From contig JAJQCQ010000059.1 of NCBI GenBank assembly GCA_021202635.1, forward strand, positions 1 to 64,000: a stretch of 64,000 nt of DNA, in the 5' to 3' direction. Every line of letters starts with the position of its first letter. Positions within the stretch are counted from its first letter, which is position 1. The notes under the pieces were generated by a model. It had not been told where the DNA came from. It saw nothing but the letters and a program-made list of their open reading frames with translations, and searched no databases. Origin of the DNA: Lachnospiraceae bacterium (GTDB lineage: Bacteria; Bacillota; Clostridia; Lachnospirales; Lachnospiraceae). Shown here in pieces: positions 1-64,000 of the stretch. The position numbers and the translations under genes are program-made.

Positions 1-124
1 ATTAAGTGATATTATATAGCGCATCTATTAGCAAAATAAAAACATATCATTTCATACACCAGATAAATCAAAGTGAAAATAATCCCAAAAATGAATAGCC
101 AATAACGAAGAGATGGAGTAAAAT

Positions 125-1150
125 ATGAGAGATGAGACAAAAAAAGTAGTAAAACAACTGCAAACAGAGGAACCGCCTCAGCAGGAGAAAAGTGTACCTG
201 GAGACCTGAATCAGATAGAAGATGGCGTCATGAAAAAAATGATGCAGTTTTTTGCTGATGAAATGCTTCCGGTTTTTGGCATTTCAAAGAAAGTAAAAGC
301 TCTTGCGCCTACGGAGCAGGTGCACATGGAACTCAAAAAGGGATTGCAGGATTTCAATCTTGTGATGGAAGATAACAGTATCGCGCATTTTGAGTTTCAG
401 TCGACCAATGGGGGCAGACGCGATTTGAGAAGATTTCGCCTGTATGAGGCGGATACCAGCTATCAGCTTCGCCAGCCTGTTACTACGTATGTATTGTTTT
501 CGGGCAATATTAAGAATCCTAAGACAAAGCTTAAGGAAGGAATCAATACATATAAGATCATACCGATTATCATGAAGAAGCAGAATGCAGATCGTATTCT
601 GAGGCAATTGAAAGAGAAACTGAAAACCGGTCAGCCATTAACTCGAAAAGATCTGGTGATTCTTCCCATGCTCCCAATTATGAGTGGGAAGATTTCGATA
701 AAAGATCGGATCAAAACCGCTTACAATATTACAAAGAATGCAAACCTTATATCACGAGACGATGTGCGACTGGTTGAGTCGGCCATCTATGCGATGGCTA
801 CAAAGTTTTTGGACAAAAATGCATTAAATGAAGTGAAGGAGGAATTTACAATGAATATATTCGGAGAACTAATTGTGGAAGGGAGAGAAAAGGGCCTTAT
901 GGAGGGTCGTAAGGAGGGCCGTAAGGAGGGCCGTAAGGAAGGCCGCAAAGAGGGCCGCATAGAAGGCCGCAAAGAGGGCCGTAAAGAAGGCCGCATAGAA
1001 GGTCGACAAGAAGTAATTACCGAGCAGGTAGAAAAGAAATTAAAAAAAGGAAAGACTATTGAAGAAATTGCGGATGCTCTGGAACTGGATGAAGCTACGA
1101 TCAGAGAAGTAATTGAGAAATTGTCTGGAAAGCAGCTGGTGAATGCCTGA
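125..1150 (+). CDS. Rpn family recombination-promoting nuclease / PD-(D/E)XK transposase-like protein
   Basis: ORF of 341 aa. DFNLVMEDNSIAHFEFQSTNGGRRDLRRFRLYEADTSYQLRQPV resembles the PD-(D/E)XK core (D...E-x-Q) of Rpn/YhgA-like proteins. The C-terminus carries (GRKE/GRIE)n repeats typical of this family. Confidence 0.8.
   Translation: MRDETKKVVKQLQTEEPPQQEKSVPGDLNQIEDGVMKKMMQFFADEMLPVFGISKKVKALAPTEQVHMELKKGLQDFNLVMEDNSIAHFEFQSTNGGRRDLRRFRLYEADTSYQLRQPVTTYVLFSGNIKNPKTKLKEGINTYKIIPIIMKKQNADRILRQLKEKLKTGQPLTRKDLVILPMLPIMSGKISIKDRIKTAYNITKNANLISRDDVRLVESAIYAMATKFLDKNALNEVKEEFTMNIFGELIVEGREKGLMEGRKEGRKEGRKEGRKEGRIEGRKEGRKEGRIEGRQEVITEQVEKKLKKGKTIEEIADALELDEATIREVIEKLSGKQLVNA
851..1150 (+). CDS. 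Possible intragenic small protein (C-terminal 99 aa of the Rpn-like protein) from an internal in-frame ATG
   Basis: AAGGAGG at 836-842, 8-nt spacer, ATG at 851, in frame with the 125 start. The internal site is much stronger than the one at the annotated start. Confidence 0.5.
   Translation: MNIFGELIVEGREKGLMEGRKEGRKEGRKEGRKEGRIEGRKEGRKEGRIEGRQEVITEQVEKKLKKGKTIEEIADALELDEATIREVIEKLSGKQLVNA
904..1011 (+). repeat. Nine 12-bp tandem repeats encoding G-R-(K/I/Q)-E
   Basis: ggtcgtaaggag ggccgtaaggag ggccgtaaggaa ... read directly; period 12 nt, in frame. Confidence 0.9.
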
Positions 1151-1167
1151 AAAGCAACTATATTTAA

Positions 1168-1749
1168 ATGGATGCTCTGAGAATTGGGATGAAAATGATG
1201 AATTATAAGACAATCCGTAGCAACCGAAAAACAATTTCCCTCCAGGTAATGGAAGAGGGTGTGATTGTCCGCGCACCGTATCGGATGTCGGACGCGGCGA
1301 TTGCACAGTTCGTGCAGCAGCATACGGACTGGATATTGAAGCAGCAGGATAAGCTTTCCGAGGCGCTGAAGAATCAGCCGGAGGTGGAGCGGCTTACTAT
1401 GGAGGAGATTCGCGCACTGGCGGATCAGGCTTTGAAGGTGATACCGGAGAGGGTGAGGTATTACGCTCCGCAGGTAGGCGTGACTTACGGGCGGATTACG
1501 ATTCGGAATCAGAGATCACGCTGGGGAAGCTGTTCCGCAAAAGGAAATCTGAATTTTAATTGCCTGCTGATGCTGACTCCGCCGGAGGTGATTGACAGCG
1601 TGGTGGTGCATGAGCTTTGCCATCGGAAGGAAATGAACCATTCGAAGGCTTTTTACGCGGAAGTGCTGCGCGTCTTTCCAGATTATTATAAATGGGACAG
1701 ATGGCTCAAAAAGCATGGCAATGAACTGATGCGGCGAATGACCGGTTAA
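1168..1749 (+). CDS. SprT/YgjP-like M48-type zinc metallopeptidase (DUF45)
   Basis: 193 aa; HELCHRKEMNHSKAFY zinc motif and NQRSRWGSCSAKGNLNFN signature. Confidence 0.85.
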   Translation: MDALRIGMKMMNYKTIRSNRKTISLQVMEEGVIVRAPYRMSDAAIAQFVQQHTDWILKQQDKLSEALKNQPEVERLTMEEIRALADQALKVIPERVRYYAPQVGVTYGRITIRNQRSRWGSCSAKGNLNFNCLLMLTPPEVIDSVVVHELCHRKEMNHSKAFYAEVLRVFPDYYKWDRWLKKHGNELMRRMTG

Positions 1750-1761
1750 GATTTTATAAAG

Positions 1762-1801
1762 GAAACGAGCAGGAGGATGATATGCGTCTCCTGCTCGTTT
1801 C
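1762..1801. terminator. Perfect 14-bp stem between convergent genes
   Basis: GAAACGAGCAGGAG (1762-1775) / CTCCTGCTCGTTTC (1788-1801). Confidence 0.6.
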
Positions 1802-1881
1802 GGTAGAAAGTAGTTTGTTTGTAATGATTCAGACTTGTACTTTGTATTTATTCCCACGAAATACGTGTGACAATATTTCTG

Positions 1882-3879
1882 TTACAGCGCCGCTACGATT
1901 TTCGCCGCGCGGCGGCCGAAGGTCATGGTGCGGCCGCAGGCCAGTCCGGTGAAGAGGTTCGGGTAGGTCTGGGAGAAGAAGCCGCCGGAGCAGTCGCCGG
2001 TCGCATACAGGCCTTCGATGGCAGTGCCGTCTTCACGGATGACCTGCATATCGGTGTTGATACGGCAGCCGTTCAGGGTGGTCAGGTGCCATGCGCCGGT
2101 GCGGACGCCATAGAATGGCGCGGTGTCGACCGGGGTCAGGCGGTGTGCTTCTTTGCCGTAGTCCTCGTCTGCGCCTGCCGCGCACAGCTCGTTGTAGCGC
2201 TCAACGGTGGCGACGAAGGTATCTGCCGGGATATTCAGCTTTTCTGCGAGCTCTTCAAGGGTGTCGGCTTTCTGTACATAGCCGTCCTCGATCAGGGTCT
2301 CGACGGAGCTCCATACATAATCATAGGTCATATTGGAGAGCGCGCCGTTCGGGAAAGCAAACAGACGGCAGCAGCCGACTTCGTCAAACTGTTCCGCATA
2401 CTGTTCGTTATTCGCGTCGAAAATATCGCAGTAGGTATGGTTTGGCTGCATACACATGGAGTGAAGCATGAATTCATACGGGCCGGACTCGTTGCAGAAA
2501 CGCTCGCCGTTTAAGTTCACCTTCAGGAATGGCTGTTCGCCAAACCAGAACCAGCGGCCGGTGGTCTCGTATCCGGCTGTCTCGGTCGGCAGACAGCAGC
2601 AGCGGTTGAACATCATGGACGCATGGGTCGGGTCAAGCGCGGCGCCTGCCCAGAGCATAGCTTTGATGCCGGAGCCGTCGCAGGTGGAGCCGAGGGTGTA
2701 GTTGATTTTCATATCCAGTGTCTGCGGCTGAAGCGCTTTCATCATCTGCGTGTTGGTTGCGTAGCCGCCTGTGCACATGATGACGCCCTTTGTCGCGGTA
2801 ATACGGATATAATGCTCGTCGTTCTGATCCTGTGCGATGATGCCGGTCACCTTTCCGGCCGAATCCTGCTCCAGTTTGATCAGCGCGGTAGAGAGCTTCC
2901 ATTCTACGCCAAGCTCATCGCAATGTGCCTGGAACGTTGTATTTAATGTGGTGCCTTCCGGGGCGTCGTCGGTGGTGTGCGGGCTGTGACCGGTCGCGTA
3001 GGCTTTGTCACGTCCCGGATCATCCGTGTTGCCGACGCCGCCTTCCAGACTCATATACCAGTTCCCGGTGCTTTCCAGCAGCTCGGTCAGCCAGTCCACC
3101 AGCTCGCCGCTGTTGTCTTCCCAGCAGCGGATCAGGTTGGAATCCACATAGCCGCCGCCATAGCGGACGATATCCTGCATGGCCTCAATTTTATCAATCT
3201 CAAATTCCGGGTATTCCTCAAAGGAAGCCAGCTGAAGAGAGGAATTGATCGCGCCGATATCCTCGCGCGGTCCGGTCGGTGATTCGCGTTTTTCAACAAC
3301 GAGCACCTTCGCGCCCTCTTCTGCAGCGGTCATGGCGGCAATCCATCCGCCGGAGCCGCAGCCGACCACGAGTACTTCTGTCTCTAATTCTTCTGTGATA
3401 TCAGATTCCGCGATTTCCGGAGCCTCGCCCAGCCATTCGGCCGCTTCCTCTTCCTCGCCGCTGACGGTCACGGAAATGCCGGATGCCTGAGAAATACAGT
3501 TCGCCGCGGCCTGTTTTACCGCTTCGCTGGTCACGGTAGCGCCGGACACTGCGTCCACGTCGCAGCTCTGGGAGTTTAGAATTGCCTGCACCATCTCATC
3601 GCCGATGTCAGCGCCGATGCCGGCTGTCTCGCCGGAGACGTCGATCTGCACATCGGTAATGCTTGTCTCATCAAAGGTCATGGTGACCGTTACGACACTG
3701 CCGATGCCCTTGGCCACCGCGGAATAGGTCCCTGGGGTGTAGGAGAGTGCCTCGGCGGCCAGTACCTTTGCACCTGCGGCGCCCTCTATGCCCGGAAGCA
3801 CGCTGACCGCGGCCGCACCGGCTGCGGTCGCTGCCATCGTTTTAATGAAATCTCTGCGTGAAATGGATTGCTTTTCCAT
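1882..3879 (-). CDS. Tat-signal FMN-binding, FAD-dependent oxidoreductase (flavocytochrome c / fumarate-urocanate reductase-like)
   Basis: SRRDFIKTMAATAAG signal; FMN-binding domain with DAVSGATVTS (covalent FMN motif); VLVVGCGSGGWIAAMTAAEEGAKVLVVEK FAD site; ends with ATGDCSGGFF...GLACGRTMTFGRRAA. Start at 3879 is preceded by AGGAGG. Confidence 0.88.
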   Translation of the reverse strand: MEKQSISRRDFIKTMAATAAGAAAVSVLPGIEGAAGAKVLAAEALSYTPGTYSAVAKGIGSVVTVTMTFDETSITDVQIDVSGETAGIGADIGDEMVQAILNSQSCDVDAVSGATVTSEAVKQAAANCISQASGISVTVSGEEEEAAEWLGEAPEIAESDITEELETEVLVVGCGSGGWIAAMTAAEEGAKVLVVEKRESPTGPREDIGAINSSLQLASFEEYPEFEIDKIEAMQDIVRYGGGYVDSNLIRCWEDNSGELVDWLTELLESTGNWYMSLEGGVGNTDDPGRDKAYATGHSPHTTDDAPEGTTLNTTFQAHCDELGVEWKLSTALIKLEQDSAGKVTGIIAQDQNDEHYIRITATKGVIMCTGGYATNTQMMKALQPQTLDMKINYTLGSTCDGSGIKAMLWAGAALDPTHASMMFNRCCCLPTETAGYETTGRWFWFGEQPFLKVNLNGERFCNESGPYEFMLHSMCMQPNHTYCDIFDANNEQYAEQFDEVGCCRLFAFPNGALSNMTYDYVWSSVETLIEDGYVQKADTLEELAEKLNIPADTFVATVERYNELCAAGADEDYGKEAHRLTPVDTAPFYGVRTGAWHLTTLNGCRINTDMQVIREDGTAIEGLYATGDCSGGFFSQTYPNLFTGLACGRTMTFGRRAAKIVAAL

Positions 3880-4071
3880 AGCATTTTCCTCCTGAAAGAA
3901 TGAATGATTTGGTTTCTCTGATGCATTCATTCTACTATAACCCGCAGGAATTGAAAAGTAAAAAATACAGGTGATTCCAGGAGAATACGAAAAAATATGG
4001 AAGGTGACGGAGTCCGCACCTGGATCAGGTGCGAATAGGAGTGTGAAATAAATTTGCTGAAGAAAAATTTG

Positions 4072-4101
4072 TTGACGAAGGAGTGTGATCTATTTTATGA
4101 T
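4072..4101 (+). promoter_or_regulatory. Candidate sigma-A promoter upstream of the GH78 gene
   Basis: TTGACG (4072-4077), 18-nt spacer, TATGAT (4096-4101). Confidence 0.45.
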
Positions 4102-4162
4102 AGCGGCAGGGAAGGTGTGGGGACGAGGAGTCGTCAATCAGTAGACTGTATCGGAAGACCTT

Positions 4163-6916
4163 GTGCATAATGCACAGAATGCACACGGAATTATGATACA
4201 GGCTACCAGGACAGCAGGGGGATGGATGTGTATGAAGGAATCAGGCTGGATGACAATCCCGGAATGGAATTCGGTGAAACAAAGAAATATATTTGGCAGA
4301 GAGCAGGAAGTGAGCCAGTCCATGCAGAATCGACCTGAGGGCGCTGCCCTGGCCTGCGTCGCTGGTTCCCAGGGGAAATCGGGACAAGACATGCAGGCTG
4401 TTCCTGAGAAAGAAACGCCGGAAAATCTTCATGTACTGGTGCGGGGGATGGTGGAGCTGCCTGCGCAGGACTGTGAGCTTCTGGTGGCTGCGGATGATCA
4501 TTATCAGATCTGGATTGACGGGGTCTACCGGGGGCAGGGACCGGCCGCTTCTTTTGCGGACTATTGTTATTATGACAGATATCTGATAGAAGCCCCCCTG
4601 GATACAGAGCGTTTTTGTAAAAAGAAAGCTTATGCAGAAAAGGGTCATATTGAAAAGATCGGTATAGAGAAAAAACGGACGGTCACGGTTGCCCTGCATC
4701 TATACTACCATGGGAGAATCAGCCGTTCCTGGACGAGTGGGGACGGGCGCTTTGGGCTGTGGCTTTCCATACGTAAGAAAGAAAATTCGCCGGATGATGA
4801 GCCGGAAAAAGAAGTGGCACACTGCGATGAGACCTGGCGTTATCGGGTCTGCAAGGCTTACAGCGGAGAGACTGTAGGGTACGATACGCAGTTTCTGGAA
4901 AACTTTGACAGCCGTCTCTGGCCGGAGGGCTGGGAGATGCCGGACTTCTGCATGGATTTTGATGATGATACCGTTGGTTTCGCGAGTGAAAGTGAAAAAT
5001 GCGGATCAGAGGAGAGAAAAGAAAAATGCCGGAAATGTGGGGAGGATAGCTGGGGATATTTAGTCCCGGCTTTGTGGGCGGACTACCGTATGCTGCCCCG
5101 CCCGATCCGGATGCTGGAGGAGAAAACGGTTTATCCGGTGCAAAGGTGGGAAGAAATGGCCGGACAGGAGGTTTTTACTAAACAGGAGCCAGCCTTGCGC
5201 TGCCTGCGGACGGATGATGCATGGGAGGTCGGCTGTCATAGACTGGTACTGGATTTTGGACGGGAAATCACTGGGGCGATCGTAGCGGAAGCGGCGGGTA
5301 CGGCCGGAACCCGGGTTGTGATCCGGTGTGGAGAAGAACTGGAAGAAACGTCAGGTCAGGCGCATTTTTGCGGAGAATTACAGGAAAAAGAGCTCTTGCC
5401 TGGCATAGAATGTGAAAAAAACAGCGGGGACGCGGGAACAGAGGCTGTGTCCGGGGGAATCCCGCGTGTGCGCTGGGATATGCGCTGTGGCTGTGCGTAT
5501 CAGGAGATCTGGACGCTGGGAGAGGGCATCAGCCGTCTGCATCCGTATGATTACAAGGGATTTCGTTACGCGGAGCTGCTGTACCCGAAAACGGCAAAGC
5601 TGCGGCAGGTATACGCCTGGGTGCACCATTATCCGATGGAGGACGCGTGTACATTAAAATGCAGTCAGGATGAACGGGAACGCAGAGACCTGCCAGGAAG
5701 CCTGGCCGCACAAAACAGGGAAAGTGTTTTGTGCGCACAGGCGGGGGGAGAATCGACAGGGGCGGTGAGCGGCCCGGAGATGGAACAGATTTTTGAAATC
5801 TGCAAAAATGCGGTTCGTTGCTGTTCGCAGGATGGCTATCTGGACTGCCCGACGCGGGAGAAGGGGCAGTATCTGGGAGATGCGCTGGTCACTGCCCGGT
5901 CGCAGGTGTGGCTGACCGGCAGCACGGAGCTTTTGCGCAAATGCATCGGGGATTTTATTTCCTCGGGGGCGATCTCGCCGTCGCTGATGGCCGTTTCACC
6001 GGGCAGTGTGATGCAGGAGATCGCAGACTTTTCGCTGCTGTTTCCGCTGCTTCCCCTGACGGATTATGTGTTTACCGGAGATCGCACCTATCTGGCCAGG
6101 TGTTATCCGGCCATCCGGGCATTGACCGAATCCTTCCTTATTTATCAGAGAAAGGACGGTCTGCTGGAAAATGTGAGTGCTCTGTGGAACCTTGTTGACT
6201 GGCCGGAGAATCTGCGGGACGGATATGATTTTCCCCTGACTCGCCCGGTTGTCGGCAAAGGCTGCCACAATGTCGTCAATGCGCTCTGGTATGGGGCGAA
6301 TGTGATGCAGGAGGAGATTGAAAAGCTGCTGGGGCTTCCCGTCACGGGGCGGAGTGCGCAGATCGCGGATTCCTTCCGGCGGGTGTTTTACCGCAGGGAA
6401 CAGCAGCTGTTTGCGGACAGCGAGAGCAGTGGGCATTGTTCGATCCACGCGAATCTGTATGCGGCGTTTTTTGACCTTTTGCCGGGGGAAAGCGAGGAGA
6501 CGTATGTGCGTCTGCTTCAGACACCGGAGCGTGTCTGCGGGGTGCTGCCGGCCTGGTTTGCGCTGAAAAGTCTTGCCCGGATGGGCCGGCCGGAGGTCTG
6601 CTTTGAACGAATGATGCGCGCGGATGCGTATGGCTGGAGAAATATGGTGCGCGAAGGTGCAAGCGCTTCATTTGAAGCCTGGGGAAAAGACCAGAAGTGG
6701 AACACCAGCCTGTGCCATGGCTGGAGCAGCGGGTTTTTGTCGCTCTTTATTGAGGAAATTGCAGGACTGCATCCGGATCCGGCTGCGCCGGAAGGCTATC
6801 GGTTTGAAGCGCCCCAGATTGCGGATTGCCCGGATTTTGAACTGAACGTGCCGTGGAGAGGAAGCACGCTGCATATTGTGAAAGAGAAACCGGAAAGCCG
6901 TGCCAGGATTCTATAG
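4163..6916 (+). CDS. Alpha-L-rhamnosidase-like (GH78 family); the true start may be downstream of 4163
   Basis: 917 aa; DGYLDCPTREKGQYLGDALVTARSQVWLTGS matches the GH78 catalytic-region signature. No signal peptide. Confidence 0.8.
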   Translation: MHNAQNAHGIMIQATRTAGGWMCMKESGWMTIPEWNSVKQRNIFGREQEVSQSMQNRPEGAALACVAGSQGKSGQDMQAVPEKETPENLHVLVRGMVELPAQDCELLVAADDHYQIWIDGVYRGQGPAASFADYCYYDRYLIEAPLDTERFCKKKAYAEKGHIEKIGIEKKRTVTVALHLYYHGRISRSWTSGDGRFGLWLSIRKKENSPDDEPEKEVAHCDETWRYRVCKAYSGETVGYDTQFLENFDSRLWPEGWEMPDFCMDFDDDTVGFASESEKCGSEERKEKCRKCGEDSWGYLVPALWADYRMLPRPIRMLEEKTVYPVQRWEEMAGQEVFTKQEPALRCLRTDDAWEVGCHRLVLDFGREITGAIVAEAAGTAGTRVVIRCGEELEETSGQAHFCGELQEKELLPGIECEKNSGDAGTEAVSGGIPRVRWDMRCGCAYQEIWTLGEGISRLHPYDYKGFRYAELLYPKTAKLRQVYAWVHHYPMEDACTLKCSQDERERRDLPGSLAAQNRESVLCAQAGGESTGAVSGPEMEQIFEICKNAVRCCSQDGYLDCPTREKGQYLGDALVTARSQVWLTGSTELLRKCIGDFISSGAISPSLMAVSPGSVMQEIADFSLLFPLLPLTDYVFTGDRTYLARCYPAIRALTESFLIYQRKDGLLENVSALWNLVDWPENLRDGYDFPLTRPVVGKGCHNVVNALWYGANVMQEEIEKLLGLPVTGRSAQIADSFRRVFYRREQQLFADSESSGHCSIHANLYAAFFDLLPGESEETYVRLLQTPERVCGVLPAWFALKSLARMGRPEVCFERMMRADAYGWRNMVREGASASFEAWGKDQKWNTSLCHGWSSGFLSLFIEEIAGLHPDPAAPEGYRFEAPQIADCPDFELNVPWRGSTLHIVKEKPESRARIL

Positions 6917-7028
6917 ACAGATGGGAGCTATTCAGGGCAGTATTTTATACTTGCTGTGAAGTTCGTATAAATATATGTTCTGCAGAAAAGAGATATGAAA
7001 ATGAATCAGAAGAAGGAGGAAAAACACA

Positions 7029-8939
7029 ATGTTGTATCCACAATTAAACGAATCCCGTATGCGGATTGACCTGAACGGGATCTGGAGCTTTCAGACGGCG
7101 GGAGCCGAGGCTTATGAGGAAAATCAGGTGAAAAAGCCGCTGGAACAGCCCATGACGATGGCAGTTCCGGCTTCCTACAACGACCAGAAGGACGATGTGA
7201 ATCTGCGCAGCCACTATGGCTGGGCGGTGTACCAGCGCACGTTCAAAGTGCCGCACTGCCTTCAGGAAGAACGGCTTGTCCTGCGCTTTGGCGCGGTTAC
7301 CCATCAGGCGGAGGTATATCTGAACGGGGAGTATCTGGGCAGCCATAAGGGCGGTTTCCTTCCGTTTGAATTTGATGTGACGGAACGTATTCTGGAAAAG
7401 GGGGAAAACCTCCTTTCCGTGGCAGTGGACAACCGGGTGAATTTTGGAACTCTGCCGGTCGGAAATGAGAATAATGTGGCTTTCTTCGGCTCAGACAACC
7501 CGGGGATTCCGGCCATTGAGCTGGCGAAATCCCGCTGCAAGCCGCAGAATAAGCCGAATTTTGACTTTTTCAACTATACCGGAATCATCCGGCCTGTCTG
7601 GCTGTACACGACGCCGAAGGACTATATTCAGGATGTCAGTCTGGTGACGGATGTGGATGGAAAAGACGGAATCGTGAAATTCCAGGTCGAGACGGTATCG
7701 GCGGAACAGCCGGGAAAGACTTTGAAAGATTGTGATCGGGAAGACGCGAGCCCGGAGCGCGCCAGGTCAGAAGCTGCGGAAGCGCTGGAGAAACGTGTGC
7801 AGATTACAATTTTGAACGAAAACGGTCAGACCGTGGCAGAAAGTGCAGCTGCTGTGAAACCGGGGGAGGGTTCCGGATATGCCGGCACCTGCGTCATCCC
7901 CGACGTTCACCTCTGGAACCCCGGCGCGGCTTATCTTTACACTGCGCGCGTGACCTTTGGCGAGGATGTCTATGAGCAGACCTTCGGCGTCCGCACGGTG
8001 GAGGTGAAGGGGACACAGTTTCTGATCAATGGAAAACCATTTTATTTCAAAGGCTTTGGCAAGCATGAGGACAGCTTTTTCCGCGGGCGCGGCACGGATT
8101 CCTGCTTGAATGTAAAGGATCTCTCCCTGTTTCGCTGGATGCACGCGAATTCCTTCCGCACCAGCCATTATCCTTACGCGGAGGAGATGTATGACCTCTG
8201 CGACCGGGAGGGCATTCTCGTGATTGATGAAACTCCGGCAGTCGGCATTGGTGTGGGCGGCGGTCAGAACGCGTATCAGGAGCTGCATATCCACGAACAT
8301 CACCGGGATGTCATCCGGGATATGATCGCACGGGATAAAAACCATCCCTGCGTGGTGATGTGGTCTCTGGCGAATGAGCCAGACCTGGCAAACTTCCCGC
8401 AGGACGCGCTGGATTATTTTACCCCGCTGTATGAGCTGGCGCACAGCTGCGACCCGCAGAACCGTCCGGTGACGCTGGTCTGCTGCCAGAACAATTATGA
8501 GAAAGACCTCACGACCAGAACGATGGATGTCGTCTGCCTGAACCGCTATTATGGCTGGTACAACCTGGGCGGCGACCTGGACGCGGCCTGCGACGCGCTG
8601 AATACGGAGCTGGATTTCTGGGAAAAGCAGGGCAAGCCGGTGATGTTCACCGAATATGGCGCGGATACTTATCCAGGCATCCACAACACAAACGGCGAGA
8701 TGTTCAGCGAGGAATATCAGGCAGACTATTATATGCGGATCGATGCGGAGATCGACAAACGCCCCTTCTTTATCGGAGAGCAGCTTTGGAATTTCGCGGA
8801 TTTCGCCACCATTCAGGGTCCGATGCGCGTGGACGGCAATAAAAAGGGCGTTCTTACCAGGGACCGCAGGCCGAAGCTGGCGGCGCATGCCCTGCGCAGA
8901 CGGTGGAAGGAGATACCGGATTTCGGTTATAAAAAATAG
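7029..8939 (+). CDS. uidA: Beta-glucuronidase (GH2)
   Basis: 636 aa; DLNGIWSFQ N-terminus, MWSLANEPD acid/base region, FTEYGADT nucleophile region, and NKKG motif typical of GUS enzymes. Confidence 0.88.
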   Translation: MLYPQLNESRMRIDLNGIWSFQTAGAEAYEENQVKKPLEQPMTMAVPASYNDQKDDVNLRSHYGWAVYQRTFKVPHCLQEERLVLRFGAVTHQAEVYLNGEYLGSHKGGFLPFEFDVTERILEKGENLLSVAVDNRVNFGTLPVGNENNVAFFGSDNPGIPAIELAKSRCKPQNKPNFDFFNYTGIIRPVWLYTTPKDYIQDVSLVTDVDGKDGIVKFQVETVSAEQPGKTLKDCDREDASPERARSEAAEALEKRVQITILNENGQTVAESAAAVKPGEGSGYAGTCVIPDVHLWNPGAAYLYTARVTFGEDVYEQTFGVRTVEVKGTQFLINGKPFYFKGFGKHEDSFFRGRGTDSCLNVKDLSLFRWMHANSFRTSHYPYAEEMYDLCDREGILVIDETPAVGIGVGGGQNAYQELHIHEHHRDVIRDMIARDKNHPCVVMWSLANEPDLANFPQDALDYFTPLYELAHSCDPQNRPVTLVCCQNNYEKDLTTRTMDVVCLNRYYGWYNLGGDLDAACDALNTELDFWEKQGKPVMFTEYGADTYPGIHNTNGEMFSEEYQADYYMRIDAEIDKRPFFIGEQLWNFADFATIQGPMRVDGNKKGVLTRDRRPKLAAHALRRRWKEIPDFGYKK

Positions 8940-9002
8940 ATTCATTCCGGGCAGGTTACGGAAGACTTTTACGAGTGTGGATGAAAGTATGAGGACATAT
9001 TT

Positions 9003-9954
9003 ATGAAGAGAGAAATTGTTTTTGGCCCTTTGAGATGTATGCCCGGCGAAAAGGTACAGGGTATGATGGACTTCGCGGATACAGGGATTTCCTCTCCGCT
9101 CACGCTGATTTGTGGCGAAAAAGAGGGGAAGACAGTGCTTCTGACCACCGGGATCCACGGGGGAGAGTACCCGAGCATTGAGAGTGTGATCGAGCTGGCG
9201 CAGGAGCTGCAGCCAGAGGATATCTGCGGCGCTCTGGTCATTTTTCATCCGGTAAATACAGCAGGGTTTCTGGAGCGGGTCAGCGCCGTTTATCCGGAAT
9301 CGGGAGAAAACCTGAACCGGCAGTATCCGGGCAGTCCGACCGGCACCATCGGCCAGCGCTTTGCTTATGCGCTGACGCAGGAAGTGATACGGAAATGTGA
9401 TTTTATGATTGATACGCATGGAGGAGATCTCCATGAGGTGCTTCCGCCCTATGTGTATTATCCGGGCGTCGGGGATCAGGAGGTTGCGGAGCGCTCAAGG
9501 CAGGCTGCGCTGCGGGTCAATGCCCGCTATATGGTACGCTCGCAGGCGGACTCCAACGCTTACCATATGTGCAATCGTTACGGGATTCCCAGTATGCTGA
9601 TCGAAATGGGAGGCCGTGGACTGTGGTCAAAGGAAGAGGTGGGCGCATACAAAGACAACATTATGAATGTCCTGCGCTATCTGGATGTTCTGCCGGGCGA
9701 AGCCAAAATGCCGTCCGAGCCGGCTTATGTGATTACGAATGCGGCTTATATTGACGCTTCACAGTCCGGCTGCTGGTATCCGCAGGTAAGCCTGGAGCAG
9801 CGTGTGAAAAAAAGGAGATCTTCTGGGCGTCATTAAGGACTTTTTCGGCAATATTCTGGAGGAGGTTTACGCGGAATTCGATTCCATTATTCTGTTTTAT
9901 ACGGTTTCACTGGCGATAAAGGCCGGCGATCCGATTATTACTTATGGGATATGA
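9003..9954 (+). CDS. Succinylglutamate desuccinylase/aspartoacylase (M14-like) family deacylase with a frameshift at A7 (9807-9813)
   Basis: TTGIHGGEYPSIESV and MIDTHGGDLHE zinc-site motifs. The listed ORF ends at 9836. Removing one A gives QRVKKGDLLGVIKDFFGNILEEVYAEFDSIILFYTVSLAIKAGDPIITYGI, ending at 9954. Confidence 0.8.
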
Positions 9955-9979
9955 GGATGCAGAAAAAGGATTGCGCAGG

Positions 9980-10011
9980 CGAGCAGGATTCGGCAAGCCG
10001 TCTCCTGCTCG
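9980..10011. repeat. GC-rich palindromic repeat, copy 1
   Basis: CGAGCAGGA-ttcggcaagccgtc-TCCTGCTCG; near-identical copy at 62177-62208. Confidence 0.75.
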
Positions 10012-10026
10012 GATGCGGATTCCGGC

Positions 10027-10146
10027 TTCCAGTGGAACAGAGTCCTGGCACTTTCCCTGATCTCAATTATCCCGTCGCTGGTGGTATTCTTCCTGGCGCA
10101 GGATAAGTTCGTGGATGGTATTTCTGCGGGCGGTGTAAAGGGTTGA
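10027..10146 (+). pseudogene. C-terminal remnant of a MalG-type sugar ABC permease
   Basis: Translation FQWNRVLALSLISIIPSLVVFFLAQDKFVDGISAGGVKG* matches the typical C-terminus of CUT1 permeases; no upstream body of the gene. Confidence 0.7.
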
Positions 10147-10221
10147 TTGAAAACGTTTAACAGGAAAAAGGGTGGCAGGTCTATCGCCCTTTTTTACCAT
10201 AAAGACTGAGGAAATAACAGA

Positions 10222-11808
10222 ATGAATATTCGGCTTATCATGAAAACCGCCAGAAGTGTTTCTCTGGAGCTGGATGATGGCGGGATTTATAACACAAAAG
10301 AGACCTATCGCATTTTGCAGAATGGTGAGGCTGTAAAAGAGACGGATACGGTGATTACTTCTCTTTATGGTCTGCTGCCGGACTCAGATTATATGATCTG
10401 GGTAGAAAACTTAGAAGGCGAGCGGGTCGGCTCGTTTGCGTTCCGCACAGATCGGGAGTCAGTGACTCTGAATGTGAGGAGCTTTGGTGCGAAGGGAGAC
10501 GGAGAATCTGATGACACGGTCTGCATTCAGGCGGCGATCATGGCCTGCCCGGCAAATGGACGCGTGCTGATTCCGGCGGGAACCTACCGGATTACGAGTA
10601 TCTTTTTAAAGAGCGGAGTGCGGGTAGAGCTCAGGAAGGATGCCTGCCTGCGCGCGTTTACGGAACGGTCGCGGTTCGCGATTTTTCCCGGGTCGGTGAA
10701 GACGACCGACGGAAAGGAAGAGTACCAGCTTGGAAGCTGGGAGGGCAATCCGCTGCCGATGTTTACCGGGATCATCACCGGTGTGGATGTATCGGATGTG
10801 GTGATTTACGGCGAGGGCAGCATTGACGGCGCGGCAAGTTATGAGAACTGGTGGAAAAATGAGAAGGTCATGGAGACGGCCTGGAGGCCGCGGCTTCTGT
10901 TTCTGAACCGCTGTGAAAACGTCCGCGTACAGGGACTGCTGCTTCACGACAGTCCGTCATGGACGGTGCATCCGTATTTTAGCGAGAGGCTGCTGTTCTG
11001 TGATTTTGCGATTGAGAATCCGCAGGTTTCTCCGAATACGGACGGGATTGATCCGGAATCCTGCCGGGATGTCACGATCTGCGGCGTCCGGTTTACGCTG
11101 GGCGACGACTGCATTGCGGTGAAGTCCGGTAAAATCTATATGGGAAAGAAATATAAAACGCCATCCTCAAACATCCGTATTTATCAGTGCTTGATGGAGA
11201 ATGGGCATGGCGCTGTCACGGTCGGCAGTGAGATGGCCGGAGGCGTGAACGGGCTGGTGGTGGAAAAGTGCCGTTTTTATCATACGGACCGTGGCCTGCG
11301 CATTAAGACGCGGCGCGGACGCGGAAAGGACGCGGTGCTTGACAACATTATCTTCCGGGATCTTCTGATGGATCAGGTGATGAGTCCGTTTACCGCAAAT
11401 GCTTTTTACTTCTGCGATCCGGACGGGCGGACGGAGTTTGTGCGTTCCCGTGAGAAATACCCGGTAGACGAGGGAACCCCCTCGATGAAGCGTTTTTATT
11501 TTGAAAATATCCGGGCGACCAACTGCCATGTGGCGGCGCTCTGGTTTGAGGGTCTGCCGGAGCAGAAGATTGAGCAGATGGAGATGCGCAACATTGAGAT
11601 TTCCTTCGCAGACGACGCAAAATGCGATGTCCCGATCATGTCAGAAGGAGTGGATGCGTGCAGCAAAAGAGGTATTTTTGTGAGAAACGTGAAAAAACTC
11701 ATTCTTGACCATGTGACGATTGAAGGATGCGAAGGGGAGCTGTTTGAATTGCATGATGTGGAGGAAGTGGTACAAGAGAGACTTGCGCCGCAGAACGGAA
11801 TCTGTTAG
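10222..11808 (+). CDS. Polygalacturonase-like glycoside hydrolase (GH28)
   Basis: 528 aa; VRSFGAKGDGESDDT, NTDGIDPESCRDV, GDDCIAVKSGK and HGAVTVGSEMAGG motifs. Confidence 0.9.
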   Translation: MNIRLIMKTARSVSLELDDGGIYNTKETYRILQNGEAVKETDTVITSLYGLLPDSDYMIWVENLEGERVGSFAFRTDRESVTLNVRSFGAKGDGESDDTVCIQAAIMACPANGRVLIPAGTYRITSIFLKSGVRVELRKDACLRAFTERSRFAIFPGSVKTTDGKEEYQLGSWEGNPLPMFTGIITGVDVSDVVIYGEGSIDGAASYENWWKNEKVMETAWRPRLLFLNRCENVRVQGLLLHDSPSWTVHPYFSERLLFCDFAIENPQVSPNTDGIDPESCRDVTICGVRFTLGDDCIAVKSGKIYMGKKYKTPSSNIRIYQCLMENGHGAVTVGSEMAGGVNGLVVEKCRFYHTDRGLRIKTRRGRGKDAVLDNIIFRDLLMDQVMSPFTANAFYFCDPDGRTEFVRSREKYPVDEGTPSMKRFYFENIRATNCHVAALWFEGLPEQKIEQMEMRNIEISFADDAKCDVPIMSEGVDACSKRGIFVRNVKKLILDHVTIEGCEGELFELHDVEEVVQERLAPQNGIC

Positions 11809-11819
11809 TATCATACTAA

Positions 11820-12012
11820 ACAGTTCAGAACAGCATCTAGCCTCAGACATATGACGCGTAAGCGGCATATAGCCTTCGAAGAAGGCGGCGCTGAACGGTC
11901 CTGCGTGCCAGTGGCACGCGTTTAGGACGGACCGAAGCGAAGCGGAGAACCAGTGGACGTTCGCTTAGCGCCGACCGAAGCGAAGCGTAGACCTGTGGCC
12001 TGCTGTTCAATA
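11820..12012. repeat. Family-1 modular intergenic repeat, copy A (expanded)
   Basis: Begins CAGTTCAGAACAGCA; contains CCTCAGACATATGACGCGTAAGCGGCATATAGCCTTCG shared with 46620-46665 (reverse complement); ends CCTGTGGCCTGCTGTTCAATAG. Confidence 0.8.
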
Positions 12013-12028
12013 GTAGGAGGAAAATAAA

Positions 12029-12871
12029 ATGCAGATAGGAATTCGTCTTCATGACGTCAGAAAGGCACCGCTGGCTGAGCGCCTTGCGACCGCACATGAG
12101 CAGGGCTTTTCCTGCGCACATCTTGCGCTTACCAAGGTGATTTCGGAGAATCCGGTAGACGACGGGGCGCTCACGCCCGGTTACGCGATGTATCTGAGGA
12201 AGCTTTTTGCAGAGCATGAGCTGGATATTGCGGTGCTCGGCTGTTACCTGAATCTGGCGACCCCGAACGCGGTGAGTCTGGCTAAAACAACAAAACGCTA
12301 TATGACCAATATTCGCTTTGCGTCTCTGCTTGGCGCGGGAGTAGTTGGCACAGAGACGGGCGCACCAAACGAGGACTATCGGTTTGAGGAAGCCTGCCAT
12401 ACGGACGAAGCGCTGGAGACTTTTATCCGGAATGTGCGCCCGGTAGTGGAATACGCAGAGAAGATGGGCGTGATTCTGGCAATTGAGCCGGTGTACCGCC
12501 ATATCGTATGCAATCCGAAGCGCGCGCGGAAAGTGCTTGATGCGATCGGATCGCCGAACCTTCAGATCATTTTTGATCCGGTCAATTTGCTGGACATGGA
12601 TAATTACAGGAATAGCGATGAGATTTTTGCTGAAGCGATTGATCTTTTCGGGGAGGACGTCGCGGTGATGCATCTGAAGGATTATCGGATCGAAAATGGT
12701 CAGCTGATTTCGACCGCGGCCGGAACCGGGGAGATGGACTACTCCAGAATCATCCGTTTTATGAAGGAAAGAAAGCCTTATATTCATGCAACACTGGAGG
12801 ACACGGTGCCGGAGAATGCCGTGCAGGCGAGAATGCACATCCAGAAGCTGTGGGACGCATGCGAAGTGTGA
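12029..12871 (+). CDS. Sugar phosphate isomerase/epimerase (xylose-isomerase-like TIM barrel)
   Basis: 280 aa; ILAIEPVYRHIV, IIFDPVNLLD and VMHLKDYR typical of the AP-endonuclease-2-like family. Confidence 0.75.
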   Translation: MQIGIRLHDVRKAPLAERLATAHEQGFSCAHLALTKVISENPVDDGALTPGYAMYLRKLFAEHELDIAVLGCYLNLATPNAVSLAKTTKRYMTNIRFASLLGAGVVGTETGAPNEDYRFEEACHTDEALETFIRNVRPVVEYAEKMGVILAIEPVYRHIVCNPKRARKVLDAIGSPNLQIIFDPVNLLDMDNYRNSDEIFAEAIDLFGEDVAVMHLKDYRIENGQLISTAAGTGEMDYSRIIRFMKERKPYIHATLEDTVPENAVQARMHIQKLWDACEV

Positions 12872-13038
12872 GTGAATTGTGATAATGGAAGCGCGAGTGA
12901 GAATGAACCGTGTGGTTATAGGTCATACCTGCAGTGGTTGAAATAAAGCAGGTTTGGCTATGGTGTGACCTGTAACCCGTGCGGAAGTAGAAGTGTGTGG
13001 GGGAATCAGTCGCGGATGGAAAACGCAAGGATGGAAGG

Positions 13039-13827
13039 ATGGAAAGCATCATGCTGGAAAGAATTTTTGACGTGGATAACCCCGTGTGGCGGGCAATTGA
13101 TAAGGTGGGCAAGATTTTTTTGCTGAACCTGGTCTGGGTGATCTGTTCTCTGCCGGTTTTTACGATGGGGGCCGCGACGACGGCGTTGATGTACAGCAGT
13201 ATGAAGCTGCAGCAAAATGAGGGGTACTGGTACAAAAATTTTTTCCATTCCTTTGTGCAGAATTTCAAACAGGCGACCGGCATATTTCTGCTTTATCTGG
13301 TCGTGGGGATTTTACTGGTGGCGGATTTTATCCTCGGCGGGCAGCAGGGGGGCGCGTTTGGAATGCTGCTGCAGTGCGGTGCGGGCATTATTGCGATCCC
13401 GTATCTTTTGTCACTGCTGTATGTGTTCGGGGTGCAGGCGAAATTTGTGAATCCGGTGAAGGCAACGATTCGCTACGCGTTTTTCATGGCACTTCATAAT
13501 TTGAAGGGAACGCTCCAGATGGTGATTTTGATGGTGCTCTTTATCTGGGTCAATACCCTGACACAGCTGGCAAATTACCTGACGATTATATATGGATTTG
13601 GGCTGATTGGTTATTGCATGGCAGCGTATCAGAGAAAGGCGTTTGAGAAATACATCAAGAGCGCAGAAAGCCCGGCGGAGCATGGAGAAGAGAGCAGTGA
13701 GTTTGCGATATCCGAGGAAGGCCTGGATGCACTGGCCCGGGAGCAGGGAGGGCTGGATGAAACGTCTGGAAAACCAGTGGGCGCAGTAGATGAATCGCAG
13801 AGGGAGAGAATGAAAGCTGAAAAATAA
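13039..13827 (+). CDS. YesL family (DUF624) membrane protein
   Basis: LERIFDVDNPVWRAIDKVGKIFLLNLVWVICSLPVFTMGAATTALMYSSMK signature. Confidence 0.85.
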   Translation: MESIMLERIFDVDNPVWRAIDKVGKIFLLNLVWVICSLPVFTMGAATTALMYSSMKLQQNEGYWYKNFFHSFVQNFKQATGIFLLYLVVGILLVADFILGGQQGGAFGMLLQCGAGIIAIPYLLSLLYVFGVQAKFVNPVKATIRYAFFMALHNLKGTLQMVILMVLFIWVNTLTQLANYLTIIYGFGLIGYCMAAYQRKAFEKYIKSAESPAEHGEESSEFAISEEGLDALAREQGGLDETSGKPVGAVDESQRERMKAEK

Positions 13828-13877
13828 AAAGGCAGGGGATTCGCTGACAAAAGAAGAACGAGGGAGGCGATAAAAAA

Positions 13878-15023
13878 ATGGACAGGATTGAGAAGTACAT
13901 AGATGAGCTGCTGGCAAAGAGTACGCCGGATCGGCCCGCGTGGAACATCGAAAAGATCCTGCAGGGGCTGAAGTCGAACTGGAATTACATCGACGGCTGC
14001 ATGATCAAAGCGGTTCTGGAGATGTACGCGATTACCGGAAATCAGAAATATTTTGCTTTTGCGGACGCGTTTATCGATGCGAAGGTGCGCGAGGATGGGA
14101 CGATTGACGGCTATTCGGTCGAGGAGCTGAATATTGACAATGTCAACGCCGGTAAGACACTTTTTGAGCTCTATGATCTGACCGGAAAGGAAAAATACCG
14201 CAGGGCAATTGACCTGGTTTACAGCCAGATTGAGCAGATGCCCCGCACGAAGGAGGGCAGCTTCTGGCATAAGAATATTTACCCGAATCAGGTGTGGCTC
14301 GATGGGCTGTATATGTGTCAGCCGTTTTACATGGAATACGAGACCCGGTTTGACGAAAAAAAGAAGTACGACGATATTTTCCGCCAGTTTTTTACTGTGC
14401 AGGAAAATATGCGCGATCCGAAGACCGGACTTTACTATCACGCGTGGGACTCTTCGCGGCAGATGTTCTGGTGTGACCGGGTGACAGGTCTGAGCCAGAA
14501 TTTCTGGCTGCGCGCGCTGGGGTGGTTTTCGATGGCGCTGCTGGATACGCTGGATAAGACGGACGCTTCGGCGGCTCCGGAGGCATACGGCCGGATGAAG
14601 GAGATGTTCCTCGGTCTGATGGACGCGCTCCTGAAGTATCAGGATGAGAGCGGCATGTGGTACCAGGTTGTCAATTTCGGCGGCATGGAGAAGAACTATC
14701 TGGAGACGAGCGGCAGCTCGATTCTGGCGTATGCGCTGTTAAAAGGCGTGCGGCTTGGATTTTTGCCGGAATCGTACCGGGAATATGGCGAGAAAGCCTT
14801 TCATGGTGTCTGTGAGAACTATCTGTCGGAGGATGAGCATGGAAGCCTGCATCTGGGCGGTATCTGCCTGGTCGCGGGACTCGGCGGCAAGGGCAACCGG
14901 CCGGGAACTTATGATTATTATATGTCGGAGCCGGTGGTAAAGGATGACGCGAAGGGTGTGGGACCGTTTTTGCTGGCCTATACCGAAATGCGCAGAGCCG
15001 GGAAGATGGGAGATGAAACGTAA
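13878..15023 (+). CDS. Unsaturated rhamnogalacturonyl/glucuronyl hydrolase (GH105/GH88)
   Basis: 381 aa; NQVWLDGLYMCQPFYMEYE, YYHAWDSSRQMFW and FWLRALGWFSMAL motifs. Confidence 0.88.
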   Translation: MDRIEKYIDELLAKSTPDRPAWNIEKILQGLKSNWNYIDGCMIKAVLEMYAITGNQKYFAFADAFIDAKVREDGTIDGYSVEELNIDNVNAGKTLFELYDLTGKEKYRRAIDLVYSQIEQMPRTKEGSFWHKNIYPNQVWLDGLYMCQPFYMEYETRFDEKKKYDDIFRQFFTVQENMRDPKTGLYYHAWDSSRQMFWCDRVTGLSQNFWLRALGWFSMALLDTLDKTDASAAPEAYGRMKEMFLGLMDALLKYQDESGMWYQVVNFGGMEKNYLETSGSSILAYALLKGVRLGFLPESYREYGEKAFHGVCENYLSEDEHGSLHLGGICLVAGLGGKGNRPGTYDYYMSEPVVKDDAKGVGPFLLAYTEMRRAGKMGDET

Positions 15024-15077
15024 CGATTCAGAACAGCAGGCCACAGGTCTGCGTTCCACTTCGGTTCTGAACGATTG
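15021..15077. repeat. Family-1 modular repeat, copy B (short)
   Basis: TAACGATTCAGAACAGCAGGCCACAGGTCTGCGTTCCACTTCGGTTCTGAACGATTG; the GH105 stop codon TAA (15021-15023) lies in its left arm. Confidence 0.75.
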
Positions 15078-15093
15078 CAAAGGAGGGAGAGGT

Positions 15094-16182
15094 ATGGAAC
15101 ACAAAAATCCGCTGCTTGAGGAGCGGGACACGGCGGAGAAATTTATCACCATCGGTGAGATTATGCTGCGTCTGACGCCGCCGAATTATGAGAAAATCCG
15201 TGTGGCAACGTCGTTTGAGGCCAGCTACGGAGGCAGTGAGGCGAACATTGCGCTGGCGCTCGCAAATCTGGGGATTGACAGCACATTCTTTTCGGTTGTG
15301 CCGAACAACAGTCTGGGAAAGAGCGCGATCCGTATGCTTCGGAGCAACGATGTACACTGTACGCCGGTGATCTTAAGCAGCCCGGAGCAGACGCCGACGC
15401 ACCGGCTGGGGTCGTACTATCTGGAGACCGGTTATGGGATTCGTGCAAGCAAGGTGACCTATGACCGGAAGCACAGCGCCATTTCGGAATTTGATTTCAG
15501 CGAGATTGACCTGGATGCGCTGTTTGAGGGCTTTACCTGGCTGCATCTGAGCGGCATTACGCCGGCTCTGGGACAAAACTGCCGCGACCTGATCCTGCGC
15601 AGTCTGAAGACAGCGAAGGAGAAGGGGCTGACTGTCAGCTTTGACGGAAATTTCCGCAGTAAGCTCTGGACCTGGGAGGAGGCACGGGATTTTTGTACTT
15701 TGTGTCTTCCCTACGTGGACGTTCTGCTCGGGATTGAGCCTTATCATCTCTGGAAGGATGAGAATGACCACAGCAAGGGCGATGTGAAGGACGATATCCC
15801 GTTCCGTCCGGCTTATGAGGAGCAGGACGAGGTCTTTCAGGTCTTTGTGGAGCGCTATCCGAACCTCAAGTGCATCGCACGCCACGTCCGCTACGCGCAC
15901 AGCGGCAGCGAGAACAGTCTCAAGGCTTTTATGTGGTATGAGGGGCATACCTTTGAGAGCAAAATGTTTACCTTCAACATTCTCGACCGCGTGGGTGGCG
16001 GGGATGCCTTTGCGAGCGGCCTGATCTACGCCATGATGCACAAATACCGCCCGATGGATATGATCAATTTTGCAGTGGCGAGCAGTGCGATTAAGCACAC
16101 GATTCGCGGCGATGCGAATATCACGGACGATGTGTCCACCATCCGCAACCTGATGAATATGAATTACGATATTAAGAGGTGA
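15094..16182 (+). CDS. kdgK: 2-dehydro-3-deoxygluconokinase (PfkB family)
   Basis: TIGEIMLRLTPP, GGSEANIALALANLGI and VGGGDAFASGLIYAMM PfkB motifs; RBS AGGAGGGAG before ATG 15094. Confidence 0.82.
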   Translation: MEHKNPLLEERDTAEKFITIGEIMLRLTPPNYEKIRVATSFEASYGGSEANIALALANLGIDSTFFSVVPNNSLGKSAIRMLRSNDVHCTPVILSSPEQTPTHRLGSYYLETGYGIRASKVTYDRKHSAISEFDFSEIDLDALFEGFTWLHLSGITPALGQNCRDLILRSLKTAKEKGLTVSFDGNFRSKLWTWEEARDFCTLCLPYVDVLLGIEPYHLWKDENDHSKGDVKDDIPFRPAYEEQDEVFQVFVERYPNLKCIARHVRYAHSGSENSLKAFMWYEGHTFESKMFTFNILDRVGGGDAFASGLIYAMMHKYRPMDMINFAVASSAIKHTIRGDANITDDVSTIRNLMNMNYDIKR

Positions 16183-16191
16183 TGTGCGCGG

Positions 16192-17415
16192 ATGGATACG
16201 AACTATAATCTGAAACAGAGAAATGCCGGGTATGCCGCTTTTTTTCTCAGCGGGATCTGTGCGATCAGCAGCAGCATTGTGGTCAGCCGCCTGCAGGGAA
16301 GCTATGGATTTGCCTATGGGATGACCGGTACGCTGCTGTCGCTGATGAGCATCGGAAATCTGATTGCGGGGTTTCTGACCGGGTTTTTGCCGACGAAAAT
16401 CGGCACCCGGCTGACGGTGGCGCTTCTGACCACGGGATACGCGATCGGTTATTTTGCCATGGGGCTGACCGGGTGGATGGGGATCCTGATGCTGGCGTTT
16501 GTACTGGCAGGGCTGGCAAAGGGCTGTACGATTAATACCTGTACGATTCTCGTGGGTAACAACTCCCCTGACCGTACCAGAGGCATGAATGTCATGCACG
16601 CCTGCTATGCGCTTGGCGCGCTGCTCTGCCCGTTTTTCATTTCGGCGGCGGCGATGGCAGGCAGCTTTGTTCCCTTGTTTATGCTTGCGGCGTTTGGTCT
16701 GGTTTTGTGGCTGGTTTTCCTCTGTACGCCGCTGGAGACAGGGACTGCCGCGAACGAAAACGGAACGGCTGCGAAAAGCGGCGAAACCGTCGTGCGTGAA
16801 AATGGAAAAACGGCGAAAGCGCAGGGCAGAGCGCTCGCGGGGAAAAAGACGGACTGGAGCTTTCTGAAAAGTAAGAAATTCTGGCTGCTGACGGGACTGA
16901 TCTTCTGTCAGAATGCGGCGGAATACAGCGTCAATGGCTGGATGGTGACGTATTTTAAAAACAGCGGGATTATTTCCGGAAACCTCAGCACCTATACGGT
17001 TACGGTGATGTGGGGCGCGACCCTGCTGGGGAGACTGCTGATCGCGTTTGTCTTCCCAATCAAAAATGCCTGCCGGGCGATGATCCGCATGAGCCTGGGC
17101 TGCATTGTATTTTATCTGGGGCTGATGCTGGTCGGCAGTCAGCTTCCGGCCATCCTGCTGCTGTTTGCGTTTGCGTTTTCCATGGCGGGCATGAATCCGA
17201 CTGCGGTCGCCAGCGCAGGGCGTATGACAAGCGCCGCGAGTATGGGAATCATGCTTCCGGTCGCGGGGATCGGTGCGATTGTGATGCCGTGGATTGCGGG
17301 CGTGATTTCAGAGCACGCGGGACTCGGCGTGGGGATGGCTTCCAATATTGTGCCGTGTGTGGGATTGTTTGTGTTTGCGATTCTGGTGGCGCGGGTGCGT
17401 GAGGAAGGAAATTAG
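16192..17415 (+). CDS. MFS sugar transporter
   Basis: 407 aa, about 12 hydrophobic segments with a central cytoplasmic linker; sits inside the uronate operon. Confidence 0.8.
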   Translation: MDTNYNLKQRNAGYAAFFLSGICAISSSIVVSRLQGSYGFAYGMTGTLLSLMSIGNLIAGFLTGFLPTKIGTRLTVALLTTGYAIGYFAMGLTGWMGILMLAFVLAGLAKGCTINTCTILVGNNSPDRTRGMNVMHACYALGALLCPFFISAAAMAGSFVPLFMLAAFGLVLWLVFLCTPLETGTAANENGTAAKSGETVVRENGKTAKAQGRALAGKKTDWSFLKSKKFWLLTGLIFCQNAAEYSVNGWMVTYFKNSGIISGNLSTYTVTVMWGATLLGRLLIAFVFPIKNACRAMIRMSLGCIVFYLGLMLVGSQLPAILLLFAFAFSMAGMNPTAVASAGRMTSAASMGIMLPVAGIGAIVMPWIAGVISEHAGLGVGMASNIVPCVGLFVFAILVARVREEGN

Positions 17416-17525
17416 CGGATGCGGCAGCAATCAATCATAAAAACGGCGGCAGGCCTGTCATACAGGAACCATCCGTTTTGAATAAAAGGTAATATAATTT
17501 ATAATTTCATATGGAGGGATGAAAA

Positions 17526-19025
17526 ATGGAGAAGTTAAATTATGCAGTGCTGAAGGAAACCGGCTACAAAGGTTACATTCTGGAAAAGGCGCCGGAGAAG
17601 GTGATGCAGTTTGGGGAAGGTAATTTCCTGCGCGCATTTGTGGATTACTGGTTTGACCTGGCGAATGAGAAAGCGGACTGGAATGGCAAGTGTGTCCTGG
17701 TGCAGCCGATCAGCGGCGGCCTCGCGAAGATGATCAACGAGCAGGATGGTCTTTACACTCTGCATCTGCGCGGCAGCCAGAATGGGGAAAAGGTAGACGA
17801 CGCGCGTGTGATTTCCAGCGTCAGCCGCTGCCTGAACCCGTATGAGAAGGAAGATTATGAGGCAATGATGGCGGTAGCTGAAAGCGATGACCTGGAGATC
17901 ATCGTTTCGAATACGACAGAGGCTGGTATTGTCTATGACCCGGCATGTCAGGAAGAGGATTGCCCGCCTTCCAGCTTTCCGGCGAAGCTGACCCAGGTGC
18001 TGCTGCGCCGTTATCATGCCGGGAAGCCGGGCATCATTATGCTGGCGTGCGAGCTGATTGATAACAATGGGAAGGAGCTTCTGAAATGCGTCAATCAGTA
18101 CATTGACCAGTGGGGACTGGAGGATGGATTCCGGAAATATGTCAATGAGGACTGTACGTTCTGCGGTTCTCTGGTAGATCGTATCGTGCCTGGCCGTATC
18201 CGTGACCCGAAGGAAGTGGCGGCGCTCGAGGAGTTTCATGGCTACGCCGATCCGCTTCTCGACGTGGGCGAGGTCTTTGGCCTCTGGGTGATCGAGGGGG
18301 ATGAATCGCTGAATGATGTCCTTCCGTTTGCAAAGGCGGGACTGAAGGAAAAGGTATTTGTCACGCCGGATATGAGCCCGTATAAAAAGCGCAAGGTTCG
18401 TATCCTCAATGGCGCGCACACCGGCTTCGTGCTGGGAGCATATCTGTCTGGTGAGAACATTGTGCGCGACTGTATGCATGATGAGACCATCAAAGGTTTC
18501 ATGAATAAGATGCTCTACGATGAGGTGATTCCGACGCTTCCGCTGGATAAGGATGACCTGCTGGCGTTCGCCTCTGCGGTGCAGGATCGTTTCAATAATC
18601 CGTTCGTGGACCACGAGCTGATGAGCATTTCCCTGAACTCGACCTCCAAGTGGAAGGCCCGCAATATGCCGTCCTTCCTCGAGTACATCGAGCTGAAAGG
18701 GGAGCTGCCGATCTGCCTGACTACTTCACTGGCGGCGTACATTGCGTTCTACAGCAATGACATCCAGGAGCTGACGGACAAAGGCCTCGTGTGCAGACGG
18801 CCGGCAGGAAATGAATACGTGATAAGCGACGACCGCTGGGCGCTGGAATTCTATTATGAGCACAGAGCGGACAGTGCAGAGGAGCTGGTGCACGCGGTTC
18901 TGACCAATGAGAAGATGTGGGGGCAGGATCTGGCGCAGATCGCCGGACTGGAAGCAAAGGTGGTTGAAATCTTAAAGAAAATCCGCACAGAAGGAGCAAA
19001 GGCGGCATACGCAGCCTGCCTGTAA
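17526..19025 (+). CDS. uxaB: Tagaturonate reductase (mannitol dehydrogenase family)
   Basis: 499 aa; VMQFGEGNFLRAFVDYW, LVQPISGGLAKMINEQDGLYTLHLRG and KKRKVRILNGAHTG motifs; adjacent to uxaA. Confidence 0.88.
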   Translation: MEKLNYAVLKETGYKGYILEKAPEKVMQFGEGNFLRAFVDYWFDLANEKADWNGKCVLVQPISGGLAKMINEQDGLYTLHLRGSQNGEKVDDARVISSVSRCLNPYEKEDYEAMMAVAESDDLEIIVSNTTEAGIVYDPACQEEDCPPSSFPAKLTQVLLRRYHAGKPGIIMLACELIDNNGKELLKCVNQYIDQWGLEDGFRKYVNEDCTFCGSLVDRIVPGRIRDPKEVAALEEFHGYADPLLDVGEVFGLWVIEGDESLNDVLPFAKAGLKEKVFVTPDMSPYKKRKVRILNGAHTGFVLGAYLSGENIVRDCMHDETIKGFMNKMLYDEVIPTLPLDKDDLLAFASAVQDRFNNPFVDHELMSISLNSTSKWKARNMPSFLEYIELKGELPICLTTSLAAYIAFYSNDIQELTDKGLVCRRPAGNEYVISDDRWALEFYYEHRADSAEELVHAVLTNEKMWGQDLAQIAGLEAKVVEILKKIRTEGAKAAYAACL

Positions 19026-19091
19026 TACAGGGATTTTGAAGCGAAGCACGAAGAAATCCGTCGTATTACATATAACTAGGGGAGAAGCACC

Positions 19092-20579
19092 ATGAATTCA
19101 ATAAAAATCATACAGATCGCCCCAAATGACAACGTTGCAGTGGCGCTCCATCCGATCGCGAAGGGCGAGCAGCTGGAGGTGGGCGGCCAGACGCTGGCAG
19201 CTCTGGAGGACATTCCGCAGGGGCATAAGATCGCCATTCGTGCGATCAAAGAAGGAGAAAACGTCATAAAATACGGCTTTCCGATCGGCCACGCGACGAG
19301 TGACGCGGCGGCGGGTACCTGGATGCATACGCATAATGTAAAGACCAACCTCTCCGGGGAAGTCGCGTATACATACCAGCCGGTACTGGATTATCCGGAG
19401 CCGGTCGAGCCGGAGCTGTTTTCCGGCTTTCGCAGAAGGGACGGGCGCGCAGCGATCCGCAACGAGATCTGGATCATTCCGACCGTGGGCTGTGTCAATG
19501 ATATCGCAAAGAATCTGGTAAAGGAAAACCAGGATCTGGTAACGGGGACCATCGACGGACTGTATGCCTTCACGCATCCGTTCGGCTGCAGCCAGACCGG
19601 CGCAGATCACGCGCAGACCAGAAAGCTCCTGGCGGCGCTGGCGCGGCACCCGAACGCGGCGGCGGTGCTGGTGCTGAGCCTGGGCTGTGAGAACCTGACG
19701 CACGAGCAGTTCCTGGCGGAGCTGGGGGAATACGATGCCGATCGCGTGAAATTTCTGACCTGTCAGGAGGTAGAGGATGAATATGAAGCAGGCCGTGCGC
19801 TTCTTACGCAGTGCGCCCAATACGCCGCGCAGTTTGTGAGAGAGCCGATTCCGGTGAGCGAGCTGGTGGTCGGCATGAAATGCGGCGGTTCCGACGGTCT
19901 GTCCGGCATTACCGCAAACCCGGCGGTCGGCCGTTTCAGTGATATGATGACTGCCCGCGGCGGTTCCACGGTATTAACAGAAGTACCGGAAATGTTCGGC
20001 GCGGAGGGCTTCCTTATGAACCGCTGTGCGGATGAGAAGATCTTTGAAAAAGCGGTAGATATGATCAACGGCTTCAAAAACTATTTCCTCAGCCACAACG
20101 AGGTGGTTTACGAAAATCCCAGCCCGGGCAATAAAAAGGGCGGCATTACGACCCTTGAAGACAAATCCTGCGGCTGTGTGCAAAAGGGCGGCACAGCCCC
20201 GATCATGGATGTGATCGGGTACGGTGATCCGGTGGTAACAAAAGGACTGAACATGCTTTACGGCCCGGGTAATGATCTGGTCTCTGCGACTGCGATGACT
20301 GCGGCAGGGGCACACCTGATCCTCTTTACAACCGGCCGCGGCACTCCATTTGGGGCACCGGCACCGACCGTAAAGATCGCGACGAACAGCCAGCTGGCCG
20401 CGAAGAAAAAAGGCTGGATTGACTTTGACGCGGGTACCATTGCGGACGGAGAGCCGATCGACGCCGCGGCAGAGCGGCTCTTACAGCTCGTGATTGAGAT
20501 CGCCAGCGGCCGGCAGACCCTGACCGAGCAGCATGGCTGCCGGGAAATCTCCATTTTTAAGGATGGCGTGGTACTGTAA
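19092..20579 (+). CDS. uxaA: Altronate dehydratase
   Basis: 495 aa; N-terminal SAF domain plus GYPRxxGRAAIRNEIWIIPTVGCVN-type and MKCGGSDGLSGITANPAVG motifs. Confidence 0.9.
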   Translation: MNSIKIIQIAPNDNVAVALHPIAKGEQLEVGGQTLAALEDIPQGHKIAIRAIKEGENVIKYGFPIGHATSDAAAGTWMHTHNVKTNLSGEVAYTYQPVLDYPEPVEPELFSGFRRRDGRAAIRNEIWIIPTVGCVNDIAKNLVKENQDLVTGTIDGLYAFTHPFGCSQTGADHAQTRKLLAALARHPNAAAVLVLSLGCENLTHEQFLAELGEYDADRVKFLTCQEVEDEYEAGRALLTQCAQYAAQFVREPIPVSELVVGMKCGGSDGLSGITANPAVGRFSDMMTARGGSTVLTEVPEMFGAEGFLMNRCADEKIFEKAVDMINGFKNYFLSHNEVVYENPSPGNKKGGITTLEDKSCGCVQKGGTAPIMDVIGYGDPVVTKGLNMLYGPGNDLVSATAMTAAGAHLILFTTGRGTPFGAPAPTVKIATNSQLAAKKKGWIDFDAGTIADGEPIDAAAERLLQLVIEIASGRQTLTEQHGCREISIFKDGVVL

Positions 20580-20603
20580 ATCCTGAAACAGGGATGATTG
20601 GAT

Positions 20604-20657
20604 GTTACCGTTCAAATCCGACTACGCACCTGCTGCGTGGTCAGGATTGAAAACGTA
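20604..20657. repeat. Family-3 hairpin repeat, copy 1
   Basis: gttaccgttcaaatccgactacgcacctgctgcgtggtcaggattgaaaacgta; partner at 21714-21768. Confidence 0.65.
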
Positions 20658-20781
20658 AGGATGATTGGATTTATCCGCAGGAAGGTTTGCTGCTGACCTG
20701 CGGATTTTTATGCGCAGGGCCGGGCAAGGTGTTTTGCGGCTTATGCCGTACCCGGTCCGCGCGGCGAGCAGGAGGATATTT

Positions 20782-21147
20782 ATGATGAATGAATTTTACA
20801 AAGCAGTGGTTGATGCGGATGACGCGCCGATTGTAATCTGTGATACGGAACATACGATCGTTTATATGAACCCGACCGCCATAAAAAGATATGAAAAGCG
20901 CGGCGGGGAGAAATTGGTTGGCCGGTCAATCTTTGATTGCCATAACGCACATTCCAGAGAGATCATTCAGTCGGTGGTTGAGAAATTCAGGGACAATGCG
21001 GATTTGGATAAGGTCTATACATACGCCAAAAACTGGGGCGGCGAGGACAGCGATGTCTACATGGTTGCCCTGAGGAACGGGAAGAGGGAACTGATCGGCT
21101 ATTATGAGAAGCACGAGAGCCGGATCCATGAGACGGATCGGCTCTGA
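20782..21147 (+). CDS. PAS-domain protein
   Basis: NEFYKAVVDADDAPIVICDTEHTIVYMNPTAIKRYEKRGGEKLVGRSIFDCH; RBS AGGAGG before ATG 20782. Confidence 0.75.
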   Translation: MMNEFYKAVVDADDAPIVICDTEHTIVYMNPTAIKRYEKRGGEKLVGRSIFDCHNAHSREIIQSVVEKFRDNADLDKVYTYAKNWGGEDSDVYMVALRNGKRELIGYYEKHESRIHETDRL

Positions 21148-21648
21148 AAAATCTTAAGGAAATCTTCACATGGATGCAAAGAAAATTCTGACTCGATAAG
21201 CTATAATGAAGTCAGAAAAAGAACGGGAACGGTATGTGCCAAAGAGAGCAGGGCTTCGATCCAGCCGCTGTCGGCGGCAATTGATCTGGAAGCCATCGGG
21301 GATGGCGGATCAGCAGAGTTTGCGGCTGAATTTACTTTTTCCGAGGAGCTGATTCTCTCGGTAAGCGGGGATTTTACCTTTACAGAGTTATCGGAAGAGG
21401 AGGAGAGCGGAATCTTATATGACCTGGAGGATGTGCTTGCGTATGAACAGGCAGGAATCCAAACCCTTTCTTTTACGCCGCAGGACACAAAAGTAACGGT
21501 GGAGGACGGGCTGGTCACGACGGTCACCAGAAGCGCCCTGGATACGGAGACAGGAGAGAATGATACGGTTCGGAACGCAGCTTTGCGGTTCATATCAGCG
21601 GCAGAAATGGAGAACTGCTTCTGGATGAGTATAAGTAGTTCAGAATAA
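21148..21648 (+). pseudogene. Start-less ORF remnant
   Basis: Open from after the PAS stop to 21648 (..ASIQPLSAAIDLEAIGDGGSAEFAAEFTFSEELILSVSGDFTF..), with no ATG or GTG plus RBS near its 5' end; the first ATG is internal (21433). Confidence 0.4.
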
Positions 21649-21659
21649 AAAACATAGCG

Positions 21660-21686
21660 CGAGCAGGGAGCAAACCTCCCTGCTCG
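21660..21686 (+). terminator. Hairpin with 11-bp stem
   Basis: CGAGCAGGGAG-caaac-CTCCCTGCTCG. Confidence 0.6.
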
Positions 21687-21713
21687 ATTCTGTTCCGGGA
21701 TTGTTCTGGCGGC

Positions 21714-21768
21714 GTTACTGGTTACAATCCGACCACGTATTTGTTGAGTGGTTAGAGTTGAAAACGTA
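21714..21768. repeat. Family-3 hairpin repeat, copy 2
   Basis: gttactggttacaatccgaccacgtatttgttgagtggttagagttgaaaacgta. Confidence 0.65.
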
Positions 21769-21896
21769 GTGGCAGCAAGCAAAAAGAAGAGAGGACGGTC
21801 AGGTTCTGCTTGCAGGAGAGAGGAAATACAGGTATAATCTGTGAAAATAAAAAATGGTCTGGATGACAGACCGGATGAGCTGGAGGAATTACCAAG

Positions 21897-24800
21897 ATGC
21901 GATTATTCAATGACAACTGGGAATTTTCAAAAAATGAAGAAGCATTTTCTCCTGTAGGTCTGCCCCATGACTGGGCGATTGCCAGTACGGAAACCTTCTA
22001 TGAGGATGCCCTTGGCTGTTACAGGAAATTTTTCACATGGAAGAGACAACCGGATGAGCGGGTTTTTCTGCGCTTTGACGGTGTATATATGGACAGCCGC
22101 TATTATCTGAATGGAGCGCTTGTCTGGGAGTGGAAGTATGGGTATTCCGCATTTGAGTTTGAGATTACGGATGCTCTGAAGGAGGGGGAGAATGAGCTTC
22201 TGGTGACGGTGGATTTCCGCAATCCGAACAGCCGCTGGTATTCCGGCGCGGGTATTTACCGGAACGTGTGGCTGCGCACGACGCACGAGCAATACCTGGC
22301 CGCCGATGGCATCTACTTTCATACGGAACGGCGCCCATCGCGAAAGGATTCCGAAACGGACGCCGCGGCCTGCTGCCAACCGCAGGAAAGGGGTGATTCC
22401 ATACGGCGAAGGGCTCTGGAAACGGACACTGCGTCAGGGGAGCTCTGGGAGGTTCAGCTTCAGACGGAGGTATGGGGATCAGGAGTGGAAGTGGAGGTTA
22501 CGCTTCTGGACGGAGAGGATACCGTCCTTTTGTCCGGAAAGGGAGAATTGCAGCCGAAGGAGGAAGCATATTCCCTTTATCGCTTCTGTGGTCAGGTGGA
22601 GAACCCGGTGCTCTGGGATATTGAGAATCCGTATCTATACCGTCTGCGTGTGGATTTGCTTCGGGATGGTGAGGTCATCCAGCGCGAGGAGCAGATGACC
22701 GGATTCCGCACGACGGAATTTACCCCGGAGGAAGGGTTCTTATTAAATGGAAGAAAGGTGAAGCTGAACGGTGTCTGCGATCACCATGACCTCGGCTGCC
22801 TGGGCAGTGCATTTCACCCGCAGGCGATGGAGCGGAAGCTGCGGATTTTAAAGGAGATGGGAACCAATGCGCTTCGCCTGTCTCATAATATGCCGGCGGC
22901 GGGACTGATGGAGCTGACGGACCGGCTGGGGATTCTGGTGGTATCGGAGGCGTTTGATATGTGGGAATCACCGAAGACTCCTTATGATTATGCGCGGTTT
23001 TTCCCGGAATGGTATCAGGCGGATGTGGCAAGCTGGATTCGGCGGGACCGGAACCGCCCGAGTGTGATCATGTGGAGCATCGGAAATGAGATTCATGATA
23101 CGCACGCCAGTGCAAAGGGACAGGAATGGACGCGCCGCCTGCTCGCCGAGGTAGCGAAGCATGACCCGCTTAAAAATGCGCGCCCGACGATCGGCTCAAA
23201 CTATATGCCGTGGGAGAACGCGCAGAAATGTGCGGATATTGTGAAGCTGGCGGGTTATAATTACGGGGCAAATTATTATGAGGAACATCACCGAAAGCAT
23301 CCGGACTGGGTGATTTACGGGAGCGAGACGGGTTCGGTGGTGCAGAGCCGGGGAATTTACCATTTCCCGTACACGAAATCGGTGCTGGCGGATGAGGATC
23401 AGCAGTGTTCTTCTTTGGGAAATTCGACGACAAGCTGGGGTGCGAAATCGCATGAGGAGTGTATTGCGGCGGAATGGGAGCATCCGTATTCCTGCGGGCA
23501 GTTTTTGTGGTCCGGATTTGATTACATCGGGGAGCCGACCCCCTATCATACGAAAAATTCTTATTTTGGCCAGGTGGATACGGCGGGCTTCCCGAAGGAT
23601 TCGTATTACTGCTATCAGGCAGCATGGACGGATTACCGGAAAAAGCCGATGGTGCACCTGTTTCCTTACTGGGATTATAACGAAGGACAGGAGATTGATG
23701 TGTGCGTGTATTCGAATGCGCCCGCGGTGGAGCTGTTTCTGAACGGGGAAAGCCAGGGAATCAGGGTCTTACACAGCAGAGGAGGCGATACGGACGGTGC
23801 TGTTCTCTGCCAGGAAAAATCTGCAAAGCTGGAGGAGCTGCATGCGCGGTCAGAGAAGTACCGCCGTATTTCCGCGACCTGGCGTGTGCTTTACCGGGCG
23901 GGCGAGATTCGCGCGAAAGCATATGACGAAAATGGAAGGCTGATTGCGGAGGATGCGCATCGGTCTTTTGGCGAATCCGCGAAAATCATCCTGACGCCGT
24001 CTTTGCCGCAGAACCCTGTGTGCAGCGTGCCTGAAACGGATGCCGCCACCTGCCGCCGGCAGCAGGGAAAGGGTGATTCTCTGCTGCCGGGAAGAATGAC
24101 GGCGAATGGCAATGATCTGCTTTTTGTAGAAATTACCATGGAAGACGCGCAGGGAAATCCGGTAGAAAACGCGGTAAATCGGGTAAAGGTATCTGTGACA
24201 GGCGCAGGTGCGCTGGTCGGCACGGATAACGGGGACAGTACCGACCGGGAGAGCTATAAAAGCGGCAGCCGCAGGCTGTTTAGCGGCAAATTGCTTGCTG
24301 TGGCTAAGACCGGAACGAAAGCCGGTGAACTGGTGATGACCGTCACTTCACCGGGACTGCCGGCGGCGGTGCTGACTGTGCCGGTGGCGGAAGGAATACC
24401 GGAACCGGGCAGCAGTCCGCTGGCCTATCTGGCGGACCTGGAAACAGAGAATGATATCATTGGCGGGGAGGAAGCAGCAGCGGAGGACATTCCGGTGCGC
24501 GCGATCCGGCTGAAAAGCATGGACGGGATTCACCTTACGAAGGAACATCCCAAGACCCTTGTGACCGCGACGATCTGTCCCGCATCCGCGACGGACCGGT
24601 CGCTGGCCTGGAGTGTTGTGGATGATGCCGGCATTCCGCTTTCCATTGCCGAGCTGGAACCGTTGGATGCTTCCTTCCGGCAGCCGGATGCGGATGCATG
24701 CGTTCTTGTCCGGGCGAAGAGTGATGGCAAATTCCGCCTGCGCTGTACCTCCCGGAGCGGGAAAAAAGAGGTGCGCATGATTTCCCAGCTGGAGTTTACC

Positions 24801-25583
24801 GCGGAAGGCCTGGGAACCGCGTTCCTGGATCCGTATGGCTTTATTACAGGCGGCCTTTATGACTACAGCCAGGGCGAGCCGGGAAACGGAAATGAACACG
24901 GGGTGGCGACCGGGCGCGACGGGGAGACACAGGTGGGGTACCATTTCATCGACTTCGGACCGGAGGGCTCCAATGAGATCACCCTGCCGATTTTCGCACT
25001 GGAGGGAGAACCGCACCAGATTCAGATTTATGAAGGGATGCCTGGTGAGGACGGCGCGGAGCTGATCGGGGATGTCGTCTATCAGAAGCCGTCGATCTGG
25101 AACACCTATCAGGCGGAAACCTATCGTCTGAAGCGGCATCTGCAGGGTGTGACAAGCCTGTGCTTTGTCCTGCAGGAGAAGATTCATATTAAGGGCTTTT
25201 CGTTTGCCCGCCAGATCCGCGCGTATGAGCAGCAGAATGCATATGACTGCATCAATGTCTACGGCGACTGCTTTGCGCGGGACGGCGAGTGGGTGCGCGG
25301 GATCGGCAATAATGTCACGCTGGAGTTTGGCGAGATGGATTTTGGGGAAGAAGGTGCCGGCCGGATTACGATTGCCGGCTGGACGCCGCTTGAGAAAAAC
25401 AGCATTGTTTTGCGTGTGGAAGCAGACGTCCAGGAGCGTGTCGTATTGGAATATGTGGGCGGGCAGAAGGAGCAGAGCTTCGCGGTCGGGCCAATCCGCG
25501 GGAAACAGAAGGTGAGCTTTGTCTTCTTGCCGGGCTGCCAGTTCGATTTCCACTGGTTTCAATTTACCGGAGCGCAGGCATAG
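21897..25583 (+). CDS. Large GH2 beta-galactosidase-like protein with DUF4982-type C-terminal region
   Basis: 1228 aa; FNDNWEFS...GLPHDWAI N-terminus, SVIMWSIGNEIHDTH acid/base, GSETGSVVQSRG region. Confidence 0.87.
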   Translation: MRLFNDNWEFSKNEEAFSPVGLPHDWAIASTETFYEDALGCYRKFFTWKRQPDERVFLRFDGVYMDSRYYLNGALVWEWKYGYSAFEFEITDALKEGENELLVTVDFRNPNSRWYSGAGIYRNVWLRTTHEQYLAADGIYFHTERRPSRKDSETDAAACCQPQERGDSIRRRALETDTASGELWEVQLQTEVWGSGVEVEVTLLDGEDTVLLSGKGELQPKEEAYSLYRFCGQVENPVLWDIENPYLYRLRVDLLRDGEVIQREEQMTGFRTTEFTPEEGFLLNGRKVKLNGVCDHHDLGCLGSAFHPQAMERKLRILKEMGTNALRLSHNMPAAGLMELTDRLGILVVSEAFDMWESPKTPYDYARFFPEWYQADVASWIRRDRNRPSVIMWSIGNEIHDTHASAKGQEWTRRLLAEVAKHDPLKNARPTIGSNYMPWENAQKCADIVKLAGYNYGANYYEEHHRKHPDWVIYGSETGSVVQSRGIYHFPYTKSVLADEDQQCSSLGNSTTSWGAKSHEECIAAEWEHPYSCGQFLWSGFDYIGEPTPYHTKNSYFGQVDTAGFPKDSYYCYQAAWTDYRKKPMVHLFPYWDYNEGQEIDVCVYSNAPAVELFLNGESQGIRVLHSRGGDTDGAVLCQEKSAKLEELHARSEKYRRISATWRVLYRAGEIRAKAYDENGRLIAEDAHRSFGESAKIILTPSLPQNPVCSVPETDAATCRRQQGKGDSLLPGRMTANGNDLLFVEITMEDAQGNPVENAVNRVKVSVTGAGALVGTDNGDSTDRESYKSGSRRLFSGKLLAVAKTGTKAGELVMTVTSPGLPAAVLTVPVAEGIPEPGSSPLAYLADLETENDIIGGEEAAAEDIPVRAIRLKSMDGIHLTKEHPKTLVTATICPASATDRSLAWSVVDDAGIPLSIAELEPLDASFRQPDADACVLVRAKSDGKFRLRCTSRSGKKEVRMISQLEFTAEGLGTAFLDPYGFITGGLYDYSQGEPGNGNEHGVATGRDGETQVGYHFIDFGPEGSNEITLPIFALEGEPHQIQIYEGMPGEDGAELIGDVVYQKPSIWNTYQAETYRLKRHLQGVTSLCFVLQEKIHIKGFSFARQIRAYEQQNAYDCINVYGDCFARDGEWVRGIGNNVTLEFGEMDFGEEGAGRITIAGWTPLEKNSIVLRVEADVQERVVLEYVGGQKEQSFAVGPIRGKQKVSFVFLPGCQFDFHWFQFTGAQA

Positions 25584-25686
25584 ATCAGGGAGAAAAACGA
25601 TACCGTTTAAGCAAAAAGTGAGCAGTGGAAAGCAATTATTTTGGAGCAGAAAAGAGAGAAACTTTTTATAATGTGACTGATAGGAA

Positions 25687-25804
25687 CCGATCAGTCAGAG
25701 ACAGAATCAAAAAGCTGCGCAGCAGCGGCAGATGTGCGAAGCACAGCTGGATTCTGGAACATTAATTATGAGAAGCGGTTTTCTTCTCATAATAGACTGA
25801 TCGG
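25687..25804. other. Nested inverted-repeat (cloverleaf-like) element
   Basis: Outer CCGATCAGTC (25687-25696)/GACTGATCGG (25795-25804); inner CAGAATC (25702-25708)/GATTCTG (25750-25756) and ATTATGAGAAG (25765-25775)/CTTCTCATAAT (25783-25793). Confidence 0.8.
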
Positions 25805-25853
25805 AAGAAGTCAGCGATATGAATAACGGAATTGGAAGGGGACGGATCGTTTT

Positions 25854-28800
25854 ATGGCGGAACTGAGGCTGGAAGGCTACATAAATGTGATTCTGGATCC
25901 CGCGGCTGCGCAGGGAATTCGCAGGATTGGAGCGAAGGTGGCCGTGGATGTTGAAGCGGTAACGGGAGCAAAGAGCCAGATTATTATGCCGGGAGGGCAT
26001 TTGCCGCAGGCAATTCTGGTCGCGGAGCTGGGACATGATGCGCTGGCAGATGTGCTGGCGGAGCGAATCCCGGAGCTTGGCACACTGAAGGGCAAATGGG
26101 AGAGCTATGGCTTTTATCTGGTGGAGCATCCGCTGCCGGAGGTGGAGCAGGGACTTGTGATCGTGGGCAGTGACCGCATTGGCACTATTTACGGAATGTT
26201 CCATCTGTCAGAGCTCCTCGGCGTGACTGCGTGGGGCTTTTGGGGAGATGTCAGACCTCCGAAGCTGGGGAGCGTGCTTCTGACGGATCAGGAAAGGGTG
26301 CAGCCGGCAGCGGCGACCGTTTCTGACGAAGCCGGCCGGTATCCTTACAGCAAGGGCAAAACGGACAAAACAGCCATGTATCTTTCGGCGGCGGGGATGA
26401 GCGGTTTGCTGAATGACCAGCAGCCCCCTCAGACACCGTGCGATGCGGCTGTGATTCCGGTAAAGAATGGGATTTCGAAGGAGCCCTCGGTGAAATACCG
26501 CGGATTTTTCATTAACGATGAATGGCCGTGCTTTGGCAGCTGGACCTTCTCCCATTATAAGGGGTTCACGGCCGAGATGTATGACAAAATATTTGAATAT
26601 TTGCTGCGCATGAAGGGAAATTATCTGTGGCCGGCTATGTGGTCCTCTTCCTTTTTGCTGGACGGGCCGGGACTTGCTTCCATGGAGCTGGCGACGGAAT
26701 ACGGTATTTTTATCGGGATGTCCCATCATGAGCCGTGTATGCGCTCCGGTGAGGAGTTTTCCATTTTTAAGGGCGAACATTCCCCCTATGGAAATGACTG
26801 GAGCTATGAGAAGAATAAGGAAGGGCTGCTGAAGTTCTGGGAGGACGGCTTGAGCCGTGTGAAGGGGCAGAATATTTTCCCAACGATTGGTATGCGCGGG
26901 GAGAATGATTCGAAGATGCTGGGCGAGGATTCGACCGTACAGGAAAATGTCCGCCAGCTGAAGGAGATCATCACGGAGCAGAGAAAGCTGATCGCAAAGC
27001 ATATTAACCCGGATCTGAAGCAGGTGCCGCAGCTCCTTGCCATTTATAAGGAAGTGGAGGATTACTTTTTTGGAAACAGCGAGTCTGCGGGACTGCGGGA
27101 TTTTGAAGAGCTGGACGATGTGACGCTGATGTTCTGCGAAGACAATTTCAACAACATGCGCGCGCTGCCGCAGGACTTCTGCCGCTGCGCGGATGACGGG
27201 CAGACAGCGGGCACAGAAGCAAAACTGCAGATGGCGGGGGTCACGGAGAATGGGAGGCTGCGCGCTCATGCGGGCGGCTATGGGATGTATTATCATGTGG
27301 ATTACCACGGCAGCCCGATTTCCTATGAGTGGGTGAACTCTACGCCGCTTACGAAAATCTGGGAGCAGATGACACAGGCCTGGGAATATGGCATTCGCGA
27401 TGTCTGGATTCTCAACGTCGGCGATGTCAAATTTAATGAATATCCGCTGGGGTATTTTCTGTCGCTGGCGTACGACTTTGAAACTTACGGATGTGCGGCT
27501 CCGACGAAGCCTTCCTGTGATGATTTGCATCGTAAAAACGCAGATGTGCAGATTTCGGAGGCTTCCAGGGGGCAGGCCGCGGAAGCTTTTTATGGAAGAA
27601 AAGGCTATGAAAACACGCTTGCCTATCCGGCAGCCTGGGTGCGTTCCCTGTTTGGCGCTTACGCAGACGAAGAGCAGCTGACCGATATTACCTGGGTGCT
27701 GGAAGAGTCCACGCGGCTTCACAGTCTGCGCAGGGCGGAGGCATTGAACGATACGATTTACCACCCGGCGCACTACGGGGAGGCGAAGAGAATGCTGACC
27801 CGTGCGGAAGCGTTGGAGAAGAAAAATGAGGAACTGCGGGGAATGCTTGAGAAGACGCCCTGCGGGGATGGATACTACAGTATCATTTATTTTCCGGCGG
27901 CCGGTATCGCGAATCTTCTGAAAATGCACCTGTATGCAGGGCTGAATCATCTGTACAGTGCGCAGGGCAAGGCGGCCGCGAACCAGTATGGAGAAAAGCT
28001 GGAAGCCTGCATGGAAAAGGATCGGGCGCTTGCAGCGGAGATGTCTGCATTTAAAGGCGGAAAATGGAGCGGTATGGAGCGCGAAGAGCATATCGGTTTT
28101 GTAAACTGGAATGATGAGGATTACCGCTATCCGGTGCGTCACGTGATGACACTCCCGAATCACCCGCGTCTGGTGGTATCGCGCGCGGATCGGACGCAGA
28201 CCTTTACAAATCAGTATTTTCCGGTGCCGCTGGTGATTGATGATTTCCGGAATGCCGGAGCTGATGAGGTAGTCCTTGAAATCGCAAATGGCGGCCAGGG
28301 CGCAGTTGACTGGAAGATTGAGGGAGCAGACGACTGCTTTGAGATTACCCCGAAGGAAGGCCGCACGGAGCGGATCACGGAAGTGCGGATCCGTTTTCTG
28401 CGGGAGCGGTTTCTGGAAAAGAGGCGCGCCGATGCGTCCGCGCAGGAAAAGCAGGATTCCTTCTGCGGGCAGGAAGCGGCAGTTCACAGCGAAGGGTGTG
28501 ACAGCGCAGAATTTCCGTGTGCGGTTGTCACCGGACGGGAGCGTGTGCCGCTGCTGCTCCGGGCGGGAATAAAAGATCTGGAGGCGGTGCCGGACGGAGC
28601 ATTCCTGGTTCAGGATGGCATCTGCGTCTGGGATGCAGCTGCGTTTACGGAATATACCTCCATCGGCAGCGCCGCCTTCCAGGTGCTGGAGGAGTACGGA
28701 AAATACGATTCAGCCGTGAAGGTCTTTCCGACTACGGTGCGATTTGGAAAAGAAGAGTGGAACCAGAGTGCCGCGCCGTCTCTGACCTATGAAATCTGGG

Positions 28801-29150
28801 CGGAGGAGGCTGGAGCGTACTGCCTGACGCTGCACACCTCCCCGGCGAATCCGCTCATCTACGGCGGGGAGCTTCGTGTGGGCCTGGCGGTCAACGGAGC
28901 GGATCCGGAGACGGTGACCATCACCGGCGAGGGCTACCGGGGCGGCGACCCGGGCTGTGCCGCATGGTGTCAGGCGGTGCTTGACCAGGAGCATAAAGCG
29001 AAGACGTGTGTAAGCCTGCGGGAAGGCTTAAACCGGATTACCGTTTACGCGGGGGATGCCGGGATTGCGCTGGAACGCTTTACCCTGGTAAAAGAAGGGG
29101 CGGAGCTTCTGTCATCCTATCTGGGAGCAGATGTCAGCTATCGAAAGTGA
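25854..29150 (+). CDS. GH115 alpha-glucuronidase-like glycoside hydrolase
   Basis: 1098 aa; KYRGFFINDEWPCFGSW, MKGNYLWPAMWSSSF, GIFIGMSHHEPCMR and GMRGENDSKM motifs. Confidence 0.88.
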   Translation: MAELRLEGYINVILDPAAAQGIRRIGAKVAVDVEAVTGAKSQIIMPGGHLPQAILVAELGHDALADVLAERIPELGTLKGKWESYGFYLVEHPLPEVEQGLVIVGSDRIGTIYGMFHLSELLGVTAWGFWGDVRPPKLGSVLLTDQERVQPAAATVSDEAGRYPYSKGKTDKTAMYLSAAGMSGLLNDQQPPQTPCDAAVIPVKNGISKEPSVKYRGFFINDEWPCFGSWTFSHYKGFTAEMYDKIFEYLLRMKGNYLWPAMWSSSFLLDGPGLASMELATEYGIFIGMSHHEPCMRSGEEFSIFKGEHSPYGNDWSYEKNKEGLLKFWEDGLSRVKGQNIFPTIGMRGENDSKMLGEDSTVQENVRQLKEIITEQRKLIAKHINPDLKQVPQLLAIYKEVEDYFFGNSESAGLRDFEELDDVTLMFCEDNFNNMRALPQDFCRCADDGQTAGTEAKLQMAGVTENGRLRAHAGGYGMYYHVDYHGSPISYEWVNSTPLTKIWEQMTQAWEYGIRDVWILNVGDVKFNEYPLGYFLSLAYDFETYGCAAPTKPSCDDLHRKNADVQISEASRGQAAEAFYGRKGYENTLAYPAAWVRSLFGAYADEEQLTDITWVLEESTRLHSLRRAEALNDTIYHPAHYGEAKRMLTRAEALEKKNEELRGMLEKTPCGDGYYSIIYFPAAGIANLLKMHLYAGLNHLYSAQGKAAANQYGEKLEACMEKDRALAAEMSAFKGGKWSGMEREEHIGFVNWNDEDYRYPVRHVMTLPNHPRLVVSRADRTQTFTNQYFPVPLVIDDFRNAGADEVVLEIANGGQGAVDWKIEGADDCFEITPKEGRTERITEVRIRFLRERFLEKRRADASAQEKQDSFCGQEAAVHSEGCDSAEFPCAVVTGRERVPLLLRAGIKDLEAVPDGAFLVQDGICVWDAAAFTEYTSIGSAAFQVLEEYGKYDSAVKVFPTTVRFGKEEWNQSAAPSLTYEIWAEEAGAYCLTLHTSPANPLIYGGELRVGLAVNGADPETVTITGEGYRGGDPGCAAWCQAVLDQEHKAKTCVSLREGLNRITVYAGDAGIALERFTLVKEGAELLSSYLGADVSYRK

Positions 29151-29208
29151 GAAAAAGTGCGGGATGCCACCTGGCGTTTCCCGATGCTTCAAAGAAAGGA
29201 GAGTAATT

Positions 29209-30258
29209 ATGAACGGAACAATGAAAACAGCGGTTATGACAGATATCCGCAAGGTCGAGATTCAGAGACGGCCGATCCCGGTACCCGAAGAGGACGAGGT
29301 CCTGGTAAAAATCGAGTACGTAGGTATCTGTGGTTCTGACCTGCACTATTATGAGGCGGGAAGAATCGGAGATTTTATCGTGGAGCCGCCATTCGTGCTT
29401 GGACATGAGGCGGGCGGCACAGTCGTCGAGGTTGGCAGCAATGTAAAAAACCTGAAGGTTGGCGACCGTGTGGCACTGGAGCCGGGCAAAACCTGCGGGC
29501 ACTGTGAATTCTGTAAACAGGGCAAGTATAACCTGTGCAAGGATGTGGTCTTCTTCGCTACGCCGCCGGTGGACGGTGTCTTTCAGGAGTACGTGGCACA
29601 TGAGGCGGGACTTTGCTTCAGGCTTCCGGAGAACGTAAGTACGCTGGAGGGAGCGCTGATTGAGCCGCTGGCGGTTGGTATGCATGCGGCAAACCAGGGT
29701 GAGGCGCATCTGGGACAGACAGCGGTTGTAACCGGTGCCGGCTGCATCGGCCTGGTATCTCTTCTTTCTCTGAAAGCGAGAGGCGTTTCGAAAGTCATTG
29801 TTGTGGATGTGATGGACAAGCGTCTGGAGAAAGCGAAGGAGCTGGGCGCGGACGAGGTGATTAACGGTGCGAAGGAAGATACGGTGGCACGGATTGCTGA
29901 GATTACCGGTGGTGCGGGCTTTGATCTGGGGATTGAGACAGCCGGCTCGCAGATCACAGCGCAGCAGCAGATCCGCGCGGCGAAGAAGGGCGCGACGATT
30001 GTCTTTGTAGGCTACAGCCCGTCCGGAGATATGACGCTTCCGATCGGAACTGCGCTTGACAAGGAGCTGACCTTTAAGACGGTCTTCCGCTACCGCAATA
30101 TCTACCCGATGGCAATTGACGCGGTATCCTCCGGTAAAATTCACATCAAAGATATCGTGACCAATTATTTTGAGCTGGACGACATCCAGAATGCGCTGGA
30201 TTCCTGTGTGGACAATAAGGCGGAGATAGTAAAGGGCGTAATCCGGGTTGCGGAATAA
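29209..30258 (+). CDS. Zinc-dependent polyol dehydrogenase (L-iditol/sorbitol 2-dehydrogenase-like MDR)
   Basis: YVGICGSDLHYYEAGRIGDF, GHEAGGTVVEVG and GKTCGHCEFCKQGKYNLC motifs; RBS AAGGAGAG. Confidence 0.87.
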   Translation: MNGTMKTAVMTDIRKVEIQRRPIPVPEEDEVLVKIEYVGICGSDLHYYEAGRIGDFIVEPPFVLGHEAGGTVVEVGSNVKNLKVGDRVALEPGKTCGHCEFCKQGKYNLCKDVVFFATPPVDGVFQEYVAHEAGLCFRLPENVSTLEGALIEPLAVGMHAANQGEAHLGQTAVVTGAGCIGLVSLLSLKARGVSKVIVVDVMDKRLEKAKELGADEVINGAKEDTVARIAEITGGAGFDLGIETAGSQITAQQQIRAAKKGATIVFVGYSPSGDMTLPIGTALDKELTFKTVFRYRNIYPMAIDAVSSGKIHIKDIVTNYFELDDIQNALDSCVDNKAEIVKGVIRVAE

Positions 30259-30288
30259 GCCTGACCACGAGCAGTAATGAAAAGTCAC

Positions 30289-30337
30289 GTAACTATTCAG
30301 AGCAGCAGGCCGCAGACCGCCTGCTCTGAACTGTTAC
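30289..30337. repeat. Family-1 modular repeat, copy C (minimal)
   Basis: GTAACTATTCAGAGCAGCAGGCCGCAGACCGCCTGCTCTGAACTGTTAC. Confidence 0.8.
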
Positions 30338-30446
30338 AAAATCACATATAAAGAAACAGGCGGGATTCGCATGTCTGAGCTTGTGCGAATCCCGTGAACA
30401 TTTTTTGCACACCCGGGAGACTGGCTATTTGCTGGTTTTTCCCGGG

Positions 30447-30610
30447 TTATTCACATTATCCACAATTTTATGCACACCTATGCCCGGGAGGAAAAAGGAA
30501 AATTTTGTGGATAACAAGATTTACATAATTATTCGACAAAATCCGCCAGTTTAGGGTTTTGGAATTTGGAAAAAGGAATTATTGTCAACCAGTTATCCAC
30601 ATTATCCACA
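30447..30610. promoter_or_regulatory. Cluster of six DnaA-box 9-mers
   Basis: TTATTCACA 30447, TTATCCACA 30456, TTATGCACA 30468, TGTGGATAA 30506 (reverse), TTATCCACA 30593, TTATCCACA 30602; all fit TTATNCACA. Confidence 0.8.
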
Positions 30611-30641
30611 CAATTCACAGGAAAAGTGGCGGGGAAAACTC

Positions 30642-30657
30642 TTTCCACCGGTGGAAA
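30642..30657. promoter_or_regulatory. Perfect 16-bp palindrome, possible operator
   Basis: TTTCCACCGGTGGAAA. Confidence 0.5.
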
Positions 30658-30853
30658 AGTAGCGGTTCTCATTTTGGACGAAGTATGTTATACTCTTCCA
30701 AAGATGAAAAAACGGGCTGCAGATCACACCCTGACCAGATTGATCTTATTTATACATCTGCAGGTGTGACCTGTAACGGAATCCGGAGGCAGCAGTCATT
30801 TCTTTTTATTCCCGGATTTCGAAAAAGGATCGTGACAGGGAAGGCGCACAGAG

Positions 30854-32104
30854 ATGAAGATATATACAGATAATCCAGAGGGATCCACAGTGATCCAGAA
30901 TTCATTTATTGATCAGTACATGCCCCATGCCAATGGGGAGTTTGTGAAAGTCTATCTGTATCTGCTTCGCTGCGCGAACAGCGGGCGTGAGCTTTCCCTC
31001 TCCTCGATCGCGGATGTGTTTGAGCACACGGAAAAGGATGTGCAGCGTGCACTGACCTACTGGGAGCGGCAGAATCTGCTTCAGTCAAAGCTTTCGCCGG
31101 ATGGAACACTGGAATCGGTGACATTTCTGGACCCGGGGTATTATTCTACACCGGTGATTCTGGCGGATGCCCTGCAGGAGTCGTCCGATCTCTACAGCGA
31201 CGGGATGGCTTCCTACCGGGAGCCGCTTCCTGCCCGTCCGCATGGTCATGCGGCGGAACGGCAGCAGGAATCCGCCGGGGCGGCATCGCGCAGAGACGCC
31301 TCCTCCTGCCGGGAGAATGCCCCGGGAGGACGTCCGGCGACGATCCTGCGGATGAGAGAACCGGGAGATGCGATGGCAGACCAGCAGGGAAGTGCGCCGG
31401 AAGCTTCGGCGGCGGAGCATTCGAATGGGGGGGACTCCCCTCTGCTGTCGCAGATGGATCCGGCGGTGCAGGGTGCGATTCGCGAGCTTTATTTTGTAGC
31501 GGAGCAGTATCTGGGGCGTCCGCTTTCTTCCACAGAGCAGAGCGATTTTGTTTATTATTATCATACGCTGGGGTTTTCAACGGACCTGATCGAATATCTG
31601 CTTGAGTATTGTATTATGCGGGGGTCTTTCAGCCGTTATTATATGAATAAGGTCGCGCAGGGCTGGGCAGAGGCCGGTATCACGACTGTGCTGGAAGCGA
31701 AGAAGGAATCCAGCCTTTACAATAAAAAATATTTTTCCGTGCTAAAAGAATTTGGGATCAAGGGGCGGAATCCGGCCCGGTCGGAGCAGGATCTGATCGA
31801 CCGCTGGCTGAATGAGTACGGCTTTGACATGGAGATGATTCTGGAGGCCTGCCGCCGCACGATCCGACAGATACACGAACCGAATTTTCAGTATGCGGAC
31901 AAGATTTTATCCCGGTGGCATACGTCCGGGGTTCATACGATGAAGGACGCCGAGGCCGCGGATTTAAAATGGGAGCAGGAGCAGAAGGTAAAGAAACACG
32001 CGCAGAGCCAGAAGGGCTCCGGCAATGCGGGACAGTTCAACAATTTTACGCAGAGAGAGTATAACTATGACAGTCTGGAGAAGAAGCTGTTTGGCCAGTC
32101 ATGA
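30854..32104 (+). CDS. DnaD-domain primosome protein
   Basis: 416 aa; FVKVYLYLLRCANSGRELSLSSIADVFEHTEKDVQRALTYWE N-terminal DnaD-type winged helix; C-terminal IIDRWLNEYGFDMEMILEACRRTI..NFQYADKILSRW DnaD signature. Confidence 0.87.
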   Translation: MKIYTDNPEGSTVIQNSFIDQYMPHANGEFVKVYLYLLRCANSGRELSLSSIADVFEHTEKDVQRALTYWERQNLLQSKLSPDGTLESVTFLDPGYYSTPVILADALQESSDLYSDGMASYREPLPARPHGHAAERQQESAGAASRRDASSCRENAPGGRPATILRMREPGDAMADQQGSAPEASAAEHSNGGDSPLLSQMDPAVQGAIRELYFVAEQYLGRPLSSTEQSDFVYYYHTLGFSTDLIEYLLEYCIMRGSFSRYYMNKVAQGWAEAGITTVLEAKKESSLYNKKYFSVLKEFGIKGRNPARSEQDLIDRWLNEYGFDMEMILEACRRTIRQIHEPNFQYADKILSRWHTSGVHTMKDAEAADLKWEQEQKVKKHAQSQKGSGNAGQFNNFTQREYNYDSLEKKLFGQS

Positions 32105-32185
32105 ACAGAGCCGGGCGGATAACGCTTCATGGGGCTGTCAGATGGCATCGGAGCAGGAATCAGGGATGATCATGGGTGGAGTGAT

Positions 32186-33277
32186 ATGGGACTGACAAAT
32201 ACGCAGTATGATGAGATTATGCGGGAGTATCAGCGCCGCCAGAATCAAACGCGGCAGGAGCTTTATGAGCGGGAGATGGAAGCGTATCGCCGGATACCGG
32301 AGCTGTCTGAGCTGGATGCGCAGATTGCGGCGATGAGTACGGCATGTGCACGGGATCTGCTGGCCGGGACGGCGGAGGAAGCGCCGGCAGCTGACCGTGT
32401 CCGGTCCGGGGATGATCGTCCTGGGACGGCCCGGGCGGAACGGACAGAAGAGCCGGCATTTCCCGCTTCCATCCGCTCGCTTCGCGGGCAGATTGAAGAG
32501 ATCAGTGCGAAAAAAGCGCAGCTTTTGCGGAATGCAGGGTTTCCGGAGGGGTATCTGCAGCCGCATTATCATTGCCCGGACTGCCAGGATACCGGTTACA
32601 TCGGGCGGGAGAAGTGCCATTGCTTCCGGCAGGCGACCATCGACCTGCTCTATACACGGTCCAATCTGCGCGACGACATCCGGGAGGATAATTTTGCTGC
32701 ATTTTCTCTGGAGTATTACCCGGAGACAATGAAGGATCCGGCTACCGGTCTCACTGCTGCCGCACTGGCTGCGCGCGCTCTTCAGGAATGCCAGCGCTTT
32801 GTGAGGGAGTTCGACGGGGAAGAGGCCGCGAACCTGTTTCTTACCGGAGATACAGGACTGGGCAAGACATTCCTCTCCCACTGTGTCGCCAATGCGCTGC
32901 TGGAAAGCACCCACTCCGTGATTTATTTTTCCGCATTCCGGCTGTTCGAATTACTGGCGGATTCCTCCTTCGGGCGCACCGATGAGCATGAGACGAGTGA
33001 GCTGGAACGGCATATTTTTGCGTGTGATCTTCTGATTATCGATGATCTGGGGACGGAACTGGTAAATTCTTTTGTTGCGTCCCGGCTGTTTCTGATCCTG
33101 AATGAACGGATGCTTCGCCGGAAAAGTACCATGATATCGACGAATCTGTCGCTGGCAGCGATCGCTGAGCGTTATTCAGAACGTGTCCTCTCCCGGATTT
33201 CCAGCGACTACCGGATGCTGCGCCTGATCGGGGATGATATCCGAATCCGCAGGAAGCTTGCGGCGCGGCATAATTAA
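32186..33277 (+). CDS. DnaC/DnaI-like helicase loader ATPase
   Basis: CPDCQDTGYIGREKCHCFRQ zinc site, FLTGDTGLGKTFLSHCVANAL Walker A, LLIIDDLGTEL Walker B. Confidence 0.88.
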   Translation: MGLTNTQYDEIMREYQRRQNQTRQELYEREMEAYRRIPELSELDAQIAAMSTACARDLLAGTAEEAPAADRVRSGDDRPGTARAERTEEPAFPASIRSLRGQIEEISAKKAQLLRNAGFPEGYLQPHYHCPDCQDTGYIGREKCHCFRQATIDLLYTRSNLRDDIREDNFAAFSLEYYPETMKDPATGLTAAALAARALQECQRFVREFDGEEAANLFLTGDTGLGKTFLSHCVANALLESTHSVIYFSAFRLFELLADSSFGRTDEHETSELERHIFACDLLIIDDLGTELVNSFVASRLFLILNERMLRRKSTMISTNLSLAAIAERYSERVLSRISSDYRMLRLIGDDIRIRRKLAARHN

Positions 33278-33391
33278 GAGGATGCACATGCCGCGCTAGA
33301 GGAAACAGTCTGCTTACGCAGACGCGCGGCAGCGCGAGAATCCCGCAAAGCGGGATTCTATGTTGTATAAAAAAAAGACCGCGGCGGGGAC

Positions 33392-33419
33392 TTGACCGCA
33401 GGCGGTTTTATGGTATGAT
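33392..33419 (+). promoter_or_regulatory. Candidate promoter of prs
   Basis: TTGACC (33392-33397), 16-nt spacer, TGG-TATGAT (33414-33419). Confidence 0.5.
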
Positions 33420-33547
33420 GGAACCGGATTCTGGGAGTGCCGGGAGGACTGCGTGATTCCTTTCCGGAAGACGGGCAGGTCCTGGCAGACTCGTGATGAT
33501 TACAGAGGAATACCTGCTTTGCAGAGAGCAGGTCTGAGGAGGAAAAA

Positions 33548-34738
33548 ATGCAGACAGGTTATGAGCGGAATCTGAATTCGATCCCGGTCGGGGATCTGGG
33601 TATTATCGCGCTGAGAAGCTGCGAAGAGCTGGGCAGGAAGATCGATGCCCATATTGTCAACTGGCGGTCGGAGCGAGTGCATGAGCATCAGGGAAGTCCG
33701 CTGCTCCTGGGGTATGATAAGACTTCCTATCTGGTGAGTACAGATGTGCCGCGCTTTGGCTCCGGTGAGGCAAAGGGACAGGTGAATGATTCCGTGCGGG
33801 GCAAGGACATCTATATCCTGGTGGATGTATGCAACTACAGTCTCACATATTCCTTAAACGGTTATACGAACCGCATGTCCCCCGATGACCATTACCAGGA
33901 CCTGAAGCGCGTGATCGCAGCGATCGGCGGGAAGGCGCGCCGGGTCAATGTCATTATGCCATTCCTTTACGAGAGCCGCCAGTTTACACGGGCGGGACGC
34001 GAGTCACTGGACTGTGGGATAGCCCTGCAGGAGCTGACGAAAATGGGTGTGGAGAATATTATTACATTTGACGCGCATGACCCGCGGGTACAGAACGCGA
34101 TTCCGCTTCACGGGTTTGAAACGGTTCTTCCGGTTTATCAGTTTATCAAAGGCCTGTTCCGCGCGGCACCGGATCTGACGATTGATCCGGAGCATCTGAC
34201 GGTGATCAGCCCGGATGAGGGAGCAGCCGGCCGCGCGATTTATATGGCGAACCTGCTTGGTGTGGATATGGGGATGTTTTACAAGCGGCGTGATTACGCC
34301 CGCGTCAAAGACGGCAAGCATCCTGTGGTTGCGCATGAGTTCCTTGGCAGAGATATAGAGGGGCAGGATGTGGTTCTCATTGACGATATGATTGTCACTG
34401 GCAACAGTATGATAGAGGCTGCCAGACAGCTCAAAAAGAGAAAGGCGAAACGCGTGCTGATCTGCGCGACCTTTGGCCTGTTCACCAACAGCCTGGAGAA
34501 GTTTGACAAGGCCTATGAGGAGGGACTGTTTGACGCGCTGGTGACGACGAATCTGGTCTATCAGTCGCCGGAGCTGCTCTCGAAGCCTTACTACAAGGGC
34601 TGCGACCTCAGCAAATATATTGCGCTGATTATTGACACGCTGAATCACGATGGTTCCATGAGCGATCTGCTCACACCGACTGCAAGGATTAATAAATTCC
34701 TGGCAAAGCACAGAAAAACGGATAAGGCAATCGAGTAG
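33548..34738 (+). CDS. prs: Ribose-phosphate pyrophosphokinase
   Basis: 396 aa; MPFLYESRQFTRAGRESLDCG, VISPDEGAAGRA and VVLIDDMIVTGNSM PRPP motifs. Confidence 0.87.
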   Translation: MQTGYERNLNSIPVGDLGIIALRSCEELGRKIDAHIVNWRSERVHEHQGSPLLLGYDKTSYLVSTDVPRFGSGEAKGQVNDSVRGKDIYILVDVCNYSLTYSLNGYTNRMSPDDHYQDLKRVIAAIGGKARRVNVIMPFLYESRQFTRAGRESLDCGIALQELTKMGVENIITFDAHDPRVQNAIPLHGFETVLPVYQFIKGLFRAAPDLTIDPEHLTVISPDEGAAGRAIYMANLLGVDMGMFYKRRDYARVKDGKHPVVAHEFLGRDIEGQDVVLIDDMIVTGNSMIEAARQLKKRKAKRVLICATFGLFTNSLEKFDKAYEEGLFDALVTTNLVYQSPELLSKPYYKGCDLSKYIALIIDTLNHDGSMSDLLTPTARINKFLAKHRKTDKAIE

Positions 34739-34821
34739 GAGACGGCTTACCGGATCCTGCCCGCCGCGCGAGGCGCATCCGGCGCTGGCTGGAAAACCTC
34801 CATAATGCGCCTCTGTGCATA

Positions 34822-34867
34822 AAAAAGACGGACAGGGAAGAGATTTTCTTCCCTGTCCGATTTTTTT
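34822..34867 (+). terminator. Rho-independent terminator after prs
   Basis: gacggacagggaagagattttcttccctgtccg followed by a T-tract. Confidence 0.8.
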
Positions 34868-34885
34868 CATAACTGTTCAGGATCA

Positions 34886-36343
34886 TCACTGTTTTCCAAG
34901 CAGCTTTTCACCGATTCGCACGACATCTCCCGCCCCCATGGTAATCAGCAGGTCACCGGGAAGGCAGTTTTCCAGAAGAAATGTCTCAATCTCATCAAAG
35001 GACGGAAAATACCAGGCTTCCTTTCCCTTCTCTTCAAGCTTATCACGCAGCAGGGCAGAGCTGACGCCGAGTGTGTCGGTCTCCCGTGCCGCATAAATGT
35101 CGGCCAGAACGATCCGGTCAGCTAAAGTGAGCGCGTCCGCAAATTCATCGAGCAGCGCTTTCGTGCGCGAGTAGGTGTGCGGCTGAAATACGCACCAGAT
35201 CCGGTTTGCCGGATATTTCTGCGCGGCACGCAGAGTCGCACGGATTTCAGTCGGATGATGGGCATAATCGTCTATAATTGTCACGCCGCCGATGGCTCCT
35301 TTTTTCTGGAAGCGCCGGTCTGTGCCGTGAAAACCGGAAAGGCCGTCCGCGATACAGGCCGCGGGAACACCCAGCAGGTCCGCGCATGCGATCGCTGCCG
35401 CAGCATTCCCTGCATTATGTTCGCCTGGAACATGCAGGGAAAAATGACCAAGGAGCCGGTCCCGGCATTTTTCTGCGGCAGGTGTTCCCGGCTTCGGTGC
35501 AGCATCTGTGACAGCATCCGGAACAGCCGTAGCTTCCTGTCTGACATACAGGTCGAAGCTGGCACAGCCCAGCTCATCCCAGGTGAGGTTTTCTGCGTGA
35601 TAGTCGCCGCAGCCGGAACCAAAGGTGACGACCCGGCAGCGCAGCCCGGCGGTAAAAGCGTCCAGCTCCGGTACCTGTGCGTGAATGATGAGCGTTCCTT
35701 CCGGAGGAATCTTTTCCGCGAATAGCCGGAAGGAATGGCGGATATCATCGATATCTTTGAAAAAGTCCAGGTGATCGGCGTCAACGTTGAGGATCAGTCC
35801 GTACAGGGGGGTCAGATGCAGAAAGCTGTTTGTGTACTCACAGGCTTCCGTCAGGAAGCAGTCGGAGTCGCCCACCCGTACGTTCCCGCCAATGGAAGGG
35901 AGGATGCCGCCGACGGAGATCGTCGGGTCCATGTTCTGTTCCATCATAATATGGGCGAGCATGGATGTCGTGGTGGTCTTTCCATGTGTTCCGGCCACAG
36001 CCACAGAGGTCGGATAATTGGCCATCAGCTGTCCGAGAAGCTCTGCGCGGGACATCAGAGGGATCCCTTTTTCTACAGCTGCCGCATACTCCGGGTTATC
36101 CGGGTGAATGGCCGCCGTATACACGATCAGATCAATGTCATCTGTCACGTTCGCTGCGCTCTGCGGGATGGCAACCCTGGCTCCCAGACCGGTCAGCCAG
36201 GCGGTCAGCTCGCTTTTTCTGGAATCGGAACCGGTCACTGTGAAGTGACGGTTTAAAAGGACTGCCGCCAGTCCGCTCATACTGATGCCGCCGATCCCGA
36301 TAAAATGAATGTGAATCGGCTGTGCGAAATTTATCTGATACAT
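34886..36343 (-). CDS. murC: UDP-N-acetylmuramate--L-alanine ligase
   Basis: IHFIGIGGISMSGLAAVLL, VAVAGTHGKTTTTSMLAHI and DDYAHHPTEI motifs; start MYQINF at 36343. Confidence 0.93.
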   Translation of the reverse strand: MYQINFAQPIHIHFIGIGGISMSGLAAVLLNRHFTVTGSDSRKSELTAWLTGLGARVAIPQSAANVTDDIDLIVYTAAIHPDNPEYAAAVEKGIPLMSRAELLGQLMANYPTSVAVAGTHGKTTTTSMLAHIMMEQNMDPTISVGGILPSIGGNVRVGDSDCFLTEACEYTNSFLHLTPLYGLILNVDADHLDFFKDIDDIRHSFRLFAEKIPPEGTLIIHAQVPELDAFTAGLRCRVVTFGSGCGDYHAENLTWDELGCASFDLYVRQEATAVPDAVTDAAPKPGTPAAEKCRDRLLGHFSLHVPGEHNAGNAAAAIACADLLGVPAACIADGLSGFHGTDRRFQKKGAIGGVTIIDDYAHHPTEIRATLRAAQKYPANRIWCVFQPHTYSRTKALLDEFADALTLADRIVLADIYAARETDTLGVSSALLRDKLEEKGKEAWYFPSFDEIETFLLENCLPGDLLITMGAGDVVRIGEKLLGKQ

Positions 36344-36597
36344 TTTAGAAACTCCTTCTGTATATAATAAAAAGTAAAAGCAATCACTGTTCGATCTACC
36401 GTATCTGATTATACTCAGTTTTTTCCAAATGTCTATCAGAAAATACGCCGCTGCGGTTCTCGAAGCGGTGCGGAGCGAAATCACGAAAACAACAAGAAAA
36501 GCTCTTCTGTCGCCCGGAAAAAGTAACAACTATATTCATTACACCTGTTATTTATTCCAAATACCATAAAAAAATATAGAAATAATTGTAAAAAATG

Positions 36598-36626
36598 TTC
36601 ACTATTCGAAAAAGGTGTGGTATAAT
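36598..36626 (+). promoter_or_regulatory. Candidate glgC promoter
   Basis: TTCACT, 17-nt spacer, TGG-TATAAT (36621-36626). Confidence 0.45.
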
Positions 36627-36664
36627 TTGCCTTGAAACAATACTTTGACTGCAGAGGTGATAAC

Positions 36665-37957
36665 GTGATCAAGAAAGAAATGATAGCAATGCTGCTGGCT
36701 GGCGGGCAGGGAAGCCGTCTGGGTGTGCTGACCTCGAAGGTGGCGAAGCCGGCAGTTGCTTTCGGGGGAAAGTACCGAATCATCGACTTTCCGCTCAGCA
36801 ACTGCATTAATTCCGGCATTGACACGGTGGGTGTCCTGACCCAGTATCAGCCGCTTCGCCTGAACAGCCATATCGGCATTGGTATTCCGTGGGACCTTGA
36901 CAGAAATGTGGGAGGAGTGACCGTCCTTCCGCCCTATGAGAAAGTAGGAAAGACAGAATGGTACACCGGTACCGCGAATGCGATCTATCAGAACCTTACC
37001 TACATGGAGTCTTTCCATCCCGATTATGTCCTGATTCTGTCAGGCGATCATATTTACAAGATGGACTATGAGGTGATGCTCGACTTCCACAAAGCGCATA
37101 ATGCAGATGTCAGTATCGCTGTGATGCCTGTCCCTCAGGAAGAGGCCAGCCGCTTTGGCGTCGTTGTGACGGATGGGAATGGCCGCATTCTTGAATTCCA
37201 GGAGAAGCCGGAACAGCCTAAGAGTAACCTTGCATCCATGGGAATCTATATTTTTACATGGAAAGCCCTGAAAGAAGCGCTTTTAGCCCTTTCAGAGCAG
37301 AGCGGGTGTGATTTCGGAAAGCATGTGATTCCGTACTGCCATGAAAAAGGCGAAACGCTCGTGGCTTATGAGTTTAATGGATACTGGAAGGATGTCGGCA
37401 CTCTTGGCTCGTACTGGGAAGCCAATATGGAGCTGATTGACATTATCCCGGAATTTAACCTTTATGAGGAATTCTGGAAGATTTACACGAAGAACGATAT
37501 TCTGCCTCCACAGTTTGCCTCCGGGAATTCTGTGATTGAGCGCTGTCTGGTGGGGGATGGCTCCGAGATTTATGGAAAGGTTTACAATACGATCATCGGC
37601 TGTGGCGTAGTGATTGAGGAAGGCGCTGTGGTACGCGATTCCATCATTATGCAGAATACGGTCATTAAAGCTGGTTCACAGATTAATAAGGCGATCATTG
37701 CAGAGAATGTGACCGTAGGAGAGCGTGTGCAGATGGGAATCGGGGAAGAAGTGCCGAACCGCGAAAAGCCGTCGGTATATTCTTTCGGACTGGCTGTTAT
37801 AGGGGAAAATTCGGTGATTCCTTCTGACGTCAGCATCGGAAAGAATACGGCGATTTCCGGTGTGACTGTGCCGGAAGATTATCCGGACGGATGGCTCAGG
37901 TCGGGAGAGACCCTGGAACGTCAGGAAGAACCCGGAGAGGCAGGTGATGTGTTATGA
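36665..37957 (+). CDS. glgC: Glucose-1-phosphate adenylyltransferase (probable GTG start)
   Basis: [60 protein letters not shown]. Confidence 0.92.
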
Positions 37958-39081
37958 GAGCGGTAGGTATGATTTTAGCCGGAGGAAACAACTATCGGAT
38001 GAGAGAACTCTCGAACCGGCGTGCCATCGCAGCGATGCCGATTGCCGGGAGCTTCCGGGCAGTGGATTTTGCACTGAGCAGCATGGCCAATTCAGGGATT
38101 CAGAAAGTAGCCGTGCTGACGCAGTTCAATTCCAGATCACTGGACCAACATCTGAGCTCCTCCAAATGGTGGGATTTCGGCAGAAAACAGGGTGGGCTGT
38201 TTATCTTCCCTCCGATGCTTACGGCAGACAACAGCTACTGGTATCGGGGAACAGCGGACGCGATTCATCAGAATCTGGATTTCCTGCGGCAGTGCCATGA
38301 GCCATATGTTGTGATTGCTTCAGGCGACGGTGTCTATAAGCTTGATTATGGAAAAGTACTTGAATATCACATTGCGAAAAAGGCGGATATTACCGTGATT
38401 TGCAGGGAATTTCCGCCGGATGAGGATGTCACTCGATTTGGGCTGGTTCAGATGAACGATGACAACCGGATTGTTCAGTTTGAGGAAAAGCCGATGGCAG
38501 CAGTTTCCCATACGGTGTCCTGTGGAATTTATGTGATTCGCCGCAGACTGCTGATTGAACTGATCGAGCAGGCGGTATACGAGGGACGGCATGACTTTGT
38601 GAGAGATGTCCTGATCCGGTATAAGGATGTAAAAAAAATTTACGGATATGTAATGGAGAGCTATTGGAGCAATATCGCTTCTGTGGACTCCTACTATCGA
38701 ACCAACATGGATTTTCTGAAAAAGGAAGTGCGGGACTTTTTCTTCCACGAGCATCCGGACGTTTACTCCAAAGTAGACGACAATCCGCCTGCCAAGTACA
38801 ATCCGGGGAGCAATGTGAGGAACAGCCTGGTTGCAAATGGCTGCATTATCAACGGCACGGTAGAAAATTCTGTGATTTTCAAAAAGGTGTTTGTCGGAAA
38901 TAACTGTGTGATTAAGAATTCGATTGTGCTGAATGATGTCTATCTGGGCGACAATACATACCTGGAAAACTGCATTGTGGAGAGCCGCGGTACGATCCGC
39001 GCGGACTCCCACATTGTGGGGGAAGACGGGGTAAGAATTGTGATTGCATCCGATGACAGATATCCGATGGCGGGAATGTAA
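37954..39081 (+). CDS. glgD: Glucose-1-phosphate adenylyltransferase GlgD subunit
   Basis: 375 aa; [46 protein letters not shown]; follows and overlaps glgC. Confidence 0.9.
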
Positions 39082-39132
39082 ACCGGATAGCCTGCAGGAA
39101 GCACAAACAACCAAAGACATGGGGGAAAGGAC

Positions 39133-39408
39133 ATGACTATTACCGACGTAAAGGTGAGAAAGGTAGCGAAAGAGGGCAAGATGAGAGCAATCGTGTCCAT
39201 TACGCTGGATGATGAATTTGTAGTACATGACATCAAAGTAATCGAAGGAGAGAAAGGATTGTTTATCGCGATGCCGAGCCGAAAGGCGGCAGACGGTGAA
39301 TACCGCGACATCGCTCATCCGATCAATTCAAAAACGCGCGAGAGGATACAGCAGATTATCTTAGAGGAATATGAGAAGACAGCGGCACAAGAGCCGCAGG
39401 ATGAATGA
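39133..39408 (+). CDS. spoVG: Septation/sporulation regulator SpoVG
   Basis: 91 aa; [51 protein letters not shown]. Confidence 0.95.
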
Positions 39409-39535
39409 GACGCATAGGCGGCAGTTCCAGGGAAACGGGAGCTGCCGCCTTGGGTTTTCGCTGTTGTGGCTGACCCGCTGCGTCTTACGGAAACAATCCC
39501 TTGCCAGCCTGCCGAAGGGATGATAAAATATTGGC

Positions 39536-39570
39536 AACAGTTCAGAACAGCATCGAAATGAAAAGACAGG
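39536..39570. repeat. Family-1 modular repeat, truncated copy D
   Basis: aacagttcagaacagcatcgaaatgaaaagacagg matches the reverse complement of the 46725-46758 end of copy E. Confidence 0.7.
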
Positions 39571-39588
39571 AATAAGGGGAATTATAGA

Positions 39589-41016
39589 ATGATTTTTTTT
39601 CCGAAAGACAGGGAGAATGAAACAGAAAAGGAAAAAGAAGCAGCAAAGATAACAGGGGGAACAGAAGAGAAAACAGAAAAATCTGCCGGAACAGAGGCTG
39701 AAAACGGCATGGAAGGAGAATTATCCGGCCCGGAGGAGGAACAGGAGCTTCTGATACAGACACTCAAGAAGCAAAGCCAGAGGCGATTTTACAATGGAAT
39801 GCTTCTTGGCGTGCTGCTGGCGGCTGCGGCGATGGCCGTGGGTTTGTTTGCTCCGCGCGTGGTGCGGAACCTTCTTGGAAGGGGGAATCCGGGAGCCGAG
39901 GTGCTGACCAGCAGCAGTACGCTTTCCAAGCTGGCCGAGGTACAGGAGCTGATCGAAGCTTATTATCTGGACGAGGTGGACGGCGAATACCTGGAGGCTT
40001 ACCTGTTTAAGGGGATAGCGGCCGGACTGGAGGATGATTACGCGAATTATTATACGGCGGAGGAGCTTTCCTCTGTGGTAGACTCGACGAAGGGGGAGTA
40101 TTACGGAATTGGGGCGTCGATCGGGACGGATGCGGACACAGGTGAGTTTTACGTCGGTGAGGTCTATGAGAACAGTCCCGCCGAGGAGGGCGGCCTGCTG
40201 GTAAATGATATAGTGCTGGCGGTGGATGGCGAAGCCGTGGATGCCCTTACGCTGACGGAGCTGGTTTCGCTGATTAAGTCGAAGGATACGTTTGTCATGT
40301 CTGTCTATCGGCCGGAGACGGAGGAGGAATTAGAGCTTACCATTACCTGCGGCGATGTGATACCGACTTATGTGACATATGAAATGCTGGAAAACCAGGT
40401 TGGATATCTGATTCTGACAGAGTTTACCGCAAGTGCGGTGGATCAGTTCCAGGAGGCCATAGAGGAGCTGAACAGCCAGGGGATGGAGGCGCTGATTGTG
40501 GATTTGCGCGATAATCCGGGCGGTTTGCTTACTTCCGTATGTGATATTCTGGATGAGCTCTTGCCTGCCGACAGCCTGATGGTCTATACAGAAGATAAAA
40601 ATGGAAAGCGGGTGGAATATACGGCAGAGGGGGATCCCAGTGTGACCTGTGAGATAGCGGTGCTGGTCAATAATGGGAGCGCGAGCGCATCGGAGATTTT
40701 TGCGGGGGCCATTCAGGACTACGGACTTGGCCCGATCATCGGCACGCAGACGTATGGCAAAGGCGTTGTACAGAAAACCTACTCTCTTTCGGATGGATCC
40801 GCATTTAAGCTGACGGTGGAAAATTATTATACGCCGAACGGACAGGAAATCGATGGCAGCGGCATTACGCCGGATATTATTGTGGAAGAGGATTCCCAGG
40901 GGGAGGCCGGGACAGAAGAAGCAGCAGAGACCGCGGGGGATGGGGCCGGGACAGAAGGCCTGGCGGAAGAAGACGACGCGGTTCTGGCACGTGCATGGGA
41001 GGAATTGACAGACTAA
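39589..41016 (+). CDS. S41 family C-terminal processing peptidase
   Basis: 475 aa; PDZ domain, LIVDLRDNPGGLLTSV, NNGSASASEIFAGAIQDYGLGPIIGTQTYGKGVVQ. Confidence 0.9.
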   Translation: MIFFPKDRENETEKEKEAAKITGGTEEKTEKSAGTEAENGMEGELSGPEEEQELLIQTLKKQSQRRFYNGMLLGVLLAAAAMAVGLFAPRVVRNLLGRGNPGAEVLTSSSTLSKLAEVQELIEAYYLDEVDGEYLEAYLFKGIAAGLEDDYANYYTAEELSSVVDSTKGEYYGIGASIGTDADTGEFYVGEVYENSPAEEGGLLVNDIVLAVDGEAVDALTLTELVSLIKSKDTFVMSVYRPETEEELELTITCGDVIPTYVTYEMLENQVGYLILTEFTASAVDQFQEAIEELNSQGMEALIVDLRDNPGGLLTSVCDILDELLPADSLMVYTEDKNGKRVEYTAEGDPSVTCEIAVLVNNGSASASEIFAGAIQDYGLGPIIGTQTYGKGVVQKTYSLSDGSAFKLTVENYYTPNGQEIDGSGITPDIIVEEDSQGEAGTEEAAETAGDGAGTEGLAEEDDAVLARAWEELTD

Positions 41017-41017
41017 G

Positions 41018-41839
41018 ATGGAGAACAGAATCATTTTTCGCGAAAAACTGACAGAACTGAAAGCAGCCGCGGATGAGAAGGGCGGAATCCTGACACAGGC
41101 GGAGATACGGGAAATGCTGAAAACCATGCCGCTGGAGGAAAATCATTTTCAATTAATCTTTGATTACCTTGCGGAACAGAAGATTCGTGTGGTAGAATCA
41201 GAGGAGGAGATGAATCCGGGGAACGCCTGCAAAGGCAAGGCGCTCAAAGAGGGAAAGGCCGGGATGAAAAGCGCCGGGTATGCAGAGGATTCCGATCCTG
41301 TCCCGGATGAGGACGAGCGGCGCAGCCTCTCTCTTTATGTGGATGAGCTTGCGTCCCTTTCTGAGATCAATGACGCGCAGGAGCTTCGGCTGCTGGAGCG
41401 GATTCGCGGTGGGGATGATGGGGCAAAGGAGAGCCTGATTGGTATTTACCTCCCGCTGATTTGTTCAATGGCAGAGGAGTATGGAGAAGAGGTACTTCCG
41501 GCGGAGGATCTGATTCAGGAAGGGAACCTTGGACTTCTTTCGGCGGTAAACGCCCTGGGGGAATTTGACAGTGCGGCGGCCTGCCGCGCCCATATTCTGA
41601 ACCAGATCCGGGAAGCAATGGAACAGGCGGTAAGTCAGGGACAGGATAAGCATCAGATGGATGAGGGACTGTTAAGCCGGATTAATCATCTGAATGAGGC
41701 TGTCCATAACCTGGAGCGTGATCTGGGGCACAAGGTGTCCGCGGAGGAGGTATCCGCATATCTGGAAATGCCGGTGGAGGAAATCGAGGATCTGCTGCGG
41801 GTGACCGGGGATCAGATCGAGACGGAATCGTTTCAGTAA
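41018..41839 (+). CDS. Sigma-70-like protein (region 1.1-, 2- and 3-like; no region 4)
   Basis: N-terminal region 1.1-like KGGILTQAEIREMLKTMPLEENHFQLIFDYLAEQKIRVV; LYLPLICSMAEEYGEEVLPAEDLIQEGNLGLLSAVNALGEFD; LERDLGHKVSAEEVSAYLEMPVEEIEDLL; ends without an HTH region 4. Confidence 0.7.
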   Translation: MENRIIFREKLTELKAAADEKGGILTQAEIREMLKTMPLEENHFQLIFDYLAEQKIRVVESEEEMNPGNACKGKALKEGKAGMKSAGYAEDSDPVPDEDERRSLSLYVDELASLSEINDAQELRLLERIRGGDDGAKESLIGIYLPLICSMAEEYGEEVLPAEDLIQEGNLGLLSAVNALGEFDSAAACRAHILNQIREAMEQAVSQGQDKHQMDEGLLSRINHLNEAVHNLERDLGHKVSAEEVSAYLEMPVEEIEDLLRVTGDQIETESFQ

Positions 41840-41899
41840 ATCATGTACGTGTGATGGAAAACCCGAAATCGTCATGCAGGCACAAACAATCTGGAGGAA

Positions 41900-43345
41900 A
41901 TGAAAATGAAAAAAACAAAAATTATCTGTACGATGGGACCGGCGTCGGATGACCGGGAAGTGATGAAAGCGCTGGCGCAAAACGGGATGGATATTGCGCG
42001 CTTTAATTTTTCTCATGGAACGCATGAAGAACAGAAAGCGCGTTTCGACCAGCTCAAAAGCATCCGTCAGGAGATCAAAAAGCCGATTGCGATTCTTCTG
42101 GATACAAAGGGGCCGGAAATTCGCACAGGCCTGCTGAAAAACGGCGGTCCTGTAACGCTTCAGAGCGGAGCGGAATTTACGCTGACCTCTGAGACGATTG
42201 AGGGCGATGAGACGAGGGTCTGTCAGACCTACCCGCAGCTGGCGGAGGATGTGAAGCCGGGCGATACGATTCTCATTGACGATGGCCTGATTGGACTGAA
42301 AGTGAAGGAGATTAAGGGTGCGGATATTGTCTGTACAGTGGAAAATGGCGGCAGCCTGGGACAGCGCAAGGGTGTAAATGTCCCGAATGTAAAAGTAAAC
42401 CTGCCGGGCATCACGGACAAAGACCGCGAGGATATTCTTTTTGGCATTCAGGAGGGAATTGACTTTATAGCGGCTTCCTTTGTGCGCGATGCGGAAGCGG
42501 TCAAAGAGATAAAGAACATTCTGAAGGAGAATCATGCGGAGCAGATCAGCGTAATTGCAAAGATTGAAAATGCGGAGGGTATTCAGAATATTGATAAGAT
42601 TATCCAGGCCGCGGATGGCATTATGGTGGCGCGCGGCGATATGGGAGTGGAGATTCCGCCCTATGAAGTGCCGCATGTACAGCGGACGATTGTTGAGAAG
42701 TGCAATAAGAAATACAAGCCGGTCATCATTGCGACGCAGATGCTGGATTCTATGATCCGCAATCCGCGTCCGACCAGGGCAGAGGTGACGGACGTGGCGA
42801 ATGCCATCCGTGAAGGCACGGACGCGATTATGCTCTCCGGCGAGACTGCTGCCGGCCGGTATCCGCTGGAGGCGCTGAAGATGATGGTGCAGATTGCGGA
42901 GACAACCGAGAGCTATATGACAGATGAGGTAATTACAAAAGAATTCTACGAGCTGCGCGGGGATGCGAATGTGTCGAGCGCGGTCGGTCTGGCGGCGATC
43001 CGTACGGCGCTGAATGTAAAGGCAGACTGTATCGTGACACCGACGATGAGCGGGCAGACGGCCCGCCTGATGTCGACCTTCCGTGCGCCGATGCCGATCT
43101 ACGCGATCTCGCCGAATGACTGGGCACTGCGGAAAATGCAGATTTACTGGGGTGTGACACCGCTGCAGGGCTACGCGGAGGATACGACGGAGCATATCAT
43201 TTCCCACGCGATGTATATCGTGAAACGCGATGGCTATGTCAAGCCTGGCGATATGGTGGTGCTCACAGCGGGCGACCCGGCGACCAATATGGTGAAGGGC
43301 AAGGGTGCGATGACGAATATGATGCATGTCATTCAGGCAAGATAA
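41900..43345 (+). CDS. pyk: Pyruvate kinase
   Basis: KTKIICTMGPASDDREVMKALAQNGMDIARFNFSHG, ILLDTKGPEIRTG, MVARGDMGVEIPPYEVP, ATQMLDSMIRNPRPTRAEVTDVANAI. Confidence 0.95.
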   Translation: MKMKKTKIICTMGPASDDREVMKALAQNGMDIARFNFSHGTHEEQKARFDQLKSIRQEIKKPIAILLDTKGPEIRTGLLKNGGPVTLQSGAEFTLTSETIEGDETRVCQTYPQLAEDVKPGDTILIDDGLIGLKVKEIKGADIVCTVENGGSLGQRKGVNVPNVKVNLPGITDKDREDILFGIQEGIDFIAASFVRDAEAVKEIKNILKENHAEQISVIAKIENAEGIQNIDKIIQAADGIMVARGDMGVEIPPYEVPHVQRTIVEKCNKKYKPVIIATQMLDSMIRNPRPTRAEVTDVANAIREGTDAIMLSGETAAGRYPLEALKMMVQIAETTESYMTDEVITKEFYELRGDANVSSAVGLAAIRTALNVKADCIVTPTMSGQTARLMSTFRAPMPIYAISPNDWALRKMQIYWGVTPLQGYAEDTTEHIISHAMYIVKRDGYVKPGDMVVLTAGDPATNMVKGKGAMTNMMHVIQAR

Positions 43346-43479
43346 ATGCTGCTGCAAACCTAAGAAAAACTTAATGATTTTATGACAGGAATTTAACCGG
43401 CTTCTGCTAAACTGATCTGGCAGAAGCCGATGGCCTGTCTGCGGGACACGGCGGTTTCGGCAGAAAGGAGAAGCTGAAG

Positions 43480-44178
43480 ATGTACAACATTCTGGTTTGC
43501 GATGATGAGAAGGAAATTGTCGATGCGATTGAAATCTATCTGACGCAGGAAGGGTTCCGCGTGCTCAAGGCCTACGACGGGGAGCAGGCCCTTGAGATTC
43601 TGAAAAAGGAGGAGATTCGCCTCCTGATCCTGGATCTGATGATGCCGAAAATGGATGGAATTCACGCGATTATGAAGATTCGTGAGGAGAGCAGTATCCC
43701 AATCATTATCCTTTCCGCAAAGACGCAGGATACGGATAAGGTACTGGGCCTGAATCTTGGCGCGGATGATTATGTGGCGAAGCCGTTTAACCCGCTGGAG
43801 CTGATCGCGCGGGTAAAGTCGCAGATCCGGCGTTATACGAATTTTGGAGCGGCGGCAGAGGCGGCGAATACAGAGCAGGTTTATTCGACGGGCGGTCTGG
43901 TGATCAATGACGACCGCAAAGAGGTCACGGTGGATGGCGAGCTGGTGAAGCTGACCCGGATCGAGTATAATATTCTGCTGTTTCTGGTGAAAAATAAGGG
44001 CAAGGTCTTTTCGATCGATCAGATTTACGAGGAGATCTGGAAAGAAGAGGCCTTTGGGGCGGACAATACGGTGACGGTTCACATTCGCCATATCCGGGAA
44101 AAGATCGAAATTGACCCGAAGAATCCGAAATATCTGAAGGTGATCTGGGGGATTGGCTATCGGGTGGAAAATATCTGA
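43480..44178 (+). CDS. OmpR/PhoB-family response regulator
   Basis: NILVCDDEKEIVDAIEIYL, LLILDLMMPKMDG, winged-helix DNVTVHIRHIREKIE-type C-terminus. Confidence 0.92.
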   Translation: MYNILVCDDEKEIVDAIEIYLTQEGFRVLKAYDGEQALEILKKEEIRLLILDLMMPKMDGIHAIMKIREESSIPIIILSAKTQDTDKVLGLNLGADDYVAKPFNPLELIARVKSQIRRYTNFGAAAEAANTEQVYSTGGLVINDDRKEVTVDGELVKLTRIEYNILLFLVKNKGKVFSIDQIYEEIWKEEAFGADNTVTVHIRHIREKIEIDPKNPKYLKVIWGIGYRVENI

Positions 44179-44244
44179 ATTCTCCCTTACGCGCAAACGG
44201 TATGAAACCTGCCATATTCTCGCCGAAGCTGGAGGATTTGCCAT

Positions 44245-46569
44245 ATGAAACGACTGATTTTGAAAAAGCCGGTAAAAGTTCTGCTGGTTTTGCTGCAGGC
44301 CGCGGCGGTCGGGGGGATCGTATTTTGCCTGTTTAATATCGGCTTCTGGATGGAAGATTCCTGGAGTCTGAATGAGCTTTCCCAGAGCTACGAGGAGTCC
44401 GACCTTTATTATCGTCAGGTGGAGGAAATCCTTTCCAATAAGATAGAAGGCCAGGACAATGCGCGTCTTCTGGAGACGGACGGAGAATTCAGCCGTGAGA
44501 AACAGATTGATATCCAGTCCTATGATACGGTGGGAAATACCGTACAGGATATGAATACCACGTATCTTCTGGGGGACCTTCTGGATTATTATGAAAATGG
44601 CGGCTGGCAGATGCTGCATGACGCGATTGCCGCGGCGTCCGGAGACAGTACACGGGATGCGGGAGAACTCCTGGCTGAGCAGTCCGGGACTCTGGAGACC
44701 ATTACCCCGATGACGGGAATTACACTGGAGGAGTGTTCCCACTGGTATTCCGATTCTGCCGGTTATGTGGAGCAGATGTATACGCTGCTTGACGAGGCGG
44801 TCGTGGACCTTTATACGCGATATACAGAATATACGACCATACAGGATGAAAGCTGGTCCTCTGAGGCTCCGTCGAATTTACTGTATTATATCGAGAATAC
44901 CTCAAACGGCCTGGTCTATACCAACATCAGCGCCGGTTCTTATGACGAAGCGGTTGCGGCCGCGGAGGCGGATGAGGAATATACTAGCCTTTATGAGGGA
45001 GAACGCAGCTTTAATATCATGGTGACAAATCCGGAGCGTGTTTTGAATTCGGCCGCTTCGGAGTGGTTTCTGGGGAAACGGTTTGTGGCGACAAACGAAA
45101 AGGTCTATGTAGCGGTGAATCTGTCTTATCCGGTGAGCGATGAGCTGCAGACCTGGGCGGAATATTACGCGCAGCGGGAGACGATTATTCAGAGCTCTGC
45201 GGTTGGTGCGATTTTCTCCCTTGTTCTTCTGGGCTTCTGCTTTGCCGGATCTCTGCTGGGCGCCGGAACAGAGCTGCTGTGGGTGGATACCATCCCGACG
45301 GAGCTGGCTGCGGGGATTTATCTGATTCTTGCGATTTTATATTTCCTGCTGGCTTCCGAATGGGGGCGGGTAGCCGCAATTCTTCCGGAGCAGGAGAAAG
45401 TGCGGGGGGCAGCCGCGGCCGCCTCCGCCTGGCTGGTATTTTTGTCCGCCTGTCTGGGATTCCTGCGGCGGGCGCGGTCGAAAACGCTTTGGATCAATTC
45501 GGTCACCCGTACGCTGATCCGGACCTGGAAGCAGATCAATTCTGCGCGCGCGGCTTCCAGGCAGCTGCTGTTCTTTTATATTGGATTTTTTATTCTGAAC
45601 ATCCTTTTTTTGCTTCTGTTTGGGCGTGCGGGCCTGGTTCTGGTCATTCTGCTGGATATGGCTGTGCTTTTGTACCTGCTGCGGGATATCGCCGGGAAAC
45701 AGAGTATCTATGAAGGCATTCATCAGCTCTCGCAGGGGGATCTGAATTACCGGATTGACACCTCGACGCTGTCCGGAGAGTCTCTGAAGATGGCGGAAGC
45801 GGTTAATGAGATGGGAGAAAGCCTGAGCAGGGCGCTGGAGGCGATTGTGAAAAATGAGCGGCTGAAGGCGGAGCTGATTACAAATGTATCGCATGACCTG
45901 AAGACACCGCTCACATCGATCGTAAATTATGTCGATCTGCTGAAACGGGAACCCCTGCTGTCTGTGCGGGCGCGCGAATATGTGGGGATTCTGGAACAGA
46001 AGTCACAGCGCCTGAAGCAGCTGACTGAGGACCTGGTGGAGGCGAGCAAGATCAGCTCAGGCAATATCGAACTGGAAATTGTCCGTGTACAGGCGCAGAG
46101 TATGCTGATGCAGGCCTGCGGGGAGTTTGAGGAACGCTTAGAAGAACATCAGCTGACCATTACCTGGGATATGGAGAAGGAACCGGCTTATATTATGGCG
46201 GATGGACGTCAGCTCTGGCGGGTACTGGAAAATCTGCTTGGCAATATCTGTAAATACGCGAAGGAGGGTACAGAGGTACAGGTGATCCTCAGACGGATGA
46301 CGCCAGAGAATCCGGACGTGGTGAATCCGGAGTTTGCCCAGGGCGAAGTGATGATCATGCTTCAGAATGTATCGCGGGAAAAGCTGACGATCGAGGCGGA
46401 TGAGCTGACCGGCCGCTTTGTCCGCGGAGACGCAAGCCGCAGCACGGAGGGCAGCGGCTTAGGTCTGTCCATTGCGCAGAACCTGACAGAGCTTCTGGAC
46501 GGAAGATTTGAGCTTTCCACGCAGGACGGGCTTTTTGCAGTGCGGCTGTATTTTCCGATTGTAGAGTAG
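44245..46569 (+). CDS. Sensor histidine kinase
   Basis: ELITNVSHDLKTPLTSIVNYVDLLKRE HisKA box; GSGLGLSIAQNLTELLDG ATPase; multiple TM segments. Confidence 0.92.
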   Translation: MKRLILKKPVKVLLVLLQAAAVGGIVFCLFNIGFWMEDSWSLNELSQSYEESDLYYRQVEEILSNKIEGQDNARLLETDGEFSREKQIDIQSYDTVGNTVQDMNTTYLLGDLLDYYENGGWQMLHDAIAAASGDSTRDAGELLAEQSGTLETITPMTGITLEECSHWYSDSAGYVEQMYTLLDEAVVDLYTRYTEYTTIQDESWSSEAPSNLLYYIENTSNGLVYTNISAGSYDEAVAAAEADEEYTSLYEGERSFNIMVTNPERVLNSAASEWFLGKRFVATNEKVYVAVNLSYPVSDELQTWAEYYAQRETIIQSSAVGAIFSLVLLGFCFAGSLLGAGTELLWVDTIPTELAAGIYLILAILYFLLASEWGRVAAILPEQEKVRGAAAAASAWLVFLSACLGFLRRARSKTLWINSVTRTLIRTWKQINSARAASRQLLFFYIGFFILNILFLLLFGRAGLVLVILLDMAVLLYLLRDIAGKQSIYEGIHQLSQGDLNYRIDTSTLSGESLKMAEAVNEMGESLSRALEAIVKNERLKAELITNVSHDLKTPLTSIVNYVDLLKREPLLSVRAREYVGILEQKSQRLKQLTEDLVEASKISSGNIELEIVRVQAQSMLMQACGEFEERLEEHQLTITWDMEKEPAYIMADGRQLWRVLENLLGNICKYAKEGTEVQVILRRMTPENPDVVNPEFAQGEVMIMLQNVSREKLTIEADELTGRFVRGDASRSTEGSGLGLSIAQNLTELLDGRFELSTQDGLFAVRLYFPIVE

Positions 46570-46588
46570 GGTGGGGACTGCTGGGGAC

Positions 46589-46760
46589 TTATTCAGAACA
46601 GCAGGCCACAGACCGCCTTCTGCGAAGGCTATATGCCGCTTACGCGTCATATGTCTGAGGCTTAATGGGCGTTCCGCCCATCCCGAAATGAAAATACAGC
46701 CTTTAGCAGGTAAACCTGCACAGTCTGTCTTTTCATTTCGATGCTGTTCTGAACTGTTAC
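46589..46760. repeat. Family-1 modular repeat, copy E (full length)
   Basis: TTATTCAGAACAGCAGGCCACAGACCGCC...TGCTGTTCTGAACTGTTAC; module order is the exact reverse complement of copy F. Confidence 0.9.
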
Positions 46761-46862
46761 ATCTAAAATTTCTGTGAAATTGAAGCGACATCCGTTGACA
46801 TTCCAATGAATTAGGCGTAAAGTTTCTTCCATAATTAATAGAGAATGCGAGGCGTAATTCAT

Positions 46863-47270
46863 ATGAAACAGAAACTCTCAGACTTTTTTTCCAACTTTAT
46901 GTCTGGACGGTACGGCGCGGATGATCTTTCCAAGTTTATGCTGGCTGTGTGTTTAATCCTTCTCGTGATTAATATTTTTACCAGTCAGCCGCTGGTTTAT
47001 CTGCTGGCGCTGGTGCTTTTGCTGTTCAGTTATTTTCGGATGTTTTCACGGAATTATATGCAGCGCAGCGCGGAAAATGAAAAGTATCTGAATCTCACGC
47101 AGGGCATTCGGGATCGTTTTTCCAAAGCCGGCAGACGGGCGAAAGAGACAAAGGATTACCATATTTATAAATGCCCCTCGTGCGGACAGAAAATTCGTGT
47201 TCCGCGCGGCAAGGGAAAGATCTGCATTACCTGCCCGAAGTGCCGTAACGAATTTCAGAAGAAAAGCTGA
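46863..47270 (+). CDS. Small membrane protein with C-terminal zinc ribbon
   Basis: Two hydrophobic segments, then YKCPSCGQKIRVPRGKGKICITCPKCRNEF. Confidence 0.75.
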   Translation: MKQKLSDFFSNFMSGRYGADDLSKFMLAVCLILLVINIFTSQPLVYLLALVLLLFSYFRMFSRNYMQRSAENEKYLNLTQGIRDRFSKAGRRAKETKDYHIYKCPSCGQKIRVPRGKGKICITCPKCRNEFQKKS

Positions 47271-47275
47271 GCCCT

Positions 47276-48184
47276 ATGTTTGGATATATTTATGTAAATG
47301 AACAGGAACTGAAGCTGCGGGAATACACGACCTATCGCAGCTTTTACTGTGGTCTGTGTCAGGAACTCCACCACCGCTATGGCAGGAGAGCGCAGATGGT
47401 GCTGAATTACGACACGACTTTTCTGGCGATCGTGCTGACCGGTCTGTATGAGCCGGAGACACTTACAGAAGAGAGACACTGCCTGCTGCATCCGGTGCAC
47501 CGGCATCCCATGGCAAAAAATGACGCAATCGGTTATGCGGCGGATATGTGTGTTCTGCTGGCATACCAGAAGGGGATGGATGACTGGGAGGATGAGCGTA
47601 AGGTTTCCGGGCGTACCATAGCGGCACTGCTTGGCTCTGCCTATAAAAAGATTTCGGCAGAGTATCCCCGCCAGGCAAAGGCGGTGGAGGAAAACATCCG
47701 TCTGCTTCATGAGGCGGAGGCGGACTGGAAAGACGGCGGGAAGCCGGATTCCCTGTCGGCTGATATTGATTATGTAGCCGGTCTTACGGGCAATTTCCTG
47801 GGTGAACTGTATGTGTGGAAGGACGACATCTGGCAGGACGATCTGAGACAGATTGGTTTTTATCTGGGGAAATTTATTTACCTGCTGGACGCGGCAGAGG
47901 ATATCGAAAAAGACAGAAAGCATGGCAATTATAATATGCTCGAAGCGGTTTTTCGCGCAAAAGGTCTGAAAGAAAACACGGACATCTGGGAAGAGCCTTA
48001 CAGGAGTGAGATTCAGAAAATTCTGGCAGGAATGATGACTGAGGCCTCCCGTGCGTTTGAGCGTCTGCCTGTGCTGGAATATGCACCAATCATCCGCAAT
48101 ATTCTGTATTCCGGAGTCTGGTGCAGATATACCGCGATGCGGGATAAAGCCGAAAAGAAAGAAAAGAAATCTGCCGCGCAATAG
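47276..48184 (+). CDS. DUF5685 family protein
   Basis: MFGYIYVNEQELKLREYTTYRSFYCGLCQELHHRYG signature. Confidence 0.8.
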   Translation: MFGYIYVNEQELKLREYTTYRSFYCGLCQELHHRYGRRAQMVLNYDTTFLAIVLTGLYEPETLTEERHCLLHPVHRHPMAKNDAIGYAADMCVLLAYQKGMDDWEDERKVSGRTIAALLGSAYKKISAEYPRQAKAVEENIRLLHEAEADWKDGGKPDSLSADIDYVAGLTGNFLGELYVWKDDIWQDDLRQIGFYLGKFIYLLDAAEDIEKDRKHGNYNMLEAVFRAKGLKENTDIWEEPYRSEIQKILAGMMTEASRAFERLPVLEYAPIIRNILYSGVWCRYTAMRDKAEKKEKKSAAQ

Positions 48185-48247
48185 AAAGTTGTGCGGCCTA
48201 CGTTCACAATCAGCACTGCTGTTTGTGGACATAGGATGGAGGAGATT

Positions 48248-48982
48248 ATGAAAGATCCGTATGAGGTTCTGGGAGTACCGAGGAACGCTTCTGAGGAGGA
48301 AGTAAAAAAAGCATATCGAAAGCTTAGCCGACAGTATCATCCGGACGCGAATATTAACAATCCGAATAAGGCGCAGGCGGAGGAAAAGTTCAAAGAAGTA
48401 CAGCAGGCCTATCAGCAGATCATGTATGATAAAGAACATGGCGAGGGCAGTTATGAAGCGAAACAGGGCGGCGGCCGCTCCTCCTCTTCCTCTTCCGGCG
48501 GCTATGGCGGTTACAGAGGCTACGGTGGGTATGGAAGCTACGGAGGCTACGGCCGTTCCGGGAGCAGCAGCTCCGGTTCCTCCGCAAACGAAGACCCGCA
48601 TCTTCGCGCTGCGGAGAACTACATTCGCAGCAACCAGTTTGACCAGGCGATCAATGTCCTCAATGGAATACAGAATCGTACCGCGCGCTGGTATTATTTA
48701 AGCGCGCTGGCTAATTCCGGCCGCGGGAATAATGTCCTGGCACTCGATCATGCGCAGAAGGCGGTTCAGATGGAGCCGAACAACCTGCAGTACCGCCAGC
48801 TTCTCTCCGAAATGGAAGGCGGCGGCCGCTGGTACCAGTCCATGGGAGAAGAATACGGCAACCCGATGTCGCATGGCGGCAACTATTGTACGAGACTGTG
48901 CCTGACGTGGCTGATCTGCAGCTGCTGTTGCAGCGGCGGCGGTGGTATGCGCATGGGCATGCCAATCATGATGTGTTGTTAA
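48248..48982 (+). CDS. J-domain (DnaJ) protein with Gly/Ser-rich linker and Cys-rich tail
   Basis: [57 protein letters not shown] motif present. Confidence 0.9.
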
Positions 48983-49153
48983 CAGTTCCGAGCAGCAGAA
49001 AAATGAAAAAGACAGCCGCAGCAGATTTATCTGCGCAAGGCTGTCTCTTTCATTTTTGGATGGGCGGAACGCCCATTCAGCCACAGACATAGGACGCGTT
49101 AGCGGCATATAGCCTGCGAAGCAGGCGGTCTGTGGCCTGCTGCTCGGAATAAC
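48980..49153. repeat. Family-1 modular repeat, copy F (full length, inverted relative to E)
   Basis: TAACAGTTCCGAGCAGCAG...GGCGGTCTGTGGCCTGCTGCTCGGAATAAC; the dnaJ stop codon TAA is at 48980-48982. Confidence 0.9.
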
Positions 49154-49172
49154 ATAAATGCAGCAGAAAAAA

Positions 49173-49219
49173 GAAAAAGACAGCCGCAGCAGATTTATCT
49201 GCGCAAGGCTGTCTCTTTC
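49173..49219 (-). terminator. Hairpin terminator of mscL; identical 47-nt copy at 49005-49051
   Basis: GACAGCC...GGCTGTC stem; T-rich tail on the minus strand. Confidence 0.7.
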
Positions 49220-49232
49220 TTTTTGTTTCATT

Positions 49233-49670
49233 TTACAGTGCGGATGTGCAGTTCGGGCACTTGGTAGCGTCTTTATGTATTTCAGATTTGCAGAACGGAC
49301 AGATCTTGGTGACCGGTTCCGGCGCCGGTGCCGGTTTGTGGAGCTTATTGATGCCTTTGATCACGAAGAAAATGACCAGTGCGGTCAGCAGGAATTCCAC
49401 GATCATTTAAATGAAGTTACCATAGGCGATGACGGATGCGCCTGCTTCCTGCGCTGCTGCCAGTGTGGAATAGGAATTGCCATCGAGCGGGATCATCAGA
49501 TCTGTGAAATTGACCCTGCCGGTCACCAGCGTGACGACTGGCATTACAATATCATCGACCAGTGAAGACACGATGTTACTGAATGCGGCGCCGATGATGA
49601 CGCCGACAGCCATGTCGATTACGTTGCCTCTCATGATAAAGGCTTTGAATTCTTCTGCAAGTTTACTCAT
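49233..49670 (-). CDS. mscL: MscL large-conductance mechanosensitive channel with C-terminal zinc-ribbon tail, interrupted by in-frame TAA (49407-49409)
   Basis: [30 protein letters not shown]...AYGNFI then TAA-ATG and [56 protein letters not shown] in the same frame. Confidence 0.85.
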
Positions 49671-49942
49671 TTTTTCCCTCCTGATTTCGTGTTTGCAGTT
49701 GACGGCCCCTGCCCCCGATCACGGACCTGCTGCAAAACTGCGCGGCAGGCAGGTGGCCAGGCTGTGACCGGTTGTTATGGTAGGTTTCTTAATTCATTAT
49801 TACGAATTATAGCATAGCTCTTCCCAAAAAACTATGATATACTATAAAAAATTTAGTTTTTTTCTGCCGGGTTTTTTCAGCGAAGAGGTATGAAACAACG
49901 GTCAGGAAAACAGGTTTCAAATTACGGATGGGGGAGTGAAGC

Positions 49943-50995
49943 ATGCGTTTTATGCATATTGCGGATGTGCATCTGGGCGCCGCACCTGACCATGGCTATG
50001 TCTGGTCGAAGGACAGAGGCCGTGAACTGTGGGAGACCTTTCGACAGTGTATTGCGGATGCGAATGAAAAGAAAGTGGATTTGCTGCTGATTGCGGGGGA
50101 TTTGTTTCACCGGCAGCCCGGGCCGCGGGAGCTGAAGGAAGTGAATTATCTGTTTTCTACACTGGAGAATACGGTGGTAGCTCTGATCGCGGGCAACCAT
50201 GATTGCCTTACACCAGGCTCCGCTTACCTGGATTATCCCTGGAATGAAAATGTCGTCTGCCTCTTTTCCTCTGAGTGTGAGCGGGTCCGCCTGCCGGAGC
50301 TGAAAACAGAGATCTATGGATTCAGCTATTACCGGCAGGAGATCCTGACCCCCATGTATGATAACATCGTTGCGGAAAAAAGTGACTATTTTAAAATTCT
50401 GCTTGCGCATGGAGGCGATGCGCGGCATATTCCGATCAGCCGTGAGAAGCTTGGCAACGCCGGATTTGACTATATCGCGCTGGGGCACATTCACAAGCCG
50501 CAGGTGTTTATCCGGAATCTTGCCATGTATGCCGGTGCGCTTGAACCGATTGACTGCAGTGACACGGGGGCGCATGGCTACATCCTCGGCGAGGTGCAGC
50601 GAAAAAAGGTAAAGCTTTCTTTTGTAGAAAAGGCACAGCGGCAGTATCGCGATGTGACAGTGCCGGTGACAGAAGAAGATACCACGTTTTCCGTGCGGGA
50701 AAAGATTGCCCGTACGATACGGCAGGAGGGCAGTCAGCATACGTACCGCATTGCTCTTTCCGGCGAGCGTCATCCGAGGTTTTGTCCGGATATCCGGGAA
50801 TACCAAAAATGTGGCCGCATTCTGGAGATAGCGGACCGAACCGTTCCGGCATTTCATCTGGAAGAACTGAAGCGACAGTATCGGGGGCAGCTGATTGGCG
50901 ATTACATCGAAAGCTTCGGGAGCGGTCCGAAAAACGCTGTCGAGCAGAAAGCACTTACGTACGGACTGGAGGCATTGCTGTATCCGGGCAAATAA
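49943..50995 (+). CDS. Metallophosphoesterase, SbcD/YhaO-like DNA repair exonuclease
   Basis: FMHIADVHLGAAPD, LLIAGDLFHRQPG, LIAGNHDC and IALGHIHKPQ motifs. Confidence 0.9.
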   Translation: MRFMHIADVHLGAAPDHGYVWSKDRGRELWETFRQCIADANEKKVDLLLIAGDLFHRQPGPRELKEVNYLFSTLENTVVALIAGNHDCLTPGSAYLDYPWNENVVCLFSSECERVRLPELKTEIYGFSYYRQEILTPMYDNIVAEKSDYFKILLAHGGDARHIPISREKLGNAGFDYIALGHIHKPQVFIRNLAMYAGALEPIDCSDTGAHGYILGEVQRKKVKLSFVEKAQRQYRDVTVPVTEEDTTFSVREKIARTIRQEGSQHTYRIALSGERHPRFCPDIREYQKCGRILEIADRTVPAFHLEELKRQYRGQLIGDYIESFGSGPKNAVEQKALTYGLEALLYPGK

Positions 50996-51035
50996 GAGAA
51001 ACAGCGTGATACACAGAACAAACAGGGGAGAGAGC

Positions 51036-52595
51036 ATGGAGATACAGGAACTGGACATTAAGAGCTATGGAAAGCTCTCCAATCATCATATGACATTCCA
51101 CCCTGGTATCAATATTATCTACGGCGGAAATGAGACGGGAAAGACAACAATACATTCCTTTATCCGGGCAATGTTTTTTGGACTTAACCGTGCCCGGGGG
51201 CGGGCGGCTAAGACGGACGAATATCAGCTGCGGCAGCCCTGGGACACCCCGGGCGCTTATCTTGGAAGCATGCGGATACTGGAGAACGGGGAAGTCTATC
51301 GGATCGACCGCTGTTTTGACCGCAGCGCGAAGCCGCTTGGTCTGGTCTGTGAGACAAGGGCGGTGGAATCGGCGCATCCGCAGGAGGACCTGGAAGTGCT
51401 GCTTGGCGGAATCAGCGAGAGCGCGTTTGTAAATTCGGTCTTTATCCGCCAGGCGCAGTGTGAGACAGACGAAGAGCTGGCGCAGGAGCTCCGCCGCTAT
51501 ATGATCAACAGCGATAACTCCCGAAGCAGTGAGATTGATGTGACCCAGGCTCTGCAGTCACTGCGAAAGAAGAAAAAACAGCTGGAGCAGCAGAAAAAGA
51601 AGGAAAACGAAGCGCTGGAAGAAAAAATCGCGCAGAAACAGAGCCGAGCAGATGCGCTGCGCTCGGAACTGGAGCTTCTCCGGCAGCAGGCAGGATACTA
51701 TCAGAATGCGGCAGGACAAGCCGGAAGCAATGGAGATGCAGACCAGGAGTCTGCCAATGGAAGCGGAAACGGTTCGCAAAGTCATGCACACAACCGGAAT
51801 GGAGGCGGAGTACCTTCCTGGATCCGCCTTTTGCTCTGTGCACTGTTTTTTATCGCCGGAGCGCTGACCCTGGCACAGATCTTTTTTACGCAGGAGAGCC
51901 GGCTGCGTATCTTTCTGGGGGTGTTTACTGCACTTTTTTGGGTCATGGCCCTGGGCGTGTTTTTGATTCTCCGCCCGTCCGGGGACGATTCTGAGAAAGA
52001 GAACGGGCAGGCCTCTCCGTCTCCGTGTCCGCCAGAGCTTCTGAAAGAGATCAGGGTCAGAGAAGAAGCTTATGAAGGGCTGAAGGATGAGCTGGAGGTC
52101 CTTTATCAGACACATGTCGGAGGCGAAGCCTCCATATCAGGTTCGGACGCTGCGTCCGGCGGCATCGACACCGAAATCGCGGCACTGACGCTCGCGATCG
52201 ATCGCATCTGTGAAATTTCTGACCGTATCTGTCAGGCCGCGGGTGGTCAGTTAAACGAGAGAGCCTCCGCTATCCTGGAAGAAATCACCGGCGGCCGCTA
52301 CAACCGGATCGTCATCGATGACACCGCTGAAATCCGCATCCACACGCCATCCCGCGTCCTTGGCCTGAATCAGCTCAGCGGCGGTACCATGCAGCAGATC
52401 TACTTTTCTCTGCGCATGGCTGCGGGAGACCTGCTTAGCGAGAACACCACTCTGCCTGTTATTCTTGACGAAACCTTTGCCATGTACGACGACCGCCGCC
52501 TCGAAGCCACCCTCCGCTGGCTCAAAAACAGCGGGCGGCAGGTGATCTTATTTACATGTCAGAATCGGGAGAGGGAGATACTGAAGAGGTTATAG
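51036..52595 (+). CDS. SMC/YhaN-like AAA ATPase with internal transmembrane hairpin
   Basis: INIIYGGNETGKTTIHSFIRAMFFGL Walker A; LNQLSGGTMQQIYFSLRMA signature; LPVILDETFAMYDDRRL Walker B; two hydrophobic segments in the middle. Confidence 0.85.
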   Translation: MEIQELDIKSYGKLSNHHMTFHPGINIIYGGNETGKTTIHSFIRAMFFGLNRARGRAAKTDEYQLRQPWDTPGAYLGSMRILENGEVYRIDRCFDRSAKPLGLVCETRAVESAHPQEDLEVLLGGISESAFVNSVFIRQAQCETDEELAQELRRYMINSDNSRSSEIDVTQALQSLRKKKKQLEQQKKKENEALEEKIAQKQSRADALRSELELLRQQAGYYQNAAGQAGSNGDADQESANGSGNGSQSHAHNRNGGGVPSWIRLLLCALFFIAGALTLAQIFFTQESRLRIFLGVFTALFWVMALGVFLILRPSGDDSEKENGQASPSPCPPELLKEIRVREEAYEGLKDELEVLYQTHVGGEASISGSDAASGGIDTEIAALTLAIDRICEISDRICQAAGGQLNERASAILEEITGGRYNRIVIDDTAEIRIHTPSRVLGLNQLSGGTMQQIYFSLRMAAGDLLSENTTLPVILDETFAMYDDRRLEATLRWLKNSGRQVILFTCQNREREILKRL

Positions 52596-52690
52596 TTTGT
52601 GAAATGAAAATGGCGCCCGGTGCAGGGGTGGCTGAGGATTAAGCGAGAGCGTGTCCGAAGCCATTCCTGCACCGGGCGTCTTATGCGTAT

Positions 52691-53638
52691 TCACTCCTCA
52701 TATACCTTCCGATTGCACAGCGTCCGGTATTCGGACGGCGTACAGCCCTTCTTCTTTTTAAAGGTCCGGTTGAAGGTAGAGAGGCTGGAAAATCCGGACT
52801 GCAATGCCACCTCTGTGACGGACAGATCCGGCGACAGCAGAAGCGTTTCTGCCGCCTTGATCCGCAGCAGACACAGATAGTCGTAAAAATTATAGCCCGA
52901 GCATTGTTTGAACAGGCGCGAAAAGTGGTATTTTGAGAATCCGGCCACATCCGCGACCATTTCCAGGGAAATACTTTCTGTGTAATGCTGATCCATATAA
53001 TCGAAAACCGTGTTCAGCTTTTCGTACAGACGGTTCTGCCGTTCGACCGGATTTTCCGGATTATAGTGCGTATCATCCTGTTCCATGCGGTATTCCCCGT
53101 AATTGGCGAAAAACTGCAGCAGGCTCGCGTAGCAGTTCAGCTCGCGCATGTGTCCTCCCGTAAAATACTCGCGGCAGAGCTTTAAAATCAGGCCTGCCTC
53201 CTGATCATAGATGGCGGGGCAGTTGTCTGGGGTAATCAGCACGGCGTGGGCGACAAAGGCTGCCAGATAGGAATACCCTTTGATACTGGAGATCGCTTCC
53301 GGGTCGAAGATATAGATCAGCCGCAGGCCGGTGGGCGGCGCAATCAGCTGATGAAGCTCTCCGGATGGAACCATAAGGATATCTCCCGGCTCCAGGTCAT
53401 AGTGCGTCTGTCCGACGATGACCTGGTAGTGATTTTCCAGCGGCATAATCACTTCTGTGGCGGGGTGCCAGTGCGTCTCGTAGGATTCCGCTTTATTATT
53501 AATGAAGAAACGAAGCGTCGTATCCGGGTGAAAATCCACCTGTTCACGCGTACTGTCAATTTTTCTGTGATAACCGGAGGAGGCCTGTGTTCCGATTCGG
53601 AGTAATTCAGGCTCCAGAGTCAGAGGAGTTCGCTTCAT
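52691..53638 (-). CDS. AraC-family regulator with cupin N-terminus
   Basis: HWHPATEVIMPLENHYQVIVGQTHYDLEPGDILMVPSGELHQL cupin; VADVAGFSKYHFSRLFKQCSGYNFYDYLCLLRIKAAETLL..VALQSGFSSLSTFNRTFKKKKGCTPSEYR. Confidence 0.93.
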   Translation of the reverse strand: MKRTPLTLEPELLRIGTQASSGYHRKIDSTREQVDFHPDTTLRFFINNKAESYETHWHPATEVIMPLENHYQVIVGQTHYDLEPGDILMVPSGELHQLIAPPTGLRLIYIFDPEAISSIKGYSYLAAFVAHAVLITPDNCPAIYDQEAGLILKLCREYFTGGHMRELNCYASLLQFFANYGEYRMEQDDTHYNPENPVERQNRLYEKLNTVFDYMDQHYTESISLEMVADVAGFSKYHFSRLFKQCSGYNFYDYLCLLRIKAAETLLLSPDLSVTEVALQSGFSSLSTFNRTFKKKKGCTPSEYRTLCNRKVYEE

Positions 53639-54048
53639 AATCATTTCACCTGTTCCTTTCTTCCTGCGGCGTTGGCTGCAAAATGTGTGATAATCAACAC
53701 CGCAAACTGCACCAGAATCGTTATGATCTGCCGTGAATGACAGATATTGCGCGACAAAAAACTGCATAAAATCGGGAAAAATGGGAAAATAGTGTAAAAA
53801 CCGCTGAAAATAATCGGCTCGTTTTTTGGCGGAATTATAGCATATTTCATCTGAAATAGCAATAACTGAGAAGTGAAAACGGGATGAAAATAGCCGGAAA
53901 ACCGCAGAAAAGGCAACTTGACGGGGAAAAAATCAAAAAAGCAATAATTGACGGCATATTGCGCAAAATGTGGTAAGTATCGAAAAAATAATTGTGCAAT
54001 AATGTGAACATCCTTGAGACGAAAAAATAAATAAGAAGGGAGAAAACA

Positions 54049-55011
54049 ATGGCTGGAACAACAAAAAACACAAACAACAGCGCTGTTTCTGCTAAAAAAC
54101 CCCCGAGGGAGTCTTTTAGCAGGCACATACGCAAGTACTGGATGTGGTACTCGATGATGCTGATACCGCTTGTGTATTACATCGTCTTCCGCTACATTCC
54201 GATGGCGGGCAATATCATTGCCTTCCGCCACTATCGTGCAGGCAGCAGTATTTTCGGAGATGAGTGGAGCGGACTGAAGTATTTCAAGCAGTTCGTCCGG
54301 GACTCCAATTTCTGGAGGGCATTCCGGAACACACTGCTTTTGAACTTTGAGTATCTGATCATCAGCTTTCCGATCACGATTGCCTTTGCTTTGCTTTTGA
54401 ATGAAATAAAGAATACGAAGTTTAAGAAGGTTGTGCAGACGATCTCTTATCTGCCGCACTTTATCTCCATGGTTATCGTAGCCGGTATGGTGCGTGAAAT
54501 TCTTTCCACCAGCGGCCCGATCAACAGCTTCATCACCTCCATGGGTGGGAGCGCAATTCAGTTTATCAGCTTACCGCAATGGTTTCCGACGATCTTCGTG
54601 GTGACCGGTGTATGGCAGGGCCTTGGCTGGAACACCATCCTTTACCTGGCGGCGATGGCCGGCATCAGTCCGGATATGTACGAGGCGGCGGATCTGGACG
54701 GTGCGAGTAAGTTCCAGCAGTGTATTTACATAACATTGCCGTCGATTCTTCCAACGATCGCGACACTGCTGATCCTGAATATTGGCCAGCTGTGCGGCTC
54801 CGGCGCATTTGAGAAGGTCTTCCTTCTGTATCAGCCGACTACCTATGAGACGGCCGATATCATCGCTACTTATGTTTACCGTATGGGTCTTGGCTCCGGC
54901 AACTACAGCTACGCGACCGCGGTAGGTCTGTTCCAGGGTCTGATTAACCTGACACTTCTGACTGTGGCGAATAAGGTGTCCAAGAAGGTTGCGGGCACAG
55001 GCCTGTATTAA
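54049..55011 (+). CDS. Sugar ABC transporter permease (LplB-like)
   Basis: 320 aa; EAADLDGASKFQQCIYITLPSILPTIATLLILNIG EAA loop. Confidence 0.9.
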   Translation: MAGTTKNTNNSAVSAKKPPRESFSRHIRKYWMWYSMMLIPLVYYIVFRYIPMAGNIIAFRHYRAGSSIFGDEWSGLKYFKQFVRDSNFWRAFRNTLLLNFEYLIISFPITIAFALLLNEIKNTKFKKVVQTISYLPHFISMVIVAGMVREILSTSGPINSFITSMGGSAIQFISLPQWFPTIFVVTGVWQGLGWNTILYLAAMAGISPDMYEAADLDGASKFQQCIYITLPSILPTIATLLILNIGQLCGSGAFEKVFLLYQPTTYETADIIATYVYRMGLGSGNYSYATAVGLFQGLINLTLLTVANKVSKKVAGTGLY

Positions 55012-55027
55012 GGAGGGAGGAACTACG

Positions 55028-55918
55028 ATGGCGAAAACACATAACGGCAGCGCGATCAAGGTTTCGCGCGGTTACCGTATTTTTACTGTATGTAATACGA
55101 TCCTCATGATCGTGATCTGTGCGGTTATGCTTTATCCGTTCCTGTACCTGATTGCGCAGTCGTTTTCTTCGTATGACGCGATTGTAGCAGGGAAGGTAGG
55201 ACTGCTTCCGGTGGATTTCAGTGTAGATACGTATATCTATGTAATTACGAACGGTGTATTTATCCCGGACTACATTAATACGATTGTATACTCGATCACC
55301 GGTACGGTGCTGGCGCTGTTTTTCTCGGCGCTGCTGGCTTACCCGATGTCAAAGTCGGAGCTGTGGGGCAATAAGTTTGTCGGACCATTCATCATCTTCA
55401 CGATGTATTTTGGCGGCGGCATGATCCCGAACTACCTGTTGATGATCAACCTGGGACTGCAGGATACTGTAGCAGCATTCCTTCTTCCGTCCCTGATCTC
55501 TACTTACTACGTGATTCTGATGCGTTCTTTCTTCGAGACCGTTCCGAAAGAGCTCGAAGAAGCGGGCGAGATGGATGGCCTGAATAAATACGGTGTATTT
55601 TTCCGGATTGCGCTTCCGCTTTCCAAGCCGATCATCGCGACCATGGTTCTGTTTTACCTGGTTATGTACTGGAACGACTGGTTTAACGCGTTCCTGTATC
55701 TGGATACGCAGAGCAAATGGCCTGTGGCTTATTACCTGCGGAACCTGATCTCTACCGCATCCTCTTCTACCTCACAGGATGCGGGCGAGACGATTGCGAT
55801 TGCGGCGAATATCAAATCCTGCGCCATGGTACTGACGGCGGCGCCGATTATCTGCGTCTACCCGTTCATTCAGAAGTACTTCGTACAGGGCATGATGCTC
55901 GGCGGCGTAAAGGGCTGA
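55028..55918 (+). CDS. Carbohydrate ABC transporter permease (LplC/YtcP-like)
   Basis: EEAGEMDGLNKYGVFFRIALPLSKPIIATM EAA loop; ends MLGGVKG. Confidence 0.9.
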   Translation: MAKTHNGSAIKVSRGYRIFTVCNTILMIVICAVMLYPFLYLIAQSFSSYDAIVAGKVGLLPVDFSVDTYIYVITNGVFIPDYINTIVYSITGTVLALFFSALLAYPMSKSELWGNKFVGPFIIFTMYFGGGMIPNYLLMINLGLQDTVAAFLLPSLISTYYVILMRSFFETVPKELEEAGEMDGLNKYGVFFRIALPLSKPIIATMVLFYLVMYWNDWFNAFLYLDTQSKWPVAYYLRNLISTASSSTSQDAGETIAIAANIKSCAMVLTAAPIICVYPFIQKYFVQGMMLGGVKG

Positions 55919-56024
55919 TCACACACGAAATGTATGTTGGCACAGTCTGGCAGAGAGCGCAGGTGTGCGGTGAAGCATAATTGATCGTTTGCTCTTGTGA
56001 AAGAGCTTATGATATAGAAAGACA

Positions 56025-56117
56025 TAGCGAACGTCAGCAAAAGAGGATTCTTCTTCCCGGAATTATTTTGTAATCGGGACGGTAAACGGAATTTGCGAAT
56101 TGGCCTGACGTTCGCTA
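56025..56117 (+). promoter_or_regulatory. Inverted repeat bracketing the SBP leader
   Basis: TAGCGAACGTCAG (56025-56037)/CTGACGTTCGCTA (56105-56117), perfect 13 bp. Confidence 0.65.
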
Positions 56118-56180
56118 AAAACGGATTTACACAGCCGTTTGCACAATTTCTCAGATTTTATAATAAGGAGGAAAAAGACA

Positions 56181-57914
56181 ATGAAAACAATTTCCAGACG
56201 TGATTTTCTGAAAGGTTCCGCGGCAGGCATGATGGGCGTAGCGCTTGCCGGCTTTATGGGACCGATCTCTGCTTCTGCAAGCGAAGATACCGACAATGGC
56301 GACGGCAGCTTCTACAACGCAGATCTGGGATATACCTATGGCACAACATTCTATTCGGATGAGCCGGTGACTTACACCATGTTCTTCAACGACAACGATG
56401 CGTATCCGATCCAGGACAGCTGGTATACAGACGGCGGTATCTTTGATGAGATCACCAAGGCAACCAACGTTTCCCTGGACATCACAGTTGTAAACAATGC
56501 GAGCTACTCTGATAAGGTAACACTGGCGATCTCCGGTGGTACCGCTCCGTACATCATTCCGAAGATGTACAGTGAGACCGCGTATGTGACCGGCGGCGGC
56601 ATCGTTGCGGTTTCTGATTATGTAGATTACATGACGAATTACTCTGGCATGATCGAGGATTACGGGCTTCAGACAGAGGTAGATACTCTGCTTCAGGAGG
56701 ATGGCCGCTATTATCGTCTGCCGGGTCTGAAAGAGACCGCTCTTCAGGACTACTCCCTGCTGATCCGTTCCGATCTCTTTGAGGCGGCTGGTTACGATGT
56801 GACTACTCTCGAAGAGAACTGGACCTGGGATGAGTTCACGGATATCCTGGTTGATGTAAAGGCATACATGGTAGAGCAGGGCATGATCGATGAGTCCGCT
56901 TATATCTGGTCTGACCGCTGGTGCGGCGCTACTTCCGGATATGGCCAGGGCGGCTGCCTGCTGAACCTGATGGCTGCTACCTATGGTATCCACAGCGGCT
57001 GGAGCATCACATCCAATTCCGCTGGTCTGTATTTCGACTGGGATGCAGATGAGTTCAAGCTCAGCGCAACGAGCGACGCGTACAAAGAGTACATGACCAT
57101 GGTACAGCGCCTGGTAAGCGAAGGCATCCTTGATCCGGAGACCTGGAGCCAGGAAGATGACACTGCGGACGGTAAGTTCTATCGTGGCGAGACGGCTCTG
57201 ATTTCCACGAACCGTTCTTCCTATACAACACAGATCGATGGTCTGACCTCTCAGCTGGGTGAGGGTAACTTCTCCGTATATGAGGTTGTTATTCCGAAGG
57301 GAACCAACAATTATCAGGCTGAGAATTCCCGTCTGGAGTGCGGTGTCTGCATTTCTTCCACCGCTCTGAATGATCTGGGCGAGGACGAGTTCATCAAGAT
57401 GATGCGCTTCGTTGACTGGCTGTGGTATTCCGAGGCAGGTCTGACTCTGACTAAGTGGGGCGTAGAGGGCGATACCTACACCGTGACCGATGGTACCTAT
57501 GCGCTGACTGATGGCTATTACTGCGGCGGACTTTCCATTTCTCAGACCTCTGACGATCAGGTAGATCTGCGTATGGAGAAGGGCTTCGCGTGCGGCAACT
57601 TTATGTACAGCGGCAGCCAGGAGCTTCTGACCAGCAACTTCTCTGCAGAGTTGAGAGATTACTATGACAGGATGTCTGCTTACAGAGAACTGTCTGAGAT
57701 TGATCCGTCGATCGCTATGAGCGAGGATGATTCCGAGATGGCGAACCTGTGGGCAACTCCGCTGGTTGATACGATCAATACCTGGACGCTGAAGTTCGCG
57801 ATGGGTCAGGCTGACGTAGAGGCTGACTGGGATACTTATGTAGCAGAGGTAGAAGCACAGAATGCAGACAGCCTTGTAAATCTGTACAATGACTACTATC
57901 AGGCAAGCAAATAA
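56181..57914 (+). CDS. Extracellular solute-binding protein with Tat-like signal
   Basis: MKTISRRDFLKGSAAGMMGVALAGFMGPISASASED; downstream of the two permeases; SBP type-1-like sequence. Confidence 0.85.
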   Translation: MKTISRRDFLKGSAAGMMGVALAGFMGPISASASEDTDNGDGSFYNADLGYTYGTTFYSDEPVTYTMFFNDNDAYPIQDSWYTDGGIFDEITKATNVSLDITVVNNASYSDKVTLAISGGTAPYIIPKMYSETAYVTGGGIVAVSDYVDYMTNYSGMIEDYGLQTEVDTLLQEDGRYYRLPGLKETALQDYSLLIRSDLFEAAGYDVTTLEENWTWDEFTDILVDVKAYMVEQGMIDESAYIWSDRWCGATSGYGQGGCLLNLMAATYGIHSGWSITSNSAGLYFDWDADEFKLSATSDAYKEYMTMVQRLVSEGILDPETWSQEDDTADGKFYRGETALISTNRSSYTTQIDGLTSQLGEGNFSVYEVVIPKGTNNYQAENSRLECGVCISSTALNDLGEDEFIKMMRFVDWLWYSEAGLTLTKWGVEGDTYTVTDGTYALTDGYYCGGLSISQTSDDQVDLRMEKGFACGNFMYSGSQELLTSNFSAELRDYYDRMSAYRELSEIDPSIAMSEDDSEMANLWATPLVDTINTWTLKFAMGQADVEADWDTYVAEVEAQNADSLVNLYNDYYQASK

Positions 57915-57977
57915 AGAATGACGTGTGTCTGGTTCAGACCATGAGATTATGGACTGAGCGGAAAACGGATCACGCGA

Positions 57978-58018
57978 AAATGGGAGACCGGCAAAAAGGC
58001 CGGTCTCCTTTTTTTGCG
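57978..58018 (+). terminator. Rho-independent terminator of the ABC operon
   Basis: ggagaccggcaaaaaggccggtctccttttttt. Confidence 0.85.
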
Positions 58019-58172
58019 TGCAATACTGTTCTGAACCGTTACCATAAAATTAAATTATAGGTTACCGTATACGCCAAATTTTTTGAACTTTTTTGTCGGG
58101 GAGAAAAAGGTATAATACAGAAGAGTGATGAAAGAGGATATACACATTTACAAACACAAAGGAGAGAATGGG

Positions 58173-59552
58173 ATGAACAGATATTTGCAGGAATGGTATG
58201 ATCGAAAGACAGATGAGGTGCGCAAGGTGATTCATTCGATTTGGGAGCACCCGGAGACCTGTTTTCAGGAACAGTTTGCGACAGAGGCGGTCAGAGCTTT
58301 TGTGGCGAACGAGGGATATGACGAGATTCTGGTCAGAGATGTCAGAGATTTCAAAAATACAGAAACAGCTACGCCGAACAGTGTGATTGCTGTGTATGGG
58401 AGCGGGCATCCGGTGATTGCGATCGTAGGTGAACTGGATGCACTTCCAGGTCTGCAGCAGGATGCAGTTCCTTATAAAAGTGTCGGAGCAGGAGCCGGTC
58501 ATGGCTGCGGCCACTGCCTGATGGCGGGTGGAGCGATGGCTGCGGCTTCTGCTCTTCGGTATGCGATGGAAAAGGAAGGCCTGAAGGGAACGGTGAAGCT
58601 GATTGAAGCTCCTGCTGAGGAGGGCGGTTGTGGAAAAGGATGGCTGGTGGCCAACGGCGTATTTGATGATGTGGATATGGCTCTTATGTGGCATTCCAGT
58701 CTGGTACCTCTTAACTTTTCTCCTACGGCTTCCATGTCTGTGTATGATGTGGATTTTGAATTCTTTGGCAAGTCGGCACATGCGGCCGGAATGCCGGAAA
58801 ACGGCAGAAGCGCGCTGGATGCGGTTCAGCTGATGAATATTGGTATTGAATTTATGAGAGAGCATGTGAATCAGAATGTGCGGATGCATTACAATATCCC
58901 CAGCGGAGGCGCAGCGGCCAATATTGTTCCTGACTATGCTTCCGTTCACTATATGTTCCGCTCCTCCAGCGGGGATGAGGATGCCAGAGAAGTGTTTGAG
59001 AGAGGTCTGAAAGTAGCACAGGGGGCTGCTTTGATGACGGAAACGCAGATGAAATACAAAATCACGTCCCTGCTGCCTCATCAGTATTATAATCTGCCGC
59101 TGTGCCGGTTCATGGATCAGGCAGTTCCTGAAGTGCCGCCTCTGACTTTTACGGAAGAAGAATACGCGTTTGCCCGGGAGCTTTGGGAGAATACTATGGG
59201 GAAACCGGCGCCTGAGGATCCGGAGAAGGTATTGAATACGAAATTCTTGCCCTATACGGATACGGTGGATGAATCTTTTTCTTCCTGTACAGATGCGGCA
59301 ATCATGAGTCATGTGGTACCTACGGTTCATTATCATGGAAGCGGCCGGCTGGCGGGGACACCAGGACATCACTGGAATATTACCAGCACCTCCGGAATGA
59401 GCATCGGCGAAAAAGGGGGGATTTATGCTTACAGCGTATTGGCGCAGGGCGCATATAATGTACTTACGCATCCGGAGGTGACAAAGGAATTCTGGGATTA
59501 TCAGAAATCTTTAAATATTCCGCCGTATGAATTTTTTGAAACAATCAATTAA
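58173..59552 (+). CDS. M20 family amidohydrolase (AbgB-like)
   Basis: VGELDALPGLQQDAV, GAGHGCGHCLMAGGAM, FFGKSAHAAGMPENGRSALDA motifs. Confidence 0.88.
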   Translation: MNRYLQEWYDRKTDEVRKVIHSIWEHPETCFQEQFATEAVRAFVANEGYDEILVRDVRDFKNTETATPNSVIAVYGSGHPVIAIVGELDALPGLQQDAVPYKSVGAGAGHGCGHCLMAGGAMAAASALRYAMEKEGLKGTVKLIEAPAEEGGCGKGWLVANGVFDDVDMALMWHSSLVPLNFSPTASMSVYDVDFEFFGKSAHAAGMPENGRSALDAVQLMNIGIEFMREHVNQNVRMHYNIPSGGAAANIVPDYASVHYMFRSSSGDEDAREVFERGLKVAQGAALMTETQMKYKITSLLPHQYYNLPLCRFMDQAVPEVPPLTFTEEEYAFARELWENTMGKPAPEDPEKVLNTKFLPYTDTVDESFSSCTDAAIMSHVVPTVHYHGSGRLAGTPGHHWNITSTSGMSIGEKGGIYAYSVLAQGAYNVLTHPEVTKEFWDYQKSLNIPPYEFFETIN

Positions 59553-59566
59553 AGGACGCATAAAAA

Positions 59567-60916
59567 GTGAAAGCAGAAGACAAAATTGAAATATTTGAAA
59601 AGGAAGCCATCTCTTCGGCAGTCATTAAGCTGGCGGTTCCTACGGTGATCAGCTCCCTGGTAACCGTGATTTACAGCCTTGTAGATACCTATTTTGTAGG
59701 TTTTATGAATGATCCGATCGAAACAGCTGCGGTGACTCTGGCAGCGCCGGTATTGCTGGCGTTTAACGCGGTCAACAATCTTTTCGGGGTAGGAGCCTCC
59801 AGTCTGATCAGCCGGTCGATGGGGTTAAAGGATTATGATAAAGTAAAAAAAGCATCTGCCTTCGGGTTTTACTGTGCGCTGATTGCCAGTATTTTGTTCT
59901 CACTGGTGTGCTTTTTCTTTCGAACCGGTCTCCTGCAGCTGCTGGGAGCCGACAGCAGTACGGAAGGAACGACATGGGGATATATGCTCTGGGCGGTGTG
60001 CCTGGGAGCGCCGCCGTCCATTCTGTCTGTAGTGATGGCATATATCATCCGGTCTGAGGGTTCTTCCTTGCATGCCAGTATCGGAACGATGAGCGGATGC
60101 ATACTGAATATGGTTCTGGATCCTGTTTTTATTTTAGGATTCCACATGGGGGCGGCGGGCGCGGGAATCGCTACAATGATCTCTAATTATGTGGCGTGTG
60201 CTTATTTTCTGATCTTTATGTTTGTACGAAGAAAAAACACGTTCCTGAGTATTCATCCGAAGGATTTTCAGTTCACGCTTCCTATGGTGAAAGATGTGTG
60301 TGTGGTAGGGATTCCCGCCGCGATTCAGAACCTGCTGAATGTGACCGGTATGACAATTCTGAATAATTTTGCGGCGCCTTATGGGGCAGATGCGGTATCC
60401 GCTATTGGAATTTCTCATAAAATCGCTATGGTGCCTCTGAACACAGCCTTGGGATTCTCGACCGGTGTGATGCCACTGATTGGGTATAATTATTCTAATA
60501 AAAATTACCGGCGGATGAAAGAGAGTATTACGTATTCGTTCAAATTGATGCTTCCAATTATGGTTGTGATATCGGTACTGCTGTTTGTTTTTTCGACGCC
60601 GGTTGTGCATCTGTTTATGGAAGATGAATCAGTAGTGGCATATGGTTCCGCCTTTTTGAAGGAGGCATGTATCGGTCTTCCGCTGTTTCTGGTGGATTTT
60701 ATGGCGGTACAGGTGTATCAGGCACTGGGAAAAGGGCAATATGCATTTGCGTTTGCGATTACCAGAAAAATCATTCTGGAAATACCCGCAATTATTATAT
60801 TGAATCGTATTTTTCCATTGTATGGAATTGCGTTCGCGCAGAGCTTCTCGGAAATATGTCTGGGATGTGTGGGGATTGTCTGTCTGTGCAGGCTGTTTCG
60901 TAAATACAAGGACTAA
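59567..60916 (+). CDS. MATE family efflux transporter
   Basis: VPTVISSLVTVIYSLVDTYFVGFM and MGAAGAGIATMISNYVAC motifs, 12 TM. Confidence 0.92.
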   Translation: MKAEDKIEIFEKEAISSAVIKLAVPTVISSLVTVIYSLVDTYFVGFMNDPIETAAVTLAAPVLLAFNAVNNLFGVGASSLISRSMGLKDYDKVKKASAFGFYCALIASILFSLVCFFFRTGLLQLLGADSSTEGTTWGYMLWAVCLGAPPSILSVVMAYIIRSEGSSLHASIGTMSGCILNMVLDPVFILGFHMGAAGAGIATMISNYVACAYFLIFMFVRRKNTFLSIHPKDFQFTLPMVKDVCVVGIPAAIQNLLNVTGMTILNNFAAPYGADAVSAIGISHKIAMVPLNTALGFSTGVMPLIGYNYSNKNYRRMKESITYSFKLMLPIMVVISVLLFVFSTPVVHLFMEDESVVAYGSAFLKEACIGLPLFLVDFMAVQVYQALGKGQYAFAFAITRKIILEIPAIIILNRIFPLYGIAFAQSFSEICLGCVGIVCLCRLFRKYKD

Positions 60917-61044
60917 AAATAGAGCAGGCGATGGAAGATCGTCTGCTCCATTTACATTTTTATATCTTTACAAATGCCCTGGAAACGTTTTATGATAGAA
61001 AAATCAAAGCGATAAAAGTTATAAAGGTTGAGGAGGGCAGCCCC

Positions 61045-61959
61045 ATGACATTTATTCAATTGAAGTATTTTTGTGAAGTATGCAGATGGAAAAGCATTAA
61101 CAAGGCGGCGGAGCAGTTGTTTGTCACACAGCCGGCGGTGTCCAACGCGATAAAAAAACTGGAAGAGGAATTGTCGACATCGCTGTTTATGAGAAATAAT
61201 AATAGAATGCTCCTGACGGACGCGGGAAGGTACCTCTACGATTCCGCTGTAAAGATATTGCACGAAATGGACGCGCTGGAAGAAAAGATGCTGCGGGATT
61301 ACGCGAATCAGTCTTCCTGTAATGAGATCAAAATTGGTCTTCCGCCTGCGTTCGCGAGCTGGTGCATTGATTTGCTGGATGAGCCGATCAGGAAACTGAA
61401 CCGGAAATATGACGAGAAAATCCGGGTTGCTCTGCTGGAGATTCATTCCGATTATCTGGAAGATGCTTTTCTGGATCAGAAGGTGGATCTGCTGATCTGC
61501 TCGGTAGATGGAAAGGTTCCGGAATACCTGGGGAAAAGGACCATTTATAAGACGAGCATAAAGGCATGTATGGGAATACAGAATCCGCTTGCTGACCGGG
61601 AGGTGATTCGAATGGAGGATCTGGCAGGCTATCCGTTAATTTATTCTGACCGCCTGGAGGGGAGCTTTATCCGCCATATCATTCAGATGGCCAATGAGGC
61701 TGGAGTGAGACTGAACTTTCAGTATTATTTTAAACGGGGAGAGGCCATCAGGAGCATCCTGAGCCGCACAAATGCGGTCGTTTTTGCCAGACCGGAGCTG
61801 TCCAATATAGAAGGCCCGGAGTTTGTATCAAAGCCGATGGAAAAAACCATAGAAAGTGAGCTGGATATTCTCTATGACAACCGATACGCGATGCGTAAGG
61901 AGGTTGTTTCCCTGATTGAATTCATCTTTTCCTCAGAAAAGGTGCGGGAATTAAAATGA
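61045..61959 (+). CDS. LysR family transcriptional regulator
   Basis: TFIQLKYFCEVCRWKSINKAAEQLFVTQPAVSNAIKKLEEELSTSLFMRN. Confidence 0.93.
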   Translation: MTFIQLKYFCEVCRWKSINKAAEQLFVTQPAVSNAIKKLEEELSTSLFMRNNNRMLLTDAGRYLYDSAVKILHEMDALEEKMLRDYANQSSCNEIKIGLPPAFASWCIDLLDEPIRKLNRKYDEKIRVALLEIHSDYLEDAFLDQKVDLLICSVDGKVPEYLGKRTIYKTSIKACMGIQNPLADREVIRMEDLAGYPLIYSDRLEGSFIRHIIQMANEAGVRLNFQYYFKRGEAIRSILSRTNAVVFARPELSNIEGPEFVSKPMEKTIESELDILYDNRYAMRKEVVSLIEFIFSSEKVRELK

Positions 61960-62176
61960 TTTTTTGTAACAGTACTGAGCAGTTACAATTTTTTATATAA
62001 ACGGAATTTTGATAGATTTTTCTTAGTGGACATCTGATGCCCAAAACGATTATGATAAGGACAGCAGAGGGGGCGACGATTGCATGATAGTGCAAAGAGG
62101 CACAGGCAATCGTCGTTTTTATGCGCAGTGCTGCGAGAGGTATTTTCCGGCTGTCGCCGGACGCAGCCCGCGCGGG

Positions 62177-62208
62177 CGAGCAGGACTTGGCAAGCCGCCT
62201 CCTGCTCG
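62177..62208. repeat. GC-rich palindromic repeat, copy 2
   Basis: CGAGCAGGA-cttggcaagccgcc-TCCTGCTCG, inside a longer GC-rich hairpin (CGCAGCC...GGCTGCG). Confidence 0.75.
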
Positions 62209-62255
62209 ATCGCAAATGCGCGCGGCTGCGCCATAATTACAAGGGAGGTGGGTGA

Positions 62256-64000
62256 GTGAAAAAGCTTAAGGCAGATGAATTTTACCGGTATCATATGCTG
62301 TCTGATTTAAAAATATCGCCGGAAGGAACAGGGACGGCGTTCCTGGTATCGCAGGTGGCAGACGATAAGAAATATCGGACAGAGCTTCTGGTCCTTCGGG
62401 AGGGAGAAACCCGCTGTATGGCAAGTGAGGTTGCTGCTTATTGCTGGAAGGATGAAACTTCCGTACTTTACAGTGTGAAAACGGAGGAAGATAACGGGAA
62501 GAAGGGTGTGCGTCTCTGGGAGATTTATGAGAAAAGTATGGACGGGGAGGCCAGAATATTTGCCCGGCTTCCGGTTCCTGTATCTGATCTGCAGAAAATA
62601 GCGGAAAATGTGTTTCTGTTTTCCTCATCGATTGATGTGAAATGTCCGGATTACGATAAGCTGGAGGAAAGCGAGAAGGAGGAGTATCACAGGAAAAAAG
62701 AGGAGGAAGCGGACTATATTGTTCTGGATGAGCTTCCATTTATGAAGAATGGAAAGCATTTTACGAACGGTGTTCGGAACGCATTATTTTTATATACTGC
62801 GGATGACGGATGTCTGAAACGGATCACAGGTTCCACGTATGACGTGGAAGAGTTTGCTGTGACCGGGGACTATGTGGCATATCGAGGCAGTGCTTACACC
62901 CGAAAATCCAACTGTAATGGTTCGGTGATGAGCTACAACATGAAAACGGGTGAGACAACCTGTCTGATGGAAGAGGGCAAATACAGGTGCTGGCTTCTAA
63001 ACAGCTGGAACGGGATGCCCATGGTAAAAATTAATGCGGTCGATCATCCCATGGGATGCGGAAGCACGGGATATTTTTATTCCCTGGACCCGGAATCCGG
63101 GAAGCTCTCTCCGATCAGTGAATTCGAATGCAACAGGAACTCGACGGTCAGCAGTGACTGCAGGCTGAGCGGAGGGAAGACGGTCTGTGCGGTGTCTGAC
63201 GCTACTTATTTTGTGACAACCAGAGGCTGTGATGGAATTCTGAAAAAATAGACACAAATGGAACCGTAACGTCTGTCATAGAAAAAGAAGGCTCCCTGGA
63301 CTTTTTTGACGTATGCGAAAAGACAGGAACGATTCACGCCGTATGCATGTACGAAAATCATTTGCAGGAGGTCTATGAAATTGATGAAGCAAAAGGCATT
63401 GCCAGACAGCTGACGCATATCAACGAGGGGATTCTGGACAACGTATATGTGGCAGACTGCGAAGAGTGCCGCTTTTGGTCGTGCGGCCAGGAGCTGGATG
63501 GCTTTGTGCTGCGGCCAAAGGATTTTGATCCGGAGAAACGGTACCCCGCAATTCTGGAAATTCACGGAGGACCAAAGGTGGCTTATGGTAAGGTCTTCTT
63601 TCATGAGATGCAGTATCTGGCGAATGAAGGATATTTTGTCTTTTTCTGCAATCCGACCGGATCCGATGGCAGAGGATTTGAGTTTGCCCATATTCATGGG
63701 AAGTGGGGAACCGTGGATTATCAGAATCTTATGGATTTTACCGATCAGGTGCTGGAGAAGTATCCGCAGATTGCCCCGGACCGGCTGGGGGTTACGGGAG
63801 GTTCCTACGGCGGCTTTATGACCAACTGGGTGATTGGGCATACAGACCGGTTTGCGGCGGCGGTATCCCAGCGTTCCATCGCAAATCAGGTAACGTCTTA
63901 CGGGATATCGGATATCGGCTATTTCTGTACCTGGGAGGAAGCCGGGGGAACGATGTATGACGCCTTTGAGCAGGTATGGGAAAGCTCCCCTCTGAAGCAT
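62256..64000 (+). CDS. S9 family prolyl oligopeptidase/acylaminoacyl peptidase, frameshifted at A6 (63243-63248), truncated by window end
   Basis: N-terminal beta-propeller-like ORF ends at 63251. The next frame continues IDTNGTVTSVIEKEGSLDFF...ILEIHGGPKVAYG...RLGVTGGSYGGFMTNWVIGHTDRF to 64000. Confidence 0.8.

Follow-up and report, generated by a model that had tools for sequence, protein, structure and literature searches.

The window, i.e., the whole 64,000-nucleotide stretch of Lachnospiraceae DNA analyzed here, raises the question of why a dense group of DnaA boxes should stand before the dnaD and dnaI genes. An earlier sequence-only reading of this DNA had offered three answers, namely autoregulation of helicase loading at the level of DnaA, a DnaA-titration locus, and a secondary initiation site.

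The box array and its surroundings

All six boxes were found at the positions given by that reading (Table 1), as exact matches to TTATNCACA within the 164 bp spanning 30447–30610. The motif occurs at 164 sites in the 3.98 Mb genome, so that 0.0068 sites are expected per 164 bp, and the Poisson probability of encountering at least six in such a span at the genome-wide rate is ~1e-16, which agrees with the earlier judgment that chance is a very unlikely source of this density. Six exact boxes in 164 bp constitute a DnaA-box cluster under the definition quoted in PMC7561715, i.e., at least three boxes with a mean spacing under 100 bp. Two further details of the earlier reading hold in part. The stretch at 30515–30545 is indeed richer in A+T than the window (71% versus 48%), but it is not extreme in this respect. 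Similarly, the three CCCGGG sites (at 30412, 30441 and 30483, with 17 occurrences across the whole window) are present, but they represent hairpin arms and fall outside the DnaA-binding pattern.

The genes following the array had been taken to encode primosome loaders, and their domain content confirms this role in replication: the dnaD product has two stretches matching the DnaD/DnaB domain PF07261, a layout resembling that of Bacillus subtilis DnaB (DDBH1-DDBH2-DDBH2; PMC5295017), and is followed by an AAA+ loader of the DnaI/DnaC type. The 17 close dnaD relatives in the named collection all belong to genomes of Lachnospiraceae or Clostridiales. The murC gene is found downstream in the window, in an inverted orientation.

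Table 1. Sequence features of the dnaD–dnaI upstream region and the genes that follow it (identity, mean pairwise identity among relatives).
Feature	Position	Strand	Remarks
Weak outlying DnaA box TTTTGCACA	30403–30411	+	44 bp before box 1; kept in close subclade only
CCCGGG hairpin	30411–30447	+	Just before array; −23.7 kcal/mol, z −5.5
DnaA box 1 TTATTCACA	30447–30455	+	Identity 0.93
DnaA box 2 TTATCCACA	30456–30464	+	Abuts box 1 directly
DnaA box 3 TTATGCACA	30468–30476	+	
DnaA box 4 TTATCCACA	30506–30514	−	Reverse box
Non-box motif GATTTACATAA	30518–30528	+	Order-wide form GTTTACATAA; identity 0.97
Spo0A-box match TTCGACA	30532–30538	+	Reverse of TGTCGAA; consensus from PMC5295017
Motif TTATTGTCAAC	30580–30590	+	Before distal pair; identity 0.92
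DnaA box 5 TTATCCACA	30593–30601	+	Identity 0.99; first of promoter-phased distal pair
DnaA box 6 TTATCCACA	30602–30610	+	
Degenerate third repeat CAATTCACA	30611–30619		Perfect box in close relative L013
dnaD promoter	30666–30694	+	TTCTCA, 17-bp spacer, TG-extended TATACT; poor −35; conserved
dnaD/dnaB-like initiation protein	30854–32104	+	416 aa; PF07261 in two stretches
dnaI/dnaC-type AAA+ helicase loader	32129–33277	+	382 aa; NF005304, 345 bits

Besides the boxes, the motifs GATTTACATAA and TTATTGTCAAC are conserved as strongly as the boxes themselves, and in many other genera the position of the latter is taken by an inverted GTTTACATAA-like site. This conserved partner motif could mark the binding of another regulator. 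The Spo0A-box match between the two box groups is frequent in relatives without being universal; in the oriC of B. subtilis, boxes for Spo0A and for DnaA overlap (PMC5295017). In one genus (L127, 1483–1508), the region before dnaA contains the palindrome TTATGTAAAC-N6-GTTTACATAA, which shares its motif with the dnaD array. The idea that the GTTTACATAA palindrome defines a wider regulon was discarded upon a search of 41 genomes, which returned a single weak site, in a distant relative.

The region additionally contains two dispersed repeats. One, of ~67 bp (30720–30786), lies in the dnaD 5′ leader, with the inverted elements CAGRTCACACC/GGTGTGACCTG, and is present in the genome in roughly 30 copies or more, of which seven were aligned; a comparison of the leader, including this repeat, with Rfam gave no match to a known RNA family. 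The other (GAGCAGCAGGC...GCCTGCTCTGAACTGTTAC, 30300–30341) has at least five further copies in the same genome.

Conservation and spread of the array

Conservation of the boxes upstream of dnaD in relatives, which the sequence-only reading had named as a check, is borne out. Using a sequence-only search model, the array was recovered in 38 of 40 congeners (E<1e-17) and, family-wide, in 45 of 120 genera (E<1e-5). Among the best 30 family matches, 28 immediately precede a dnaD homologue and, in nearly all cases, are flanked by murC on the opposite side; one of the other two ends at a contig edge and one is the dnaA region. The order murC–array–dnaD was found in seven families of the order, including that of the window. 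Class-wide sampling outside the order yielded 27 model matches, none of them at dnaD or dnaA (tblastn E<0.01); thus, at this sensitivity, the dnaD-linked array is found only within the order. At a box-array match in another family of the class (L226), the stretch encodes a protein that reads like TsaD/Gcp; B. subtilis, too, has a DnaA-box cluster near gcp.

At the level of individual positions, the boxes are 87–99% identical as compared to 32–46% for the spacers (from 27 distinct sequences, the majority belonging to the genus). In the dnaD loci of the named collection the box offsets 0, 9, 21, 59 (reverse), 146 and 155 are constant, and the distance from the array to the start codon varies widely. 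The exceptions among them are some loci without one box, one with an insertion and one incomplete locus; the array is absent from the most distant named dnaD locus (L029, 37% identity). Judged from sequence, the element is both old and conserved.

Helical phasing with the dnaD promoter and a proposed role of DnaA

The box array ends 55 bp before the −35 element of the dnaD promoter, and in the window box 5 is separated from the extended −10 by 91 bp. Across 35 genera, with the distal pair picked by an objective rule (best match to a tandem pair), the corresponding distances are 62, 71–72, 80–84, 91–92, 100–103 and 112–114 bp, with one at 107. These are strongly phased at 10.5 bp (Rayleigh R=0.77, p=1e-9), the 50–125 bp range and the mismatch limit of 3 having been set after the data were partly seen. 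The control distances are not phased (−10 to ATG, p=0.54; pair to ATG, p=0.92; Rayleigh test). The phasing was repeated with an unchanged mean phase in 21 fresh loci, fetched after the idea had been recorded (R=0.60, p=6e-4). Shared descent was allowed for by comparing 25 tree-independent pairs of loci, whose distance differences cluster at whole helical turns; upon removal of differences of up to 2 bp and of those equal to one box unit (9 bp), the remaining 13 pairs still give P=6e-4 at 10.5 bp. Slippage by nine-bp boxes was rejected as the source of the quantized distances: a period of 9 fails in these 13 pairs (P=0.69). Inside the genus alone, using unique distances, the phase test is not significant, and some loci possess no recognizable extended −10 or have the distal pair much farther off. 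The turn-quantized distances provide the constrained box position that serves as a criterion for DnaA-regulated promoters, and they are most simply read as a requirement for DnaA, bound at the distal pair, to face RNA polymerase from a fixed side.

We propose that the array might be a cis-regulatory platform for DnaA, which would occupy two groups of sites, boxes 1–4 and the distal tandem pair 5–6, possibly bridged into a single complex. From the distal pair, centered at about −99 relative to the inferred start site, DnaA would act on RNA polymerase at the dnaD–dnaI promoter with its extended −10 and weak −35, and the supply of helicase-loading proteins would thereby be tied to the level or activity of DnaA. 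Binding by DnaA, its transcriptional effect and the direction of that effect are what we infer here from the DNA itself, and control of dnaD–dnaI transcription by DnaA, in either direction, appears probable to us. Deep conservation upstream of the same operon and phasing with its promoter support the part of the earlier proposal in which DnaA controls the helicase-loader genes; its term autoregulation is a misnomer, since DnaA would regulate genes other than its own. As to direction, we lean slightly toward activation over repression, because the −35 is poor and the sites are upstream, turn-spaced and clear of the promoter. Repression, through looping or the spreading of a filament promoter-ward, is somewhat less likely: the anatomy and phase relation would be identical and looping could bring the two box groups together, yet the boxes stop 55 bp short of the −35, leaving no direct occlusion, and a poor −35 is better suited to activation. 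Should control by DnaA hold, this would be a large and mostly unstudied order of gut bacteria in which the initiator sets how much of its downstream helicase-loading machinery is made.

Among the readings without such control, the locus might titrate DnaA and so set the timing of initiation, in the manner of the B. subtilis box clusters or Escherichia coli datA, its place before dnaD being incidental. Strong boxes that are dense and conserved would suit such a locus, and B. subtilis deprived of six DnaA-box clusters outside oriC initiates early (PMC5295017). However, pure titration predicts neither the persistent association of the array with dnaD across seven families nor the helical phasing between distal pair and dnaD promoter. 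Hence, titration is unlikely as the purpose of the array, even if it is to be expected as a side effect of DnaA binding. A secondary or true replication origin apart from dnaA, as the sequence-only reading also envisaged, is very improbable. The number and tandem layout of the boxes are similar to those of the array beside dnaA in a relative (L058) and the gap between the groups is AT-rich; against this, the array lacks two marks by which an oriC is recognized, adjacency to dnaA/dnaN and a GC-skew switch. In two relatives whose assemblies comprise one or few contigs, it lies 257 kb before (G102) and 286 kb after (G046) dnaA, and the skew keeps its sign around it in both; in G102, skew and gene direction instead switch between 3.46 Mb and the dnaA gene at contig position 1. 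In the window itself the skew is positive throughout and never changes sign, and inspection of 30411–30620 revealed no CTACTA/TAGTAG DnaA-trio run. No dnaA was found in the window's own assembly (3.98 Mb, 106 contigs, 97% complete). Loss of the gene in the lineage was rejected, as 31 of 40 congeners carry it, and we accordingly ascribe its absence to an assembly gap, the oriC region being probably unassembled. In the congeners, box clusters are kept at dnaA.

The remaining account derives the boxes from the neighboring murC gene. We looked at the murC–dnaD gaps for terminators (loci L035–L063 and L104–L107), folding the hairpins of murC-adjacent loci one by one: in ~27 of 32 such loci, a DnaA box and a reverse box form the stem of the murC intrinsic terminator, followed by a T run, with reverse box 4 pairing with box 2. 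The boxes could on this evidence be by-products of the terminator, but boxes 5–6 lie outside any terminator and are nonetheless the most conserved part, and boxes 1–4 are retained in the window despite the relocation of murC, making this explanation scarcely credible. The occurrence of DnaA boxes inside an intrinsic terminator does raise the question of whether DnaA has any part in termination. The CCCGGG hairpin, which precedes box 1 in the window and in close relatives, differs from the murC box terminator; its arms co-vary in relatives (CCCGGGA/TCCCGGG, CCCGGAGAAA/TTTCTCCGGG, CCCGGAGGAAA/TTTCCTCCGGG), and it is probably a terminator or insulator of the close subclade.

Returning to control by DnaA, a more elaborate and in our estimate improbable version is an order-specific switch in which DnaA and a second factor on the inverted GTTTACATAA sites, joined by Spo0A in some species, would form one nucleoprotein complex whose activation of dnaD–dnaI is phased with the promoter, the DnaA boxes themselves also terminating murC transcription. 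If this were true, cell-wall and replication transcription would meet at a single DnaA-controlled site.

Comparison with known DnaA-box systems

The bipartite oriC of Clostridioides difficile, situated at dnaA/dnaN, has a DnaA-dependent unwinding region, a DnaA-trio and, like the array described here, clusters of TTWTNCACA boxes (PMC7561715). In contrast, the array has no nearby dnaA or skew switch, and no trio was seen by inspection. DnaA-box clusters outside oriC and the action of DnaA as a transcription factor are both known (PMC5295017, PMC8203912, PMC4447404). The clusters of B. subtilis resemble the array in comprising several boxes within a single intergenic region outside oriC, and they may lower free DnaA (PMC5295017). 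The array differs in being tied order-wide to a helicase-loader operon and phased with its promoter, and no B. subtilis cluster is so described in the cited reviews. In the literature searched, which lay largely outside subscription journals, we found no description of an array upstream of dnaD in Lachnospiraceae or of its phasing, which is weak evidence of novelty.

The DnaA-regulated promoters, such as those of sda and dnaA–dnaN in B. subtilis and of the dnaB helicase and dnaQ in Caulobacter (PMC8203912, PMC5295017), offer a parallel to the control proposed here, in that DnaA serves there as a transcription factor through which initiation is coupled to other genes, some of them replication genes. 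The putative target in the present case is instead a dnaD/dnaB-like gene together with dnaI. The dnaB–dnaI operon of B. subtilis has been listed among the replication-responsive, DnaA-linked operons. If it is indeed DnaA-linked, the regulatory logic would not be new, and the novelty of the Lachnospiraceae array would lie only in its architecture and spread.

Follow-up and report, generated by a model that had tools for sequence, protein, structure and literature searches.

The E-type family of intergenic repeats, to which copies E and F of the window (the whole 64,000-nt stretch of Lachnospiraceae DNA analysed here) belong, is a new MITE family with two unusual features, a four-way-junction fold and one-sided partial copies of its own elements. 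Taken whole, the explanation that we regard as very probable is that of a MITE mobilised in trans by a DDE enzyme, with a fold that aids its persistence, the last part being the least certain. A literature search with the end sequence gave unrelated papers only, and no paper on such a family in Lachnospiraceae turned up.

Copy E occupies positions 46585..46760 on the minus strand, carries a pair of terminal inverted repeats with 3 and 0 mismatches, and gave 81 BLAST matches in its own genome, a 3.98-Mb draft with its closest named relatives among Lachnospiraceae and Clostridiales MAGs. The first-pass annotation had recognised the element and placed its end at 46589; the true end is 46585. Copy F (48980..49153, plus strand) is an older full-length element located 3' of a DnaJ-domain gene, as supported by covariance model R1, by its fold and by orthologous copies in related species. 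The two had been described as inverted full-length homologues, and this holds, since BLAST aligned them in inverted orientation with 84% identity across 171 nt and their arm pair runs for 105 nt without gaps at 90% complementarity. Model R1, whose training set includes both copies, matched E at 46585-46764 (3e-51) and F at 7e-44. All of the internal modules named in the annotation lie where it had placed them. On the minus strand, E comprises the left terminal inverted repeat GTAACAGTTCAGAACAGCA (46742..46760, an exact pattern match), HP1, a long A/T-rich hairpin with the tip GCAGG-UUUA-CCUGC (46684..46740, recognised by its fold and by a palindromic partial model match), HP2, the hairpin GGATGGGCG-GAA-CGCCCATT (46664..46683, recognised by sequence and fold), and HP3, a branched stem CCTCAGAC...GTCTGTGG bearing two hairpins (46605..46661, recognised by its fold). 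HP2 of F lies at 49058..49077 on the plus strand, as judged by sequence match.

The terminal arms had been read as inverted repeats. Indeed, the family ends in 19-bp terminal inverted repeats, GTAACNNTTCAGAACAGCA, which with at most one mismatch were matched 144 times in the host genome, compared to 0 times for the reversed pattern. Among the 81 host-genome matches to E, 14, including E itself, share at least 90% identity across 146 or more of the 191 nt. Target-site duplications, which the annotation had suggested looking for, were exact at a length of 8 bp in 18 of 43 paired elements (shuffled mean 0.46), and the flanks agreed at 7 or more of 8 bp in 26 of the 43 (null 1.2); exact flank duplications of 5-7 or 9-12 bp were found in none of these 43 elements. 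The target sites are AT-rich (GC 18%), and the paired elements measure 41 to 328 bp, the standard form being 175-176 bp. The family has no coding capacity, is densely self-paired and stays below the size limit of about 500 bp for a MITE. Copies of the F type lack clear target duplications. By standard criteria, the assignment to MITEs is secure: the family has terminal inverted repeats, a fixed 8-bp duplication and many copies, and orthologous sites can be empty. Contig ends, both in the host genome and in genome G035, often fall inside element copies, as expected for near-identical repeats; the possibility that these ends hide insertion sequences was rejected on the same observation. A large share of the "modular" sequence between genes in these Lachnospiraceae is accounted for by the family, as are some of the assembly breaks.

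Copies A to D are internal-deletion mini-elements or fragments, and A also holds a second, nested hairpin repeat. They had been listed as copies keeping subsets of the modules, which the covariance model bears out for A and C and sequence for B and D. Copy A (11818..12010, plus strand; model match 11770-11919, 4e-8) is by sequence a mosaic that lacks HP1 and HP2 and has nested hairpin repeats inside. Copy B is a 59-bp mini-element (15020..15078, strand unassigned) whose terminal-repeat pair has 0 and 4 mismatches, and copy C is a 49-bp mini-element (30289..30337, strand unassigned; model match 30289-30341, 1e-3) flanked by the 7/8 target duplication AAAGTCAC/AAAATCAC. Copy D (39533..39570, plus strand) is a left-end fragment consisting of the terminal repeat and the start of HP1, with a 34-nt perfect match to E. 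A lone terminal repeat, recognised by pattern and sequence, adjoins a terminator-like hairpin at 58026..58044 on the minus strand. Copy A contains two units of the second hairpin repeat, one within the other (11889..11991, plus strand). This repeat is about 53 nt long and recurs in other copies at corresponding positions of the element; in some copies it occupies constant sites in HP1, in the loop of HP2 and in HP3, and it is also found inserted in itself. The proposed "module loss" holds as regards the subsets, and its cause is internal deletion together with insertion of this second repeat.

Several other repeats were noted in passing. The second hairpin repeat was also seen in L013, L015, L016, L019, L020, L048 and L139, with no visible target duplication. 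Another dispersed palindromic family, CGAGCAGGA...TCCTGCTCG, occurs in the window at 9973-10034, 34709-34765, 62170-62208 and 1759-1797. A 12-base tandem repeat at 865-1008 of the window lies in an apparent coding region with an EGRKEGRK-like product and may encode the tail of a protein of the Rpn/PD-(D/E)XK type. Near position 5700 of L146, a 26-bp palindrome, GTAACTGT...ACAGTTAC, lies between 8-bp repeats CCGAACAG and may be a minimal element related to the same transposon.

Orthologous sites in relatives record both absence and decay of the elements. Polymorphism at such sites had been proposed as a check, and L146, L147 and L149 have no element at site E. In L142, L144 and L145, one or both ends are preserved at the same junction and the middle is gone, the remnant in L145 being close to a mini-element. 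These remnants indicate that an element can lose its interior where it stands and so become a mini-element, and part of the "module loss" is accounted for in this way. Copy E has no intact target duplication, and its 3 terminal-repeat mismatches are at the 46585 end; the absent duplication fits an insertion of some age. At site F, 3' of the DnaJ-domain gene, most of the relatives compared carry a copy with a diverged HP1, L145 retains one HP1 without the middle, and L146 lacks the element.

In genomes other than that of the window, a DNA search (E <= 1e-5) found matches to E in 30 of 35 from the same genus and in none of 24 from other families. The exact terminal-repeat pattern was present in 16 of 47 genus genomes. 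A covariance model, the construction of which had been recommended, was scanned over the window and 295 genomes of the order, and found copies in the window and matches in six genomes besides the window genome. Near-identical copies in G148, from another genus of the same family, suggest a recent transfer. Clear homologues were found in G198 and G281, from another family of the order, and the matches in G335, G129 and G074, which are structural with little sequence likeness, were left out of the homologue count. Furthermore, GTAACAGTTCAGC ends, which are related to the terminal repeats of the E-type family, were detected in 6 of 9 genomes of the G198 genus and in none of the control, and the paired elements of this genus have exact 8-bp duplications in 11 of 27 cases and a similar cloverleaf. 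In viral contigs, the end pattern gave 8 lone unpaired matches, about the level of chance.

The enzyme that would mobilise the family in trans was sought among known transposases. IS66 ends start with GTAA and IS66 makes 8-bp duplications, and since both features fit the E-type family, IS66 was the leading parent candidate. It was rejected on its absence from the host genome and on the ends of the IS66 loci of the genus, none of which carries the E-type ends; those of L115 read GTAAGCG. IS256, ISL3, IS1595 and DDE_Tnp_1 were likewise rejected as parents, being absent or without matching ends. The ORFs around unpaired terminal repeats, 54 in all, yielded no transposase among the 25 commonest of 64 Pfam families. 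Across these searches, no autonomous element with E-type ends was found. The transposase may lie in an unassembled repeat, belong to another family or have been lost.

The predicted folding energy is -85.8 kcal/mol for E (z -10.3) and -102.5 kcal/mol for F (z -12.7), and nearly all of 32 copies, when folded one by one, gave the same four-way junction, whose arms are the terminal-repeat arm, HP1, HP2 (GGGCG-GAA-CGCCC) and HP3, a stem with two hairpins. The "compensated-looking" changes between copies that had been pointed out are real and statistically strong: 49 of 71 pairs showed changes on both sides, compared to 22.9 in the shuffled control and 15-23 with the partner slid, the slid control being biased in favour of the structure because this was derived from the same sequences as were tested. 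Double-change cells numbered 189 against 55.8 in the control, and 88.8% of cells were paired against 80.6% after shuffling, in an alignment based on sequence. These data show that compensatory change conserves the four-way junction between copies, and between species, within one genus. Such covariation is not proof of a selected folded function, since template-switch repair can also give long palindromes matched changes. MITE folds are usually seen as a by-product of the inverted repeats; here, a specific junction is kept by matched mutation, so that whether transposons are selected for an RNA shape that is harmless or useful becomes a directly testable question.

A modest bias between the strands bears on whether the folded molecule is RNA or DNA. 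A change from G-C to G-U keeps pairing on one strand, and an A-C mismatch breaks it; if DNA cruciforms were what is selected, the two would be treated alike. On the modelled strand, the ratio of G-U to A-C was 44:21, and in a larger set of 64, made non-redundant at 90%, it was 82:45. Tested column by column, the excess reached only p about 0.08-0.1 (sign test) in these main sets. Selecting the pairs from the reverse strand returned identical pairs, so the G-U excess is not caused by the choice of pairs. Moreover, 26 of 32 copies folded better on the modelled strand. Together, these data are a hint, not proof, that selection acts on one strand.

The family might instead be a functional structured RNA, either a 3'-UTR element or a small RNA, that spreads as a repeat and whose fold is selected for a role in the cell. 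The strong compensatory change, the excess of G-U over A-C, the better folding of the modelled strand and the occupation of site F in most related species compared all speak for this reading. It is countered by the mixed orientation of the copies relative to neighbouring genes (10 co-directional sense, 17 antisense, 7 convergent and 5 divergent, on crude ORF calls), by the loss or change of sites E and F in some species and by the modest significance of the sign test. Rfam, too, gave no match above the gathering score, and a permissive search gave only weak matches to miRNA models. On balance, we consider this reading unlikely. Of the three options first put forward, the MITE stands, and the mixed gene orientation and the modest strand signal give a regulatory RNA role no clear support. 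A match to a catalogued repeat or RNA family, or a lack of further copies or covariation, had been named as grounds for giving up the proposal; no Rfam family was matched, and copies and covariation are abundant genome-wide.

In the MITE reading, the fold would be retained for the persistence of the element, in one of two ways: 1) a folded transcript or single strand could render an insertion beside genes harmless; 2) the extruded cloverleaf could be a good substrate for transposition or replication.

The second unusual feature is that 26 of 96 elements are followed, within 90 nt downstream, by a direct copy of their own 5' part that is truncated at its 3' end. No upstream partial copy of the 5' part was found in the 96 elements, and the shuffled control also gave 0. 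The partial copies start mostly in the left arm and stop at variable points, and in 19 of 22 cases the closest relative of the partial copy was the HP1 of the adjoining element itself. Next to F, a partial direct copy of its 5' arm and HP1 at 49160..49224 (plus strand) is 97% identical to 48992-49056. We conjecture that such copies arise from template switching at the base of the extruded cloverleaf.

A stronger form of the fold hypothesis, which we hold to be improbable, is that spread or persistence depends on the four-way junction as a single strand, RNA or DNA, with the 3' partial copies as a by-product. To our knowledge, no fold-dependent adaptation has been described for ordinary DDE-mobilised MITEs. 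The downstream position of the partial copies, their start mostly at the left arm and their variable ends are also what would favour a rolling-circle or tandem-duplicating palindromic element, of which they would be replication traces. The recent copies, with 8-bp duplications and two intact ends, fit an ordinary DDE transposon instead, and we judge a rolling-circle origin very unlikely.

Finally, we give next to no credence to a set of look-alike intrinsic transcription terminators or attenuators: one side of HP1 is indeed rich in A and the other in T, and at F the DnaJ-domain gene is followed by the second copy of HP1, but the entire 176-bp unit repeats with its terminal repeats, elements are found in divergent regions too, a scan for terminators predicts none at either E or F, and the target duplications already contradict this view, in agreement with the earlier statement that the repeat is not a plain terminator.

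Compared to known systems, QMITE2 of Coxiella burnetii (PMC5896051) is described in a review (PMC10969869) as non-autonomous, with terminal repeats of 23-29 bp, direct repeats of 7-9 bp, a core of 113-145 bp and a transcript predicted to fold stably. By this description, its host and ends differ from those of the E-type family. Intergenic repeats of Borrelia plasmids carry phylogenetically conserved RNA secondary-structure motifs, according to the title and listing of the report (PMC2674063); by that description, they are intergenic structured repeats like the E-type family, in another host. IS66 ends have in common with the family the GTAA start and the 8-bp duplication, and the remainder of the end differs. 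REP/REPIN elements are, like the E-type family, short palindromic mobile repeats with many copies per genome. REPINs need RAYT transposases and leave no target duplication, unlike the E-type family with its exact 8-bp target duplications. BOX elements are modular with variable box repeats, and RUP is tied to IS630 and a TA duplication. For BOX, RUP and SPRITE of Streptococcus pneumoniae, stable folds and terminator-like motifs are discussed in the same review (PMC10969869). Like these three, the E-type family consists of small intergenic repeats, and it differs from them in its 8-bp duplications and its one fixed four-way junction.
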